Origin: Candidatus Trichorickettsia mobilis
Lineage (GTDB): Bacteria; Pseudomonadota; Alphaproteobacteria; Rickettsiales; Rickettsiaceae
Reading direction: 5' to 3'
Assembly (NCBI RefSeq): GCF_963422225.1
Contig: NZ_OY728607.1
Location: 558,001-622,000, forward strand
Length of the DNA: 64,000 nucleotides
How positions within the stretch are numbered: the first letter of the stretch is position 1; every line of letters begins with the position of its first letter. The translations under genes were made by a program, and so were the position numbers. The notes under the pieces were generated by a model. The model saw only the letters and a program-made list of their open reading frames with translations. It was not told the origin of the DNA and ran no database searches. Positions 1-64,000 of this stretch are shown piece after piece.

Positions 1-398
1 TAGCAACGGTATCTACTCCCGATGCAAAAACCATTACTGTGCAGGTTTGGGATAAAACCATGGTCAAAGCAGTGGAAAAAGCTATTACTGAAGCCAATTT
101 AGGGTTAAACCCATCATCAGACGGGCAGTTGGTACGGATGAGTCTTCCGCCATTAACAGAAGAACGTCGTAAAGAATTGGTTAAGCTTGCGCATAAATAT
201 GGAGAAAACACTAAAGTATCATTACGTAATGTAAGACGGGATGGTAATGAGGAGCTAAAAAAGCTAGAGAAAAATAGCGAAATTTCTAAAGATGAACATC
301 ATAATTTATCTGATGATATTCAGAAACTAACTGATGAGTTTAGCAATAAAATTGACTCGTCTATCAAGCAAAAAGAACAGGAAATTTTAACTATTTAA
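1..398 (+). CDS. frr: Ribosome recycling factor, 3' part (5' end outside window)
   Basis: Releases 70S ribosomes from mRNA after termination together with EF-G. The frame is open from base 3 with no start in view. The first visible residues ([17 protein letters not shown]) and the later stretch [21 protein letters not shown] are typical of the C-terminal half of RRF, and the end is a lysine-rich helix. A GTG at 39 lies inside the conserved region and is not the real start. About 131 residues of an expected ~185 are present. The next gene begins 59 bases downstream in the same direction. Confidence 0.95.
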
Positions 399-457
399 TG
401 AATATACAAAAGATGATATAATAATATTTATAGGATTGTTAAAAAAGAATAAAAATT

Positions 458-919
458 ATGGGAATAGCAGGTGCACATAGCTTAGTTAACAAATTAATGA
501 CAATTGGGCTTACAAACAATCAAGTGGAGTTGGTTACTGAGGTTGTAGATCAGTTTGTTACCAAAAGCGAATTTAACGATATAAGTAAAGTCTTGGTAAC
601 AAAAGCAGATTTAACTATAGCTACTGCTGAACTTAAGACGGAATTCAAAAGTGATATGGCTGATCTCAGGGCTGAGTTCAAAAGCGATATTGCTGAACTT
701 AAGACTGAAATTAAAGGCGATATTGCTAATCTTAGAGCCGAATTAAAAAGTGATATGGCTGAACTTAAAACTGAAATTAAAGGAGATATCTCTAATCTCA
801 GAACTGAATTAAAAAGCGATATTGCTACAATAAAGATTGATATGTTAAAATGGCTATTACCTTTTTTACTAACCATAATTGGATTAGTTATGTCTGTATT
901 CATAAAATTAATTGTATAA
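458..919 (+). CDS. Coiled-coil protein with hendecad repeats and C-terminal membrane anchor
   Basis: A 153-residue protein of unknown role. Residues 57-122 are six successive 11-residue units of the form A-[ED/N]-L-[KR]-[TA]-E-[FIL]-K-[SG]-D-[IM], a hendecad coiled coil. Residues 131-152 form one hydrophobic segment that probably anchors it in a membrane with the coil outside the bilayer. It resembles the DUF1640/CCDC90-like coiled-coil proteins seen in Rickettsia, but that is judged from style, not alignment. It lies between frr and parC on the same strand, 17 bases before parC, so co-transcription is likely. The repeat unit is also visible in the DNA (626-823), so copy number may vary between strains. 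Confidence 0.7.
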   Translation: MGIAGAHSLVNKLMTIGLTNNQVELVTEVVDQFVTKSEFNDISKVLVTKADLTIATAELKTEFKSDMADLRAEFKSDIAELKTEIKGDIANLRAELKSDMAELKTEIKGDISNLRTELKSDIATIKIDMLKWLLPFLLTIIGLVMSVFIKLIV

Positions 920-936
920 ATTAATCATATACAAAT

Positions 937-3147
937 ATGTCAATCCAAAATATTGAATTCACTAACGCTCTATCAGAACGTTACTTATCGTATGCCTTAT
1001 CTACCATCATGTCACGCTCATTGCCTGATGTACGAGATGGCCTAAAGCCAGTGCATCGCAGACTATTATATGCGATGCTCCAATTAAAATTAAATCCAGA
1101 TTCTGCCTATAAAAAATGTGCACGTGTAGTTGGTGATGTTATTGGTAAATATCATCCTCACGGTGACGTTGCGGTATATGATACTCTAGTACGATTAGCA
1201 CAAAATTTTTCTCTACGCTATCCACTAATTGATGGTCAAGGAAATTTTGGTTCAATCGATGGCGATAATCCGGCAGCAATGCGTTATACCGAATCACGGA
1301 TGACTGAAATTTGCACTTTCTTAATGGCCAATATTGATCAAGACACTGTTGATTTTCGCCTAACATATGACGATTCTGACCTTGAGCCAGTATTAATGCC
1401 AGCAATGTTTCCGAACCTATTGGCTAATGGCTCTGAGGGCATTGCGGTAGGCATGGCAACATCCATCCCCTCACATAATCTTCATGAGTTATGCGATGCG
1501 ATGCTACATCTGATCGATAACCCTAAAGCTACTGTACTAGATATTTTAGAGTTTGTGCAAGGACCTGATTTCCCTACCGGTGGCATCATTATTGACGATG
1601 CTAACTCAATTAAACAAAGCTATGCTCTCGGTCGCGGTAGTTTTAAGGTTAGGGCACGTTTTCATACTGAAGCAATTAAAGACGGCAATTATAAAATAAT
1701 AATTAATGAAATTCCTTATCAAGTTCTAAAATCCAAAATTTTAGAACAAATTGCTGCTTTACTTAAAGACAAAAAATTACCGTTAATCACTACTATACGT
1801 GATGAATCAGCAGAAGAAATCAGGATTGTTATTGAAACTAAAGCAAGCTACCCTGCTGAAGCGGTAATGGAGTCGTTATTTAAACTTACTAATCTAGAAT
1901 CAAGAATTCAACTAAACATGAATGTCATCGGTGCTAATCAAATTCCACGAGTAATGAATCTACTCGAAGTATTACAGGAATTTCTAGCCCATCGACAAAA
2001 TATTATTACCCGCAAATCCAAATTTTTAATTGCTAAAATTGAACATCGATTGGAGATTCTGCAAGGTCTAAAAATTGCCTACCTCAACTTAGATGAGATT
2101 ATTACCATTATCAGAGAAGAAGATGAACCGAAACAGATAATGATTGATAAGTTTAATCTAACTGATATTCAAGTCGAGGCCATATTAAATATTAGATTAC
2201 GTTCTTTAAGAAAATTAGACGAATATGAGATAATTAATGAATATAATAGTCTGCAAAAACAACATGCAGAACTGACAGAGATTCTAGCTAACCCAAAACA
2301 ATTATGGAAAATAGTAAAATCAGAAATAAAAACTATCCAAAGCAAATTTGGCATTAGTACCACTCTTGGTAAGCGCCGAACCAGTTTCTCAGAATTATCC
2401 ACTATCCCACCAATAATTGATGTTGATACTATATTGCGTGAACCAATAACTATTTTTTGCTCTAAAATGGGTTGGATTCGTTGCTTAAAAGGACATACTC
2501 ATACTCAAGACTTATCTGTAATCAAATACAAGGAAGGTGATGCTGAGCAATTTATCTTAGAAATTTATTCAACTGATAAGATTATTTTTTGCAGTACCGA
2601 AGGACGAGTTTTTACCATTGCCGCCAATACTATCTATCAAGGAAAAGGACATGGAGAAGCGATAAAACTAATTGTGGATATTGGCAATCATTCCATCACT
2701 AACATGTTTATTTATACGCCGAACCAACAAATATTATTGGCATCTAGTTCAGGGAAAGGATTTATTGTACTGTCAAACGATTTACTCGCGCAAACCAGAT
2801 TAGGCAAACAAATTATGACACTAGCTGATAACCATCAATGTATTGCTTGCTTACCAGTTATTGGAGATACTGTGGCTTGTACTGGATCAAATCGTAAACT
2901 GTTAATTTTCAGCTTAAACGAAATCCCGATCATGAAACGAGGGCACGGGGTAGTGTTACAAAAATTTAAAGATGCTTTATTAACTGATATCACTGTTTTT
3001 GATGCAGCGAGTGGCCTTAGCTGGCGTCACAACAACAAAATAAAAACAGAAAAAGACCTTGTAAACTGGCGTGCAAAACGCAGCAGCAGCGGCAAATTAC
3101 CACCAACTGGATTTCCTAAAGATGGCAAGCCTTTTACAATTATTTAA
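937..3147 (+). CDS. parC: DNA topoisomerase IV subunit A
   Basis: Breakage-reunion subunit of topoisomerase IV, which unlinks daughter chromosomes; its partner is ParE. The 736-residue product starts with the winged-helix region (residues 30-75, [16 protein letters not shown] and KYHPHGD). The catalytic tyrosine is Y117 in AAMRYTES. The C-terminal third shows degenerate beta-pinwheel blades. A ParC rather than GyrA call rests on the short C-terminal domain, the absence of a clear GyrA box and the HRRLLYAM form of the N-terminus. Its last 8 bases overlap the end of the convergent dacB-type gene. Confidence 0.9.
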
Positions 3148-4483
3148 TAACCGCTCTAATTATTGCTTCCTCAAGATCGAGAATTCTTTTCTTGGATTCA
3201 ATATAATTATTAGATACTATCACAAAACTATAAGGAGTATTATCACGATCAAATACATAACCGGCTAAAGAAGAAACCCCAGACATACCTCCAGTTTTTG
3301 CAAAAATTTGCACTCCCTTAAATCTATTAATTAGCGAACCATCTTCACCTGCCCTAGCCAACATCATCATTAATGATTTAAAATTATTCTGACGATAGAG
3401 CGCTGTTAAAAAACTATCAAATTGGGTAACTGTCAACATATTATAACGAGAAAGTCCTGAACCATCGACTATTACCGAATTTTTCAGATCAACTTTAAAT
3501 TTATCAAATACTAATTGTTTTAATAAAACTCCAGTATCTCGCCAATCATCTTTAGCAAAGTCAGTAGCATATTCTGCAAATAAATAATCTGTTATATAAT
3601 TATCAGAATTTTTTAGTGCACTGGATGCTATTTGAGCAAAATTTTTACTACGCTTCACCAGCTCTTGGCCGGTAGCTGGAGTATGACCCAACAAAATTTC
3701 ACCAGTTACAGTGATATTATATTGATTCAATATTTTAGCTAACATCAGCCTTACATGAGCCAAATTATCGTTAACTACCGCTCCTATAGTAATTTTTCCA
3801 CTAGCCTGATTAAGTGTGCCATCAACTATAAGTTGATCTTGAACAATATTAATATTAACCTTTGCTTTATGCTGGTCTAAAACTGTAACTGCTTTATTAA
3901 TTAAATTATATGGAATCAACTCCTGTGTTGTCAGCTTGATTAAGTTACCTTGGGTATCAGCTGCATTTGCTACTATTCTTGTACAATTTTTATTCACATG
4001 TACTTTCGTTACCGGTGCACCATAGCAATAAATACCATCTATCACCATTTTATTTACAGTCACTGCTGGGATAGTGAATGTATGATTGATAATATAAAAA
4101 TTGCCTTGAATCTCATTAACACCAGTTTGTTTTACCATAGATATTAAAAAATCTAGATCATTAATTAAAAAATCTGGGTCTTGGATATCAAGATAATAAT
4201 CATTATTATCTTTAATAATTCTACTGACAAAATTATGATCAATTCCAAAATATTGTTGTAATGATAGAATAGTAATTAACTTTAAACTGCTGGCAAAGGT
4301 ATAATATCGATCAACATTCTGAGCATATATTACTTTATTGTTCTTAAGATTCCTGATTTTTATTCCGATATTGAGGTGTGGCGCAACTTTGTTAATCTCT
4401 TCCTGAATGACGTGTGTGATATTAGCTTGAGCAGAGCTCCAATAACATAGGATAGATATTACAATGATAATAATTCTTGGCAT
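3140..4483 (-). CDS. dacB: D-alanyl-D-alanine carboxypeptidase/endopeptidase, PBP4 type (peptidase S13)
   Basis: Periplasmic penicillin-binding protein that trims peptidoglycan stem peptides. Of 447 residues, 1-20 form a signal peptide ending in AQA. The three active-site motifs are present in order: S65-S-L-K68 (nucleophile), S342-GLSRYN, and K396-T-G followed by [11 protein letters not shown]. The long insertion between the first and second motifs fits the S13 family rather than the DacA/F type. The gene is convergent with parC (8-base overlap), and an uncharacterised gene precedes it by 8 bases, suggesting one transcript with that gene and dusB. Confidence 0.85.
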
Positions 4484-4491
4484 CAGCCCTC

Positions 4492-4953
4492 TTATATGTA
4501 CTCGCTGGTATAATTCTCACCTAGCGCATCAAGATGATAGATGAACAACTCTTGCAGTGGTTGAGAAAGTAATTCTATGACATTTGATGTGGCAGCAATC
4601 ATAAACCCTGTTAATGGCACTTTAACCACAATGTTCTGATTTTTATCAGCATGACTCAATATAGTATCTATAGATTTATTTACTCTGATTATTTCTAAAC
4701 GCCCTCCTGGAGGAATGGTAATCTCAACAAAACCGAAATCTGGAGCAAAAATATACTTTTCAGTACCTCCATCGCAATCAGGATGACTTATAATGAAAGC
4801 TTTTTTTTCATTATTTATCTTAGTTTCAAAAATAGTAAGTAATCCTTTAAGCTTTATCTCATCATCGCGATAATATGTCTCTTGCGCATTAGATTTGATA
4901 AGTTTTTCTAACAATTTAATTAATAATACTAACATACTATAACTTTGGGACAA
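4492..4953 (-). CDS. Hypothetical protein between dusB and dacB
   Basis: I do not recognise this 153-residue protein. It has no signal peptide or membrane segment. The N-terminus is a leucine-rich helix, the middle contains HPDCDGGTEKYIFAPDFGFVE followed by a probable beta-rich part (ITIPPGGRLEIIRV), and the end is acidic. The stop of dusB is 3 bases upstream and dacB starts 8 bases downstream on the same strand, so it is probably part of a small operon. The tight spacing and intact frame argue that it is a real gene. Function cannot be assigned. Confidence 0.6.
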   Translation of the reverse strand: MSQSYSMLVLLIKLLEKLIKSNAQETYYRDDEIKLKGLLTIFETKINNEKKAFIISHPDCDGGTEKYIFAPDFGFVEITIPPGGRLEIIRVNKSIDTILSHADKNQNIVVKVPLTGFMIAATSNVIELLSQPLQELFIYHLDALGENYTSEYI

Positions 4954-4955
4954 GG

Positions 4956-5954
4956 TTAATCCATTATGATATCTGGTTTTTGTATCAAATCGCTATAAAA
5001 TTCAATAATCTTTTGTTGTACTTGTACATAATCATTTGAACAATTTATAGCTCCTCGAAATTCGCCAGAATTAGCTAACCCCCCACTATACCAACCTATA
5101 TGTTTACGGGCTAACTTCATACCAATATCATAACCATAATAATTTAGCATAGCCTCATAATGCTCTAAGATTATCTCAAGTTGAACGCTAAGTGCTGGTG
5201 GTGGTGTTTCTTCACCAGTCTTTAAATAATGAACAACAGCGGCAATAAACCATGGCTTACCATAAGCGCCACGACCAATCATAATACCATCAGCATTAGA
5301 GACAGATAAACAATCTTTGGCTTTTGCAAGAGAGGTGATGTCACCATTAGCAATTACCGGTATTTTTACCGCTTCTTTCACCTGCCTGATAAACGCCCAA
5401 TCTGCACTACCACTATAAAATTGGCATCTAGTTCTGCCATGAACTGTAATCATCTGAATTCCAGCATTTTCAGCAATTTTTGCTAATTGTGGCGCATTCT
5501 TACTTTGGTCATCCCAACCCATACGCATTTTTAAAGTAACTGGAATTTTTACTGCCTTAACTGTTGCTGCCAAAATTTTAGCAGCAAGCTCCTCATCTCG
5601 CATTAATGCAGAACCTGCATATCCTCCAACTACTTTTTTTGCCGGACAACCAAAATTTAAATCAATAATTTTAGCTCCCATATCTTCATTCATTTTTGCT
5701 GATTCAGCAATTACATCTGGTTCACAACCAGCTAATTGTACACAAGAACCAGTATCATCATCATGGATAATTGCACTCTTCTTTAAAGATTGTCTAGTCT
5801 CCATAATCATTGCACGACTGGCTACCATTTCTGATACTACCAAACCAGCCCCCAACTTTTTAACTAATTTTCGAAAAGGAAGATCGGTAACGCCTGACAT
5901 AGGAGCTAGTATTACTGAATGTGGCAATGTAATATTACCGATTTGTATGGTCAT
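4956..5954 (-). CDS. dusB: tRNA-dihydrouridine synthase, DusB type
   Basis: FMN-dependent enzyme that reduces uridines in the tRNA D-loop. From the ATG at 5954 the product has 332 residues: MTIQIGN, then [15 protein letters not shown] (TIM-barrel start and flavin site), the catalytic cysteine C103 in [22 protein letters not shown], and ANGDI followed by [13 protein letters not shown] (phosphate binding). An in-frame ATG at 6032 would add 26 residues and overlap the upstream hydrolase gene. I prefer 5954 because family members begin close to the IGN motif. Confidence 0.9.
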
Positions 5955-6003
5955 AGATTTTATTTTTATAATTATCATATTAAGCTCTTTCGCGTGAAAG
6001 AAC

Positions 6004-6999
6004 CTAGATTCTGGGAACAAACCAATGTTCACCTATGTCAAGGGGCTTAAAAACTTTCAAGTCAATGCTATGCTTCTTTGCATGTTCAAAAAATGTTAGC
6101 AAGGCTTCCTCATAACCATCATCTGCTAAAGGAAAAGTTGAATGATGAGAAGGAACTGCATAAGGCATATTAAGATCCTTGAAAGCTAAAATTGCCTCTT
6201 CAGGATCCATATGACTATAACTCATAAACCACTTAGGTTTAAATGCTCCTATTGGCAATAAAGCTAAGCGAAAACTACCATGTTCTGCTAAAGAATTTCT
6301 AAAATACTTTCCTCCAGCATAACCAGTATCACCAGCAAAATAGATATTCCCTGAACTTGTTTTGATAATAAAAGAAGCCCACAGCGCCCTATTTGTATCA
6401 TTCATACCACGCGCAGACCAATGTTGGGCAGGGTCTAAAATAATCTCAATATCCTTATTTATTTTTACCGATTCGAACCAGTCTCTAGCTGTTACTTGTA
6501 TATTTCTATTATAATTTTTTATTATAGTATCATTACCGAGTGGAACAATGATTTTTGGTTTATCTCTTATCCATAAATCACCTAAAGTTTTAAGGTCTAA
6601 ATGATCATAATGATTATGAGTAATTAATATGATATCTATTGGCGGTAGGTGCTCAAGTTGAATACCCGGCGCACATACACGCTTGGGGCCAGCCCAATTG
6701 AATGGACTAGCTCTCTCTGACCAAACAGGATCAGTTAGGATGTTTAGCTTAGTGGTTTGTAATAAGAAAGTAAGATGTCCAACCCAAGATACTCTTAACT
6801 CCCCGTTAGAAACTTGCCTAGGTGGCACATCTGTAAATTTATTAACTATTTCTTTTGGCCAAGCTTCTGCTTTTCTTGTGAGTCTCCATTTTAAAAAATT
6901 AGGAAATTTATTTGATGGTAAGATCCCTGGATTAAAAAAACGTTGGCCATTAAAGTGATCCGATACAGAACCTGAATAATATTGATTATAGTTTTTCAT
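6004..6999 (-). CDS. Metallo-beta-lactamase-fold hydrolase, NAPE-PLD/RomA-like
   Basis: A 331-residue MBL-fold enzyme. The zinc motif is H128-N-H130-Y-D132-H133, with later ligands in FAGDTGY and YSHMDPEEA, and a histidine in VPSHHSTF. The N-terminal [11 protein letters not shown] and [12 protein letters not shown] stretches are characteristic of the family that includes mammalian N-acyl-phosphatidylethanolamine phospholipase D and bacterial RomA/UlaG-like proteins. No signal peptide is visible, so it is probably cytosolic. The substrate is not readable from sequence; a phospholipid or N-acyl lipid is possible by family only. Confidence 0.8.
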
Positions 7000-7195
7000 A
7001 TTTAGCTAAACTTCAAAAATTGGTATTGTTAAGTATTTTAAGATCTGATCTTGATAAAAATTAGATATCACTTCACAATATTTAATAACATATTAACCAT
7101 TAAATATCACTAATATACCTATGCACCCTAGAGACGAGTATGAATATCAAGCGTTAATTCAACTGATCTACATTAAGAGAAGTCTATTAGTTAAT
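7000..7195. other. Intergenic gap without recognised feature
   Basis: About 196 AT-rich bases between the MBL-fold gene and the DUF983 gene. No open frame or repeat family was recognised. It probably holds the promoter of the MBL-fold gene, but no convincing -35/-10 pair was picked. Confidence 0.4.
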
Positions 7196-7579
7196 TCATT
7201 TGTCGGCTTTAACATTGATATTGGTACGCCAGATTATAGCTATGAATAATCCTTTAGCACGTGGCAAGATAATAATGGCCAAAATTAGCGCTAATCCTGG
7301 CCATACTATCATAGAAACCCATTCTGGCCAGGTTGTTCTTGGTGCAACAGTAAGTAAAATGGGAATAAGAATATGTCCAACCATAAATATAGTTAACCAT
7401 GCTGGTCCATCATCAGCTTTAATTCGTCCAAAACACTCATTGCACGACATGCAATGCTCTACCTGTTTTAAATAAGTCGTAAACAAACGTCCTTTGCCAC
7501 AACTTGGACAAAAACCAAACAACGCACGCCCTACTATAAGCCAAAAATTTTGTGAAGTTGGATTATTTGTTGATTTCAT
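7196..7579 (-). CDS. DUF983 family zinc-ribbon membrane protein
   Basis: A 127-residue protein. Four to five cysteines at C24-x2-C27 and C43-x2-C46-x2-C49 form a probable zinc ribbon, followed by two hydrophobic segments (about residues 60-80 and 86-106). This layout matches the DUF983/COG5349 family of alphaproteobacteria. Its role is unknown; linkage to cytochrome oxidase genes is seen elsewhere but not here. It lies downstream of nagZ on the same strand, separated by a compact family-C hairpin (7661-7700). Confidence 0.8.
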   Translation of the reverse strand: MKSTNNPTSQNFWLIVGRALFGFCPSCGKGRLFTTYLKQVEHCMSCNECFGRIKADDGPAWLTIFMVGHILIPILLTVAPRTTWPEWVSMIVWPGLALILAIIILPRAKGLFIAIIWRTNINVKADK

Positions 7580-7660
7580 AAAATTTTTCTAGGCTTTTGC
7601 ATAAACTTAAGGCTCTTGCGAACATTTTTCTATTTAAAAAAAATTATACTGATGCCCGTG

Positions 7661-7700
7661 GAGTGTTGTTCACGGATTTTTAAAAACCGTGAACGCTCAC
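7661..7700. repeat. Family C palindrome, compact copy (possible terminator of nagZ)
   Basis: A near-perfect hairpin: GTTCACGG then T-run, A-run and CCGTGAAC, with outer ends gagtgttg and cgctcac. It starts 2 bases after the nagZ stop on the minus strand. Longer copies of the same termini are at 22311-22538, 41218-41393 and 59732-59910. This copy has no insert. A stem followed by a U-run would suit a bidirectional intrinsic terminator. Confidence 0.75.
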
Positions 7701-7702
7701 AA

Positions 7703-8692
7703 TTATATAGCATCATAAATTGCGATCATTTCCTGTAAATGACCGCTACCATGTAATACAAAATGACAACCAGCAGCAAAAGATTGATGAGTAACTTCTA
7801 TTAAGCTGCTAATAAATGTTTGATGTAAATGTTTATGCTGTTCATGAGTTAGCTCTTCAAGGTTTTTATGAGTAATAGTTTTGATACCAAGGTGGCTATG
7901 TAAAGCAAACATACAAATATCATCTGATACCAGCTTTCCAGTAAAACCTATTTCCTGTTTAATAAATTCTATTGCTGTATGAGATAATGTTACCGGTGTC
8001 TTAGGATCAAGAGCGTGAAATATTATATGAGCGGTCATTGCCCATTCTATTTTTGGATGTTTAGATAATTGTTGGAATACCGCAAAATCAGTAATCATTA
8101 AATCTTTGAGTGTTGCTGTAACAATTGGCAATTCCTGGTGGCTATCACAAGTGGCTCTGCCGTGACCTGGTATATGTTTAATTATTGCTATACCACCGGC
8201 GCTAGCAATACCATCGATTGCTGCCGAACATAAATCCACCAGCTGTTGTACGTCGCCACCAAAGCTGCGATCTCCAATTACGGCATCAGTATATGTATAA
8301 CGCAGGTCAGCTACAGGAGCACAAGGAGAATCAATGCCTAAGCGTTTAAGATCTTGCATTAATATAGTGTAATTAGCTTGTACCGTCTGTAGCGCTAGAG
8401 CTTTATTATGGTGGTACAGCTTAGCAAAATATTCTGCTGCCGGATATTTTGTATCAATGATTGGTGGTTGTAGTCTAGCTACTCTTCCACCTTCCTGATC
8501 AATAAAAATTATTGGCTTGTAATCAGAATATAAATTTTTTAATTCAGTAATTAGTGATATTAACTGGGTGGTAGATACTATATTACGTTTAAATAAAATA
8601 AATCCTGAAATGGGGTGGCTACTCAAAAATTCTTTTTCTTGTTGAGTTAATATAGGGCCAGAAATACCAAATATTAGCGGTTTTTTTTGCAT
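7703..8692 (-). CDS. nagZ: Beta-N-acetylhexosaminidase (peptidoglycan recycling)
   Basis: Glycoside hydrolase family 3 enzyme that removes GlcNAc from anhydro-muropeptides in the cytoplasm. Of 329 residues, the typical features are FIDQEGGRVARLQPP near residue 65, RSFGGD near 142, and the KHIPGHGRATCDSHQELP loop that carries the catalytic histidine/aspartate pair. The start codon shares its A with the last base of the dnaB stop (1-base overlap), so the two are translationally coupled. Together with anmK at 45.8 kb it indicates partial muropeptide recycling. Confidence 0.93.
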   Translation of the reverse strand: MQKKPLIFGISGPILTQQEKEFLSSHPISGFILFKRNIVSTTQLISLITELKNLYSDYKPIIFIDQEGGRVARLQPPIIDTKYPAAEYFAKLYHHNKALALQTVQANYTILMQDLKRLGIDSPCAPVADLRYTYTDAVIGDRSFGGDVQQLVDLCSAAIDGIASAGGIAIIKHIPGHGRATCDSHQELPIVTATLKDLMITDFAVFQQLSKHPKIEWAMTAHIIFHALDPKTPVTLSHTAIEFIKQEIGFTGKLVSDDICMFALHSHLGIKTITHKNLEELTHEQHKHLHQTFISSLIEVTHQSFAAGCHFVLHGSGHLQEMIAIYDAI

Positions 8693-10134
8693 TAAGACCT
8701 ATGTAATTTATCCAGGTTACTAAATTTGGAATAATGGCTATCGTAATAAATACGGACATTACCAATGGATCCATTACGATGTTTGGCTACTATAATTTCG
8801 GTAACATTTTTTATCTGCTCAAGTTTGCTTTGCCAGTCAATATATTTCTCACTTCCAGGAGTTGGTTCCTGTCTAGTCAAATAATACTCTTCTCGATAAA
8901 GAAACATTACGATATCGGCGTCTTGTTCAATACTGCCTGATTCTCTGAGATCTGAAAGCATTGGTTTTTTGTCTTCGCGTTGTTCTACAGCTCTTGATAA
9001 TTGGGATAAGGCAATTACCGGTATATTGAGTTCTTTGGCAATTGCTTTTAAACCTTGAGTAATTTCTGAAACTTCAAGCACCCGGTTTTCAATTTTAGCC
9101 GAACCTCTGATTAATTGTAAATAATCTATAAATAATATAGCGAGATTATGTTTGCGTTTTAGCCGTCTTGCTCGAGTACGAATTGCTGAAATTGTTAAAG
9201 CTGGTGTATCATCAATAAAGAATGGTAACTCGGATAGTGCAATGGCAGCTTTGCGTATATCATTATACTGTTCTTCTTTGATAAATCCAGAACGTAAGCT
9301 TGCGGAATCAATAGCAGTATAACTTGAGAGTAAACGGTTAGCCAGTTGTTCTGAAGACATTTCCAGAGAAAAGAAGCCAACAGCTGCTGAAGCGCTCGGA
9401 TCATTAGCTTTACTGTTCATAGCTTTACAAGCATTAATAGCTAGGTTAATTGCAAATGCGGTTTTACCCATTGACGGCCTACCAGCTATAATAACCAGAT
9501 CTGAATTATGAAAGCCAGAAAGTTTCATATCAAGATCAAGTAAACCGGTGGTAATTCCGGTAACATGACTGGCATTTTTCATCGCACGATTGATGCTAGC
9601 TAATGAATCTGACACCGAATTTGCAATTTTAACAAAACTACGCTCATTAAAGCCTTCGGTCGCTAGATGATACAAGTTGTTTTCGGCTTGCTCAATTTGG
9701 CTGCTAGCTTCATTGGTGATAGCCTGGTCGTAGGCGGTATTAACTATATCTTCACCAATTTTTATTAAATTACGTTTTATGGCTAGATCGTAGATTAGTC
9801 GACCATAATCATATGGATTAATCACCATAATGGCTAGTGTTGCCAATTTAGTCAGATATTCTGATCCTCCTGAGGTTTGAAAATCTTCTTCACGATCAAG
9901 TATAGTTCTGATCGCTAATTGAGTAGGAGTTAAGCTTTTATCAGTAATAGCTATAATGGCTTTATAAATCTTTTGATGTAATATTTCAAAAAAATGTTCT
10001 GTTTTTAAAAACTCTATGACTTGGTTAAGCAAATCTGGGTTAATTAAAATAGCCCCAAGTAGCATTTGTTCTGCTTGTAAATTATAAGGTAAAGCACGAT
10101 GGAGAACTTGCTTGTCTGATATTTCGTTTGTCAT
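8692..10134 (-). CDS. dnaB: Replicative DNA helicase
   Basis: Hexameric 5'-3' helicase of the replication fork. From the ATG at 10134 the product has 480 residues: an N-terminal DnaG-interacting domain (LPYNLQAEQMLLGAIL), a linker, then the RecA-like ATPase with Walker A in IIAGRPSMGKTAF, FSLEMSS, Walker B in LAILFIDYLQLI, and DLRESGSIEQDADIVMFLYRE. An in-frame ATG at 10185 would add 17 residues not expected in the family. nagZ follows with a 1-base overlap. Confidence 0.95.
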   Translation of the reverse strand: MTNEISDKQVLHRALPYNLQAEQMLLGAILINPDLLNQVIEFLKTEHFFEILHQKIYKAIIAITDKSLTPTQLAIRTILDREEDFQTSGGSEYLTKLATLAIMVINPYDYGRLIYDLAIKRNLIKIGEDIVNTAYDQAITNEASSQIEQAENNLYHLATEGFNERSFVKIANSVSDSLASINRAMKNASHVTGITTGLLDLDMKLSGFHNSDLVIIAGRPSMGKTAFAINLAINACKAMNSKANDPSASAAVGFFSLEMSSEQLANRLLSSYTAIDSASLRSGFIKEEQYNDIRKAAIALSELPFFIDDTPALTISAIRTRARRLKRKHNLAILFIDYLQLIRGSAKIENRVLEVSEITQGLKAIAKELNIPVIALSQLSRAVEQREDKKPMLSDLRESGSIEQDADIVMFLYREEYYLTRQEPTPGSEKYIDWQSKLEQIKNVTEIIVAKHRNGSIGNVRIYYDSHYSKFSNLDKLHRS

Positions 10135-10185
10135 TTTATATGTACGATTATGCTGAATTTTTATAGATAAGTGAGTATCGTTCAC

Positions 10186-10396
10186 TCAAATTGACAAAAT
10201 TTGCAAAACCTGTGTCTCAAATTAAGGCAATTGGAGTAAATGTAAACCGTCATTACGAGCATAAGCGAAGCAATCCAGGAAACATTTACCGGATTTACCA
10301 CGCCCGAAATGTGCTCAAGCAAGAAGGTGTAGAGTAGTTCAAGGATTCTCGCTCGTAGTGACAATTGAGCGTTAACTGTCCTTAATTGGAAATGCC
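10186..10396. repeat. Palindromic insertion (family B core with outer arms) between trxB and dnaB
   Basis: This gap holds a family-B element, 'cgtcattacgagc ... gaagcaatccag ... gctcgtagtgaca' (about 10248-10371). It is flanked by imperfect inverted arms 'ctcaaattaaggcaattg' and 'caattgagcgttaactg...ccttaattgg'. No gene is credible; a 60-codon frame is a by-product of the palindrome. Confidence 0.65.
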
Positions 10397-11341
10397 TTAA
10401 CCATTGTGAAGTCCACTTAGATATTTCTCGGCCTCAAGAGCAGCCATGCAACCAGTGCCGGCTGCAGTTACTGCTTGTCTAAATATTTTATCCTGTACAT
10501 CACCAGCGGCAAACACACCTTCAATATTGGTTCTTGTTGAATCATGTTGGGTAATAATATAGCCCTCATTATCAATGGTAAGCTGCCCTTTAAATAAATC
10601 AGTGTTTGGTTTATGTCCGATGGCAATAAAAATACCATCACAGTTGAGTTCGCTAATCGCACCACTAATAGTATCCTGAATTTTTGCTCCAGTTAATATT
10701 TTAGGATTGGTATTACCTATAGCTTCAATTAGGGTATGATTCCAGATTACAGAAATTTTAGGATGCTTAAATAAGCGTTCTTGTAAAATCTTTTCAGCTC
10801 TAAAACTATCTCTTCGATGAATGATCGTAACCTTACTGGCATGATTTGTTAGGTACAATGCTTCTTCAACTGCACTATTGCCACCACCAACAACCAACAC
10901 CTCTTTACCTTTAAAAAAGAATCCATCACAAGTTGCACAACCAGAAACACCATGACCTTGAAAAAACTTTTCTGATTCCATACCCAACCATTTTGCTGAT
11001 GCTCCGGTGCAAATAATAATACTCTCTGCCTGGTAATGCTCACCTGATTCAGTAATAGCAATGAAAGGTTTCTTTGATAAATCAATGGTAGTTATGTGTT
11101 CATATGTAACTTTCGTGCCGACATGTTCTGCCTGCTTAGTCATTTGTTCCATTAACCATGGTCCTTGAATAATGTCTGCAAAACCGGGGTAATTTTCTAC
11201 ATCAGTAGTGATGGTAAGTTGTCCACCAGGTTGTGATCCTTGGAATAATATTGGTTCAAGTCCTGCTCTTGCCGCATAAATTGCTGCGCTAAGTCCTGCT
11301 GGACCGGAGCCAATAATAAGTACTTTAGTCGAAATGGTCAT
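10397..11341 (-). CDS. trxB: Thioredoxin-disulfide reductase
   Basis: FAD/NADPH enzyme that reduces thioredoxin. Of 314 residues, GSGPAG at 11-16 binds FAD, the redox pair is C135-A-T-C138 followed by DGFF, GGGNSAVEEALYL is the NADPH-binding loop, and the C-terminal FAAGDVQDKIFRQAVTAAGTGCMAA closes the FAD site. Length matches the low-molecular-weight TrxR family. Downstream on the minus strand is the palindrome before dnaB; upstream is a family-A palindrome. Confidence 0.95.
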   Translation of the reverse strand: MTISTKVLIIGSGPAGLSAAIYAARAGLEPILFQGSQPGGQLTITTDVENYPGFADIIQGPWLMEQMTKQAEHVGTKVTYEHITTIDLSKKPFIAITESGEHYQAESIIICTGASAKWLGMESEKFFQGHGVSGCATCDGFFFKGKEVLVVGGGNSAVEEALYLTNHASKVTIIHRRDSFRAEKILQERLFKHPKISVIWNHTLIEAIGNTNPKILTGAKIQDTISGAISELNCDGIFIAIGHKPNTDLFKGQLTIDNEGYIITQHDSTRTNIEGVFAAGDVQDKIFRQAVTAAGTGCMAALEAEKYLSGLHNG

Positions 11342-11379
11342 ATATTTTGTTTTATAATTGTTGGTAATAAAGAATTAAA

Positions 11380-11503
11380 TAGACGAAGGTCAAAATTGAA
11401 GAAGTGCTAGGAGTATCAAAGTCGAGGAGCGCAGCGTACTTTAGTACGTGAGCACCGCAGATCTTTGGATACGACAACGCAATTCTCAATTTTGACCGAG
11501 TAT
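11380..11503. repeat. Family A palindromic element (copy 1)
   Basis: About 124 bases with inverted ends, left 'gacgaaggtcaaaattga', right 'tcaattttgaccgagtat'. The middle carries 'gcgtactttagtacgtgagc', a core shared with other families. On the minus strand it starts at the TAA stop of the alpha/beta hydrolase gene. Confidence 0.8.
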
Positions 11504-12435
11504 TATAGTATTGTTTTAATCCATGATCTTATAACCAATATCTGGTCATTTGTCATTAATGCTGGTGCATGCCCAGCATAATCCACTATATAAAGGTCAA
11601 AATCACGTGATTTTTGCATCTCTTTGATAGTACTATCTTGTAGAATATTTGATAGTGCGCCGCGAATAACCAGCAAAGGACATTCGATATTGCGCCATAT
11701 TGGCCACATACTAACGTCTTTTAGTTTGGTGGGATCGGCAGCTACTCCATGTACTATCATGGGATCATAGTTCATTTGGTATTTGCCATCTATATTTAGT
11801 TTGAAACTATGTTGAGTTAAATAATCCCAATCTGCTTCATCAGAAATACCAAATTGGTTATAAATCATTTTTAAATGCTGTTTTGCACTACCAAGATCGT
11901 CAAGATAAATCACTTGACCAGCATATTTAATAATCCTGAGTAAAGCTTCTACTGGCAAAAAAGGTCCAATATCGTTAAGAATCATTCCTTTAAAAATATC
12001 TTTATATTTACTTGCTAGAGTCATCCCTATAATACCACCCATGGAAGTGCCAAGCCATATAGTATTATGAAGATTGTTTTTAATATTAAGTTTTTCTAGA
12101 ACTAATAAAGTATCTTGCATATATACTTGGTAATTATAATGGTTCTTATCAGCAAAAAAATCACTGTCACCACGTCCTGGATAGCAGAGAGCAATTACTC
12201 GGTAAGTATCTCCTAAAGCAGTTCCTAATTTAGCAAAGTCATGGGCATTCCTGGTTAAACCATGAGCGCAAATTAAAATATTATGGTTATTCGGATCACC
12301 AAATTCAAGGTAAGATATTTGGTGTTTAGGAATTGATTGCGGATTGAGCCAAGTAGTGTATGGATCAATTTCAATTGAGTGTTTTTGTAATTTCATCAAA
12401 TTATTAAAATTTTTTTTTACAGAGCTTACTACCAA
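11503..12435 (-). CDS. Alpha/beta-fold hydrolase
   Basis: A 310-residue serine hydrolase. The oxyanion region is ICAHGLTRNAHDF, the nucleophile elbow is WLGTSMGGIIG (G-x-S-x-G), an acid lies in NDIGPF or later, and the histidine in DYAGHAPALM completes the triad. It resembles the alpha/beta hydrolases common in alphaproteobacteria; the substrate is unknown. The first start, GTG/ATG at 12435, overlaps the VapC-type toxin stop by 7 bases; an ATG at 12396 (MKLQKHS) is also plausible. The stop TAA abuts the family-A palindrome. Confidence 0.8.
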   Translation of the reverse strand: MVVSSVKKNFNNLMKLQKHSIEIDPYTTWLNPQSIPKHQISYLEFGDPNNHNILICAHGLTRNAHDFAKLGTALGDTYRVIALCYPGRGDSDFFADKNHYNYQVYMQDTLLVLEKLNIKNNLHNTIWLGTSMGGIIGMTLASKYKDIFKGMILNDIGPFLPVEALLRIIKYAGQVIYLDDLGSAKQHLKMIYNQFGISDEADWDYLTQHSFKLNIDGKYQMNYDPMIVHGVAADPTKLKDVSMWPIWRNIECPLLVIRGALSNILQDSTIKEMQKSRDFDLYIVDYAGHAPALMTNDQILVIRSWIKTIL

Positions 12436-12812
12436 ATAGTGTTATTAAAATTCAATTTAATTAATTGATCTTTACTGATCAGGTTATATCCCAACACGCT
12501 AGCATGTGCTACGATTATACGATCAAACGGATCTCTAGTCCAATTTAGCATTAAAGCTTCCTTAATAATCCTACTCCACAATGTTTCATGATCAATTCTT
12601 AGTCCTATTCTAAAATGTAAGTCATTATATATTGTTTCCGAATCAACAGAGATTTTACCGATTTCGAAAAGATATTGAAGCTCAAGTAATATAATAGGAC
12701 TAATCAATAATTCATTAGATTCTATGTGTTTTTGAGCCTTTGTAGAGACTTCTTCAATTGTGCCTGCATATAGCCATATTACTATATGAGTATCAATCAT
12801 TATTTTTTTCAT
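12429..12812 (-). CDS. vapC: PIN-domain toxin, VapC type
   Basis: Putative ribonuclease toxin of a type II toxin-antitoxin pair. The 127 residues carry the PIN acidic quartet D7, E44, D94 and D97 (IDTHIVIW, LLELQYL, WTRDPFDRIIVAHA), expected to bind Mg2+. All catalytic acids are present, so it is probably active. Its start overlaps the 3' end of the antitoxin gene by 20 bases, the usual arrangement. Expression is probably repressed by the antitoxin at the palindrome at 13048-13080. Confidence 0.85.
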   Translation of the reverse strand: MKKIMIDTHIVIWLYAGTIEEVSTKAQKHIESNELLISPIILLELQYLFEIGKISVDSETIYNDLHFRIGLRIDHETLWSRIIKEALMLNWTRDPFDRIIVAHASVLGYNLISKDQLIKLNFNNTIW

Positions 12813-13032
12813 ATTTCCACTCTTTAGCCCAATTGTTATATATCAGTTCTTTGGTAGAACAGTTAATAACATTGTTTCTTTTTACTAAAGATGATAATTT
12901 TGATTTTTTGCTTTCAAGAATTATTTTTAGTTTATGTCCATTTCGTTCAATTTCTATAGGTTGTCCTGTTTCGATTACTTTATCAATTTCGCCAAAAATC
13001 TTTTGTCTTAAATTAGTAACAGTTGTAACCAT
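12793..13032 (-). CDS. Antitoxin, Phd/YefM-like
   Basis: A 79-residue partner of the PIN toxin. The N-terminus (VTNLRQKIFGEIDKVIETGQPIEIERNGHKLKIIL) has the Phd/YefM fold with its DNA-binding surface. The C-terminal part is charged and probably wraps the toxin (NNWAKEWKYEKNND). The start at 13032 has a purine-rich ribosome site (gaggaaa) at the right spacing. The last 20 bases overlap vapC. Confidence 0.85.
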   Translation of the reverse strand: MVTTVTNLRQKIFGEIDKVIETGQPIEIERNGHKLKIILESKKSKLSSLVKRNNVINCSTKELIYNNWAKEWKYEKNND

Positions 13033-13044
13033 ATTTTCCTCAAA

Positions 13045-13082
13045 TATATGTACGTGCTATAGTAGTATAATGTACGTACAAT
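13045..13082 (-). promoter_or_regulatory. Predicted autoregulatory operator of the Phd-VapC-type pair
   Basis: Two ATGTACGT boxes at 13048-13055 and 13070-13077, 22 bases apart (about two helical turns). The second is the core of the perfect palindrome TGTACGTACA at 13071-13080. The sites lie 16-48 bases upstream of the antitoxin start, where its promoter must be. This is the expected place and geometry for antitoxin-toxin binding, but function is inferred. Confidence 0.6.
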
Positions 13083-13104
13083 CAGAAGTCAAATTCGATG
13101 TTTA

Positions 13105-14034
13105 TTAGTTTAAATCATTTAAGAATATACTAACCATTACCGGCATGTATATTAATACAAATAATAATGAAAGTAGCACAGTGGCAGCAACTCTTTCGGG
13201 ATGAAATTTTTGTAAACTAGCAATTACAATTATATTGGCAGCCATTGGCGCTGTTGATAGCAACTGCAAAGCAGTATAATAGTTTTCATCATACCACTTC
13301 ATTATAAATCGATCTAAAAAAATAAAAATATTGATCGCAATTGGATAAAAAACAAATTTTGCAGTAAAAGTAGCCAGGGTAAATTTTAAATCTATTTCAA
13401 ATTTATGCAATTTTGAAATACCTAGTCCTACCATAATCATTCCTAATATTGAATATGCGCCACGCATACTATAGATAAAATCATCAAGGAAGTCCGGTAA
13501 TTCAAAATCAGCAAAGCTAAAGCAACATCCCAGAAAAAAGCTGTTTAAAGTAGGTAGTTTAAATATTTTTATAATACTGTCTTTAGTTGAGCTGAAACTT
13601 CTGGCGCAAAAATAATAACCTACAGAGGATTCATAAATAGTTATACCGATGATAGCCATCATATAAATACTTAAGGTATAATCGTCAAAAAGTGCTGCAG
13701 CAATTGGTAACATAAAATATCCAACATTGGCATTACCAGCTGAGAATGCAATGATGTTTCTAGTATGATCTTGCCAATATCTGCCAAAGAAATAATAAGA
13801 AAATATAGAGAGGCCGCTAGCTATCAGGAATGTTACTAAAGTTATGCTTAAAGCAGAAAAAGTAAGGGTGGTGCTTGCTGGAATTGCAAAAAATACTATT
13901 GGTGAGATAAAGTAAAATAAAAGTGAAGCTATGCTTTCTTTTTCAACATTGGAATACCTTCCTGCCAAAAATCCTATAACTACGCTTAGTAATACAGAAA
14001 CAGTTTTTAAGAAAACTATGCTTATGATTGACAT
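13105..14034 (-). CDS. AEC family transporter (auxin efflux carrier-like)
   Basis: An integral membrane protein of 309 residues with about ten hydrophobic segments. The N-terminal LSVVIGFLAGRYS and the later MIMVGLGISKL and LLSTAPMAANIIVIA segments are typical of the AEC/MdcF family (PF03547). Family members move organic acids or related solutes; the substrate here is unknown. A second, diverged member is at 24897-25832. The gene ends just upstream of the toxin-antitoxin promoter. Confidence 0.8.
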   Translation of the reverse strand: MSIISIVFLKTVSVLLSVVIGFLAGRYSNVEKESIASLLFYFISPIVFFAIPASTTLTFSALSITLVTFLIASGLSIFSYYFFGRYWQDHTRNIIAFSAGNANVGYFMLPIAAALFDDYTLSIYMMAIIGITIYESSVGYYFCARSFSSTKDSIIKIFKLPTLNSFFLGCCFSFADFELPDFLDDFIYSMRGAYSILGMIMVGLGISKLHKFEIDLKFTLATFTAKFVFYPIAINIFIFLDRFIMKWYDENYYTALQLLSTAPMAANIIVIASLQKFHPERVAATVLLSLLFVLIYMPVMVSIFLNDLN

Positions 14035-14066
14035 GAAATAGGCAGCTTTGCAAAAATGTTAAAGTA

Positions 14067-14174
14067 GACCTCTTGCATAAGCTAGAAACGGTTGCGAAAC
14101 TTTTAGGAAAAATGCAGATGAGGATCGCAAGAGAACCGGAGTCAAATTTTGACGATAAAATTATGCAAGAGGTC
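14067..14174. mobile_element. MITE with IS5-like ends (copy 1)
   Basis: A 108-base element with ends GACCTCTTGCATAA and TTATGCAAGAGGTC, flanked on both sides by TA. It has no coding capacity. Termini and TA flanks resemble the IS5-type insertion sequences at 38186-39091 and 43023-43928. Confidence 0.75.
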
Positions 14175-14329
14175 TATTGCTAATTAATCTATTTAATATG
14201 TTTGTGCCAAAATAGCAATCAAATTCTTTTTGAGGTAATTTTTATGATTAAATTTTAAGAAATCAATCTCATGTTCGCTTAGTTTTGACAACAAAATCAC
14301 CTCTCAAGATCAGTAAGGAAAGAAGTCTA

Positions 14330-14358
14330 TTGAACTTAGTATAATTTAATATTATAAT
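14330..14358 (+). promoter_or_regulatory. Predicted sigma-70 promoter of rplY-pth
   Basis: TTGAAC at 14330-14335 and TATAAT at 14353-14358 with a 17-base spacer, 23 bases before the first rplY start codon. This is one of the best -35/-10 matches in the window. Confidence 0.65.
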
Positions 14359-14380
14359 GCGCTTTTAAAACTGGAGAAAA

Positions 14381-14986
14381 ATGATGAGCGAGATCTTAAC
14401 TCTCCCAGCTGAAACCCGAGAACAACTTGGTACTGGTGCAGCTAGGGCTTTGCGTAGAAACGGAATGGTTCCTGCGATTATTTATGGTGTTGGTAAAAAA
14501 AATCTAGCAATAGCAATTCTAGAAAAAGAAATTACTAAACTTTACCGAAAACCTAATTTTATCTCAACGGTTATTCAGCTTGAGGTAGGTGGTAAAAAAC
14601 ATAAAATTTTACCTAAAGCAATTGAACTGCATCCTGTAACTGATATGGTTAGGCATGTGGATTTTATCTACCTGGATAGCAAAGTACAAAAATTAGAAGT
14701 GCCAATAGTATTTGAAGGAAAAGAACGCTCTGTAGGTGTTAAGCGTGGAGGATTTTTTAATATAGTTAAAAGAACAATTACCTTGGAGTGTGAAGTAAAT
14801 CATATCCCAGCTTGTGTTACTATTGATGTAAGCGAGATGAGGGTGGGGAATTCTTTGAAAGCCAAGAATATTGAATTACCAAAAGGATGTAAGTTGTTTT
14901 GTAAGCCAGACCTGATCATAGCTTCGATAATTGGTAATAGAGGTGGTAAGGCCGATGATGAGAATGCTGCTGCCGCCAAGGCATAG
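14381..14986 (+). CDS. rplY: 50S ribosomal protein L25/general stress protein Ctc
   Basis: Binds 5S rRNA. The 201-residue product is the long (Ctc) form: an N-terminal L25 domain ([33 protein letters not shown], residues 4-36), the [15 protein letters not shown] motif near 85-99, then the C-terminal beta domain and an alanine-rich tail. Two ATGs occur in tandem; the second, at 14384, is better placed from the GGAG at 14373-14376. pth starts 6 bases after the stop, the standard rplY-pth operon. Confidence 0.93.
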
Positions 14987-14992
14987 TCTAAA

Positions 14993-15550
14993 ATGCAGCT
15001 AATTGTAGGGCTTGGCAATTGTGGTAAAGAGTATTTAAATACTCGTCATAATGTGGGTTTTGCAGTAGTTGATTATTTAAGTAATAGTTTAGGGCTTTCT
15101 TGGAATAGCGATAAAAAAATGCAAGCTAATATAGCTTGTGGCATACTGGATAATAGTAAGTTAATTTTTTGTAAGCCTAATACTTATATGAATTGTTCCG
15201 GTATTGCAGTACTTGCTATTGTAAGCTACTACAAGATTAGGCCAGAGGACATATTAGTGATTCATGATGATATAGACCTGGAGTTAGGGAAGATCAAGGT
15301 AAAATTTGCTGGTGGTAATGGTGGCCATAATGGATTAAGATCGATAGATCATTTGTTAGGTAAAGATTATTATCGCTTACGAATAGGCATAGATCGACCA
15401 GTTAATAGCGAATTTTCAGTATCTGATTATGTATTAGGTAGCTTTACTGATGATGAATATAATTGTATTCTTAATTCTATAAAAATAGTTAGCGATAATT
15501 TTAGTCTATTAGCGCATGGTCAGATCGAGGATTTTAAACAGAAGATTTGA
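14993..15550 (+). CDS. pth: Peptidyl-tRNA hydrolase
   Basis: Recycles tRNA from prematurely released peptidyl-tRNA. Of 185 residues, N9 and H19 (GLGNCGKEYLNTRHN) and D92 (IHDDIDL) form the active site, and FAGGNGGHNGLRS is the conserved loop. One oddity is a cysteine at position 10 where most members have proline (GNPG). Spacing and order rplY-pth-ychF are typical of alphaproteobacteria. Confidence 0.95.
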   Translation: MQLIVGLGNCGKEYLNTRHNVGFAVVDYLSNSLGLSWNSDKKMQANIACGILDNSKLIFCKPNTYMNCSGIAVLAIVSYYKIRPEDILVIHDDIDLELGKIKVKFAGGNGGHNGLRSIDHLLGKDYYRLRIGIDRPVNSEFSVSDYVLGSFTDDEYNCILNSIKIVSDNFSLLAHGQIEDFKQKI

Positions 15551-15741
15551 TGATATACACGTTATATACATGCCAATTTTATGCTGATTTTAAGTTCTCC
15601 ATTTTTTTACCAAAATTTGTTGTTATCCTGAACTAGCGATAGTCATCCCGAACTTGTTTCTGGATCTCGTCAAAATTGCACAAGATCCTGAAGTAAATTC
15701 AGGATGACTAAGATCTATCAAAAATATCTGAGAATAAACTT
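15551..15741. repeat. Gap with imperfect inverted repeat of the 'GTCATCCCGAACTTG' type (family G)
   Basis: Between pth and ychF. Left arm 'tagtcatcccgaacttgtttctggatct' and right arm 'agatcctgaagtaaattcaggatgacta' (about 15640-15710) form an imperfect hairpin. A perfect relative is at 51577-51649. No gene seen. Confidence 0.65.
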
Positions 15742-16839
15742 ATGACATTAAAATGTGGTATTGTTGGACTACCAAATGTGGGTAAATCAACTTTGTTTAA
15801 TGCCTTAACTGCTAGTCAGGCAGCTGCAGCAGCTAATTACCCATTTTGTACCATCGAACCGAACACTGGTATTACAGCTGTTCCAGATGAGCGCTTGGAG
15901 CAACTAGCCTCTATTGCTGGCTCAGGCAAGATAATTCCTGCTTATATAGAATTTGTTGATATTGCGGGACTGGTTGCAGGTGCTAGCAAAGGAGAGGGAC
16001 TAGGTAATAAGTTTTTATCTCATATTAGGGAGGTCGATGCAATTTTACATGTACTACGTTGTTTTAAGGACGACGATATTACTCATGTACACGGTGCGAT
16101 TGATCCGTTGCATGATGCAGAAATAATAGAAACAGAGCTTATACTTGCTGACCTTGAATCAGTCGAGCGTCGTTTAGCTGCTACCAAAAAACGTTTAAAA
16201 ACAGGTGACAAGGCTTTGAATGCAGAACTAGATTTACTGCAAGCTATATACCAGCTTTTAAGTGCAGGAAAGCCAGCACGAGATTTGGTAGGGGCATATG
16301 ACAAGAGTGAGATCAGTAAATTACAACTATTAACTGCAAAACCAGTGTTGTATGTCTGTAATGTTTTGGAACAGGAAGCATGTGATGGTAATGAATTTAC
16401 CAATAATATTGCTGATAAAGCTAAAAAAGAACAAGCGGAATCTATTATTATTTCATCAAAAATTGAAGCAGAAATAGCTAACCTTGCTAGCGTACAAGAA
16501 AAAATTGAATTTTTAGATAGCATAGGATTAGCTGAAACAGGATTAAGCAAGATTATCAAATCTTCGTATAATCTACTGGATTTACAAAGTTTTTTTACCG
16601 TCGGTCCAAAAGAGGTGCATGCTTGGACTTTCAAGGTTGGTACGCTTGCGCCAGAAGCTGCTGGTATTATTCATACTGATTTTGAAAAAGGTTTTATCCG
16701 TGCTGAGGTGATATCATATAATGACTACATCTCTTGCAGAGGAGAGGTAAGAGCTAAAGAAATAGGTAAAATGCGTCTAGAGGGTAAAGAATATAGAGTA
16801 CAGGGTGGTGATATAATGCATTTCAGATTCAACCTCTAA
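15742..16839 (+). CDS. ychF: Redox-regulated ATPase YchF (Obg-like)
   Basis: A ribosome-associated P-loop NTPase that prefers ATP. The 365 residues carry G1 at GLPNVGKST (8-16), a central helical hairpin, and the C-terminal TGS-like domain (KEVHAWTFKVGTLAPEAAGIIHTDFEKGFIRAEV) with the closing RVQGGDIMHFRF. Its TAA stop is immediately followed by a family-A palindrome. Confidence 0.95.
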   Translation: MTLKCGIVGLPNVGKSTLFNALTASQAAAAANYPFCTIEPNTGITAVPDERLEQLASIAGSGKIIPAYIEFVDIAGLVAGASKGEGLGNKFLSHIREVDAILHVLRCFKDDDITHVHGAIDPLHDAEIIETELILADLESVERRLAATKKRLKTGDKALNAELDLLQAIYQLLSAGKPARDLVGAYDKSEISKLQLLTAKPVLYVCNVLEQEACDGNEFTNNIADKAKKEQAESIIISSKIEAEIANLASVQEKIEFLDSIGLAETGLSKIIKSSYNLLDLQSFFTVGPKEVHAWTFKVGTLAPEAAGIIHTDFEKGFIRAEVISYNDYISCRGEVRAKEIGKMRLEGKEYRVQGGDIMHFRFNL

Positions 16840-16966
16840 TATACTCGGTGAAAATCTGCGTATTGCGGCGTCATGTCTAAAGATCTGCGCTCCTTGCTTA
16901 TTTAAGATACGCTACGGTGCTCGACTTTGACATTCCTAGCACTCCTTGATTTTGACCTTCGTCTAT
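16840..16966. repeat. Family A palindromic element (copy 2)
   Basis: Left end 'tatactcggtgaaaatctg', right end 'ttgattttgaccttcgtcta', with the internal 'cgctacggtgctcgactttg'. It begins at the first base after the ychF stop. The remaining gap to 17078 carries half of a family-E end ('cgttcaatgaact') and a truncated family-B element (17010-17057, 'cgtcattgcaagactacg ... gaaacaatccag'). Confidence 0.75.
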
Positions 16967-17078
16967 CTCGAACCCAAACTCGTTCAATGAACTAATTAAA
17001 GTAAGATTCGTCATTGCAAGACTACGATAGTAGTCGAAACAATCCAGTAAAACATGTTCGTTTATTCACGGAATATAT

Positions 17079-18299
17079 ATGAAAATTATTGGGCAGATTC
17101 CACTTTGGATGCTACTTTGTTTATTTGCGTTATCGCATACTACTGAACTGGTGTATACGGCTGCGCTTCCAGATATTTCCAGTTACTTCAATATTAGCGG
17201 TGGAGTAGCGCAAGTTAGCTCGAGTATATATTTTTTAGGTTTTGCCTTAGGTATATTATCGTTAGGTAGGGTGTCTGATATTTTTGGTAGGAGACCTGTG
17301 GTACTGGGTGGTATGACCTTATATTTGATGTCGATAATTTGTAGTATTTTTGTAAGTGATATTCAGACATTAATGATATTACGATTTACTGCCGCATTTG
17401 GAGCAAGTGTTGGTTCGGTAATAGGTCAGGCCATGGCCAGAGATTCCTACGAAGGAGCAGCTTTGTCGTATGTTTATGCTAGTGTATCAATGTGGCTAGC
17501 ATTAGCACCATCACTTGGTTCTGCCATTGGTGGATATGTGGTAGAATATTTTGGTTGGCGCTATATTTTTGTATTTTTGAGCGTAATATCTTCTTCATTA
17601 TTATTAGCTTATATCAAATATTTACCGGAAACCAACCCTTATATTGGAGTTGCACAACGTAGTAAATATTCAATGGTGTTTAAGGTAGTTATAAGAGATC
17701 GAATAGTATTATTATACGCTTTTATTATTGGTGCTTTTAATGGTATGGCTTTTGGTTTTTATATGGAAGCACCGTTTGTATTTATCAATAAAATTGGTAT
17801 GTTGCCATCACAATATGGCTGTTTAGCATTCTCACTTAGTTTTGCGATGGCATTTGGTAGTTTTAATGGTAGATATTGGATCAATAAAGGAGTTAGCGGT
17901 ACCAAAATTATGGTTATCGGTTTATTGTTAAGTATTGTTGGTTGTGCATTACTGGTAATATCGTCTTATTTAATTTTAGATAAAACCACAAAGTATTTTG
18001 TAATAATCATAATCTTTGTGCCAATGGTACTACATATGATAGGTCATGGATTACTTATGCCAATGACTTTGCGATATGCTTTAGAGGATTACGCCAAAGT
18101 TACAGGAACAGCTGGTTCGATCTTTGGTTCGCTATATTACTTGCTTGTAGCGATAATTAGTTTTACAGTATCAAAATTACATAGTGAAGATATTAATAAA
18201 TTTAGTATATTACTATTTAGTTTGAGTGCTTGTTGTAGTTTATCTTTTTATCTAATTCAAAGATGGAGTTTGAGTAAACAGAAATATAACTTTAACTAG
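17079..18299 (+). CDS. MFS transporter, Bcr/CflA drug-resistance type
   Basis: A 406-residue inner-membrane exporter with twelve predicted membrane segments. The motif after segment 2 is LGRVSDIFGRRPVVLGG (G-x3-D-x-x-GRR). Other features are RFTAAFGASVGSVIGQAMARD and the ETNP region at the end of the first half, all typical of Bcr/CflA (DHA1) transporters. The substrate cannot be told. The stop codon TAG falls within the first bases of a large palindrome at 18296-18444. Confidence 0.85.
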   Translation: MKIIGQIPLWMLLCLFALSHTTELVYTAALPDISSYFNISGGVAQVSSSIYFLGFALGILSLGRVSDIFGRRPVVLGGMTLYLMSIICSIFVSDIQTLMILRFTAAFGASVGSVIGQAMARDSYEGAALSYVYASVSMWLALAPSLGSAIGGYVVEYFGWRYIFVFLSVISSSLLLAYIKYLPETNPYIGVAQRSKYSMVFKVVIRDRIVLLYAFIIGAFNGMAFGFYMEAPFVFINKIGMLPSQYGCLAFSLSFAMAFGSFNGRYWINKGVSGTKIMVIGLLLSIVGCALLVISSYLILDKTTKYFVIIIIFVPMVLHMIGHGLLMPMTLRYALEDYAKVTGTAGSIFGSLYYLLVAIISFTVSKLHSEDINKFSILLFSLSACCSLSFYLIQRWSLSKQKYNFN

Positions 18300-18444
18300 G
18301 CGGCTTGTGAACATTTCTCTCTAATGGCTGATTTCTTCGTTGTTTTCGTCCTCGAATCCTCACGTACTTAAGTACGCTGCGGATCGAGAGGGCGAAAACT
18401 CCTATAAATCTGCTTATCATAGAGAATGTTCACAAGCCGCCTAG
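18296..18444. repeat. Family F palindrome between MFS gene and tRNA-Thr
   Basis: 149 bases with strong inverted ends: left 'ctaggcggcttgtgaaca' and right 'tgttcacaagccgcctag'. The middle contains 'tcacgtacttaagtacgctgcgg', the core also found in family A copy 1. The left end includes the MFS stop codon; the right end is 5 bases from the tRNA. It could terminate transcription of the MFS gene. Confidence 0.8.
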
Positions 18445-18449
18445 TTTAG

Positions 18450-18525
18450 GCCGGTATAGCTCAGTTGGTAGAGCGGCACATTCGTAATGTGTAGGTCGGG
18501 GGTTCGAGTCCTCTTACCGGCACCA
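18450..18525 (+). tRNA. tRNA-Thr(CGT)
   Basis: A 76-nt cloverleaf: acceptor gccggta/taccggc, D arm gctc...gagc, anticodon stem gcaca/tgtgt with loop ttcgtaa (anticodon CGT, reads ACG), T arm with ggttcgagtcc, discriminator A and encoded CCA. It lies directly between a palindrome and sodB. Confidence 0.95.
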
Positions 18526-18574
18526 TTTGGAAAGCATTTTGTAAATTATTTTTTAAGTAAACAGGAGTCTTATT

Positions 18575-19210
18575 ATGATCTATTCAACACATTCTAATCA
18601 AAATTCATATCCGTTTATTTTGCCGGAATTACCTTTTAATCGTGAAGATTTTCTTCCACATTTTACTGCAGAAACGTTCGAATATCATCACGGTAAACAT
18701 CATCAGGCTTATGTAACAAATTTAAACAATTTACTGCAGAATAATCAGGAATTACAAGATAAGAGCTTGGAAGAATTAATAAAACTGACTCATTCTAAAA
18801 ATCAGGCTTTATTTAATAATGCTGCTCAGATATGGAATCATAGTTTTTTTTGGCATTCAATTAAACCAAATGGCGGCAAGATTCCTGGTGAGAAGATGTT
18901 AAATCACATTAACAAAGATTTTGGTAGTTTTGAGAATTTTGTCACTGAATTTAAAACTGCAGCAGTAAGTCAATTTGGTAGTGGATGGGCTTGGCTTGTG
19001 TGTGAACAAGGAAAGCTAAAGATAATTAAAACTGCTAATGCTGATACGCCAATTACTCAAGATATTCAGCCTTTACTTGCTTGTGATGTTTGGGAACATG
19101 CTTACTATGTTGATTATCGCAATAAGCGCCCTGATTATGTTACAACCTATATTGAACATATGATTAATTGGGAATTTGCCGAACTTAATTGTAATGAATT
19201 ACTAAAATAA
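18575..19210 (+). CDS. sodB: Superoxide dismutase, iron type
   Basis: Cytosolic Fe/Mn-family superoxide dismutase of 211 residues. Metal ligands are H38 (FEYHHGKHH), H89 ([11 protein letters not shown]), D171 and H175 ([16 protein letters not shown]). The [13 protein letters not shown] context and GSGWAWLV favour the iron form. The ATG at 18575 follows an aggag ribosome site. The N-terminus is about ten residues longer than in E. coli SodB. Confidence 0.93.
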
Positions 19211-19303
19211 AGTTATTATTATTAATGTTTGTAAATAAAATATTGCTATATTTGCAAATAAATGCTAATATAATATTATAAATATAAACATGGGTATAAG
19301 TTT

Positions 19304-20095
19304 ATGAAAAGCATTTATGATTATAATCAGGAGATAGTTCAGAAGGTACAAGCTGACTTACAGATACAAAAAGCTCAGTTGATAAAAGGTGCTTCTCATG
19401 ATGACAAGAGAGACAAAGGATCTTTACCATTAGATTTTCTAAGTATAAGATATGGTTTAGATGGAGAAGCAGGGCAGAATAACTTTAATCCATATAATTC
19501 CCAAGGGTTTACAAATTTTGAGTTTAAAAAACCTGAGGCTCCAAAGCAATTTGTTCCACAACCATTAAGTCAAGTAAATAGTGGATTACTGCAAATTGTT
19601 GCCGATTCTTATAGAAGAGGAGATGAGTCAATAAAGTTAACAGAAGGTACTTTAAATCAAATAAGAATTGCGCTTCAAGATTCTTCAACACTAGCAGCGC
19701 AGGACGCAATTTTTATCATAAATAAAGCTGTTGAAAAGGGAGAAAATGTTCCTGCAGATTTAATGAACGTAGCATTAATTACTAATAAACTAAATTATGG
19801 CAGTAATATAATCCCAACGCAAAAGCCAAGCTATAATTCACAGATCATTGCGGCAATAGCTAGTGGTTTTCAAGGTAATGAAATTGGTGTTACTAAATTC
19901 AATGAAATAACTCTTAATCAACTAAGAGCGGTGTTAACTGATCCATTTGCTGGTGCTAAAGTAAAGCAAGATGCTATTTTTATTGTTACTGAAGCTTTAA
20001 AGAAAGCAGGAACACTAGGTGCAGAAGAATTAGTAGTGCCTAATGATTTGGTTAAATTAGCTGGCTCGAGTAAGGAAATAGTCAAAACTCATTAA
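19304..20095 (+). CDS. Hypothetical protein with two internal repeats
   Basis: I do not recognise this 263-residue protein. It has no signal peptide or membrane segment. Residues 94-157 (LLQIVADSYRRGDESIKLTEGTLNQIRIALQ...) and 180-253 (IIAAIASGFQGNEIGVTKFNEITLNQLRAVL...) are two copies of one helical repeat; both contain the core T-L-N-Q-[IL]-R-x-x-L and QDAIFI[IV]. A third, frameshifted relative lies at 22031-22257 beyond the group II intron. A scaffold or interaction role is possible only by analogy with other helical repeats. Confidence 0.65.
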   Translation: MKSIYDYNQEIVQKVQADLQIQKAQLIKGASHDDKRDKGSLPLDFLSIRYGLDGEAGQNNFNPYNSQGFTNFEFKKPEAPKQFVPQPLSQVNSGLLQIVADSYRRGDESIKLTEGTLNQIRIALQDSSTLAAQDAIFIINKAVEKGENVPADLMNVALITNKLNYGSNIIPTQKPSYNSQIIAAIASGFQGNEIGVTKFNEITLNQLRAVLTDPFAGAKVKQDAIFIVTEALKKAGTLGAEELVVPNDLVKLAGSSKEIVKTH

Positions 20096-20129
20096 AGTTC
20101 TTTCGTTCATAATACGATTATTATAATTC

Positions 20130-22013
20130 CAATTGCTTCATAAATTTTAACCATTCCCTTCTCATCTCACTGTACGTTCAGTTTTCCCGAATACAGCGAA
20201 CCGATAGTGTATTCATCTTAAATCATTCACAGGCTTTCGGATGTGTTCCAGCATTCCACTACCGATGTATATTATACCTTTGGTATATAGTTTGCTATTT
20301 GGATAGTGTTGCCATCCATAACCGTGGCCTTTTCTTCTACGGTGTAAATATCTCCGAAAACGTATATTGATGAACCTCTGTAGTTTCCTGAATGCTTGAC
20401 TAGCATTAGTATGAAGATAGTAATTGCTCCATCCTCTTACCATTGTATTAATTTGTTCTACAAACTCTTCGGGTTGTATAGGGGCTCGCCATGATGTTTT
20501 ATATTTTATACTATTTCTAATCTTTTGTTCAGACGACTTCGCTGGAAATATATATATGGTATTCTTTCCACTAGTAGGACTTTGTCGTTTTATAAAATTA
20601 AATCCTACAAAATCAAAACCTTCTATTAATCTTGTAACTTTTGTTTTACTTTGATTTAATTTTAGGCTTAATCTTTCGGTAATTTCCTGAAATTTCTTTA
20701 AAGCTTTATAACCATCTCGTTGGCACACTAAAACTACATCATCGGCGAAACGATGTAATTTCCAGGGGTATTGCATTTTATGCCATATTTGATCTATTAG
20801 ATTTAGATAAATATTGCTATATAAAGGTGAAATAGGTGAGCCCTGTGGCACGCCTATCTTCACTCTTTTCTGATTACCAGACTTATCTATGTCAACTTTC
20901 AGGCTTTGCTTTATCAACCTCAACATAGCTCCATCACTTATTCTCTGCTTAATTAGTATTAGCAGGTTACCGTGAGGAATACTGTCAAAATATGATTCAA
21001 AATCTATTTCTACTACCGTAGCGGCTCGATCATATAAATCTTCTCTAATTGCTAGAGAAGCTTGTTTAGCATTTCGTTTCGGCCTATAACCGTAGGAGCA
21101 ATCATGAAAATCAGCTTCGAATATTGGTTCAATGACTATCTTCATTGCTGTTTGCACTATTCGATCTTTTACCGTTGCAATTCCTAATAAACGTGTGCCG
21201 CCTTTAGGTTTTGGTATTGCTACTTGTCTTATAGATGAAAACTTGTAACTTTGATCTTTTAGCCCTTGCTGCAATTCCCTGATCATTTCTTCTTCATATC
21301 CTGTGGTTATGATCTGTTCAATCGTAACACCATCATTTCCTGCCGCACCTTTGTTAGCCTTAACTTGTCTCCAAGCTTCTTGCAATACATCTGTACGATA
21401 GACTTTATCATATAAACTATAAAATTTGTAATTTACCTCCTGCTTGGATTTAAGATATAGAATTCTCTGAAGTTGACTAACTTTACTTATTCCATTCCTA
21501 GCTTTTATGCAATTGGACACTCTCAACTCTTTTAAATTCAGCTACTAAAGTAGAGCCCCTTTTCTCTCAATATGTTTCCATATCGATACAAACGATACTA
21601 TGGGCTCAGCGGACTTCTTGTATAACCGCTATGGATTTCGGCGTTACCTTATACTATAGCGTTCTTTCTGGCCAAGAAAATTATACAAGATCTCCCGACC
21701 TACGACGAAATACATTCCCAACGTGCAACCTCTTCTACTCCGGCACCCACAAGATAGTTCATATAACCATTTATCCCTATCCTTTACTAGCCTTCCCGTG
21801 ACTACGATACAGTCGGCAAGTGCATTAATTCTTTTACGAAGCTAATTTGAGTTCACTTTTGTTGCAGCCCGTTGTTTTGCATACAGATCACTTAAGCCTA
21901 TAAATCACTCTATAAACTCGACCCTTGCTAGACTCCCAAACGGTCAATTGGAGTCAGGAAGACTTTCACTTCCCTTGTAATTCGCCTGCATCGGCGTGCC
22001 ATAGTCCAACCAC
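20130..22013 (-). mobile_element. Group II intron with maturase/reverse transcriptase
   Basis: About 1.9 kb read on the minus strand. The probable 5' end is GTGGTTGGACTATGG at 22013, followed by a long structured leader rich in short helices (21530-22013). The RT frame is 20213-21526. Near the 3' end, 20168-20198 gives a hairpin like domain V (CGCTGTA...GGAAAAC...GTACAGTG) with a domain VI candidate after it. Boundaries are approximate. It sits between the repeat protein gene and the degenerate third repeat. Confidence 0.75.
20213..21526 (-). CDS. ltrA: Group II intron reverse transcriptase/maturase
   Basis: A 437-residue protein that splices and mobilises the intron. RT blocks in order: KANKGAAGNDGVTIEQ, RQVAIPKPKGGTRLLGIATVKDRIVQ, the metal site IDFESYFDSI (D175), IGVPQGSPISPLYSNI (224-239) and RFADDVVLV (F260-A-D-D263; Phe replaces the usual Tyr). 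The C-terminal maturase (X) domain includes MVRGWSNYYLHTNASQAFRKL. No HNH endonuclease follows, so retrohoming may depend on replication forks. The frame is intact. Confidence 0.9.
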   Translation of the reverse strand: MRVSNCIKARNGISKVSQLQRILYLKSKQEVNYKFYSLYDKVYRTDVLQEAWRQVKANKGAAGNDGVTIEQIITTGYEEEMIRELQQGLKDQSYKFSSIRQVAIPKPKGGTRLLGIATVKDRIVQTAMKIVIEPIFEADFHDCSYGYRPKRNAKQASLAIREDLYDRAATVVEIDFESYFDSIPHGNLLILIKQRISDGAMLRLIKQSLKVDIDKSGNQKRVKIGVPQGSPISPLYSNIYLNLIDQIWHKMQYPWKLHRFADDVVLVCQRDGYKALKKFQEITERLSLKLNQSKTKVTRLIEGFDFVGFNFIKRQSPTSGKNTIYIFPAKSSEQKIRNSIKYKTSWRAPIQPEEFVEQINTMVRGWSNYYLHTNASQAFRKLQRFINIRFRRYLHRRRKGHGYGWQHYPNSKLYTKGIIYIGSGMLEHIRKPVNDLR

Positions 22014-22030
22014 AAGAACAAAATATTTAA

Positions 22031-22257
22031 GTACCAATTAATATATATAAGAATTTAGAATCTATAGCAAAGCTATTTGAAAGTGGTAAAAACATCAAAT
22101 TAACTGCTCAAACCGTGGGGTTAATAACGTCTGCATTACAGCAAAATGCTCTACCGCAAGCTAAACAATATGCAGCTGATATAGTATTTGATACGGTAAC
22201 GAAGGACAAGGGCTAATTACAGAGGAACTGCTAGAACTTGCTCAAGATATTGCATAA
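22031..22257 (+). pseudogene. Degenerate copy of the 19304-20095 repeat domain
   Basis: Translates as NLESIAKLFESGKNIKLTAQ then TVGLITSALQQNALPQAKQ and YAADIVFDTVTKDKG, matching the repeat of the upstream gene (IKLTEGTLNQIRIALQ...AAQDAIFIINKAVEKGE). After DKG the frame shifts; the next frame continues as LITEELLELAQDIA before a stop, parallel to NVPADLMNVALI. No start codon or ribosome site is clear. It is a remnant of a paralogue or of a longer ancestral gene, cut off by the group II intron. Confidence 0.6.
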
Positions 22258-22310
22258 AAAGCATTTTTGACTATTTTTCATCAAGTTGGATTGATAAACC
22301 TTCTTATCAT

Positions 22311-22538
22311 GAGTGTTCACGGTTTTTGAAAATACCCTGGTCACTCCCGATCCCTCGATGTCATCCCGGCGGGGGTCGGGATCCAGTTTTTTCTACTTGA
22401 AATCTTAAGCTAAGCAAAAATGTAGAACCCCAACTCTGGATTAGAATAAAATTTGGCGTAGAAGGATAAGAAAATAGGCAAAAATTCAATTAACGTTTTG
22501 TTTACATCTACCCTCTAAGAACCGTGAACAACGCTCAC
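22311..22538. repeat. Family C palindrome, long copy at the maeB 3' end
   Basis: Left end 'gagtgttcacggtttttgaaa', right end 'aagaaccgtgaacaacgctca', with about 180 bases between, including 'gatgtcatcccgg...gtcgggatcc' (family G fragment). The maeB stop codon TGA (22535-22537) lies inside the right end. Confidence 0.75.
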
Positions 22539-24805
22539 CCATCATTTATCACTTCAATAGCCGCAAAAGCGGCAATTTTGAGAATTTGGCTCGCACTGGA
22601 TCCCATTGGCACTATTTGCACGGAATACTCAAACCCATTCAGTATTGGACCAATAAATACCCCAGCTCCCAGTTCTTGCAATAATTGAGTAGCAATGGCT
22701 GCCGAATGTAGATCTGGCATTATCAATACGTTAGCTGAACCAGATAAACGACAGAAAGGATAAATTTTATGTAACTCTGGATTTAAGGCAATATCTGCCG
22801 ACATTTCTCCATCATATTCAAAATCTACTTTCATATTATCAAGTATTTTAACCGCTTCTTGGATACGACTAGCCTCTTCACGCATAGGATTGCCAAAATT
22901 TGAGAATGATAATAAAGCAACTCGTGGATAATAACCCATGTTCTTGGCAATTCCAGCCATTTGTATAGCAAGCTCTACCAATTCTTGAGAAGACGGCAGC
23001 TCATTAACAGCATTATCAGCAATCAATACTTGGTGTTCTTTAGCAAGCATTATTGAATAACTCAGGATTCTGTTGCCAACTTTTGGCTGTATTACTTTGG
23101 CAATATCTTCAAAATTATTAAAATAACTCTTATTGAGGCCAGTAACCACTGCGTCTGCATCACCACTAGCTACCATACATGCAGCAAACACATTACGATC
23201 AGTTTTAACTAATCTGGCGCAATCACGATATAAAAACCCTTTACGTTGTAATTTACTATACAGAGCATCAATATATTTTTTGAGATTTGGGTTAATTGCC
23301 GCATTCATTATGGCAATGCCTTCCAAATTATGTTCTACTCCCATATTATTGATCATGGGAGTGATTTTATGAGAACGTCCAACTAAAATGGGGTAACCAA
23401 GAGCATCATCACGCATCATCATTGCTGCCTTAATTACTTCTTCTTCCTCACCTTCAGCAAAAACAATTCTTTTCGGATGCTTATGAATTTTTTCAAATAA
23501 AAAATTCATATAGCTGGATGTCGGATTTAGTCTACTCATTAATTCAGCTTTATAAGCCTTACAATCAAGATTAGTAATCTTTGTCGCTCCACTGGCTATA
23601 GCAGCAACAGCCACTGCAACAGGGATAGTGCTAATTAATCGTGGGTCAAATGGTACCGGAATAATATATTCCGAGCCAAAACACATTTTACGATCAGGAT
23701 AAGCTTTATATACTTCATCTGGAACAGGAGATCTGGCTAATTCAGCTAGCGCTTGACTTGCTGCAATTTTCATTTCTTGATTAATGGTAGTAGCACGTAC
23801 ATCTAATGCTCCACGAAAAATATAAGGAAACCCCATCACATTATTGACCTGATTATTATAATCAGAACGACCAGTTGCAATAATGGCATCACTGCGCACT
23901 GCCTTGATACTTTCTGGCGAAATTTCAGGTTCAGGATTGGCTAGAGCAAAAATAATAGGATTTAATGCCATAGCAGCAACCATTTCTTTTGTGACCGCTC
24001 CACGCGCAGACAAACCAAGAAAAACATCAGCACCATTCATTGCTTCAGTTAAAGTACGCAATTTAGTCTCAATAGCATATTTTTCTTTCCATTTATTCAT
24101 TCCTTCAGTTCGCCCTTGATAAACCACTCCATTAGTATCACAAAGTGTAATATTCTGGCTGACAGCACCTAACGCTATTAATAATTCTATGCAAGCAAGT
24201 GCAGCAGCCCCTGCACCATTAACTACTATCTTCATCTCAGCAAAAGTACGATTTGTCAGATAAGCAGCATTGATTAATCCTGCACTAGCGATAATTGCAG
24301 TACCATGTTGGTCATCATGAAATACTGGTATCTGCATACAATTATTTAAACGCTCCTCAATAATAAAACATTCAGGAGCTTTAATATCTTCTAGATTGAT
24401 ACCACCAAAACTATAGCCCAAATATTTCACTACATTGATAAATTCTTCCGGATCAGTAGTATCAACTTCAAGATCAATTGCATCAATATCAGCAAAATTT
24501 TTGAATAGTACAGCTTTACCTTCCATGACTGGTTTTGAAGCAGCAGCACCTAAATTACCTAAACCAAGTACCGCTGTACCATTAGATATAACCGCAACTA
24601 TATTACCACGAGCAGTATATTTATAAATATTATCCAGATTTTTTGCAATTTCAAGACAAGGAGCTGCTACTCCTGGCGTATAAGCAAGCGACAAATCCTG
24701 TTGGGTAACCAAAGGCTTAGTAGGAACAACAGCAATTTTACCAGGTCTATCTTGAGCATGATATTTTAGAGCTTTTTCATATTCTGACTTATTAATTTTA
24801 TCCAT
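22535..24805 (-). CDS. maeB: NADP-dependent malic enzyme with phosphotransacetylase-like domain
   Basis: Converts malate to pyruvate and CO2, feeding pyruvate from C4 acids. The 756 residues comprise the malic enzyme domain (about 1-425: [50 protein letters not shown]) and a C-terminal PTA_PTB domain (about 430-756: [30 protein letters not shown]) that is usually regulatory and not catalytic. The architecture is that of alphaproteobacterial and rickettsial MaeB. The stop codon is contributed by a family-C palindrome. Confidence 0.95.
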
Positions 24806-24896
24806 ATGCTGTACCTCTTATATTTTTCGATGCCGCAATAAATTCTCTATAATATACTAAAGAAAGTATTAATTCTTACTTTTATTAAATATAAAA

Positions 24897-25832
24897 TCAA
24901 CCTAAAATATACATTAAAATAGATAACGATACTACTGAAAAAATAGTCATAAATGTAATAATTGATGCCATTGACTCTGGGTCTCCGCCTAGTTGTCGAG
25001 ATAAAGCATAAGCTGTACTAGCACAAGGTATACAACTATATAATATGCCAATTGACCGTTCCAAGTCATTAACAGACATTAACCACAGCACAACAAAAGT
25101 AACTATGGGTAGTAGCACCAATTTGATTAAGCTGGTATACAATATTTGTCGATAGTATTTTCTATATGCTATAAATTTTAAGCTAGCACCAACATTTAAC
25201 ATTCCAATAGCTAATGCTGAATCAGAAAGACTAGATATGGTTTTTTGTACCCCAAGATTTAGCTCTACCTCAGCATAATTGAAGATAAAACCTAAAATAC
25301 TGGAGATAATAAGAGGATTAGTGAAAATAAGCTTTAATGATAATGTTACAAAATGTAAACCATGATGTTTTTCATTTTTCTGATTGGAAACAAAGCTGGC
25401 AAACACTAGTATAGATAACAAGTTAGTAAAAACAATCATATATGAAGAAATAACCGCAACTATCGTCAGACCAAAAGCATCAAACAACGCATTACTTACA
25501 CTAAAAAAGATATAGTTATTATAACGTATTGAACCCTGAAAAATTGAAGTAAATTGTATTTTATCGCCATTAGTGTGCCTACGATGCAGGATTAAGGCGA
25601 TAGATATAATACTTGTAGAGATAACCAATCCTAATATTAACTTGAATAGTGAGACTGATTTTAAATCAGCTGTTGAAATGTAATTAAACAATAATGCAGG
25701 AAACAATAAAAAATAAGATAGCTTCTCCAAACCTCGCCAAAACTCCTCTGAAACCAGCCATTTTCTTTTGATGATACTGCCAATAAGGGTAATCAAAAAA
25801 ATTGGCAAAGTGCTGAAGAGTATGTCTTGCAT
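24897..25832 (-). CDS. AEC family transporter (second copy)
   Basis: A 311-residue membrane protein with about ten hydrophobic segments, including LPIFLITLIGSIIKRKWL at the start, LFPALLFNYIST, ALAIGMLNVGASLKF and CIPCASTAYALSRQLGGDPE near the end. The last motif is a good match to the AEC/MdcF family. It is only distantly similar to 13105-14034, so the two probably carry different substrates. It stands alone between maeB and a composite palindrome. Confidence 0.8.
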   Translation of the reverse strand: MQDILFSTLPIFLITLIGSIIKRKWLVSEEFWRGLEKLSYFLLFPALLFNYISTADLKSVSLFKLILGLVISTSIISIALILHRRHTNGDKIQFTSIFQGSIRYNNYIFFSVSNALFDAFGLTIVAVISSYMIVFTNLLSILVFASFVSNQKNEKHHGLHFVTLSLKLIFTNPLIISSILGFIFNYAEVELNLGVQKTISSLSDSALAIGMLNVGASLKFIAYRKYYRQILYTSLIKLVLLPIVTFVVLWLMSVNDLERSIGILYSCIPCASTAYALSRQLGGDPESMASIITFMTIFSVVSLSILMYILG

Positions 25833-25874
25833 TGTAAGATGTTTTAGAATTGCGCTGAATTTTGACTATTCGAA

Positions 25875-26023
25875 GAGTGTTCAATGAACTGTGTCAAATC
25901 GTCATTGCGAGGGCTCTGTCTGAAGCAATCCAGAAAAAACTCAGAATAATTGACTGAATTGCTTCGGCAACGCCTCGCAATGACGAATCTTACTTTAATT
26001 GACACAGTTCATTGAGCACTCTC
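25875..26023. repeat. Nested palindrome: family B inside family E
   Basis: Outer arms 'gagtgttcaatgaactgtg' (from 25875) and 'cacagttcattgagcactc' (to 26023). Inside them, 25900-25985 is a complete family-B element running from 'cgtcattgcgagg' through 'gaagcaatccag' to 'cctcgcaatgacg'. The nesting shows B inserted into E, or both moved as one unit. Confidence 0.8.
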
Positions 26024-26070
26024 ACTATTCGACATAATATCACAATTTTGATATTTAAGCAAAGTCCTGC

Positions 26071-26835
26071 TTAAATAGACTTATCATTAAGCCAGTATTT
26101 ACTGAAAGCAAGAAAATGATGATTTTCAAAATTATGCTTTCCGTATGTCAGCTGCTGCCCATGGAGATCGGTAATATTACCACCACTAGATATTATTAAA
26201 GCGTGCCCTGCTGCAATATCCCATTCCATCGTTTGTTCAAATTTTGGGTATATATCAGCACTTCCTTCTGCGATTAAACATAATTTGATTGAACTTGAAA
26301 TATTTATTACTTTGCTAATATCATGGTTTTGTAAAAAAGTACTAGTATTTTTATCTAAATCCTGAGCGCCAACAACAGCAATATATTTATCGTTTCCTGG
26401 TAAGCGCTCATTTTGTTTTAGCAACAGTTGATTTTGCTCAATACATAAACCGTGATTACTATCAGTATAATAGAGCTTAGAGGTAGCTGGTTGATAAATT
26501 AGGCCAATAATAGGAATATTATCCTTAATTAGAGCGATATTCACAGTATAGCTCTCCTCTCTTCTGATATAACTTCTAGTACCATCTATAGGGTCTACCA
26601 ACCAGAAAATATTAGTAGTTAATTGTTGCTTGAATCGCTCTTCACAAATAACCGTTATTTCTGGGGCAATCATTTGCAAACCCTGATAAATAAACTGGCT
26701 AATCTCCTGGTCAGCATTAGTAACTGGAGAATTATCTGCTTTATAATTAACAATAATACCAGAATCTTTTACCTTTAAAGCTATTTGACCAGCTTCGGTG
26801 ATAAGTGTCTTGAGAGCATTGATTGAATTATACAT
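26071..26835 (-). CDS. cysQ: 3'(2'),5'-bisphosphate nucleotidase
   Basis: Inositol-monophosphatase-fold enzyme that hydrolyses PAP to AMP. Of 254 residues, the metal motifs are ICEE (first glutamate), [12 protein letters not shown] (D-P-x-D-G-T) and [11 protein letters not shown] at the end; TNADQEIS is the N-terminal aspartate motif. A CysQ call rather than SuhB rests on [20 protein letters not shown]. Its start overlaps the folD end by 8 bases, indicating coupling. Confidence 0.85.
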
Positions 26836-27721
26836 ATAAATCAGTAAGATGATGCTGCCTGCAACAAGCTTTTAAGGTGTTTGAGAGTAAGAAAGCAATG
26901 GTCATCGGACCAACTCCTCCAGGAACCGGTGTAATAAAACGTACTTTATCATACACATTAAAAAAATCGACGTCACCAACTATCTTTGGATTATCAGCAG
27001 ATAGTCTGGTAATACCAACATCAATTACGATCGCAGTAGGATTAAAATACTTAGCAGATAACTTCGCAGGAATTCCGATTGCAGAGATAACTATATCGGC
27101 TTGAGAGGTGATATTTTGTAAATTCTTGGTTTTAGAATGACAGATTGTAACCGTACAATCCTCTTTAAGTAAGAGCGCAGCCAGCGGCCTTCCTACTATA
27201 TTTGAGCGACCGATAATTACAGCATGTGCTTCTGCTAAAACAACATCACATTTTTTTATTAAGGCAAGACAGCCCAAAGCAGTAGGAGGAATAAAACCAT
27301 CAAAAATTGCATTATTGTATAAACAACCAACATTTAATGGATGAAACCCATCAATGTCTTTATCCGGATTTATTGCTAAAGCAATATTTTTCTGATTAAT
27401 ATGAGCTGGCAACGGTAATTGCACAATTATACCTGATATAGTATGATTGTCATTTAATGCTGTAATACAATTTAGCAGTTCTACACTAGTAACCGTTGAC
27501 GGCAAATTTACGGTAGTTGCGTTCATACCACAATCAGCTGCCGCTTTTAATTTACCACGAACATAAATTATACTTGCTGGATTATCACCAACTAAAATAA
27601 CTGCAATTGTTGGAACAATATTAAACGAGAGCTTCAACAACTTAACTTTTTCTGCCAATTCTTTTAATATTGTAACTGCACACTGCTTACCATCAATAAT
27701 ATTAGATGGATATTGCTTCAT
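26828..27721 (-). CDS. folD: Bifunctional methylenetetrahydrofolate dehydrogenase/cyclohydrolase
   Basis: Interconverts 5,10-methylene- and 10-formyl-THF in one-carbon metabolism. The 297 residues show the catalytic Y-x3-K (YVRGKLKAA), [30 protein letters not shown], the NADP loop [17 protein letters not shown] and [19 protein letters not shown]. The start overlaps the upstream reductase gene by 4 bases (ATGA type), so the three genes form one operon. Confidence 0.95.
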
Positions 27722-28719
27722 CTTGGCAACCCCTTGGTTGTTGAGTACTCAAAATGCAATGCTTTACCATCAAACACCCGTGCATATGCATGATGCACTG
27801 CCTGCGCCGCATCTGAGAAACCAGTGAGAATCAATTTGAGCTTACCAGGAAACGTCGCAATATCACCTATCGCATAAATTCCATTAATATTAGTCATACA
27901 GTGCGGCGATGTTACTGCTATATGATGAGATTTTAACTGCAACTGCCATTCAGCAATTGGCCCAAGCGTTTGTAATAAGCCAAAAAATGGGCATAATATG
28001 TCCGCTTCAATGGTCTTAAGATTACCATCAAGGTCTTTGACCACTACCGCCTCCAGGTAACCATCGCTACCAATTAACTGATCAAGTTGATACCCAGTGA
28101 TAATTGTAATTTTACCTGCATCAGCCAATTGTTTAATTTGCCTTAAGCTCTCCGGCGCTGCTCTGAATTTATCACGTCGATGCAACAAATAAACTTTGTC
28201 GGCAATCTCAGCAAGAGTTATTGCCCAATCTACCGCAGAATCCCCTCCTCCAGCAATTATAATTTTTTTATTAATAAAATCATTGCGACTTTTTATGAAA
28301 TAAAATACTGATTTATTTTCAAACAATTCAATTCCCGCCAGCGGTGGCTTGTTAAAATCAAATGCACCAGCTCCTGCTGCAATTATTATAACGGTGGCTT
28401 GTATGGTTAACTCTTGAGAAGTTTTGATGATAAAATTATTATTTTCTGTGGTAATAAGCTCTATAACTCGTTGATTGAAATGATATACAGGATTAAATGG
28501 CGCCGCTTGATCCACCAATTGTTTAACTAGATCCGCTGCTAAAATTTTAGGATAGCCTGGGATATCATAAATAGGTTTTTCTGGATATAGCGCATAACAT
28601 TGCCCCCCTGGTTGCTCCAGCGCATCAATAATATGACAACGCATACCTAGCATACCAGCCTGAAAGGCTGCAAACAACCCTACAGGTCCTGCTCCAATAA
28701 TAACAACATCAGTGTGCAT
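27718..28719 (-). CDS. Ferredoxin-NADP+ reductase, thioredoxin-reductase-like
   Basis: A 333-residue two-dinucleotide-binding flavoprotein. FAD sites are [19 protein letters not shown] at the N-terminus and [13 protein letters not shown] near the end; the NADPH loop is [17 protein letters not shown]. The redox cysteines of TrxB are absent (the segment is [12 protein letters not shown]), and the C-terminus is extended ([12 protein letters not shown]). This identifies the YumC-type FNR rather than a thioredoxin reductase. It probably supplies or draws electrons from ferredoxin. Confidence 0.85.
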
Positions 28720-28869
28720 AGCTCATATCTCGATAAAATATAGAACAAGCACTATACATAACAAATTATTTATTTTGTGTAAAGAACGATAAAGCACTAA
28801 TTAACTTTAAGGATCTTTTGTTGATCATCAGAGATTATTAGATTATATTGCTGGTTAAAAGTTTAATAA

Positions 28870-29577
28870 ATGCCAGATTATATTATTCTCGAGCAACATG
28901 GTGAAGCCTTAAAAGTTCCAGTCCGACGAAGTCAGAAAGCAAAAAGAATTGGCATCAGGATTACTTACAAATCATCAGTAGAATTAGTGCTACCATCCGG
29001 AGTAAAACCGGAAATAGGTCATAAGTTCTTATTAAGTAAAGAACATTGGATTAGAAAAAAACTACAAAAAGCTATTATATCGTCACAAATTCCTAGTAAT
29101 ATTATTCCAATTCTTGGCAAATCATATAATATGCTTTGTCATCAAGCTGATGATAATTCAGTGAAGCTGCAGCATGAGTGCATTGAGGTATATTCTAGAG
29201 ATAACAACTATCATGATGTTTTAAAAAATTTCTTAAAAGGCATATTATTACAAAAAATAATAATATTAGCAGCACCGATAATCACTGAATATAAACTACG
29301 CTACAATAAAATCAGAATTACGTCTAATGTCAGTAAATGGGGAAGCTGTTCCAGTAAAGGCAATTTATCCTTTAATTGGCGGCTTGTCTTTGCTCCTGAA
29401 GAAGTTCTGCAATACGTAGTAATCCATGAAATATGTCATCTTAAGGAAATGAATCATAGCAAAAATTTTTGGCATCTCGTATCCATCATTGAGCCTGATT
29501 ATTTATTACCCAAACTATGGCTGAGAAAAAATGGACATTTATTGAATTACCACTTAAATGCAGCAATATCGTTATAA
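28870..29577 (+). CDS. YgjP-like metallopeptidase (M48/SprT-related)
   Basis: A 235-residue predicted zinc metalloprotein. The zinc motif is H186-E187-I-C-H190 ([19 protein letters not shown]) with a third ligand at H196, preceded by [22 protein letters not shown], the signature of the YgjP/DUF45 family. No signal peptide is seen, so it is cytosolic. The substrate is unknown. Its last 20 bases overlap the start of truA. It is transcribed divergently from the ferredoxin-NADP reductase gene across 150 bases. Confidence 0.85.
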
Positions 29578-30304
29578 AATAACTATAGAATATTTAGGAA
29601 CTGGACTAGCTGGATGGCAACGTCAGGCTAATAGTTTATCTATTCAACAAATATTAGAAGAGGCCATTTACTGCCTGACTAAAACAACCACTATCGTTGT
29701 TGCCGCCGGTAGAACAGATGCCGGGGTTCATGCATTAGGCCAAGTAGCTCATTTCGACCTGAGCCGCTACCTTGATCCATACCATATCATGCGTTCCTTA
29801 AATTATTTTATGAGACCACATTCAGTCGCAATTATAGATTGTCAAAATGTGACAAATGATTTTCATGCCCGATTTTCAGCAATAAAACGCCACTATATCT
29901 ATAAAATTGTCAATAGACCTGGACAAGTAATACTAGACGCAGAACGATCTTGGTGGATTAGGTCTAGATTAGATATACCAGCAATGCAACAAGGAGCTTC
30001 TTATTTATTAGGTCACCATGATTTTACTTCTTTCAGAGCCAGACATTGTCAGGCGCAATCACCAATTAAAACCTTATCTAAACTTGAGATAATTAAATGT
30101 GATCAAGAACAGATTAATTTTTATTTATCAGCTCCATCTTTTCTGCATCATATGGTACGCAATATTGTTGGTAGCTTAGTATTGGTAGGGTTACAAAAAT
30201 GGCAACCGGAAAATATTAAAGCAGCTTTGGATTCCAAAAAGAGAGAAGCAGCTGGTACTACTGCTCCAGCTAAGGGATTATATTTTGTTAAGGTTGATTA
30301 TTGA
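29558..30304 (+). CDS. truA: tRNA pseudouridine synthase A
   Basis: Modifies U38-U40 of the tRNA anticodon arm. The 248 residues contain the catalytic aspartate D54 in [47 protein letters not shown] and the C-terminal [18 protein letters not shown]. Length and motifs are standard. The start lies within the end of the preceding metallopeptidase gene. Confidence 0.95.
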
Positions 30305-30347
30305 ACATCTTTAAATTACTATCTTGGTTATACAATAATAATTATTA

Positions 30348-30376
30348 TTGACATATAATAATATCATTTGTATAAC
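30348..30376 (+). promoter_or_regulatory. Strong sigma-70-like promoter with only a stub reading frame downstream
   Basis: TTGACA at 30348-30353 and TATAAC at 30371-30376 with a 17-base spacer. Fourteen bases further is an ATG at 30390 that opens only MRQVKEKESI before a stop, and a MITE starts at 30425. The promoter may be an orphan left by gene loss, or may serve prmC through the repeats. Confidence 0.5.
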
Positions 30377-30424
30377 TTAATAAACAATTATGCGTCAAGT
30401 TAAAGAAAAAGAGTCAATATAATA

Positions 30425-30569
30425 GACCTCTCTCACAAACTCTACTTCTGTGGATGATTTGTACTTTGACGCGGTACTCGAATCCGAAACAAACCAAAAG
30501 TACGCTGCGGGTCAAGGTTCCGTGTCTCCTTCAAATCCTCTCTCTCTTCGCTGAGTTTCGAAAGAGGTC
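30425..30569. mobile_element. MITE with IS5-like ends (copy 2)
   Basis: 145 bases with ends GACCTCTCTCACAAACTC and GAGTTTCGAAAGAGGTC, flanked by TA on both sides. The right end is identical over 16 bases to the terminus of the IS5-type element. The interior carries 'agtacgctgcggg', a core shared with other palindromes. Confidence 0.75.
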
Positions 30570-30576
30570 TAATGAT

Positions 30577-30674
30577 CGTCATTGCGAGGGCGTTGTCGAA
30601 GCAATCCAGAATAGTTAAAAAATCTTAGCTTTTAACTAGATTGCTTCGATTTCTAATAAAATCTCGCAATGACG
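30577..30674. repeat. Family B palindrome
   Basis: 'cgtcattgcgagg ... gaagcaatccag' and its inverse '...gattgcttcg ... ctcgcaatgacg'. It follows the MITE by 7 bases. The two together fill most of the gap between truA and prmC. Confidence 0.75.
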
Positions 30675-30754
30675 GCTGTGGAAAGACGAGACACAAGGAT
30701 CACGCTTAAATAACATCTCAAAAAGCACGTTATTATCACTACAAATCATGAATT

Positions 30755-31597
30755 ATGAAAATCAGTCAAGCTATTGCTTATGCTAATCAAAAACTGCAAC
30801 AGGTAGGGATAAAGTCATTTTACCTAGAGAGCAGAATTTTGCTTAAGCACTCGATAAATAAACCGTTAGAATATCTGCTTGCAGCAGCTGACCTGGAATT
30901 GTCAAATACAGAGTTAACAATATTTCTTAATGCAATAGAAAGACGCCTCAAACTTGAACCTATAGCATATATTGTGGGTTATAAAGAGTTTTATGGTTAT
31001 AAATTTGCTGTTGACAATAAAGTATTAATACCTAGAGCAGATACTGAAGTTCTAATCGATGCAACACTAACGTTAATGGACTCAAAAACATCATGCAGAA
31101 TACTTGATCTTGGTACAGGTAGTGGCTGTATAATCATTACGTTACTATTACAAATACCACTAACAACTGCAACAGCCATAGATATAAGTATCGATGCTAT
31201 CAAAATCGCTACCATCAATGCTGAAATTCATAATGTACTTCACAGATTGAAGTTAATTCACGGCGACTGGTTTAACAACATTGCTCCACAAAAATTTGAT
31301 TTGATAGTCAGTAATCCTCCTTATATAGCTGATCACGAAACTTCCATTATGACTCCTGAAACCATACTTCATGAACCAACACTAGCTTTATTTGCTGAAA
31401 ATGATGGCTATTCCAGCTATAATACAATTGCAGAAGTTGCAAAACATTTTTTAGCTCCAGGAGGCAAATTATTACTTGAGGTAGGTTATTCGCAAGCTGA
31501 GCAGGTTATTAAAATATTTACTCTGGCCGGTGGTTATAACCTATATCAAACTTATCAGGATCTTGCTGGTCATACACGAGTAATCTGCTTTAATTAA
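30755..31597 (+). CDS. prmC: Release factor glutamine methyltransferase
   Basis: Methylates the GGQ glutamine of RF1 and RF2. The 280 residues include RPEP-like PIAYIVGYKEFYG (N-terminal substrate domain), LIPRADTEVLID, the SAM loop DLGTGSG (118-124) and the catalytic N187-P-P-Y190. The C-terminal EVGYSQAEQV is also conserved. The gene stands between a cluster of repeats and the family-A element before gyrB. Confidence 0.95.
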   Translation: MKISQAIAYANQKLQQVGIKSFYLESRILLKHSINKPLEYLLAAADLELSNTELTIFLNAIERRLKLEPIAYIVGYKEFYGYKFAVDNKVLIPRADTEVLIDATLTLMDSKTSCRILDLGTGSGCIIITLLLQIPLTTATAIDISIDAIKIATINAEIHNVLHRLKLIHGDWFNNIAPQKFDLIVSNPPYIADHETSIMTPETILHEPTLALFAENDGYSSYNTIAEVAKHFLAPGGKLLLEVGYSQAEQVIKIFTLAGGYNLYQTYQDLAGHTRVICFN

Positions 31598-31663
31598 ATC
31601 ATCTCTCAAAAACACTATTATTTTCATGATTCTAGTATATAATCCGATGCAATAATGTTGATA

Positions 31664-34266
<2,603 letters not shown>

Positions 34267-34301
34267 GCATACAGCACATAATAAGATATAAAGGAAAAAT
34301 T

Positions 34302-35165
34302 ATGCATCAATTACAATATAAAAATATTTTTTCAGTTATAGATGATTACGACGTATTTTTATTTGATCTATGGGGAGTCATTATTGAAGGTGATCAACTA
34401 TATCCAGGAGTAGTTGATGTTATTAACGCTGTTTCTTCTGCTAATAAACAGGTATTTTTTGTCTCCAATGCCCCACGTTCAAAATTGTGGTCACATAAAA
34501 TAGTAACTTCATGGGGCATTAAAACAACTCCAGAAATGGTAATAACCTCAGGAGAAGTTGCCAGACAAGTAATAAAAAATAGCGCCACAACACTTGGAAT
34601 AGAGCTACCGGTAATTTATCACTTAGGAGCAGATCGTAACGATGATATTACTCAAGAACTGAATTGCCAGCTTACAACAGAAATAAATGATGCCAATATT
34701 TTATTATTAACTATATACCGCGATGAAGGCGAGGATACAAATCAATTTGATCAAATATTGGAGAGCGCAGTATCACGTAAAATAATAAATATCTGTGCTA
34801 ACCCAGATATTATAATTCCAAGGCAGGAATCATATAGATATTGCGCTGGATATTTTGCTCAAAAACTAGAACAGCTGGGCGGCAAGGTAATATATACCGG
34901 AAAACCCTACACTGAAATATATGATCAAGTAACACTGCAATTACCATTAGTGCCTAAGAATCGTATTCTAATGATTGGCGATACTTTTGAAACCGATATT
35001 TTAGGAGCTAACAAAATTTGCATAAATTCGGCCTTAGTCTTGACCGGTAATGCCAAAAAATTCCATCAATCACATACTACTATAGAAGATAAATTGCATA
35101 GTATCTATCTGGGCGCAGTTAAGTTCGAAGCTCAACCAGATTTCGTTATTGATCTTACAGAATAA
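34302..35165 (+). CDS. HAD-superfamily hydrolase, class IIA (TIGR01459-like)
   Basis: A 287-residue predicted phosphatase. Motif I is FDLWGVIIEG: the nucleophile D22 is present, but the usual second aspartate of DxD is W24. That is typical of this alphaproteobacterial family (D-x-WGV). Motif II is FFVSNAPRSK and motif IV is ILMIGDTFETDILGANK; the cap between them is of the NagD type (C2). The substrate is unknown. It follows gyrB by 35 bases in the same direction. Confidence 0.8.
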   Translation: MHQLQYKNIFSVIDDYDVFLFDLWGVIIEGDQLYPGVVDVINAVSSANKQVFFVSNAPRSKLWSHKIVTSWGIKTTPEMVITSGEVARQVIKNSATTLGIELPVIYHLGADRNDDITQELNCQLTTEINDANILLLTIYRDEGEDTNQFDQILESAVSRKIINICANPDIIIPRQESYRYCAGYFAQKLEQLGGKVIYTGKPYTEIYDQVTLQLPLVPKNRILMIGDTFETDILGANKICINSALVLTGNAKKFHQSHTTIEDKLHSIYLGAVKFEAQPDFVIDLTE

Positions 35166-35276
35166 TATACTCCATGAAGATTAATTTAATAATTTAATAT
35201 AAAATTCTTCTTGAATATTGATATTATATTAAATATAGTTAAGTTTCAATTTTTATAATTAGGAGGCTATATATTT

Positions 35277-35901
35277 ATGAAAACTCAAGAAGAAACTACA
35301 ACTTTCAGTATGTTAGTCAATGGAGAATGTACTGATCAGAACTTATTAAATCAACATCTTTTTATTGAAAAGCCTGACTCTCAAATATTGAATATAAAAT
35401 TTGTAGGACCAGGATTATTAATGATTGACTCTATGTACTCTCCTATCAATAAACAAGCACTACAACAAGAAAGCTCTACATTAGTTTTTGGACATAATTG
35501 GTATGGATGGAATGATATAGAAAATATATCTACTATTGCTACTCCATATATAGCGCAACATAATATAACTAAACTTAATATAATATTGCAAATGCATGGA
35601 TTTGTGGAAGATAACTCTTACTATTTAGGCATGGAATACGACCCTACGGCAATTTGTGGAGCTCCAAAAAAGGTACTATCTAATCAGTTTATTAATGAGT
35701 TATCAAAATTAACTAACCTTGTTGAGAGTACCGACCTAATATCCATTGCTTGTTATGGTAAAAAAATGATAGAGCTAGGCGATCCAGAGATTATTCAACA
35801 GTTTAGTAACACAACATTTTGTTTTTTTTCTAAAGATGACGTGACTTGGCAAGGTGATATTTGCAATGGTTCACACCAATTAGATAGTTTTTTTCAATCC
35901 T
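35277..35901 (+). pseudogene. 5' part of a gene split by a Tn3-family transposon; clan CD peptidase-like motifs
   Basis: Residues 1-208 of an original 312-residue protein. An aggagg ribosome site precedes the ATG. Two hydrophobic strands end in candidate catalytic residues: TKLNIILQMH107-G and DLISIAC159-YG. This is the order and spacing (52 residues) of the His-Gly/Ala-Cys dyad of clan CD cysteine peptidases such as caspases and CHAT proteins. The assignment is by motif only. The frame continues into the transposon end and stops at 35963. Removing the transposon and one ATCCT copy joins it exactly to 40861-41174. Confidence 0.6.
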
Positions 35902-35959
35902 GGCGTCCGAAGCACAAATCCCCGCCAATAAACCAAAATGCCCTGTATACTTTATATCT

Positions 35960-38185
35960 CTAGGTGTATAAGGTTGTTTTTAGGTTCTTTTGTAACTGTG
36001 CAATTATATCCTCAATATTTATTGTACTTTTCCCTTGTAGGAATACATATTTGCCAATAAAGTTTATGTGTTCCCACCTTACTGGTGATATGCTGTTTAA
36101 ATAGTTTATTCCTTCTATATTTCCTTGTGCAATGCACTCTGCAAGTAGTTTATCTAGTATAATTGCATTGTATAATATTATAGAGTTTGCTAGTAATCTA
36201 GAGCATTGATTCCAGACCTCGTTCTCTAAAATGGTCTGTCCTCTGAACTTTCCACTATGCACTTTTGCTATAGCTCTACGTAGCTGGTGGTAAGACTCAA
36301 CCCTGTTTAAAGCTTTACGAATTTGACTACGTAAAATATCATCATCTATGAAATCCAGTAAATAGATGCTTTTCAGTATTGAATCATATTCCCAAAGAGC
36401 TGTTTTAATTCTGCTATATCTTTTATGAGATGACAACTTACTTATGATTGTAGCTTGTGTTGATTCTTGGGTAGCGAGTGATACAAAAATTCTTTGAATA
36501 TTTTCCCATTCCTCTGTGATAAGTTTTCTATTGGCCAGTTTAGTAGGTTTGATAAAGCAGTCTTTATAAAGGACCAGAGGTTTCATGCTCCTGAGACTTT
36601 TGACTTGTTCTTCTGGATCAGAAAAATTTGGCATAAATAATTTGCTTATGGAATCAAGCACAGCAAAATTGACTCTGTTGATTGAATGCATGTCTCCCGA
36701 TACAGCGTCTGGATCAACGTCAGAAGTATTATTATATATAATGTCGTAGGTATAATGGCTCTCATGTTCATTGGCGCCAATAATCTTGCAATTGATCGGT
36801 ACATGGTTGAGTACCATACTAAATGGGACAATACCTTTTTTTAAGCCAAAATATTTTGGAGAGTATCTAGCTTGCATAGTATCTAGCCTTGTTTCAAACT
36901 TTTGACCATCTACTGCAGCCAGTAACTTATCTGGTAAAATGTTCCACGAATTAAAAACCTTCAGACTTGCTATTTTGTTACTGATAATATCGTTAGCTTC
37001 TCGTAAATTCTCTAGGCTCAAAAAGTTTTTTTCTATATTACTCAGAGTGCTATAGCTTATATCACAACTTCGCGACATGCGATAAGTACCAAAGCTAAAC
37101 CCGTTTGCTACAATGCATGCAATGATTCCTTCGTAATCAGCTTTTTGCTTAGAATAACGTGGTTTAATATGATCAAAAGCTTCACAGAAGTTGGTTTGTT
37201 CGTTGATAAAATATAGTAATTCGCTGATATTGATATTTGGCACTCCAGCAAAGAAATTGTCATCTTTCTCCTCTGTAGTAGGGTTGATTAAATGCCATTT
37301 GTGCTGTGTTTTCCCATCCTTATCAACTTTGTCATCTTTAGTCTTGCTCTCTTTTATTTTAATGTGACTGTTTTCTTTACTGGCAATTTTTCTATTCACT
37401 TCTAGAATTTTTGTATGAAGTTTTACCTCTAACTCATTAAGTCTTTGTTCTATGTTGACTGCGATATTAGGATAGTTCAGTTTTTGTAGGAGTTCGTCTT
37501 TATTTTGCCATACCTTATCAGAGACAAGATCTGCACTCAGGCTTTTGTATTTGATACTTTCGTTACAAAAAATATTTCCTTTATCAATTTCTTTCGCAAT
37601 AGATTGATATAGATAAAACTCATATTTATCAGGATGATAAGCATTGATCTTGGTAGCTTTGTCTGAGTTTGTTCTTGCTTGCTTTGTACTTTCAGATTTA
37701 GCAGTACTATCATTTTTTGCAATATGTAGATACTTTCTGATATTTTTTGGGATAAATTTATCAGGAAATTTATCTGTAACTACTTTGCTCAAGGGCAAGT
37801 CTTTATCAAACACATCCTTCAAGAATGATATGGCTTGCATTAAATCATCATCCTTTTTAATGCTACAAAGCTCTATCGATCTGAATAGCATACGGAGATT
37901 GCCTTTGATACGCTTAGCCTTATTAACATAGAATTCCCATTTAGCAGACTCAAAATCAAAGGATTGTCCTGCAATATAGTCAGCGGTTGGTAGATATTGA
38001 GTTTTAGGAAGAATATTGTACGCAGATTTCCAAAAATTTGTATGGTCTATTTGCTCTGCATCTTCTCCCATAAATCTTAATAAGCTACTTACTTTTGGTA
38101 AATTGTTGTTATAATGGATTGTATGGAGTAAGAGTTGCTGATTAGCATATTCATTGGCTTCTTGAATGAAGTTGTTATTATAATA
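35960..38185 (-). pseudogene. tnpA: Tn3 transposase TnpA, C-terminal part (split by IS5-type element)
   Basis: Carries the DDE catalytic core: LLAAVDGQKFETRLDTMQARYSPKYF (first Asp), VSGDMHSINRVNFAVLDSI (second Asp region) and LENEVWNQCSRLLANSIILYNAIIL (Glu end), all classical Tn3 TnpA motifs. The 703-residue frame opens at 38071, but the coding frame continues upstream without a stop to the IS end at 38185 (FIQEANEYANQQLLLHTIHY). It is the direct continuation of 39091-40002. With the IS removed, the whole would be about 1044 residues. Confidence 0.85.
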
Positions 38186-39091
38186 GACCTCTTTCGAAAC
38201 TCATTTACCAAGCTCCCAATTATATAAACCAGCAATTAAATTGAACCTAAGACCAAATCTTTTGCGTCTATTTCGATGCAATTATTTTAAAACGCTTTAA
38301 CATAATTTATCACCGATAACATTTTCATTTAATACTCTGTCACTTGCTAAACTTCTATTATTTTTCTTATCTTCTTTAGTTAAAGCATTCTTTTTACTCT
38401 TTTTCTTTGGTAGCTCAGAATTTGTATGAATCTTCTGTAAGCCTTGATAACCAGTATCAGTAATCACTTTAACCTCAGGCAGTATATGGGTTCTTGATTC
38501 TTTAAATAATTTAAAATCATGACGCTTACCATTGGAAAAAGAAGTGCATATGACTCGTTTGCTTTTCTTATCTACTACTATTTGAGTCTTTAACGTATGT
38601 CTTTTCTTTTTACCTGAGTAATAGTATTTCTGTTTTTTTGGGGTCGCTCTATAGGGCTTTCTGTAGCATCTATTAAAACTAATTCATACTCCATACCGCT
38701 TTTAACTAGAGCCTTCTTACCTGGAAGAGCAAAATCCGGATGTTTTATTAGAGTGTCTTCAACAAAACGAATTGTTTTAAATGCACTGCTTTCGCTAACT
38801 CCATAATTCTTAGCTATATGAAAATAGGTACGGTATTCCCTTAAATATTCAAGTGTCATTAATAGGCTGTCTTCCATACTAAGACTAGCTCTTCTGCCAC
38901 CTTGGTACCTCCTATTTATTTGTTTCTCTGTCTTTAAAATCCCTACCATCTTTTCAAATGTACTATTTCTTACCCCTGTTAATCTTCTAAAATGCTCTTC
39001 CGATAAAATGCTTAAATTTTTATATCTCATATAGTTCTAAATTAAGTAAATTCGACTTTATAACATATTTAGTCCAGTTTCGAAAGAGGTC
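38186..39091 (-). mobile_element. IS5-family (IS427-like) insertion sequence, copy 1, inside tnpA
   Basis: 906 bases with 16-base inverted ends GACCTCTTTCGAAACT, flanked by TA (or TAATA read as a longer target copy). It has the same length and near-identical sequence as copy 2 (43023-43928). The only difference I see is that the 8-base block ATTTATCA lies 31 bases further along on the plus strand in this copy, which breaks the second transposase frame. Confidence 0.85.
38297..39030 (-). pseudogene. IS5-type transposase, disrupted copy
   Basis: The first frame (38590-39030, 146 residues, MRYKNLSILSEEHFRRL...) is identical to copy 2 and includes the N-terminal helix-turn-helix and the first catalytic Asp (LVLIDATE). 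The second frame, normally reached by -1 slippage on seven As, ends early: after ENVIG it reads DKLC and stops at 38297, because of the displaced 8-base block. The C-terminal DDE part is lost. Confidence 0.75.
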
Positions 39092-40002
39092 TAATAGATA
39101 AAACTGGTAATTAAATTATTGATGATTTCTTTGTATCTCTGATTAATGTAGCATAGCAAACATAGTTTTCTAAGAGACCTGCTAAGTTTTTCTAATCTGT
39201 AAATATTGTATTCATCTGCAATACCAGCGTAGTACCTAATACATTTAGGTGATATTTCAAGTTTATCTATTAGCTGTTTAGATAGTTTATAATATTCTGA
39301 ATACGTAAGAGACTTAGCACATTCTGCTTTGAGCTCTAAATATTTAAAATTCTTTGGTTCTATCTTGAGTATTGATAAATTTACTGTAGAACCTGATTGA
39401 GTCATATTTGACAAAAAGGTCTCAAAGGCTTGAGATATATTACTCGTAAGGATATTGTCTATACGTTTAAATTCGATGCTGATTGCTAAACTTATGATGC
39501 CCTGTAATATAGTATAACTTGGCAATGTGATTTGTCTTATCTGAATCTGAGACAATAGTTCCCTAAAAATATCTAGATGATTTGCATGAATACGAGCTAA
39601 AAGTAGAGCTTGTTCTACAAGCTCTTTGTGTGCCTTATCGTTGAAATCTCGAAAATTCAGTAAAGCAAGAATCTTCTTATTGGTTTCGTCTTTTTTTGCC
39701 TTCAGCAATATACTTTTGTGTTTATTTTGGATAGTAAAATACTGAGTCAATACATAATCTAAGTCTTGTTGGACATCTTCGTAATTAAAAGAAAATAACC
39801 GACCTTTGGCTTTAAAATAGCCAAGTTGTAATATTGCATAAACTTTAGAAGAAATATCAGGAATTTTTTCAACAAACTGTCTCTCTTTCTTATTTAAAGT
39901 AAAGAAAACAATCTTTTCTTCTAATGTAAATTTTGGCAAAGAATAAAGATCATTGATTTCAGCTTCGCTTAAAATTTTGATACGTTTATAACCTGTAACC
40001 AT
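39091..40002 (-). pseudogene. tnpA: Tn3 transposase TnpA, N-terminal part
   Basis: 303 residues: the DUF4158-type N-terminus (ILSEAEINDLYSLPKFTLEEKIVFFTL, then YAILQLGYFKAKGRLFSF) typical of Tn3 transposases that bind the inverted ends. It ends in ...NLITSFIY where the IS5-type element begins; skipping the IS and one target copy restores the frame into 38185. Divergent from tnpR across the res region. Confidence 0.85.
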
Positions 40003-40138
40003 AAAATTATAACTTTTTGTATAGGATAAAACGGCCGTTAAGAGAATGCTGTTTTGTAGGTGCGTTATATGTTATATAGTATATATACTATGTATAGTTT
40101 TCTTCTAATACTAGAGTTAAAACTTAACGGGCTAAAAA
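40003..40138. promoter_or_regulatory. Probable res site and divergent promoters of the Tn3 element
   Basis: 136 bases between tnpA and tnpR. It contains 'tatatagtatatatactatgtata' type dyad symmetry near 40075-40100, as expected for resolvase subsites that also repress both genes. Exact subsites were not resolved. Confidence 0.5.
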
Positions 40139-40789
40139 ATGACCAAAATTATTGCTTATATTCGTACCTCAACAGATAAACAGGAATTAAATAATCAAAA
40201 ACTTGCAATATTGGAATATGCACAAAAAAATAATTTAAAAATAAATGAGTTTGTTGAGATTCAAATGTCTTCTAGAAAAACTCCTAAACAGAGGAGAATC
40301 GAAGACGTCTTAGAAAGACTCTCTAGTTCTGATATGTTGATTGTAACAGAGCTTAGTAGACTTGGTAGAAGTACTCCTGAAGTTATAGAACTGGTCAATG
40401 CGCTAGTTGCAAGAAATGTCAGGGTGGTAATACTTAAACAAAACCTTGATATCAGCAAGCAGGATATGAATTCCAAAGTTACAATTACCTTGTTTGCATT
40501 ATTTTCGGATCTTGAACGCGATCTGATTAGCTTACGTACCAAAGATGCCCTTGCACTCAAAAAGTCTCAAGGACAAATACTAGGTAAGCCAATTGGAACT
40601 CTACAAAAAAGTAAGTTTGACAAAGATGCCAGCAAAATTATAGAACTCTTAAAACTTGGACTTTCAATAAGAAAAATAGCAAAATTCTTTGGTTACAAGA
40701 ATCATATCTCACTCAACACTTATATTAACAAAAGACATTTAAAAGACGGAACTTTAAATGATCAGAGCGGGGGCTTGAAAACAGCCTGA
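40139..40789 (+). CDS. tnpR: Serine resolvase/invertase (TnpR)
   Basis: Resolves Tn3 cointegrates at res. Of 216 residues, the catalytic motif is Y7-I-R-T-S11, followed by the conserved arginines in RTKDA and ELSRLGRSTPEVIEL, LFALFSDLERDLISLRTKDAL and a C-terminal helix-turn-helix (GLSIRKIAKFFGY). The frame is intact, so the transposon could still resolve even though its transposase is broken. Confidence 0.92.
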   Translation: MTKIIAYIRTSTDKQELNNQKLAILEYAQKNNLKINEFVEIQMSSRKTPKQRRIEDVLERLSSSDMLIVTELSRLGRSTPEVIELVNALVARNVRVVILKQNLDISKQDMNSKVTITLFALFSDLERDLISLRTKDALALKKSQGQILGKPIGTLQKSKFDKDASKIIELLKLGLSIRKIAKFFGYKNHISLNTYINKRHLKDGTLNDQSGGLKTA

Positions 40790-40855
40790 AACTCTATATC
40801 TCAAAGGGTGTAGAGAGTAGTTGGTTTATCGGCGGGGATTTGTGCTTCGGACGCC

Positions 40856-41174
40856 ATCCTATAACATGAGTGTTATGGAACGTTGTTTACTTACATATGC
40901 TATGAATGTTAAAGAAAAATTGCATGTGCCGCATGTAATAAAAGCAGAGTTAGAAGTAAATTTCTCTGAAATATTAAGTACGTTATATATTTCAGAAAAT
41001 ATAGCCAACAATCCATTTATACAGACACTAATTAGCACAGATATTATAAATAGTGGAAAGACAGAAGAGTTATTAGGTAATGAAATTATTAGTGCTTTTC
41101 CTGATATTTCAGCATCGAGTTTTGGAGCAATATTAGGCGCATGTATATTTGATTATTTTCACCATGAGGCTTGA
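40856..41174 (+). pseudogene. 3' part of the gene split by the Tn3-family transposon
   Basis: Continuation of 35277-35901. After the target copy the frame reads YNMSVMERCLLTYAMNVKEKL...SSFGAILGACIFDYFHHEA and stops at 41174: 104 residues, mostly helical. A start inside the transposon end (40821) exists but is fortuitous. No domain recognised in this part. Confidence 0.65.
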
Positions 41175-41217
41175 GGCAATACGAGCCACCAATAAAACAA
41201 GATATAGAATTGAGATA

Positions 41218-41393
41218 AGCGTTGTTCACGGTTTTTAGAAAAACCGTCATTGCGAAGAGCCTTAGCTCTGAAGCAATCCAGAAAATCTAACGTAAAGAAA
41301 CTGGATTGCTTCGGCTAAAAGCCTCGCAATGACGATGGTTGTAACTTTGTAAGTCGTATATTGACGTTCAATTTTAAAAACCGTGAATGCTCA
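41218..41393. repeat. Composite palindrome: family B nested in family C, at the nhaC-type gene end
   Basis: Outer family-C ends 'agcgttgttcacggttttt' and 'ttttaaaaaccgtgaatgct'. Inside, 41245-41334 is a full family-B element, followed by 'ttgtaagtcgtatattgac'. The same composite, with the B part inverted, is at 59732-59910. The right end supplies the last codons and stop of the antiporter gene. Confidence 0.8.
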
Positions 41394-42690
41394 CTTCAGA
41401 GATCTTTGGTAAAGGGATCCAAATAATATAAGCAATTGACACTATACCTAAAATATAACAATAATATACATGTGGTATAATACTAACTGGTGATAAATTG
41501 GCCAATGAGCTTACTAATAATATTTGCGCGCCATATGGTATTATCCCTTGAAATACTATTGAAAAAATATCTAACCAAGTAGCACTATAATGCGGAGGGA
41601 TTTTGTACTTCTCCGCTATATCTTTTGCTATTTCTCCACTAAAAATAATTGCCACAGTATTATTGGCAAATAGCAAATCAAAGACCGAAACTATTTTAGC
41701 AATTACAAACTGTGCTGCCCGTTTATTGCCTCTCTTACGAATGACCTCAGATAAATAAAGAGCTATATCTTTACTACTTTTGCTGGCAAAGCCTGATAGT
41801 CCACCAACCATTAAAGAAAGCAACATAATTTCTTGCATATGGGCAAAACCCTTTACTATATCATTACTAAAATTAATTATGCTATAATCTTGATTTATAT
41901 AGCCAATAATCCAGGTGAATAGTAAAGAAACCACCAGGCAAACAAATACATTTGTACCAAATAAAGGTAATGCTATTAATAAAATATAAGGCATAATTAA
42001 AATAACATTATACTCGCCTTCAGAAATTATAGTGCTGCTATGATGGTCATTACTTAACAATAATAAAATAACTACCGTAATTATTGAGGCAAAAAGAGAA
42101 ACGATTGCGTTAAGCTTAAATTTTGCTTTTGGATCAGCTTTTTGCGACATTACTGCTGCAATCGTAGTATCAGAAACGATTGATAAACTATCACCAAACA
42201 TTGCTCCACCAACCACAGTAGCCATGCCAATCTCTGCCGGAAAGGCACCATGTTCTATTAAATTAGCGGCAATAGGAGCGATAGTTGCAATTGTACCCAT
42301 AGAGGTTCCAATTGCTGTTGAAATAAAAGCTGCTGTAATAAACACTCCGATTAGCAAAAACTGTGCCGGCACTAAAGATAATGCTAAATTTACTGTAGCA
42401 TCTACGCTACCAATAGCTTTCGTTACAGCACCAAATGCCCCGGATAATAAAAATATTATACACATAGTGATGATATCGCGATGTCTTACTCCATCAAGAA
42501 AACAATTAATTTTTTCTTCAGTGGTACCACGATATAACGACCAAGCTAATGCAATTGCTGGAATAATTGCGACAATCGGTGAGACTTGATAAAAAGCATA
42601 ATCAACACCAATAATAGTATAATATATTCCACTACCTACATAAAGTAGTACAAAAAATAAGATTGGTAAAAAATTAATTAATATATGCAT
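41374..42690 (-). CDS. Na+/H+ antiporter, NhaC family
   Basis: A 438-residue inner-membrane carrier with about eleven hydrophobic segments. Features include FISTAIGTSMGTIATIAPIA, VVGGAMFGDSLSIVSDTTIAA and LDIFSIVFQGIIPYGAQIL, the NhaC-type signature. It probably exchanges Na+ for protons; coupling to organic acids occurs in some relatives. The last five residues (SIHGF) and stop are coded by the family-C palindrome end, so the original C-terminus was replaced or trimmed. Confidence 0.85.
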   Translation of the reverse strand: MHILINFLPILFFVLLYVGSGIYYTIIGVDYAFYQVSPIVAIIPAIALAWSLYRGTTEEKINCFLDGVRHRDIITMCIIFLLSGAFGAVTKAIGSVDATVNLALSLVPAQFLLIGVFITAAFISTAIGTSMGTIATIAPIAANLIEHGAFPAEIGMATVVGGAMFGDSLSIVSDTTIAAVMSQKADPKAKFKLNAIVSLFASIITVVILLLLSNDHHSSTIISEGEYNVILIMPYILLIALPLFGTNVFVCLVVSLLFTWIIGYINQDYSIINFSNDIVKGFAHMQEIMLLSLMVGGLSGFASKSSKDIALYLSEVIRKRGNKRAAQFVIAKIVSVFDLLFANNTVAIIFSGEIAKDIAEKYKIPPHYSATWLDIFSIVFQGIIPYGAQILLVSSLANLSPVSIIPHVYYCYILGIVSIAYIIWIPLPKISEVSIHGF

Positions 42691-43022
42691 GACTAAAACA
42701 CTCGCTAATATATGATAATAAGAAATTTATAGAATTTTAAAATAAACCAGCAACCCATGAATTAAAACGACTACTACTTCAGATATTACAGTAATTTGAG
42801 TCAATTTAGCCAGGTTCCTTGAGTATCATTACGAGGAGTTATGACGACAGAACACTCAAGTCACCACTAGATCGCTTTGCTCCACTCGTAAAGCTGATCA
42901 GTATTTACCATTAATTCATGCGGAAAGGTTTGGTATTTAATATGAAATACACATTCGAAGCTGAGGATATTGAAACAGAATAGTTATTGACCAGGAAATC
43001 ATTAGATATAATTTCTATATTA
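42691..43022. other. Gap before the second IS5-type element
   Basis: About 330 bases without a credible gene. A decayed family-B element is visible around 42826-42895 ('tcattacgaggag ... gatcgctttgctcc'). The rest is AT-rich and unremarkable. Confidence 0.5.
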
Positions 43023-43928
43023 GACCTCTTTCGAAACTCATTTACCAAGCTCCCAATTATATAAACCAGCAATTAAATTGAACCTAAGACCAAATCTTTT
43101 GCGTCTATTTCGATATTTATCAGCAATTATTTTAAAACGCTTTAACATACCGATAACATTTTCATTTAATACTCTGTCACTTGCTAAACTTCTATTATTT
43201 TTCTTATCTTCTTTAGTTAAAGCATTCTTTTTACTCTTTTTCTTTGGTAGCTCAGAATTTGTATGAATCTTCTGTAAGCCTTGATAACCAGTATCAGTAA
43301 TCACTTTAACCTCAGGCAGTATATGGGTTCTTGATTCTTTAAATAATTTAAAATCATGACGCTTACCATTGGAAAAAGAAGTGCATATGACTCGTTTGCT
43401 TTTCTTATCTACTACTATTTGAGTCTTTAACGTATGTCTTTTCTTTTTACCTGAGTAATAGTATTTCTGTTTTTTTGGGGTCGCTCTATAGGGCTTTCTG
43501 TAGCATCTATTAAAACTAATTCATACTCCATACCGCTTTTAACTAGAGCCTTCTTACCTGGAAGAGCAAAATCCGGATGTTTTATTAGAGTGTCTTCAAC
43601 AAAACGAATTGTTTTAAATGCACTGCTTTCGCTAACTCCATAATTCTTAGCTATATGAAAATAGGTACGGTATTCCCTTAAATATTCAAGTGTCATTAAT
43701 AGGCTGTCTTCCATACTAAGACTAGCTCTTCTGCCACCTTGGTACCTCCTATTTATTTGTTTCTCTGTCTTTAAAATCCCTACCATCTTTTCAAATGTAC
43801 TATTTCTTACCCCTGTTAATCTTCTAAAATGCTCTTCCGATAAAATGCTTAAATTTTTATATCTCATATAGTTCTAAATTAAGTAAATTCGACTTTATAA
43901 CATATTTAGTCCAGTTTCGAAAGAGGTC
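43023..43928 (-). mobile_element. IS5-family (IS427-like) insertion sequence, copy 2
   Basis: 906 bases with 16-base inverted ends GACCTCTTTCGAAACT, flanked by TA (or a longer TATTA copy). The transposase is encoded in two overlapping frames. This copy appears complete and is the likely active one of the two in the window. Confidence 0.88.
43038..43867 (-). CDS. IS5-type DDE transposase, made by -1 frameshift
   Basis: The first frame (43427-43867, 146 residues) has an N-terminal helix-turn-helix region and LVLIDATE (first Asp). Near its end the coding strand has CCCC followed by seven As, a slippery run. The second frame is one base back and continues through the ITDTGYQG (second Asp) and LNENVIGMLKRFKIIADKYRNRRKRF (Glu with the K/R end) motifs to 43038. 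Together about 275 residues, the usual size for IS427-group transposases. Confidence 0.82.
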
Positions 43929-44067
43929 TATTATATAATGTGTTTTCATTCTAACTTTATTTATTATAATAAGTCAAGCAATATTTATTGTAGATTCTGG
44001 CATTGTTAAGTAAGTATAGATATAACTAATAAAGTAGGAATTGATATTATAGGAGTTGGTTAAGGAG

Positions 44068-44925
44068 ATGTTTTGTTGTAAGCATTGTGGTGGTTACAAA
44101 GCAGTTAAGAACGGTTTTGTTAAGAACAAGCAAAGGTATTTATGTCAAGAATGCGGTAAACGTCTAGGCTTAGTGACGAAAGAGAGAAATACTCATGAGA
44201 GCAAAAGATAAAAGTAGTTGTACACGAAAGTATTGGTTATAGAGCTATAGAAAGATTAGAAAATATACCAGCTTCGTTGCTTGTAAGTTGGGTTAGAAGC
44301 TTTGCAAAAACTCTAAAAGAGAAACTATGTCTTACTCAAATTCCTAATAATCTGAAGGAAATTGAGATATTAGAGATTGACGAACTTTTTACTTATTATC
44401 AAAAAAAAGTAAAAGAACCTATGTGTGGATTGCTGTGGACAGGAACAGGAATCAAATTATTGATCTTACAGTAAGTAAAACAAGAAAGAAATCTTTGTAT
44501 GTTAAAATAGACCTCTTGCATAACTATAGCTGGTTTATAATTTTGTTGTCAAAATTTGACTCCGGTTCTCATGTATTAGATATACACTGCGATCCTCGTC
44601 TGCATTTTTGTCTGAAAAATTCCCCAACCATTTTTAGGTTATGCAAGAGGTCTAATGGCTCAAAGATTAGAGAGCAAAGAGTGTACAATAAAGATTTTAT
44701 GTACTGATGGCGCTCTATGAGGAGGTATGCGTGTTATCGCCTGGCAGAACGTCATTTGGTTACAAAATCTGAAACATCTTTTAGAATCAAAAAATTCTCT
44801 TATACGCCATTATTTAGCTAGATTTAACAGGAGGACAAAGAGGTACAACAAGGCTTTTGATATGATATTCTGGTCTTTGCTTTATTTGTTCAATAAATCT
44901 CTTTTACTATCTATACTTATTTAAC
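44068..44925 (+). pseudogene. IS1-like transposase, broken
   Basis: Starts with the InsA-type zinc finger (FCCKHCGG...RYLCQECGKR, 44068-44211), then shifts frame. The InsB part reads IGYRAIERLENIPASLLVSWV, EIDELFTYYQKK, KEPMWIAVDRNRNQIIDLTV and, after the MITE, ESKNSLIRHYLARFNRRTKRYNKAFDM, which are IS1 motifs spread over several frames. At least three frameshifts or stops plus the MITE make it inactive. Confidence 0.8.
44510..44652. mobile_element. MITE with IS5-like ends (copy 3), inside the IS1 remnant
   Basis: 143 bases, ends GACCTCTTGCATAA and TTATGCAAGAGGTC, flanked by TA on both sides. The interior resembles copy 1 in reverse ('gtcaaaatttgactccggttctc'). It interrupts the IS1-like transposase between the catalytic region and its C-terminus. 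Confidence 0.8.
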
Positions 44926-45085
44926 AATGCTTAAATTTTGGTTTATTATATTTTATCTAATAATAAATAAAATTAACTTAATACTATCGTAATGCTGTAA
45001 GTTAGTAAAATTATTGCTTATTAATTAATTATATGTTAGAATTAATCTTTAAGAAAATGTAAACTATTTAAGGGTACAGATATTT

Positions 45086-45817
45086 ATGCCAGAAGTTTTT
45101 TTTAATGGCCCATCAGGTCGCATCGAAGGACGATATACCGAATCCAGCAACAAGAAGGCGCCTCTTGCGTTGGTACTACATCCGAATCCTTCATATGGTG
45201 GCACGATGAATAATAAGGTAGTATATAATACCTACAAAGCTTTGGTTGAACACGGATTCACTGTACTCAGAGTCAATTTTAGAGGAGTGGGACGTTCCCA
45301 AGGAGTATTTGATAACGGTATTGGCGAAATGACTGATGCTGCCACAGCGCTAGACTGGTTACAAATTAATAACCAGTATAGTGATATAAACTTAATTGCA
45401 GGGTTTTCATTCGGTGCCTGGATTGCTATGCAACTTATTATGCGCCGGCCAGAAATTAACCATTTTATAGCAATTTCTCCACCTGTAAATAAATATGATT
45501 TTTCATTTTTATCCCCTTGCCCAATTCCAGGTCTTATAGTGCAAGGAGATCAGGACAGTATAGTTTCAGAAGAAGCAGTCGTAGAACTGGCAAATAAATT
45601 ATCAAAACAAAGACATATACAAGTAGATTATAAGCTAATTAACGGAGCAGACCATTTTTTCCGTAATAAAATTGAAGAATTAACTCAAGTTCTAAGTGAG
45701 TTTTTGCAATTAAAATTCTCTAATCAGCCAAATAACCAGCAATTTGTACAATCAAACATCAGGGATATTGAAGAAACTATACAAGAAACAAAACGCCAGA
45801 AAGTGTTTCTTGATTAA
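45086..45817 (+). CDS. Alpha/beta hydrolase, dienelactone-hydrolase-like
   Basis: A 243-residue hydrolase. LVLHPNPSYGGTMNNKVV carries the oxyanion region, the nucleophile is S108 in AGFSFGAW, the acid is in VQGDQDSIV and the histidine in GADHFF. This layout (COG2945-type, 'HPxPxxGGxxxNKVV') is widespread in proteobacteria but of unknown substrate. Its 3' end overlaps the convergent anmK gene by 41 bases. Confidence 0.85.
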   Translation: MPEVFFNGPSGRIEGRYTESSNKKAPLALVLHPNPSYGGTMNNKVVYNTYKALVEHGFTVLRVNFRGVGRSQGVFDNGIGEMTDAATALDWLQINNQYSDINLIAGFSFGAWIAMQLIMRRPEINHFIAISPPVNKYDFSFLSPCPIPGLIVQGDQDSIVSEEAVVELANKLSKQRHIQVDYKLINGADHFFRNKIEELTQVLSEFLQLKFSNQPNNQQFVQSNIRDIEETIQETKRQKVFLD

Positions 45818-46838
45818 CCGCAGTAGTTGAAGGAAAAGTGCTAGGCAATTGCTTTAAATTACGAACCGCAAGGTAGGCAAAAGCCTGGGCTTCAATAAAG
45901 TCTGCGTCCAGACCAAGAGTTTTAATATTAAAAACTATATCGCCAATCTCTGCTCGCAAACCTGATAGGATAGTGCTATTATGCACCCCTCCACCACAAA
46001 CATATATCTTCTCTGGTACTGTTGGCATTTGCTTTAACCCAACAACTATAGAAGATACCGTAAATTTTGTTAAAGTAGCAATAATATCTGCAGGATCAAG
46101 GTGATTAAATAATTGTTCGTTTTTGCTAAAATAATTTCTATCCAGAGATTTAGGCGGAAGCTCAGCAAAAAACTTATCCTCTAACAAGCTAGAAACTATC
46201 TGTTGTTGCGCTACACCATTTTTTGCAGTTATGCCATCTTCATCATATAACTCATTATAATATCTTAGCATCGCATCGTTGATCAAAGCGTTACCTGGAC
46301 CAGTATCAAACGCAAGTAACACAGATTCTTCAATATAAGTTATATTTGCTACCCCACCTATATTTAATACTACCACCGGCTTTACTTCATTTTGCATTAA
46401 ACATTGATGAAATATAGGAACCAGTGGTGCTCCTTGTCCTGCACAGGCGATGTCTCGTCTCCTAAAATCACTAACCACATTAATTTTAGTACGCTGAGCT
46501 AACAAATGGGGATTACCTATCTGCCAAGTAATTCCCTGAGCCGGATTATGATATATTGTTTGCCCATGAAACCCAATTACCGCTACTTGATTGGCTGGTA
46601 TCCGCTCCCTATCTAATAGCGCCAAAACACAATTAATATGATAAATGGTAAGCTCATGCTCCAATTCCAACCAGTCACTTTTAGTTTCAATTAATAGCTT
46701 CAAGCGTGCTTGGAATTCAGCAGGATAAAAAAGATGAAAATTTGCAATGCGTTTAAAATAATATTCTCCATCAGTTTCTATTAAAGCGGCATCCACACCA
46801 TCTAGAGCTGTACCACTCATTAATCCTATAGCTAACAA
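45777..46838 (-). CDS. anmK: Anhydro-N-acetylmuramic acid kinase
   Basis: Phosphorylates 1,6-anhydroMurNAc released from the cell wall. The 353 residues start LAIGLMSGTALDGVDAALIET; other motifs are GFHGQTIYH, VVLNIGGVANITYI, AFDTGPGNALIND and VCGGGVHN. A TTG at 46838 gives the family-typical N-terminus; the first ATG (46820) would remove LAIGL. The TTG immediately follows the stop of a 49-codon gene, which suggests translational coupling. Confidence 0.92.
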   Translation of the reverse strand: MLAIGLMSGTALDGVDAALIETDGEYYFKRIANFHLFYPAEFQARLKLLIETKSDWLELEHELTIYHINCVLALLDRERIPANQVAVIGFHGQTIYHNPAQGITWQIGNPHLLAQRTKINVVSDFRRRDIACAGQGAPLVPIFHQCLMQNEVKPVVVLNIGGVANITYIEESVLLAFDTGPGNALINDAMLRYYNELYDEDGITAKNGVAQQQIVSSLLEDKFFAELPPKSLDRNYFSKNEQLFNHLDPADIIATLTKFTVSSIVVGLKQMPTVPEKIYVCGGGVHNSTILSGLRAEIGDIVFNIKTLGLDADFIEAQAFAYLAVRNLKQLPSTFPSTTAVNQETLSGVLFLV

Positions 46839-46988
46839 TTATTTCTCCTTCAATACAGGCTCTCTGAGCTCCTGCTCAATATTTTTTTTACTGTGCTTAC
46901 GTCTTTGTAAGTTTCTTTGTAAGGCATTAGATAAAATTTTTATACGCTTATCCACTTTAGGTGATTTGCTTTGTGGTTGCAATGTCAT
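46839..46988 (-). CDS. Small basic protein (49 residues) upstream of anmK
   Basis: Reads MTLQPQSKSPKVDKRIKILS then NALQRNLQRRKHSKKNIEQE and ends VLKEK. It is very rich in Lys and Arg and has no membrane segment. Its TAA directly precedes the TTG start of anmK with no gap. I do not recognise it; it could be a small nucleic-acid-binding protein or simply a leader peptide. Support is the ATG, the compact coupling and codon use. Confidence 0.45.
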   Translation of the reverse strand: MTLQPQSKSPKVDKRIKILSNALQRNLQRRKHSKKNIEQELREPVLKEK

Positions 46989-47107
46989 AATTATTCAAAA
47001 ATCCATGAATTTAGAAAAAATACTATAGCCAGGTTCAACAGCTGCTTAAATTCTCCTTGACCTATCAATAAATATATGACAGAAATACACTCCCAGCAAG
47101 TGAAGAA

Positions 47108-47126
47108 ATAGACGAAGGTCAAAATC
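47108..47126. repeat. Half of a family A element abutting tRNA-Thr(GGT)
   Basis: 'atagacgaaggtcaaaat' is the right end of family A in inverse orientation; the other half is absent. It stops at the first base of the tRNA gene. Confidence 0.6.
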
Positions 47127-47201
47127 GCCGCTATAGCTCAGTGGTAGAGCGCATCATTGGTAATGATGAGGTCGAGAGTTCAATTCTCTCTAGCGGCACC
47201 A
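47127..47201 (+). tRNA. tRNA-Thr(GGT)
   Basis: 75 nt: acceptor gccgcta/tagcggc, D arm gctc...gagc, anticodon stem catca/tgatg with loop ttggtaa (anticodon GGT, reads ACC and ACT), T arm agttcaattct, discriminator A and encoded CCA. It is the second threonine tRNA in the window; the other reads ACG. Confidence 0.95.
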
Positions 47202-47340
47202 TATACATACTAACCTTTCATAGCTTTCCTAATTTTATTCAAAAATCTGTATGCTCTTCATATGCAGAATTATTATTAAAAGGAGGTAGTTATAATACCT
47301 CCTACAGTCTCTCTATAACTGAGTTACAGATGGAGGGGAT

Positions 47341-48245
47341 ATGCAGCAAGTATTAAACCACATCCCTACCTATAGTTGCAACAACGACAGTATTTTTTAC
47401 CACTTTGTTGGTAATTTTGTACCGCCTGAGTGGCGAAATCTTACATATAATTTTAGCAAATCTTTAAGTAAAACTGCTAAACAACTTTTATCTTTAATAG
47501 TTTTATCGTATGCAGGTTTACGGTTGTCGAGATAATAATACAGATGAATTACAAGAAAGCTATTATTTTTTGAACAAGAGCTGGGAGTTTGTCAGCGTCG
47601 AGTGCGGCAGTGTCTGTTGGAACTGGAGCAAAGTGTGTTTATCCAGCAGGAACTTAAGACAGTAATTTTTAATTCTATCAAATGCCGTAATATTCTATGT
47701 ATTAATCAGTATTCTTCCGCAATATCAACTTAAAAGAATGTTATTTTGAAGAAGACAAGTTTGGCTTTGTCAATTCCATGTATCGGCTGTTTATAATACC
47801 CGTACAAACTGCAGCTAATAAATGGCCTGAATTTGCTCCGTTTAGAGAAAAACTAGCCAAAATTCCAGATGAACGGCTAGAAATACTGCATGTAGTGCTG
47901 CCTAATAGCGACAAGAACAAAACTGGCAAACATACTTATACTTCAGAATATATTTATCTTAGTGAAGCAAAAATAATCACTGAATCAGGATATTCCTATT
48001 TCCCGTTTTTGGTTACGCGCTGGATCAAAGAAGAAGGTGAAGCCTATGGCTATGCTCCTGCGCACCATGTATTACCAGATATTAAGTTACTTAATAGTTT
48101 ACGACAAATAACTCTCAAAGTAGCACAGAAACAATTAGACCCACCGTTATTAGTACCGAAAGACGGCTACTATCTACCACTATATACTACTCCCGGCAGT
48201 GTCAATTTTTACCGCAATGGCATGGCTGATAAAATAATCTCATAA
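47341..48245 (+). pseudogene. Decayed phage head-tail connector (portal) protein
   Basis: The longest piece (47778-48245) reads YRLFIIPVQTAANKWPEF, then RLEILHVVLPNSD, FPFLVTRWIKEEGEAYGYAP, HHVLPDIKLLNSL and DPPLLVPKDGYYLPLYTTPGSVNFYRNG. This order is typical of podovirus T7-like portal proteins. In-frame sequence upstream (KECYFEEDKFGFVNSMYR) extends it past the first ATG. Fragments at 47341-47535 and 47560-47730 in other frames look like its N-terminal half. The remaining phage genes are absent. Confidence 0.7.
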
Positions 48246-50120
48246 TATAATTACTCGCTGTAGTACATTATTTAGCCGCTTGGCGAATTCTCCAACATCG
48301 TTCACCGGTTCACCTTCAATAATACAAGCTTGATCAAAAATCAACCTAACTAATTCCTCATTATCATAATTATTTTTATCAGACAACACATCTTGATTTA
48401 TTTTCTCAAGAATTTGATGCTTAGGATTAAGTTCCAGTATTTTTGCAGTTGTTGTCACCAGTTGTTTCTGCTCTATTAAAAACCGTTCCATCCGTATATC
48501 CATTGCCCCATCCCCAATAGCAAGACAGGCAGGACTTGCTGTTAGTTTTCGTGAAATTTTTACATCACGCACCAAGTCTCCTAATATCTGCTTAAAATAT
48601 TGGATCAGCTGCTGATAATCTTCTGTAACTTCAACATTATCTTCGTCATTAGTGTTTGATGTTTTTTCCTGAGCTTCCGGCGTTTCCAAATTAATATCTG
48701 CTCTTGTAACTGATTTTATCTCATAGTCTTTATATTTACTATTTACATTTACCCAAAAATCATCAACAGTATCGGTAAATAATAATACATCTATACCTCG
48801 ACTGATAAATCCTTCAATTTGTGGACTGGAACGTAATTTAACCGAATCATCTCCACTTAAGTAATAGATAGTTTTTTGCTCTGGATTACAGCGGCTGATA
48901 TACTCATCCAGACTAATCATTTTATCAAGTTGATAACTTTTAAATATGCAAACTTCCAGCAACTTATCATGATCAGCCATTGCTTCACATAAGCCTTCTT
49001 TTAATACTCCACCAAAATTTGTCCAAAAATTGAGGTACTCTTCCGGAGCTTCCTCTTTTTTCTTCTTCAATTCATTGATTACTCGTTTAGTGATTGCTGA
49101 TTTTATTTTCTCAATTATCGCATTATGCTGCAATGTTTCACGATTAATATTAAGTGGCAAATCTTCTGAATCAACTACACCACGTAAAAATCTGAGATAA
49201 TGTGGAATCAAATCAATATTTTCATCCGAAATAAACACCCGTTTAATATATAATTTTACTCGGCGCCTACGATCAGGATGAAATAAATCAAAAGTCTTAC
49301 TCGATGGAATAAATAATAAATTAGTAAACTCAGCAGCCCCCTCATTCTTATTATGCATAATCAACCATGGCTCATCAGCTGCATATGACAGGCTTTTATA
49401 CAATTCCTGATATTGCTCTTTGGTAATTTCTGACTTAGGCCTTGTCCACAAAGCAGAACAAGAATTGACCTGCACCTCATTGTTTTGTGCATAAACAAAA
49501 TATACTGGAACAGTGATGTGATCGGAATAACTCTTAATGATATGTTTTAATCGAAAATGATCAAGATAAGTATCTTCCTGAGCTTTAACCTGAATCACTA
49601 TCTCAGTACCGCGCAAAAATTCCAATTCAGCTTCAGCAACAGTATACTCCCCTGCTCCATCTGAATGCCAAACATAAGCCTGTTGCTCTCCAGCTTTTTT
49701 TGAAGTGACACTAATAGCGTCCGCTATCATAAAAGCAGAGTAAAAACCAACTCCAAATTGTCCAATTAATAAATTATCTTTTTTAACGTCACCGGATAAT
49801 TGTTCAGCAAACATTTGTGTTCCTGAACGAGCAATAGTACCAAGATTTTCGATTAAATCTGATTTATTCATTCCAATACCATTATCACGTATGGTAATAG
49901 TACGTTTATCCTTATCAACTTTGACTGTAATTTTAAAATTACTATCATCAGCAATTAAACTATGATCAAGCTGTGATAAATACCTTAATTTATCACAAGC
50001 ATCTGATGCATTTGAGATTAGCTCTCTCATAAAAATCTCTTTATTGGTATAAAGAGAATGGATCATCAAATGTAAAACCTTGCCAACCTCTGCATCAAAT
50101 TTCTTTTTTTCCTGAGACAT
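48240..50120 (-). CDS. htpG: Chaperone HtpG (Hsp90)
   Basis: ATP-dependent dimeric chaperone. From the ATG at 50120 the product has 626 residues. The GHKL domain contains [41 protein letters not shown] and [15 protein letters not shown]; the middle domain contains [24 protein letters not shown] and [13 protein letters not shown]; the C-terminal dimer domain follows an acidic linker ([13 protein letters not shown]). An ATG at 50132 is possible but adds only MVCS. The end overlaps the portal remnant by 6 bases. Confidence 0.95.
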
Positions 50121-50156
50121 ACTGCACACCACCTTAATTATTTGTACCTATTAGAT

Positions 50157-50444
50157 CTATTTCATATAGTGCTTTAAGATCAAATTTAAATAGTCAGGTT
50201 CAATATTTTTTATTGCTAAGATTTTAAAACTACTAGTTGACCCTCGAATAATTTCTAAATTTATTTTAGCGATCTTCCATTCATTTGCTAAAAAATCAAC
50301 GATCTCTTTATTGGCCTTCCCATCGATTGGCACCGCTTGAATAGAAAGTTGTAAATAATTTTTACCATTAATTTCTATATAATTGCCAATTGCATTAGAT
50401 TTTGCGCTCGCCTTAACCTTAAGACCGATCAATAGTTTCGTCAT
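50157..50444 (-). CDS. DUF167 family protein (YggU-like)
   Basis: A 95-residue protein with the DUF167 pattern: LKVKASAKSNAIG, LQLSIQAVPIDGKANKEIVDFLA and LEIIRGSTSSFKILAIKN. These small proteins are conserved in bacteria and archaea with unknown function. Its start overlaps the end of the HEPN gene by 26 bases, so it is translated in the same operon, just before htpG. Confidence 0.85.
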   Translation of the reverse strand: MTKLLIGLKVKASAKSNAIGNYIEINGKNYLQLSIQAVPIDGKANKEIVDFLANEWKIAKINLEIIRGSTSSFKILAIKNIEPDYLNLILKHYMK

Positions 50445-50835
50445 TAAATTTATCTGCCAGCTTTATGTAAGTCTCTTTAAATAATGGAACATAAGTAAGA
50501 ATTCTTTGATAAATAATATCGGCCAAGTTTTCATCATAAGTATGAGAAGTAAGATTTCGATCTTTTAGCATTCGTAACCATTGCTCTTCATGATCAATAA
50601 GATATCCTTTATATGCTTCTCGTAAGATATCCTTTGGGTATAGAACTTCAACTCCTTTACTCTCTAGGATAGATTTCAAAAGTTTCCAGAAAAGTTCAAT
50701 TGTAAACTCAAAACGTTGAATAGTTGCATCAATATTACTACGATCCTCTTGCAAAGGTTTTACAGCGATAATCTCAAGCGCATATAGTGCTTTTTGCAAC
50801 TTTACAAAAGCTAATTTAATCTTGGATTCACTCAT
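50419..50835 (-). CDS. HEPN-domain protein (HI0074-like), toxin of an MNT-HEPN pair
   Basis: A 138-residue all-helical protein from the ATG at 50835. The HEPN motif R-x4-H is RNLTSH (R93, H98 from this start), followed by TYDENLADIIYQRI. LQEDRSNIDATIQRFEFTIELFWKLLK is the HI0074 N-terminal signature. HEPN proteins are usually RNases neutralised by the neighbouring nucleotidyltransferase. An in-frame start at 50886 would lie inside the MNT gene. The start overlaps that gene by 8 bases. Confidence 0.85.
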   Translation of the reverse strand: MSESKIKLAFVKLQKALYALEIIAVKPLQEDRSNIDATIQRFEFTIELFWKLLKSILESKGVEVLYPKDILREAYKGYLIDHEEQWLRMLKDRNLTSHTYDENLADIIYQRILTYVPLFKETYIKLADKFNDETIDRS

Positions 50836-51115
50836 AAAGCTTGATTCCCTGATCGATAATAGATTTTTTGATTGGTGATATATCACTTAACTCATCAAGT
50901 CTAATACAATCAATTTTAAGAAGCGTATCTGCAGCCTCAATAATATCTAAAATTGTTAACCAATTGCTATCGCTAGCATCAGGACAATAAATAGCTAGAT
51001 CAATATCCGCTCTCTCTTGATTATCACCACGTGCACGCGAACCAAATAACCATATTTCTTGTACAAAAGGAAGTTGTATTAATTGCTTAAAAAATTGATA
51101 ATTCTTAATTGCCAT
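50828..51115 (-). CDS. Minimal nucleotidyltransferase (MntA/HI0073-like), antitoxin
   Basis: A 95-residue nucleotidyltransferase. The catalytic motif is LFGSRARGDNQERADIDLAIY: G25-S26 and the aspartates D37 and D39, with a third acid in KIDCIRLDEL. MntA-type proteins AMPylate or otherwise block the HEPN partner, which follows with an 8-base overlap. It starts 6 bases after the MazG-like gene, so all four small genes form one transcript with DUF167. Confidence 0.85.
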   Translation of the reverse strand: MAIKNYQFFKQLIQLPFVQEIWLFGSRARGDNQERADIDLAIYCPDASDSNWLTILDIIEAADTLLKIDCIRLDELSDISPIKKSIIDQGIKLYE

Positions 51116-51121
51116 TATTAA

Positions 51122-51514
51122 TTACTTAAATTTATACGGTCTGTTTTTATCTAACAGATATTGGATGACCTTATGATTATTTTCATCAACTTCTATATAA
51201 TCCATATAAGTTTCCCGATCAAAATGACCGTTTATCTCACGCTTAGACAATCTTGCTTTTTCAATGTCACTAAAAGAAAGCTGATAAGCCTCAGCTAAAG
51301 CATGTATTACTTCTAAAACATCAGCTAATTCAACTATAATATCTTTTACTTCTTGAGCTTGCGATACTTCTCCAGCTTCTTCAATAAGTTTACATTTCAA
51401 TGCTTGACAAAATTCTTCATGGCTAAGAATTTTAGGGTGAATAACTACTCCCTCTTCAATCATTCTAACAGGCAGCTTATTTCTAATAAGCTTCTTAAAT
51501 TCAAACCGTTTCAT
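51122..51514 (-). CDS. MazG-like nucleoside triphosphate pyrophosphohydrolase
   Basis: A 130-residue all-alpha NTP-PPase. The metal motif is EEAGEVSQAQ followed by DIIVELADVLEVIHALAE (E-E-x2-E ... E-x2-D). The N-terminal KKLIRNKLPVRMIEEG and C-terminal REINGHFDRETYMDYIEV are typical of the phosphoribosyl-ATP-pyrophosphohydrolase-like house-cleaning enzymes. It probably removes non-canonical nucleotides. First gene of a run towards htpG. Confidence 0.82.
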   Translation of the reverse strand: MKRFEFKKLIRNKLPVRMIEEGVVIHPKILSHEEFCQALKCKLIEEAGEVSQAQEVKDIIVELADVLEVIHALAEAYQLSFSDIEKARLSKREINGHFDRETYMDYIEVDENNHKVIQYLLDKNRPYKFK

Positions 51515-51576
51515 GAGCTTTATTTTGAGAGTTAATTATCGTGAGCGTTGCTTATATTAGCCATTCTGAACACATT

Positions 51577-51649
51577 AAAGTCATCCCGAACTTGTTTCGG
51601 GATCTTATGAAATCCTGATGAGATCCCGAAACAAGTTCGGGATGACTTT
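51577..51649. repeat. Family G perfect inverted repeat
   Basis: Two 29-base arms, 51577-51605 and 51621-51649, identical as inverse complements (gtcatcccgaacttg...), with a 15-base loop. It lies upstream of the MazG-like gene. Confidence 0.85.
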
Positions 51650-51659
51650 AAGCTCAAGA

Positions 51660-51890
51660 GAGTTGGTAACAGCAGATTATAACACAGTTTATTGAACCAT
51701 CCATACTAAGTTAAGGAAAAAGATAAAGATATGAATCGTCTTGCTTGAGCTCCCCGCCGTCATTGCGAGGCGTTGCCGAAGCAATCCAGAAAATGGACAA
51801 CATGTTTTACTGGATTGCTTCGACCACTATCGTGGTCTCAAGCAAGACGGCGAGAGTGGTTACTCGCTTCATTTCCTTCAGTTTATTGAA
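51660..51890. repeat. Family E/B nested palindrome upstream of MazG-like gene
   Basis: Outer pieces 'acacagtttattgaac' (about 51680) and 'cagtttattgaatag' (to 51893) resemble family E. Inside, 51738-51852 has arms 'gtcttgcttgagctccccgcc' and 'ctcaagcaagacggcgagag' with a family-B core ('cgtcattgcgagg ... gcaatccag'). A MITE follows directly. Confidence 0.65.
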
Positions 51891-51892
51891 TA

Positions 51893-52042
51893 GACCTCTT
51901 TCCCAAACCCATTTATGATGAGGAATTTTTAGGAGACACGCAGGCGAGCACCGCAAGCAGTATTATAGAAATACGTGAGGAGTGCTCGGCCTGCGTGTCG
52001 ACAATAAAATTACCATCAGAAATTGAGTTTGGGAAAGAGGTC
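51893..52042. mobile_element. MITE with IS5-like ends (copy 4)
   Basis: 150 bases with ends GACCTCTTTCCCAAAC and GTTTGGGAAAGAGGTC, flanked by TA on both sides. The interior is itself a palindrome ('gacacgcaggc ... gcctgcgtgtc'). It lies 8 bases downstream of the atpC stop. Confidence 0.8.
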
Positions 52043-52049
52043 TACTAAT

Positions 52050-52466
52050 TCACTGACGAATATATCTTAACATCGCTTCATATCTAGCTATATTGCTACA
52101 AATCAGATCCATATAAAGCTGATCATTAGCTTTTTCTAACTCAGCCTTATAATTATTAATTTTTTCTATTATTATATTTTTTTGTTCAACAGCTAAATTA
52201 ACTGAAAATTCAGTAAGAATATTTACTGCTGTTTCTGTTACTTGCGCTATACCACCATCGACAAAATATCGCAAAATATCACCGTTTTTAGTAATTTTAA
52301 CAATACCTGCAGATAAATTCGAAATTAACAACATATGTCTCGGCAACACGCCAAATTCTCCTTCTTCTCCAGGTATTATTACCATCGATGCTTGACAACT
52401 TACTAGCAAACTAGTAGGAGTAACAATATTAACTAGAATTGTTGCCTTCTTATCCATACCAGTCAA
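52050..52466 (-). CDS. atpC: ATP synthase F1 subunit epsilon
   Basis: Rotor stalk subunit. The 138 residues start ATILVNIVTPTSLLVSCQASMVIIPGEEGEFGVLPRHMLLISNL, the typical beta sandwich, and end in a two-helix C-terminal part. It begins 2 bases after atpD. The operon ends here with a MITE beyond. Confidence 0.9.
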   Translation of the reverse strand: MTGMDKKATILVNIVTPTSLLVSCQASMVIIPGEEGEFGVLPRHMLLISNLSAGIVKITKNGDILRYFVDGGIAQVTETAVNILTEFSVNLAVEQKNIIIEKINNYKAELEKANDQLYMDLICSNIARYEAMLRYIRQ

Positions 52467-52468
52467 AC

Positions 52469-53908
<1,440 letters not shown>

Positions 53909-53992
53909 TTATATACCTTAATATAAAAAATACTTGTTATATACTAGTTAAACTTTGTCTATTTATTTGAACATCTTTTGCGCCAAGTTGAA

Positions 53993-54193
53993 GAGAGCAT
54001 TTATAAACTGTGTCAAGTTAAGGAATAAGGTCGATATGACTCGTTATTACGAGCTCCCCAGCGTCTGAGCTGAGACGCCTCCACGTCATTGCGAGACCAC
54101 GTTAGTGGTCTCGCAATGACGGCCGTGGTGCACAAGCAAGACTGTTCATGTCGTCTCTTTTTTCTCACTTGACGTAGTTTATTGAACACTCTC
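53993..54193. repeat. Nested palindrome (family E with B core) between atpG and atpD
   Basis: Outer arms 'ataaactgtgtcaagt' (left, about 54003) and 'acttgacgtagtttattgaacactctc' as the right end (to 54193). The core 54082-54126 is a tight hairpin, 'cacgtcattgcgagaccac' paired with 'gtggtctcgcaatgacg'. The element lies in the atpG-atpD gap of the ATP synthase operon. Confidence 0.75.
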
Positions 54194-54206
54194 AAGCAGA
54201 ATAATA

Positions 54207-55076
54207 TTATACCACCTCTGCCCCAGAAATAATTTCTATCAACTCCTTAGTAATAATTCTTTGTCTCGTTCGATTAAATTTTAATGTTAATTCATTCACA
54301 ATTTTATTAGCATTCTTGGTTGCTCCATCCATAGCTGTCATTCTAGCTCCTTCTTCACTTGCCTTACTATGAACCAATGCATAAGTTAGTTGTCCCATAA
54401 CATATAAATTAATAGCACTACTAATACATTTATCTCCTTCATACTCATGAGCTAATTTATCAACTGGTTGATAAGAGCCACTAACTATTGGAAATAACTG
54501 AGATTTGATAATCTTATAGGACATAGCATTTTGGAATTTATTAAAAAATAAATAACAATTACCAACAGCATTACTTCTTACAAAATTCATAATTTTTTGT
54601 TGCAACTGATATTGCATTAATTCAGCATTGTTTTTTGAAACATTAAGATAACTATCTATATACTTAGGATACCGGTTTTTTAAAGCCTCATACCCCTTCT
54701 TACCTACAATTATTAGTTTTATTTGTTGATTATGACGTTCTAAATTGATAATTTCCTGCTTTACCTGTTTAATTACCGTACTATTAAAAGCACCGCACAA
54801 ACCACGCTCAGAAGTAATTAAAACTAATAAATTTGGTTTTTCAGAATCTGTTGTATCAAAAAAGACTTTTTCTTCTTTTAATGATTCCAATAAATCCACA
54901 TTACTAGCTATGCTTTGCACCGTACCCACTATTAATTCCAAATAATGATCAGCATCAATAATATGAGCCCTCGCTCTCTTAAGCTTAGAAGCTGCAACCA
55001 GCTGCATTGCTTTAGTAATTTTCTGCGTCGATTTTATACTTTTTAAGCGGGTACGCAACTGCTTTAAACCTGACAT
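54207..55076 (-). CDS. atpG: ATP synthase F1 subunit gamma
   Basis: Central shaft, 289 residues. The N-terminal helix is SGLKQLRTRLKSIKSTQKITKAMQLVAASKLKRA; VLITSERGLCGAFN and the C-terminal SEEGARMTAMDGATKNANKIVNELTLKFNRTRQRIITKELIEIISGAEV are diagnostic. A family-A palindrome ends 1 base before the ATG, so the ribosome site lies within the element and no good Shine-Dalgarno is seen. Confidence 0.95.
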   Translation of the reverse strand: MSGLKQLRTRLKSIKSTQKITKAMQLVAASKLKRARAHIIDADHYLELIVGTVQSIASNVDLLESLKEEKVFFDTTDSEKPNLLVLITSERGLCGAFNSTVIKQVKQEIINLERHNQQIKLIIVGKKGYEALKNRYPKYIDSYLNVSKNNAELMQYQLQQKIMNFVRSNAVGNCYLFFNKFQNAMSYKIIKSQLFPIVSGSYQPVDKLAHEYEGDKCISSAINLYVMGQLTYALVHSKASEEGARMTAMDGATKNANKIVNELTLKFNRTRQRIITKELIEIISGAEVV

Positions 55077-55077
55077 A

Positions 55078-55204
55078 TATACTGCTCATACTTCAAGAAT
55101 TGTTTTTTGATTTTATCAGCGATTCGCATCCTCACGTATATATAACAGCTTGCGGGTGCTCACACCTCAAAATCAAATCCAATTCGCAGGTATTGAGCAG
55201 TATA
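55078..55204. repeat. Family A-related palindrome between atpA and atpG
   Basis: Left end 'tatactgctcatacttcaag', right end 'cgcaggtattgagcagtata', internal 'cctcacgtatata' and 'gcttgcgggtgctcac'. It abuts the atpG start codon and follows atpA by about 60 bases. Confidence 0.7.
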
Positions 55205-55266
55205 CCCCTATAAAACGATAAGTTTTCTAGGCTCCGCAATTCGTAGAAAGAAATGAGCATACAACC

Positions 55267-56811
55267 CTATTTTACTAAAAACTCATGAACAAATTTTTCT
55301 AACAGCAACTTTAATTGCTGCTCTGTACTCTCAGTAAGTTTTTGTTCATCTTTTATAGAGGTTAAAATATCAATAGACTTAAACCTTATTTCTTCAAGCA
55401 GTTTGTGTTCAAATTCTTTAACTTGAGCAACTGGAATCTGATCTAAATAACCTTTGACGCCAGCATATAAACTAATCACCTGCTCTTCTACCACTAACGG
55501 CGCATATTGTGGTTGCTTCAATATTTCCGTTAACCTGAGTCCACGCGCGATTAATGCTTGCGTCGATTCATCCAAATCTGATCCAAATTGTGCAAAAGCC
55601 GCCATTTCTCTGAATTGAGCTAAGTCAAGTTTGATTGATCCTGCCACCTGTTTCATAGCTTTTATTTGGGCAGCTGATCCTACTCTACTAACACTAATAC
55701 CAACATTGACCGCTGGCCGAATTCCTTTATAAAACAACTCACTTTCTAAAAATATTTGTCCATCGGTAATTGAAATAACATTTGTCGGTATATAAGCTGA
55801 AACATCGCCGGACTGAGTCTCAATTATTGGTAACGCCGTTAACGAGCCTGCACCACACTTATCCGACATTTTAGCCGCTCGCTCCAACAACCTTGAATGT
55901 AAATAAAATACATCACCTGGATAAGCCTCTCGCCCCGGCGGTCTACGCAGCAACAAAGAAATTTGCCGATATGCCACTGCATGCTTGGTTAAATCGTCGT
56001 AGACAATCAGCGCATGCATACCATTATCACGAAAATATTCCCCAATACTGCACGCTATATATGGTGCTAAAAACTGTAAGGGAGCAGGATCAGAAGCTGT
56101 AGCAGCCACTACTACCGTATAATGCATCGCTCCAGCTTTGGTTAGCTTATCAACTACTCTTGCTACTGTAGAACGTTTTTGACCTATAGCTACATAGATA
56201 CAATAAATTTTATTGTGCTCATCATCAGTTAAATGTCCATGCTTTTGATTAATAATAGTATCAATAGCAATGGCAGTCTTACCAGTCTGGCGATCTCCAA
56301 TAATTAATTCACGTTGCCCTCTACCGATTGGGATTAAAGCATCTATTGCCTTGATTCCCGTTTGCACCGGCTCATGTACACTCTGCCGTTGAATGATATT
56401 AGGAGCCTGCACTTCAACTCTATTATAAAATTCAGTAACAATTGCACCTAGACCATCAACAGGATTTGCCATACCATCTATAACCCTACCAAGTAGAGCT
56501 TTACCCACCGGCACCTGTAAAATTTCTTTGGTTCTAGTAACGCGATCCCCTTGTTTAACCAAACTATCATCGCCCATTATTACAACACCAACAGCATCAT
56601 TTTCAAGGTTTAAAGCTAGCCCCTTCACTCCAGAAGCAAACTCCACCATCTCACCAGCTTGTACATTTTCAATACCATAAACTCTGGCAACTCCATCACC
56701 AACTGCAATCACCTCTCCTATTTCCTGAATATCATTTAAACCAATACCAGCTATTTCTCGTTTTAAAATTTCAGAAAACTCGACAGCATTCAACTGCTTA
56801 TTGCTACTCAT
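55267..56811 (-). CDS. atpA: ATP synthase F1 subunit alpha
   Basis: Non-catalytic nucleotide-binding subunit, 514 residues: N-terminal beta barrel ([21 protein letters not shown]), Walker [59 protein letters not shown] and the [19 protein letters not shown] region. Second gene of the run; atpH precedes by 9 bases. Confidence 0.97.
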
Positions 56812-56820
56812 ATTTATTAA

Positions 56821-57366
56821 CTACCTAATTATATTTGTAATTTTTTCTATTCTATTCAAAGCACCGGCAATTGAACAATCTAACAAATAATGATCATATT
56901 CTATAACCAAACCACCAACAATCTCTGGATCGAAATAAAATTTTATTTCTAATTGTGACTGTAACAATGACTCCAGATAATTCTTAACTTGATCTTGAAT
57001 ATTTAACTGTAAAACACCAGAAGAAGTAACTGCTGCAAGTTTAATATTTTTGCTGTCATTTAATAATTTATAATAAAAAAGTACAATATCAGAAAAGAGA
57101 TTAAAGCGTGCATTATTAACTACTATAGCTAAAAACCTTTTGACCATAGAATCTGCAAGCAAATATTGGGTAATAATATTAACCAATCGTAATTTTTGCG
57201 TCTTGCTTACAACAGGAGTGCATAATAATAATTTACACTCCATATTTGCTATTAAAATTTTTTCAATTGCTTGCAGTTCAATCATAATTTTATCTTGTGC
57301 TCCGACGGTGACAGCACTACTAAATAAACTTACAGCATAATTTTTTACTAGCCTAGTATTGTCCAT
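56821..57366 (-). CDS. atpH: ATP synthase F1 subunit delta
   Basis: Peripheral stalk subunit (OSCP-like), 181 residues. The N-terminal six-helix domain starts LVKNYAVSLFSSAV; the C-terminal part has the family motif VTSSGVLQLNIQDQVKNYLESLLQSQLEIKFYFDPEIVGGLVIEYDHYLLDCSIAGALNRIEKI. First gene of the F1 block; the Fo genes (a, b, c) are not in the window, as in other Rickettsiales, where they lie elsewhere. Confidence 0.9.
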   Translation of the reverse strand: MDNTRLVKNYAVSLFSSAVTVGAQDKIMIELQAIEKILIANMECKLLLCTPVVSKTQKLRLVNIITQYLLADSMVKRFLAIVVNNARFNLFSDIVLFYYKLLNDSKNIKLAAVTSSGVLQLNIQDQVKNYLESLLQSQLEIKFYFDPEIVGGLVIEYDHYLLDCSIAGALNRIEKITNIIR

Positions 57367-57607
57367 AACGTTATGAATTGAATAATGCTCTTAAATTAAA
57401 TATGACTCTGTGTATAACTTAAAGATATACACAAGTCAAAGTTTGTCCTGAAATGCAAGACTAGCTATATCTTAAACTCAATTAAGCATATTTTTGCAAG
57501 CAAATAATGCATATGATGTTATGATTTTAAATTCATAATAAAAATTTGTTGATTCTAATCATTAATTCCAGTAAGATGCGCCATCACAATCAACTATAAG
57601 GATTATT

Positions 57608-58798
57608 ATATTCACAAATTATAAAAAAGTTCTTTTTAGCTTACCTATCAAATTAACTATTGTTATTTTAAGTTGTCTTATCTTTGGCAATTTTATTCCA
57701 GAAACATTAAAAGCTCTTTTTCTCTCAGTAAGCTTATCTATAAAAAGCATATTACTATTCATACTTCCTATTATTATATTTTCTTTTGCATTTTATAGTT
57801 TTGCTCAGTTAAAGAATGGCTTGATGATGTTCACCATCTTACTATTAAGTATGATGTGTATCTCAAATTTAGTCGCTGTACTATGCTCCTATTATGTAGG
57901 AATGCTATCACAAGATATAATCGCAACAGTAATAAATGACGATGTAGTATCAGAAATAACCCTAGAGCCGCTGTTTGAACTAACTTTACCTAAATTATGT
58001 GATAATGCTGCAGGGCTTTTATTTGGAATATTACTAGGTATTTATACTAGCACTAAGAAAAACAATAGCTTACGACAAACGGCTAAAAAATTTGCTGATG
58101 CAGCCAACAAATTCTTACACCATATTTTTATTCCGGTTTTACCATTATTCATTTTAGGATTTATACTAAAACTTCAACATACCGGAGCTTTAAATATTTT
58201 ATTTAAAAACTTTTTACCATTATTATTAGTATTAGTAATGTTGCACTGTTTGTATATCGGCACTGCCTATTTAATAACGATGAATTTTAATATGACCCGT
58301 ATGATAGCAGCGATCCGTAATCTAGTACCAGCCGCTATTGTTGGGTTTAGCACAATGTCTAGTGCCGCAGCATTACCAGTTCTTACTGCAGGAGCTGTTA
58401 AAAACGTTAAAGATCAAGAATTAGCACAAACGATTATACCATCAATAATTAACACCCATATGCTGGGTGATGCATTAGGTATACCACTGATGGCACTGTC
58501 ATTATATATGGTAGAATACCATAACCTACCAGAGTTTTCCGCCTATTTTGCTTTTGCTATTAGCTACGTGCTTGCAAAATTTGCTGCTGCTGGAGTGCCA
58601 GGAGGTACTATCATAGTAATGATCCCTGTCCTTGAATCTAATTTACAATTTACTCCAGAAATGAGCGGTATTATTTTAATGATGTATATATTGTTTGACC
58701 CATTTTGCACAACTGCCAACATATTTGGCAATGGCCTATTTCCAATAATATTTGAAAAAATATGGTGCCGTTTAAGGAAAAAAAATAAAAGCACCTAG
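57608..58798 (+). CDS. Dicarboxylate/amino acid:cation symporter (DAACS)
   Basis: Membrane carrier of the GltP/DctA family. Motifs are MIAAIRNLVPAAIVGFSTMSSAAALPV (HP1 with the serine-rich tip), NTHMLGDALGIPLMALSLYM (NMDGT-like region) and AKFAAAGVPGGTIIVMIPVLES (HP2). The first conventional start is TTG at 57821, giving 325 residues. The frame is open upstream to about 57580 and codes a further helix pair (FSLPIKLTIVILSCLIFGNF, SIKSILLFILPIIIFSF), which brings it to family length. The only candidate start with an AAGGA site is ATA at 57608, so the true start is uncertain. Confidence 0.7.
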   Translation: MFTNYKKVLFSLPIKLTIVILSCLIFGNFIPETLKALFLSVSLSIKSILLFILPIIIFSFAFYSFAQLKNGLMMFTILLLSMMCISNLVAVLCSYYVGMLSQDIIATVINDDVVSEITLEPLFELTLPKLCDNAAGLLFGILLGIYTSTKKNNSLRQTAKKFADAANKFLHHIFIPVLPLFILGFILKLQHTGALNILFKNFLPLLLVLVMLHCLYIGTAYLITMNFNMTRMIAAIRNLVPAAIVGFSTMSSAAALPVLTAGAVKNVKDQELAQTIIPSIINTHMLGDALGIPLMALSLYMVEYHNLPEFSAYFAFAISYVLAKFAAAGVPGGTIIVMIPVLESNLQFTPEMSGIILMMYILFDPFCTTANIFGNGLFPIIFEKIWCRLRKKNKST

Positions 58799-58884
58799 AT
58801 CTAATGTAGACATACCCATAAAGCAATGCTATTTCTAAAATAGTAATCTAGAGTTGAATTTAAAGAGCTAAAATAATAATTAAT

Positions 58885-59721
58885 ATGCTTAGTGCTAACG
58901 ATAAAAAAATTCAAAATTTAACTACAGCCGTACATGAAGTTTTAAATAATAAGCAATTTGCAGCAGAAAATGAATATTTAATGACTAAGTTTAATATAAG
59001 CACCGAGGAAATAGTAGATGCTTATATAGAGTATGATTTAGATATTTTTTCTTACTCCAACGAAATTTATGGAGCAACTACAAACAGACTAGTGCTACAT
59101 TTGCATAATCAGCTAAAAAATAGTTGGCATATAGATCGTCAAAACATTGTTGAAAGATTTATTCAAGAGCTAAATTGTCAACATATGGCAGATATTGGCT
59201 TTGGTGTACCGCAACAATACCTTAAAAATTTCCTGACCAAAGAGCAAAAAGATCAATTTGACTTAACAAAAACCATAACATTAATTGATTTTGAAAAATC
59301 AGCTTTGGAATTTGCAGCTACTCTCTTGCACTTATGGAATCCAACTTGGAGCCAATACATTAGTTTGCAACAACAAGACATGACAATATTATGCGAGCGT
59401 AAGCAAATACTTGCAGAATATGATTTATTAATTTTTCAAGATTCAATAGAGCATGTACCAGATCCTAGTACATGTTTAAAAAGCTTTGTAAGTAACTCAA
59501 AAAATTCTGCCAAATTCTTATTATCATTACCAATAGGATCATTAATACCCTCACATCACATTGAGTGGAAAGATATACCAGAGAGCAAAAACTGGTTAGC
59601 AGAATGTGGTTTGGCGGTAACAGATTATAGCTGCACTTCAGTCAATCCAGCTGTTGATTTATTTGCTGAACAATTAAACTATAACTTAACAAATTATATT
59701 GTAGTATGTCAAAAATTATAG
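58885..59721 (+). CDS. Putative SAM-dependent methyltransferase
   Basis: A 278-residue protein. After a helical N-terminal part, CQHMADIGFGVPQQYLKNFL resembles methyltransferase motif I, TLIDFEKSALEFAATLL motif II, YDLLIFQDSIEHVPDPSTCLKSF motif IV/V (E-H-V-x-D-P is typical of class I methyltransferases) and AKFLLSLPIG motif VI. The substrate is unknown; the GxGxG of motif I is reduced to GFG. It stands 86 bases after the carrier gene and just before a composite palindrome. Confidence 0.65.
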   Translation: MLSANDKKIQNLTTAVHEVLNNKQFAAENEYLMTKFNISTEEIVDAYIEYDLDIFSYSNEIYGATTNRLVLHLHNQLKNSWHIDRQNIVERFIQELNCQHMADIGFGVPQQYLKNFLTKEQKDQFDLTKTITLIDFEKSALEFAATLLHLWNPTWSQYISLQQQDMTILCERKQILAEYDLLIFQDSIEHVPDPSTCLKSFVSNSKNSAKFLLSLPIGSLIPSHHIEWKDIPESKNWLAECGLAVTDYSCTSVNPAVDLFAEQLNYNLTNYIVVCQKL

Positions 59722-59731
59722 AAATTTCATA

Positions 59732-59910
59732 AGTGTTCACGGTTTTTAAAAAAAGTCGTCTGAGCTGAGGCTTTTAGCCGAAGCAATTCAGAAGATCTAG
59801 TGCAAAGAACTGGATTGCTTCAGAGCTAAAGCTCTTCGCAATGACGTTGGTCGTCAGCTTTGTAAGCCGTATATTGACATTCAATTTTAAAAACCGTGAA
59901 CAACGCTCAC
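59732..59910. repeat. Composite palindrome: family B nested in family C (second copy)
   Basis: Ends 'aagtgttcacggtttttaaa' and 'ttttaaaaaccgtgaacaacgctca'. The inner family-B part (about 59755-59846) is inverted relative to the copy at 41218-41393, and both carry 'ttgtaag[ct]cgtatattgac' between B and the right end. It starts 10 bases after the methyltransferase stop. Confidence 0.8.
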
Positions 59911-60094
59911 GACTATTTTAAAATCCGCGAACAATGCTAACCATAAATGTGATATTAGACCCCCTTTATCACAAATCTAGCTTTTCTTTGCAGAGTTGAA
60001 TTTTAGGCTCTTACGTGCACAAGAAACCTAAAATAAGTAGCTTTAAACCTATACAGAAGGAAAACAACATTTAAGATAAATTTTAGAATATATT
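59911..60094. other. Gap between composite palindrome and fliS end
   Basis: About 180 bases. 'attagaccccctttatcacaaa' near 59953 resembles one end of the IS5-like MITE family but no second end is seen. No gene. Confidence 0.4.
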
Positions 60095-60472
60095 TTATAT
60101 GATTCCTTCTGCCTCTGCTGCTACAACTATAGCATCTCTAACCCCGCGCACTGCATCAATTAGTTTTTGAGTATCTTCAATTATATCTTCTTCTATATTT
60201 AATTTTTCCATTTCCATGGAAGCTGAAAACAAAAATCGATCAAAATATCTCATAGTTTCGTTGCCATCTTCCACGTCAATCCCTGCACGTACTATATCAA
60301 AAATATCTGCAGCTTTTCTCAAACTTTTATATTTTTCTTCAATATCATTTTCTTGAGCCGACTTCTTTGCTTGATATAATTTTTTTATTACTTCATCAAA
60401 AATTAAAACAACCTGCTGAGTCTTATTAACATATTTTATGGCAACAGATTTATACTGAGCATATGGATCCAT
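60095..60472 (-). CDS. fliS: Flagellar export chaperone FliS
   Basis: Cytosolic chaperone that holds flagellin and delays its polymerisation. The 125 residues are four helices: YAQYKSVAIKYVNKTQQVVLIFDEVIKKLYQAKK, EEKYKSLRKAADIFDIVRAGIDVEDGNETMRYFDRFLF and a C-terminal coil, fitting FliS. It follows fliD by 23 bases. No flagellin gene is in the window. Confidence 0.85.
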   Translation of the reverse strand: MDPYAQYKSVAIKYVNKTQQVVLIFDEVIKKLYQAKKSAQENDIEEKYKSLRKAADIFDIVRAGIDVEDGNETMRYFDRFLFSASMEMEKLNIEEDIIEDTQKLIDAVRGVRDAIVVAAEAEGII

Positions 60473-60495
60473 AAATATTTTCCTTCATTTAATTT

Positions 60496-62259
60496 TTATC
60501 TATTATCTAGCAATCCTTCAAGAAAATCATTAAATAACTCTGCTTGAATTTCTATCATCCTTAATTGAAACACATCTGCTGCTATTTTTTTCTGTTGCTC
60601 ATCTAAAGCAGCTTCAGTTTTTTCTTTTTCTGTACTATACTTTGTGAGAGCTTCATTCGCCCTTGCTAACGCCTTATCGACAAGTCCTGTTGACGTAGTA
60701 TTTACCAATCCATTCAAACCTATAGATAATCTATCACAAACACCTTGTACTATATTCACCGTATATTCTTCTGTTGCATTCATTGCAACATTGCCTGGAT
60801 TCTGAAAAAATAAACTTACTCCTGCTAGATCTGTTCCTTCAAAAGTAATAAAACCGTTATCATAACCTGCAACATTAAATAGCACTCCACCATCTAATGA
60901 AAACCGAACTTCAGTAACAGCCCCACCTCCATCAACATCAACTTGAATTTGGATATCATGACCCACAAGATTAACCGGTAGCACTCTGCTACTATCCATA
61001 TATAAAAGAGTTGAACCAGCATTTACTGTTGGAGTAATGACTGTATTATTTCTAAATAATTTATCCACCGCATCTAAATTATTTGTTATTGCATCAAAAA
61101 AACGCTCCTGATCTTTTATAGTTAATTGGGGTATTTCAGGAGTATCTCCATCAGCCGGAAGCATCCGCAACCCTAAACCAATACTACCAAGACCAGTTAT
61201 ACCTACAAGCCCAGGAACAATACTAAGCATATTTTTTACAATATTATCCGTAATTTGCATTTCTCTGTTATTTGCTTTGCCTAAAACAGCATCTTTAGCA
61301 TAATCGTTTCCTTTCCAGTTTTGTTGAATGGCTGAGAATTTTATATAATCGTTATAAGCATTAAGTAGTCCTCCAATTTGTTCTGCTGCTTGCTTAACAT
61401 CATCGATAACTCTTATTGTTTGTTTCTGACCCAGGTTATTAATTTTCCTTAGATCTAAATCAACTCCAGCTAAAACTCCTGTTAATTTATTGGAAGCACT
61501 AGTGATTACTACTCCATCTACCTCAGCACTAGCATTTGCGCCAGGTGTAGGAACAACTACTCCAATTGCTCCAGCTGCTCCACCATTTCCAAATTCAGCA
61601 CCAAACTCGTCACCACCACCATTTACAGCAATCGTTCTAAGTCCAGTTACAGTACTTCTAAGAACTAAAGCTTGCTGATTAGTACCTACCTGTGTTACTA
61701 ATTCTGCTTTTATATCCTCAGCATTTAACTGAGCATTTAACTTATTGCAAACAATTTGCAAAGTATCATTTTGTAGAACATTAACAATAATAGCTGGCAC
61801 AACAGCGACTCCATTAGTAATATCTATCTGTATTGCTCTATCTTGGGTCATTGCATTATATCCCACTGCGAACAAGCCAGTCCTTACACTGGCAGCAGTA
61901 GCAAGTGCAGTAACTGTTACCTCTATGTCTCCTTTAGCTGCTTTTTTAGAATCAATAGTGGCAGTCACATAATCTCCAGCATTACCTACATCATTAGTAA
62001 TTGCGTCAACGGTTTTTTGAGAAAATGCTTCACTCGTAGAATTTAATATACCTGCCTTAAACTTAGTGGATGCAATCTGCAAAGCACTTATTGATTGCTG
62101 TAGCTTATAAATAGCTTCAACTTCTTTATCACCAAACTCAATCTTATCATCTATTTTCTTAACTTCGTCTTGAAAAGGTTTTAGCCTTCTTTCCTTCATA
62201 GCGTCTATATCAAACATAGAGCTAAAATTTATTGGTCCGCTATTTGCTACTTTTGGCAT
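60496..62259 (-). CDS. fliD: Flagellar hook-associated protein 2 (filament cap)
   Basis: Caps the growing filament and directs flagellin insertion. The 587 residues have an N-terminal FliD_N domain (SGPINFSSMFDIDAMKERRLKPFQDEVKKIDDKI ... LQQSISALQIASTKF), a variable middle rich in Gly/Ala/Thr/Asn beta segments, and the C-terminal domain with GLLNAYNDYIKFSA, LGLRMLPADGDTPEIPQLTI and a final coiled coil (TEAALDEQQKKIAADVFQLRMIEIQAELFNDFLEGLLD). Followed by fliS in the same direction. The C-terminal coil is unusually well conserved for the family. Confidence 0.85.
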   Translation of the reverse strand: MPKVANSGPINFSSMFDIDAMKERRLKPFQDEVKKIDDKIEFGDKEVEAIYKLQQSISALQIASTKFKAGILNSTSEAFSQKTVDAITNDVGNAGDYVTATIDSKKAAKGDIEVTVTALATAASVRTGLFAVGYNAMTQDRAIQIDITNGVAVVPAIIVNVLQNDTLQIVCNKLNAQLNAEDIKAELVTQVGTNQQALVLRSTVTGLRTIAVNGGGDEFGAEFGNGGAAGAIGVVVPTPGANASAEVDGVVITSASNKLTGVLAGVDLDLRKINNLGQKQTIRVIDDVKQAAEQIGGLLNAYNDYIKFSAIQQNWKGNDYAKDAVLGKANNREMQITDNIVKNMLSIVPGLVGITGLGSIGLGLRMLPADGDTPEIPQLTIKDQERFFDAITNNLDAVDKLFRNNTVITPTVNAGSTLLYMDSSRVLPVNLVGHDIQIQVDVDGGGAVTEVRFSLDGGVLFNVAGYDNGFITFEGTDLAGVSLFFQNPGNVAMNATEEYTVNIVQGVCDRLSIGLNGLVNTTSTGLVDKALARANEALTKYSTEKEKTEAALDEQQKKIAADVFQLRMIEIQAELFNDFLEGLLDNR

Positions 62260-62406
62260 TTTAATGTACTCCTAACTTTATAAATTATATTGTAATTATA
62301 ATAACAAATTAATGTATTAAATTTCAAATGAAATTAGCATAATTGTCTATATTTAATCTAAATACAGCAATAATCATGCCAAAAATTTTAAAACAAGATA
62401 AATTAG
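62260..62406. other. Gap between ileS and fliD
   Basis: AT-rich, 147 bases. Must hold the fliD-fliS promoter; no clear -35/-10 pair or flagellar-type promoter was identified. Confidence 0.35.
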
Positions 62407-64000
62407 TTAAATAATTTTCTTCAGTTTTATCGTCAATAATTGATCATGTAATTCCGCACTACTACTATAATCTGCTGATAAATCCACTGCAAATTCACTA
62501 AGAGTTTGGGTATTTATAAATTCTCCATGTATTTGCAACATCGCATCTAAATGAGCTTTATACCTCTTGAACTTCAAGATTTGGGGTGTCAAACTTCGGG
62601 TTTGCTCGTGCTCACGCACTATATCCTGCTTGCGCTCGCTCACCTCTAGTTCTCCTACCAACTCTTGAAGTTGAAGAGGTATACTTACAATTTCTAAATA
62701 TACTCGGTCTGAAATCTCAAACCCTGCTTCTTTACGCGCTTGTTGAATAATTCGAATCAAATCCCGAGCCGTACCCTCTGCCTGCAACTCTGCAGAAATT
62801 TCTAAATCCAGAATTACCAGTCCGGAATTATCAGCTAAGGCTTTAGCGCCAAAAGCCGCTTTAGGTACCAATATAATGGCAAACTCCTCTGGATTCAATA
62901 ATTCGCCTGCAACCTCGAGCTGTTTATCCTTAATCACCCAAATATTTGACTTACTTGCTGCGATAATATCTTTCATTTTATGCGGTAAACGCTTTCCTAG
63001 CATTGGAAAATTTATCGATAATTTTTTAGTGGCATATTGATCTAGATCTTGTCTGTGGATTATTGTTTTCACATTAATTTCATCTTTAATCAACTCATCA
63101 AATTCTGTTAATGATCCAGCGCCATCAGTAATTATAGTTAATGATTTCAGTGGCTGTCTGGTTCTAATATTTTCTAGATTTCGAATAAATAAAGCACTAC
63201 TACAAATATCCTGTACTTTATCCATCTGCATCATTAAATTCTCATCAGTAATTAGCTGATCTAATTGTGGAAAATCAGTTAAATGAACGCTCTCTCCTCT
63301 TTCTACTCCCCCAGTTAGACCTAAATAAATTTCTTCAGTAATCAAAGGTAATAACGATGATATCGCCCGACACATTACCTCCAAACAAGTATAAAGTGTA
63401 TTATAAGCATCAATCTTATCCTGATCCCGCTCACTTTTCCAAAAACGGTATCGGCTGCGTCGAATATACCAGTTATTTAACACCTCAAAAAAATCAGCAA
63501 TCGCAGCATAGGCTGATTGTGTATCAAAATTATCAAGCCCTTGCTCAATTGAATTTACTGCAATTTTTAATTTTGTAAAAATATAACGATCTAATAAATC
63601 ACTGGAGTTAAAAGTTAATTCAGCTTTAATACGGTCAGCATTAGCATATAAAATAAAAAAATGATAAGCATTCCAGATCGGTTTAATAAACAGCCGTAAA
63701 ACCTCATAAACCATCTTACCGTCTTTATCAATCAGCAACTCCTGCCCCTTCACTACCGCAGATGATAACATTGTTACTCTTAACGCATCTGAGCCATATT
63801 TATCAAACAATTCCAGCGGATCAGCATAATTATTCAGCCGCTTTGATAATTTTTGGCCACTACTATCTAAAATTACTCCATGACAAATACAGTTTAAAAA
63901 TGGCGGTCGATCAAAAAGCGCTGTTGATAATACCATCAATGTATAGAACCAGCCTCGAGTTTGAGCCGAATATTCGACAATAAAATCAGCTGGAAAATGA
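62407..64000 (-). CDS. ileS: Isoleucyl-tRNA synthetase, eukaryote-like, 3' part (5' end outside window)
   Basis: Charges tRNA-Ile. The frame is open to the window edge (HFPADFIVEYSAQTRGWFYTLM) and the first listed ATG (63939) is internal. LDSSGQKLSKRLNNY is the KMSKS signature in the form of the eukaryote-like (mupirocin-resistant type) IleRS found in Rickettsia. Then come the anticodon-binding domain (FEVLNNWYIRRSRYRFWKSE) and a C-terminal region interrupted by a 41-codon in-frame palindromic insert (62560-62682). The product is otherwise intact. Confidence 0.93.
   Translation of the reverse strand, partial: HFPADFIVEYSAQTRGWFYTLMVLSTALFDRPPFLNCICHGVILDSSGQKLSKRLNNYADPLELFDKYGSDALRVTMLSSAVVKGQELLIDKDGKMVYEVLRLFIKPIWNAYHFFILYANADRIKAELTFNSSDLLDRYIFTKLKIAVNSIEQGLDNFDTQSAYAAIADFFEVLNNWYIRRSRYRFWKSERDQDKIDAYNTLYTCLEVMCRAISSLLPLITEEIYLGLTGGVERGESVHLTDFPQLDQLITDENLMMQMDKVQDICSSALFIRNLENIRTRQPLKSLTIITDGAGSLTEFDELIKDEINVKTIIHRQDLDQYATKKLSINFPMLGKRLPHKMKDIIAASKSNIWVIKDKQLEVAGELLNPEEFAIILVPKAAFGAKALADNSGLVILDLEISAELQAEGTARDLIRIIQQARKEAGFEISDRVYLEIVSIPLQLQELVGELEVSERKQDIVREHEQTRSLTPQILKFKRYKAHLDAMLQIHGEFINTQTLSEFAVDLSADYSSSAELHDQLLTIKLKKII
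62560..62682 (-). repeat. Palindromic element inserted in frame within ileS (RPE-like, family A)
   Basis: 123 bases = 41 codons, with inverse ends 'atacctcttgaacttcaag' and 'cttgaagttgaagaggtat'. It is read as charged, low-complexity sequence (VGELEVSERKQDIVREHEQ and flanks) and has no stop in the used frame. The internal 'ctgcttgcgctc' and end sequences match the family-A copy before gyrB (31664-31790). Confidence 0.8.

What the first reader, a model, noticed from the sequence alone, without database searches (positions are those of the whole stretch)
35277..41174. Tn3-split gene whose restored product has a clan CD (caspase/CHAT-like) His-Cys layout
Removing 35902-40855 plus one ATCCT copy gives a continuous 312-residue frame. 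It has two hydrophobic strands ending in H107-G and A-C159-Y-G, 52 residues apart, which is the layout of the clan CD cysteine peptidase dyad. It could be an effector or defence-type protease recently knocked out in this strain. The joining is seen directly; the peptidase identity is inference from motif spacing only.
Basis: partly seen in the sequence, partly recalled or inferred. Interest (0 to 1): 0.7.

Follow-up and report, generated by a model that had tools for sequence, protein, structure and literature searches.

The report
Caspase-like symbiont protease, broken by transposon
A gene cut in two by a jumping element in a bacterium of the rickettsia family belongs to an unnamed protein family whose uncut relatives, some of them in insect symbionts, are predicted to fold like caspases with a likely His-Cys active site, so it was likely a host-directed protease that this bacterium has probably lost.

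The parts
35261..35266 (+). AGGAGG, likely ribosome-binding site, 10 nt before the ATG at 35277
   Evidence: read
35277..35963 (+). 5' part as it stands: 228-codon ORF, 208 codons of the gene plus 20 from the junction and the transposon end
   Evidence: modelled as it is
35595..35597 (+). codon of H107, predicted catalytic His after core strand 3
   Evidence: invariant in 11 of 11 rows; strand 99-105 precedes it in the P0004 model
35751..35753 (+). codon of C159, predicted nucleophile after core strand 4
   Evidence: invariant in 11 of 11 rows; strand 151-156 precedes it in the P0004 model
35829..35858 (+). conserved S-x-x-D-x-T-W-Q-x-D stretch after strand 5, position of the clan CD S1-pocket loop L5 (inferred)
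   Evidence: S180, D183, T185, W186, Q187, D189 (P0004 numbering) invariant in 11 of 11 rows; role of L5 from PMC4357240 passages; model confidence here is low (block 181-190 mean pLDDT 53)
35897..35901 (.). target-site duplication ATCCT, left copy
35902..40855 (.). Tn3-family element, 4,954 bp
   Evidence: 35-bp inverted ends with 34 of 35 matches; DDE_Tnp_Tn3 and Resolvase domains
35960..38071 (-). Tn3 transposase, 703-aa C-terminal piece
   Evidence: PF01526, E 2.2e-106; 92.6% identical to a transposase on a Ca. Megaera polyxenophila plasmid
38181..39096 (.). nested insertion sequence that splits the Tn3 transposase; holds ORF 38590-39030
   Evidence: 21-nt inverted repeats at 38181-38201 and 39076-39096; 782 bp identical to a second copy at 43149-43930
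39091..40002 (-). Tn3 transposase, N-terminal piece (DUF4158)
   Evidence: PF13700, E 9.1e-28
40139..40789 (+). serine recombinase (resolvase) of the Tn3 element
   Evidence: PF00239, E 8.9e-33
40856..40860 (.). target-site duplication ATCCT, right copy
40857..41174 (+). 3' part of the gene, 105 codons plus stop
   Evidence: 39% identical to P0004 203-306, 69% to the sister-species remnant

Best explanation
A Tn3-type transposon has cut a gene whose uncut relatives are predicted to be stand-alone clan CD (caspase/legumain-fold) cysteine proteases, likely secreted to cut host proteins, and the cut has likely abolished this function here. Shown: the insertion, the shared frame, the common relatives of the two parts, the invariant His and Cys, the rarity and the repeated breakage. 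Predicted: the fold, and His107 activating Cys159 as nucleophile for peptide hydrolysis. Inferred with less support: the invariant Asp and Trp after strand 5 line the S1 pocket, which would favour a basic P1 residue (Arg or Lys). Inferred by analogy only: it works like the protease half of the Rickettsiaceae type IV effectors RARP-2/dRARP-2, delivered into the eukaryotic host cell but without their ankyrin targeting part. Loss: the 228-residue product left in this genome keeps His and Cys but lacks the C-terminal third; its model is of low confidence from residue 159 on.
Against: No sequence-level link to any peptidase: no convincing Pfam, NCBIfam, PADLOC or PHROGs match in 11 members (best E 0.014, 0.0066, 0.034 and 0.024, all to unrelated families), no PDB sequence match at E <= 10, and hhalign against 23 C14 domains scored 16.8, lower than 5 of 30 column-shuffled controls (the query profile was shallow, Neff 1.8). 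Foldseek TM-scores are low (0.27-0.29 by query for the four best, at most 0.33 in the list) and a chloroperoxidase and an alpha/beta-hydrolase follow at ranks 6 and 8. The alignment behind the model is shallow: 8 rows, four of them Tisiphia or near it and two the separate window parts. The L5 stretch is modelled with low confidence (block 181-190 mean 53, residues 188-191 under 50). Model coordinates are not returned, so the His-Cys distance is unmeasured. In the model of the truncated ORF the dyad residues sit at strand ends (E107-111, E151-159), and its structural matches include non-clan-CD folds such as Notum and Cap5. Nothing tested shows secretion: VirB4 is general in these bacteria (recalled). 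P0008 has Val in place of Gly108 (its gene is frame-broken in the MAG).
Confidence: 0.6

Rival explanations
1. A clan CD protease that acts inside the bacterium (a metacaspase/orthocaspase-like housekeeping or stress enzyme), not on the host.
For: Same predicted fold. C14 genes are common elsewhere in the class: 26 of 115 genomes, none in the window's own. No signal peptide or targeting domain seen (by eye and by Pfam; no signal-peptide program was run); the gene sits alone among housekeeping genes.
Against: Rare and patchy (5 of 343 genomes searched in the order), broken in 3 of those 5, and faster changing than its neighbours (3' part 71% identical to the sister copy against 91-97% for four neighbouring genes), which is unlike housekeeping. 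Not C14 by sequence.
Confidence: 0.2
2. A catalytically dead or non-peptidase protein on a caspase-like fold (pseudo-enzyme, or another His-Cys enzyme).
For: No sequence similarity to any peptidase family; TM-scores are low.
Against: The His-Cys pair is the only invariant His and Cys in 11 of 11 rows, at the catalytic positions of the fold.
Confidence: 0.12
3. A bacterial defence (abortive-infection) protease of the caspase/CHAT kind.
Against: One PADLOC match among 11 members, at E 0.034; stand-alone gene with different housekeeping neighbours in the lineages looked at; no relative found in viral contigs or plasmids.
Confidence: 0.05
4. Chance: a non-homologous alpha/beta fold (such as an alpha/beta-hydrolase) with a His-Cys coincidence.
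For: A chloroperoxidase and an alpha/beta-hydrolase stand at ranks 6 and 8 of the Foldseek list.
Confidence: 0.03

Closest known systems
RARP-2 and dRARP-2 (ankyrin-repeat effectors of Rickettsia, Tisiphia and one Midichloriaceae symbiont)
   Same: Same bacterial family (Tisiphia holds both kinds), predicted clan CD His-Cys protease domain on the N-terminal side (PMC11077975 section 10; PMC7259798 passages).
   Different: Ours has no ankyrin match in 11 members, stands alone at about 310-370 residues in uncut members, and our profile finds no further relative in the 15 other genomes of G035's genus (inferred to be Tisiphia) at E <= 10; whether those genomes carry dRARP-2 was not checked. No sequence of RARP-2 or dRARP-2 was fetched or compared.
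Caspases (C14A) and legumain/asparaginyl endopeptidases (C13)
   Same: Predicted fold and position of the dyad.
   Different: 6-15% identity in the 50 structural alignments; no Pfam C14 or C13 match.
Bacterial C14 orthocaspases/metacaspases of Alphaproteobacteria
   Same: Clan CD, His-Cys dyad (recalled and abstracts listed; PF00656 in 26 of 115 class genomes).
   Different: No profile similarity: hhalign probability 0.4%, lower than 5 of 30 shuffled controls.
C11 clostripain-like peptidases
   Same: One of the four best Foldseek hits, 6n9j.
   Different: Nine-stranded sheet and extra C-terminal helices in the solved PmC11 (PMC4357240 passage); no Pfam C11 match.

Membership tests
Clan CD cysteine peptidases | Caspase/haemoglobinase fold: strands 2-1-3-4 with helices 1-3 (PMC4357240 passages) | tested here: met
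Clan CD cysteine peptidases | His after strand 3 and Cys after strand 4 | tested here: met
   H107 follows strand 99-105, C159 follows strand 151-156; invariant in 11 of 11 rows; distance not measured
Clan CD cysteine peptidases | Gly next to the catalytic His | tested here: met
   G108 in 10 of 11 rows; Val in P0008
Clan CD cysteine peptidases | Cys-dependent peptide hydrolysis | not testable with these tools
   needs an enzyme assay
C14 (caspase/metacaspase/orthocaspase) | Sequence similarity to PF00656 | tested here: not met
   no match in 11 members at E <= 1; hhalign against 23 C14 domains lower than 5 of 30 shuffled controls
C14A caspases | S1 pocket built for P1 Asp (Arg on loops L1 and L5) | tested here: inconclusive
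   no invariant Arg; Asp183 and Trp186 in the L5 position point to a basic P1, by inference on a low-confidence part of the model
RARP-2/dRARP-2 effectors | N-terminal clan CD protease domain | tested here: met
   by predicted fold only
RARP-2/dRARP-2 effectors | C-terminal ankyrin repeats | tested here: not met
   no ankyrin match in 11 members at E <= 1
RARP-2/dRARP-2 effectors | Secretion by the rvh type IV system through a C-terminal tail | not testable with these tools
   VirB4 present in 5 of 5 carrier genomes, which shows only that a route may exist
CHAT and other defence proteases | Match to a known defence family and a partner gene | tested here: not met
   one PADLOC match, E 0.034, in 1 of 11 members; neighbours not recognised as defence genes
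Tn3-family transposon | Terminal inverted repeats of about 35 bp, 5-bp target duplication, DDE transposase, resolvase | tested here: met

The most novel reading that the evidence does not exclude
A new, unnamed clan CD peptidase family confined to Rickettsiaceae: a minimal, single-domain caspase mimic without ankyrin targeting that symbionts of protists, algae and insects inject into host cells to cut cell-death or trafficking proteins, and the kind of stand-alone protease from which ankyrin-bearing effectors such as RARP-2 could have been built.
Probability: 0.25. Interest if true: 0.75.

Novelty: new variant of a known kind. Interest (0 to 1): 0.5.

Why it matters
If true, it adds an unannotated protease family to the few enzymes through which rickettsia-like symbionts may act on their hosts, and gives a small ankyrin-free protein (intact Tisiphia versions exist) on which the unknown substrate preference of Rickettsiaceae clan CD effectors could be studied. 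It also shows such a gene being lost repeatedly: by a transposon here, by a deletion in the sister species, and by a frame break in a MAG (which could be an assembly error).

Tried and rejected
Pfam, NCBIfam, PADLOC and PHROGs scans of the pieces and of 11 members: nothing convincing; Pfam hits such as DUF7787, nSTAND_NTPase4 or Cac1_C (best E 0.014) and an NCBIfam hit at E 0.0066 (15 bits against a 600-bit cut-off, 4 of 11 members) were rejected as chance. PDB sequence search with the profile: none. Profile-profile test against 23 alphaproteobacterial C14 domains: failed, 5 of 30 column-shuffled controls scored higher. Plasmid tblastn and viral contigs: no relative. Relatives by our profile at E <= 10 in the 16 genomes of G035's genus: only the orthologue already known. 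The window's own genome holds no second copy. Genus of the window: not named by any search; the flagellar genes (recognised by eye) and the Tn3 kin on a Ca. Megaera plasmid suggest a protist symbiont, which I leave open. Literature: search listings; passages of PMC10847448, PMC11077975, PMC7259798 and PMC4357240; section 10 of PMC11077975. The searches (1, 1 and the first 10 of 71 papers listed) showed no paper on an ankyrin-free clan CD protease in Rickettsiaceae; only this open-access library was searched, with few terms.
Full report
Where it is. The window is bases 558001-622000 of a single-contig 1.68-Mb genome. Relatives of the gene that bear names are Rickettsiaceae: Candidatus Tisiphia endosymbionts of Oplodontha viridula and Micropterix aruncella, a Candidatus Phycorickettsia trachydisci MAG and a 'Rickettsiaceae bacterium'. 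The genus of the window itself is not named by any search.

The observation. The gene starts at 35277 behind AGGAGG (35261-35266) and is interrupted after 208 codons plus one base. ATCCT stands on both sides of an insert of 35902-40855. The insert has 35-bp ends with 34 of 35 matches, a DDE_Tnp_Tn3 transposase and a resolvase. Counting bases on both sides shows that the two parts are in one frame, 312 codons plus stop. That they were one gene is shown by relatives: part 1 aligns to residues 12-203 of the Tisiphia protein P0004 at 47% identity, part 2 to residues 203-306 at 39%. In the sister species G001, between the same two neighbours (a HAD-family hydrolase and an Na+/H+ antiporter), a 146-codon remnant runs across the same point without an insert: 33 of 41 residues match part 1 and 73 of 106 aligned positions match part 2.

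The family. A search of 5.8 billion proteins with growing alignments found, besides the window's own ORF, 9 other proteins: P0002-P0007 at E <= 1 and P0008-P0010 in the second round at E <= 10, whose table of 8 rows does not list P0002 and P0005 again. Part 1 alone found only itself. Genome searches found the family in 5 of 85 genomes of the bacterial family and the same 5 of 343 of the order. It is uncut in two of the five (G035, G014). It is broken in three: in the window by Tn3; in G001 by loss of the part that matches residues 1-167, dyad included, with only about 55 bp left between the remnant and the HAD gene; in G065 by a frame change between a 90- and a 244-codon ORF, which in a MAG could be an assembly error. 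No relative was found in plasmids or viral contigs, and no second copy in the own genome. Neighbours differ by lineage: in G035 genes that I recognise as rpsB and cysS, in G014 terC and an lppC-like gene, in G065 an alpha/beta-hydrolase gene whose relative lies about 3.9 kb downstream in the window. There is thus no fixed partner gene in the lineages seen.

The dyad. In an alignment of 11 rows (A6) 23 columns are invariant; among them are one His (H107) and one Cys (C159). One of the 23, K223, falls in the transposon-encoded tail of the window's row and is a coincidence. The rows are not independent: five are Tisiphia or close to it, two Phycorickettsia-like, one the window, three the P0008-P0010 group, so about four lineages. 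Gly108 is kept in 10 of 11. A stretch S180-x-x-D183-x-T185-W186-Q187-x-D189 is also invariant.

Host-directed effector or not. In Rickettsiaceae a clan CD protease domain is known in RARP-2, a type IV secreted effector whose predicted catalytic Cys is needed for its effect on the trans-Golgi (PMC7259798, passages including the abstract), and in 56 divergent dRARP-2 proteins, mostly from Bellii-group Rickettsia and Tisiphia, with ankyrin domains (PMC11077975 section 10). The present family shares bacterial family and predicted clan, and 5 of 5 carrier genomes have VirB4, but it has no ankyrin match, and our profile reaches nothing else in the genomes of G035's genus. So it may work like them in the protease step; it is not a member. 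Patchy presence, breakage and relaxed or rapid change (omega 0.69, bootstrap 0.36-1.48, for the 3' part against the sister remnant; 0.23, 0.07-0.60, for 41 codons of the 5' part; 0.04-0.11 for four neighbouring genes) fit an accessory host-interaction gene better than housekeeping, but they also fit simple decay.

Age of the insertion. Both parts are still open. Three copies of the transposon end in this genome are identical over 79 bp, and the IS inside the transposase shares 782 identical bp with the copy at 43149-43930. This fits a recent event, yet the Tn3 received the IS at some time before or after it landed here.

Verdict. The thing is a small unannotated family of predicted caspase-fold proteases in Rickettsiaceae, broken in this genome. 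It is a new variant of a known kind.

Noticed in passing
window 38181-39096 and 43149-43930: An insertion sequence sits inside the Tn3 transposase gene and splits it (ORFs 35960-38071 and 39091-40002); a second copy shares 782 identical bases.
   Followed up: partly
G000:C1 383114-383192, 593902-593980, 1188296-1188374: The transposase-side end of this Tn3 occurs three times in the genome, 100% identical over 79 bp; a copy at about 383114-387156 looks shorter (about 4.0 kb), as if without the IS. One relative, G013, has the end at 90%.
   Followed up: partly
window 35960-38071: The Tn3 transposase is 92.6% identical to one on a Candidatus Megaera polyxenophila plasmid (NZ_CP104168.1), while the other nine rows listed are under 40%: likely exchange of the element among Rickettsiaceae symbionts.
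   Followed up: no
window 60095-62259: Genes that I recognise as fliS and fliD: a Rickettsiaceae member with flagellar genes.
   Followed up: no
window 20213-21966 (-): Group II intron (Rfam D1-D4 match at 21728-21966) with what looks like its reverse-transcriptase ORF at 20213-21526.
   Followed up: no
window 41230-41350: A palindromic repeat-like stretch directly behind the gene.
   Followed up: no
L013 699-1720 and 2008-2721; window 45086-45814: In the MAG G065 the broken relative stands beside an alpha/beta-hydrolase gene whose relative lies about 3.9 kb behind the split gene in the window: perhaps an old shared location.
   Followed up: partly
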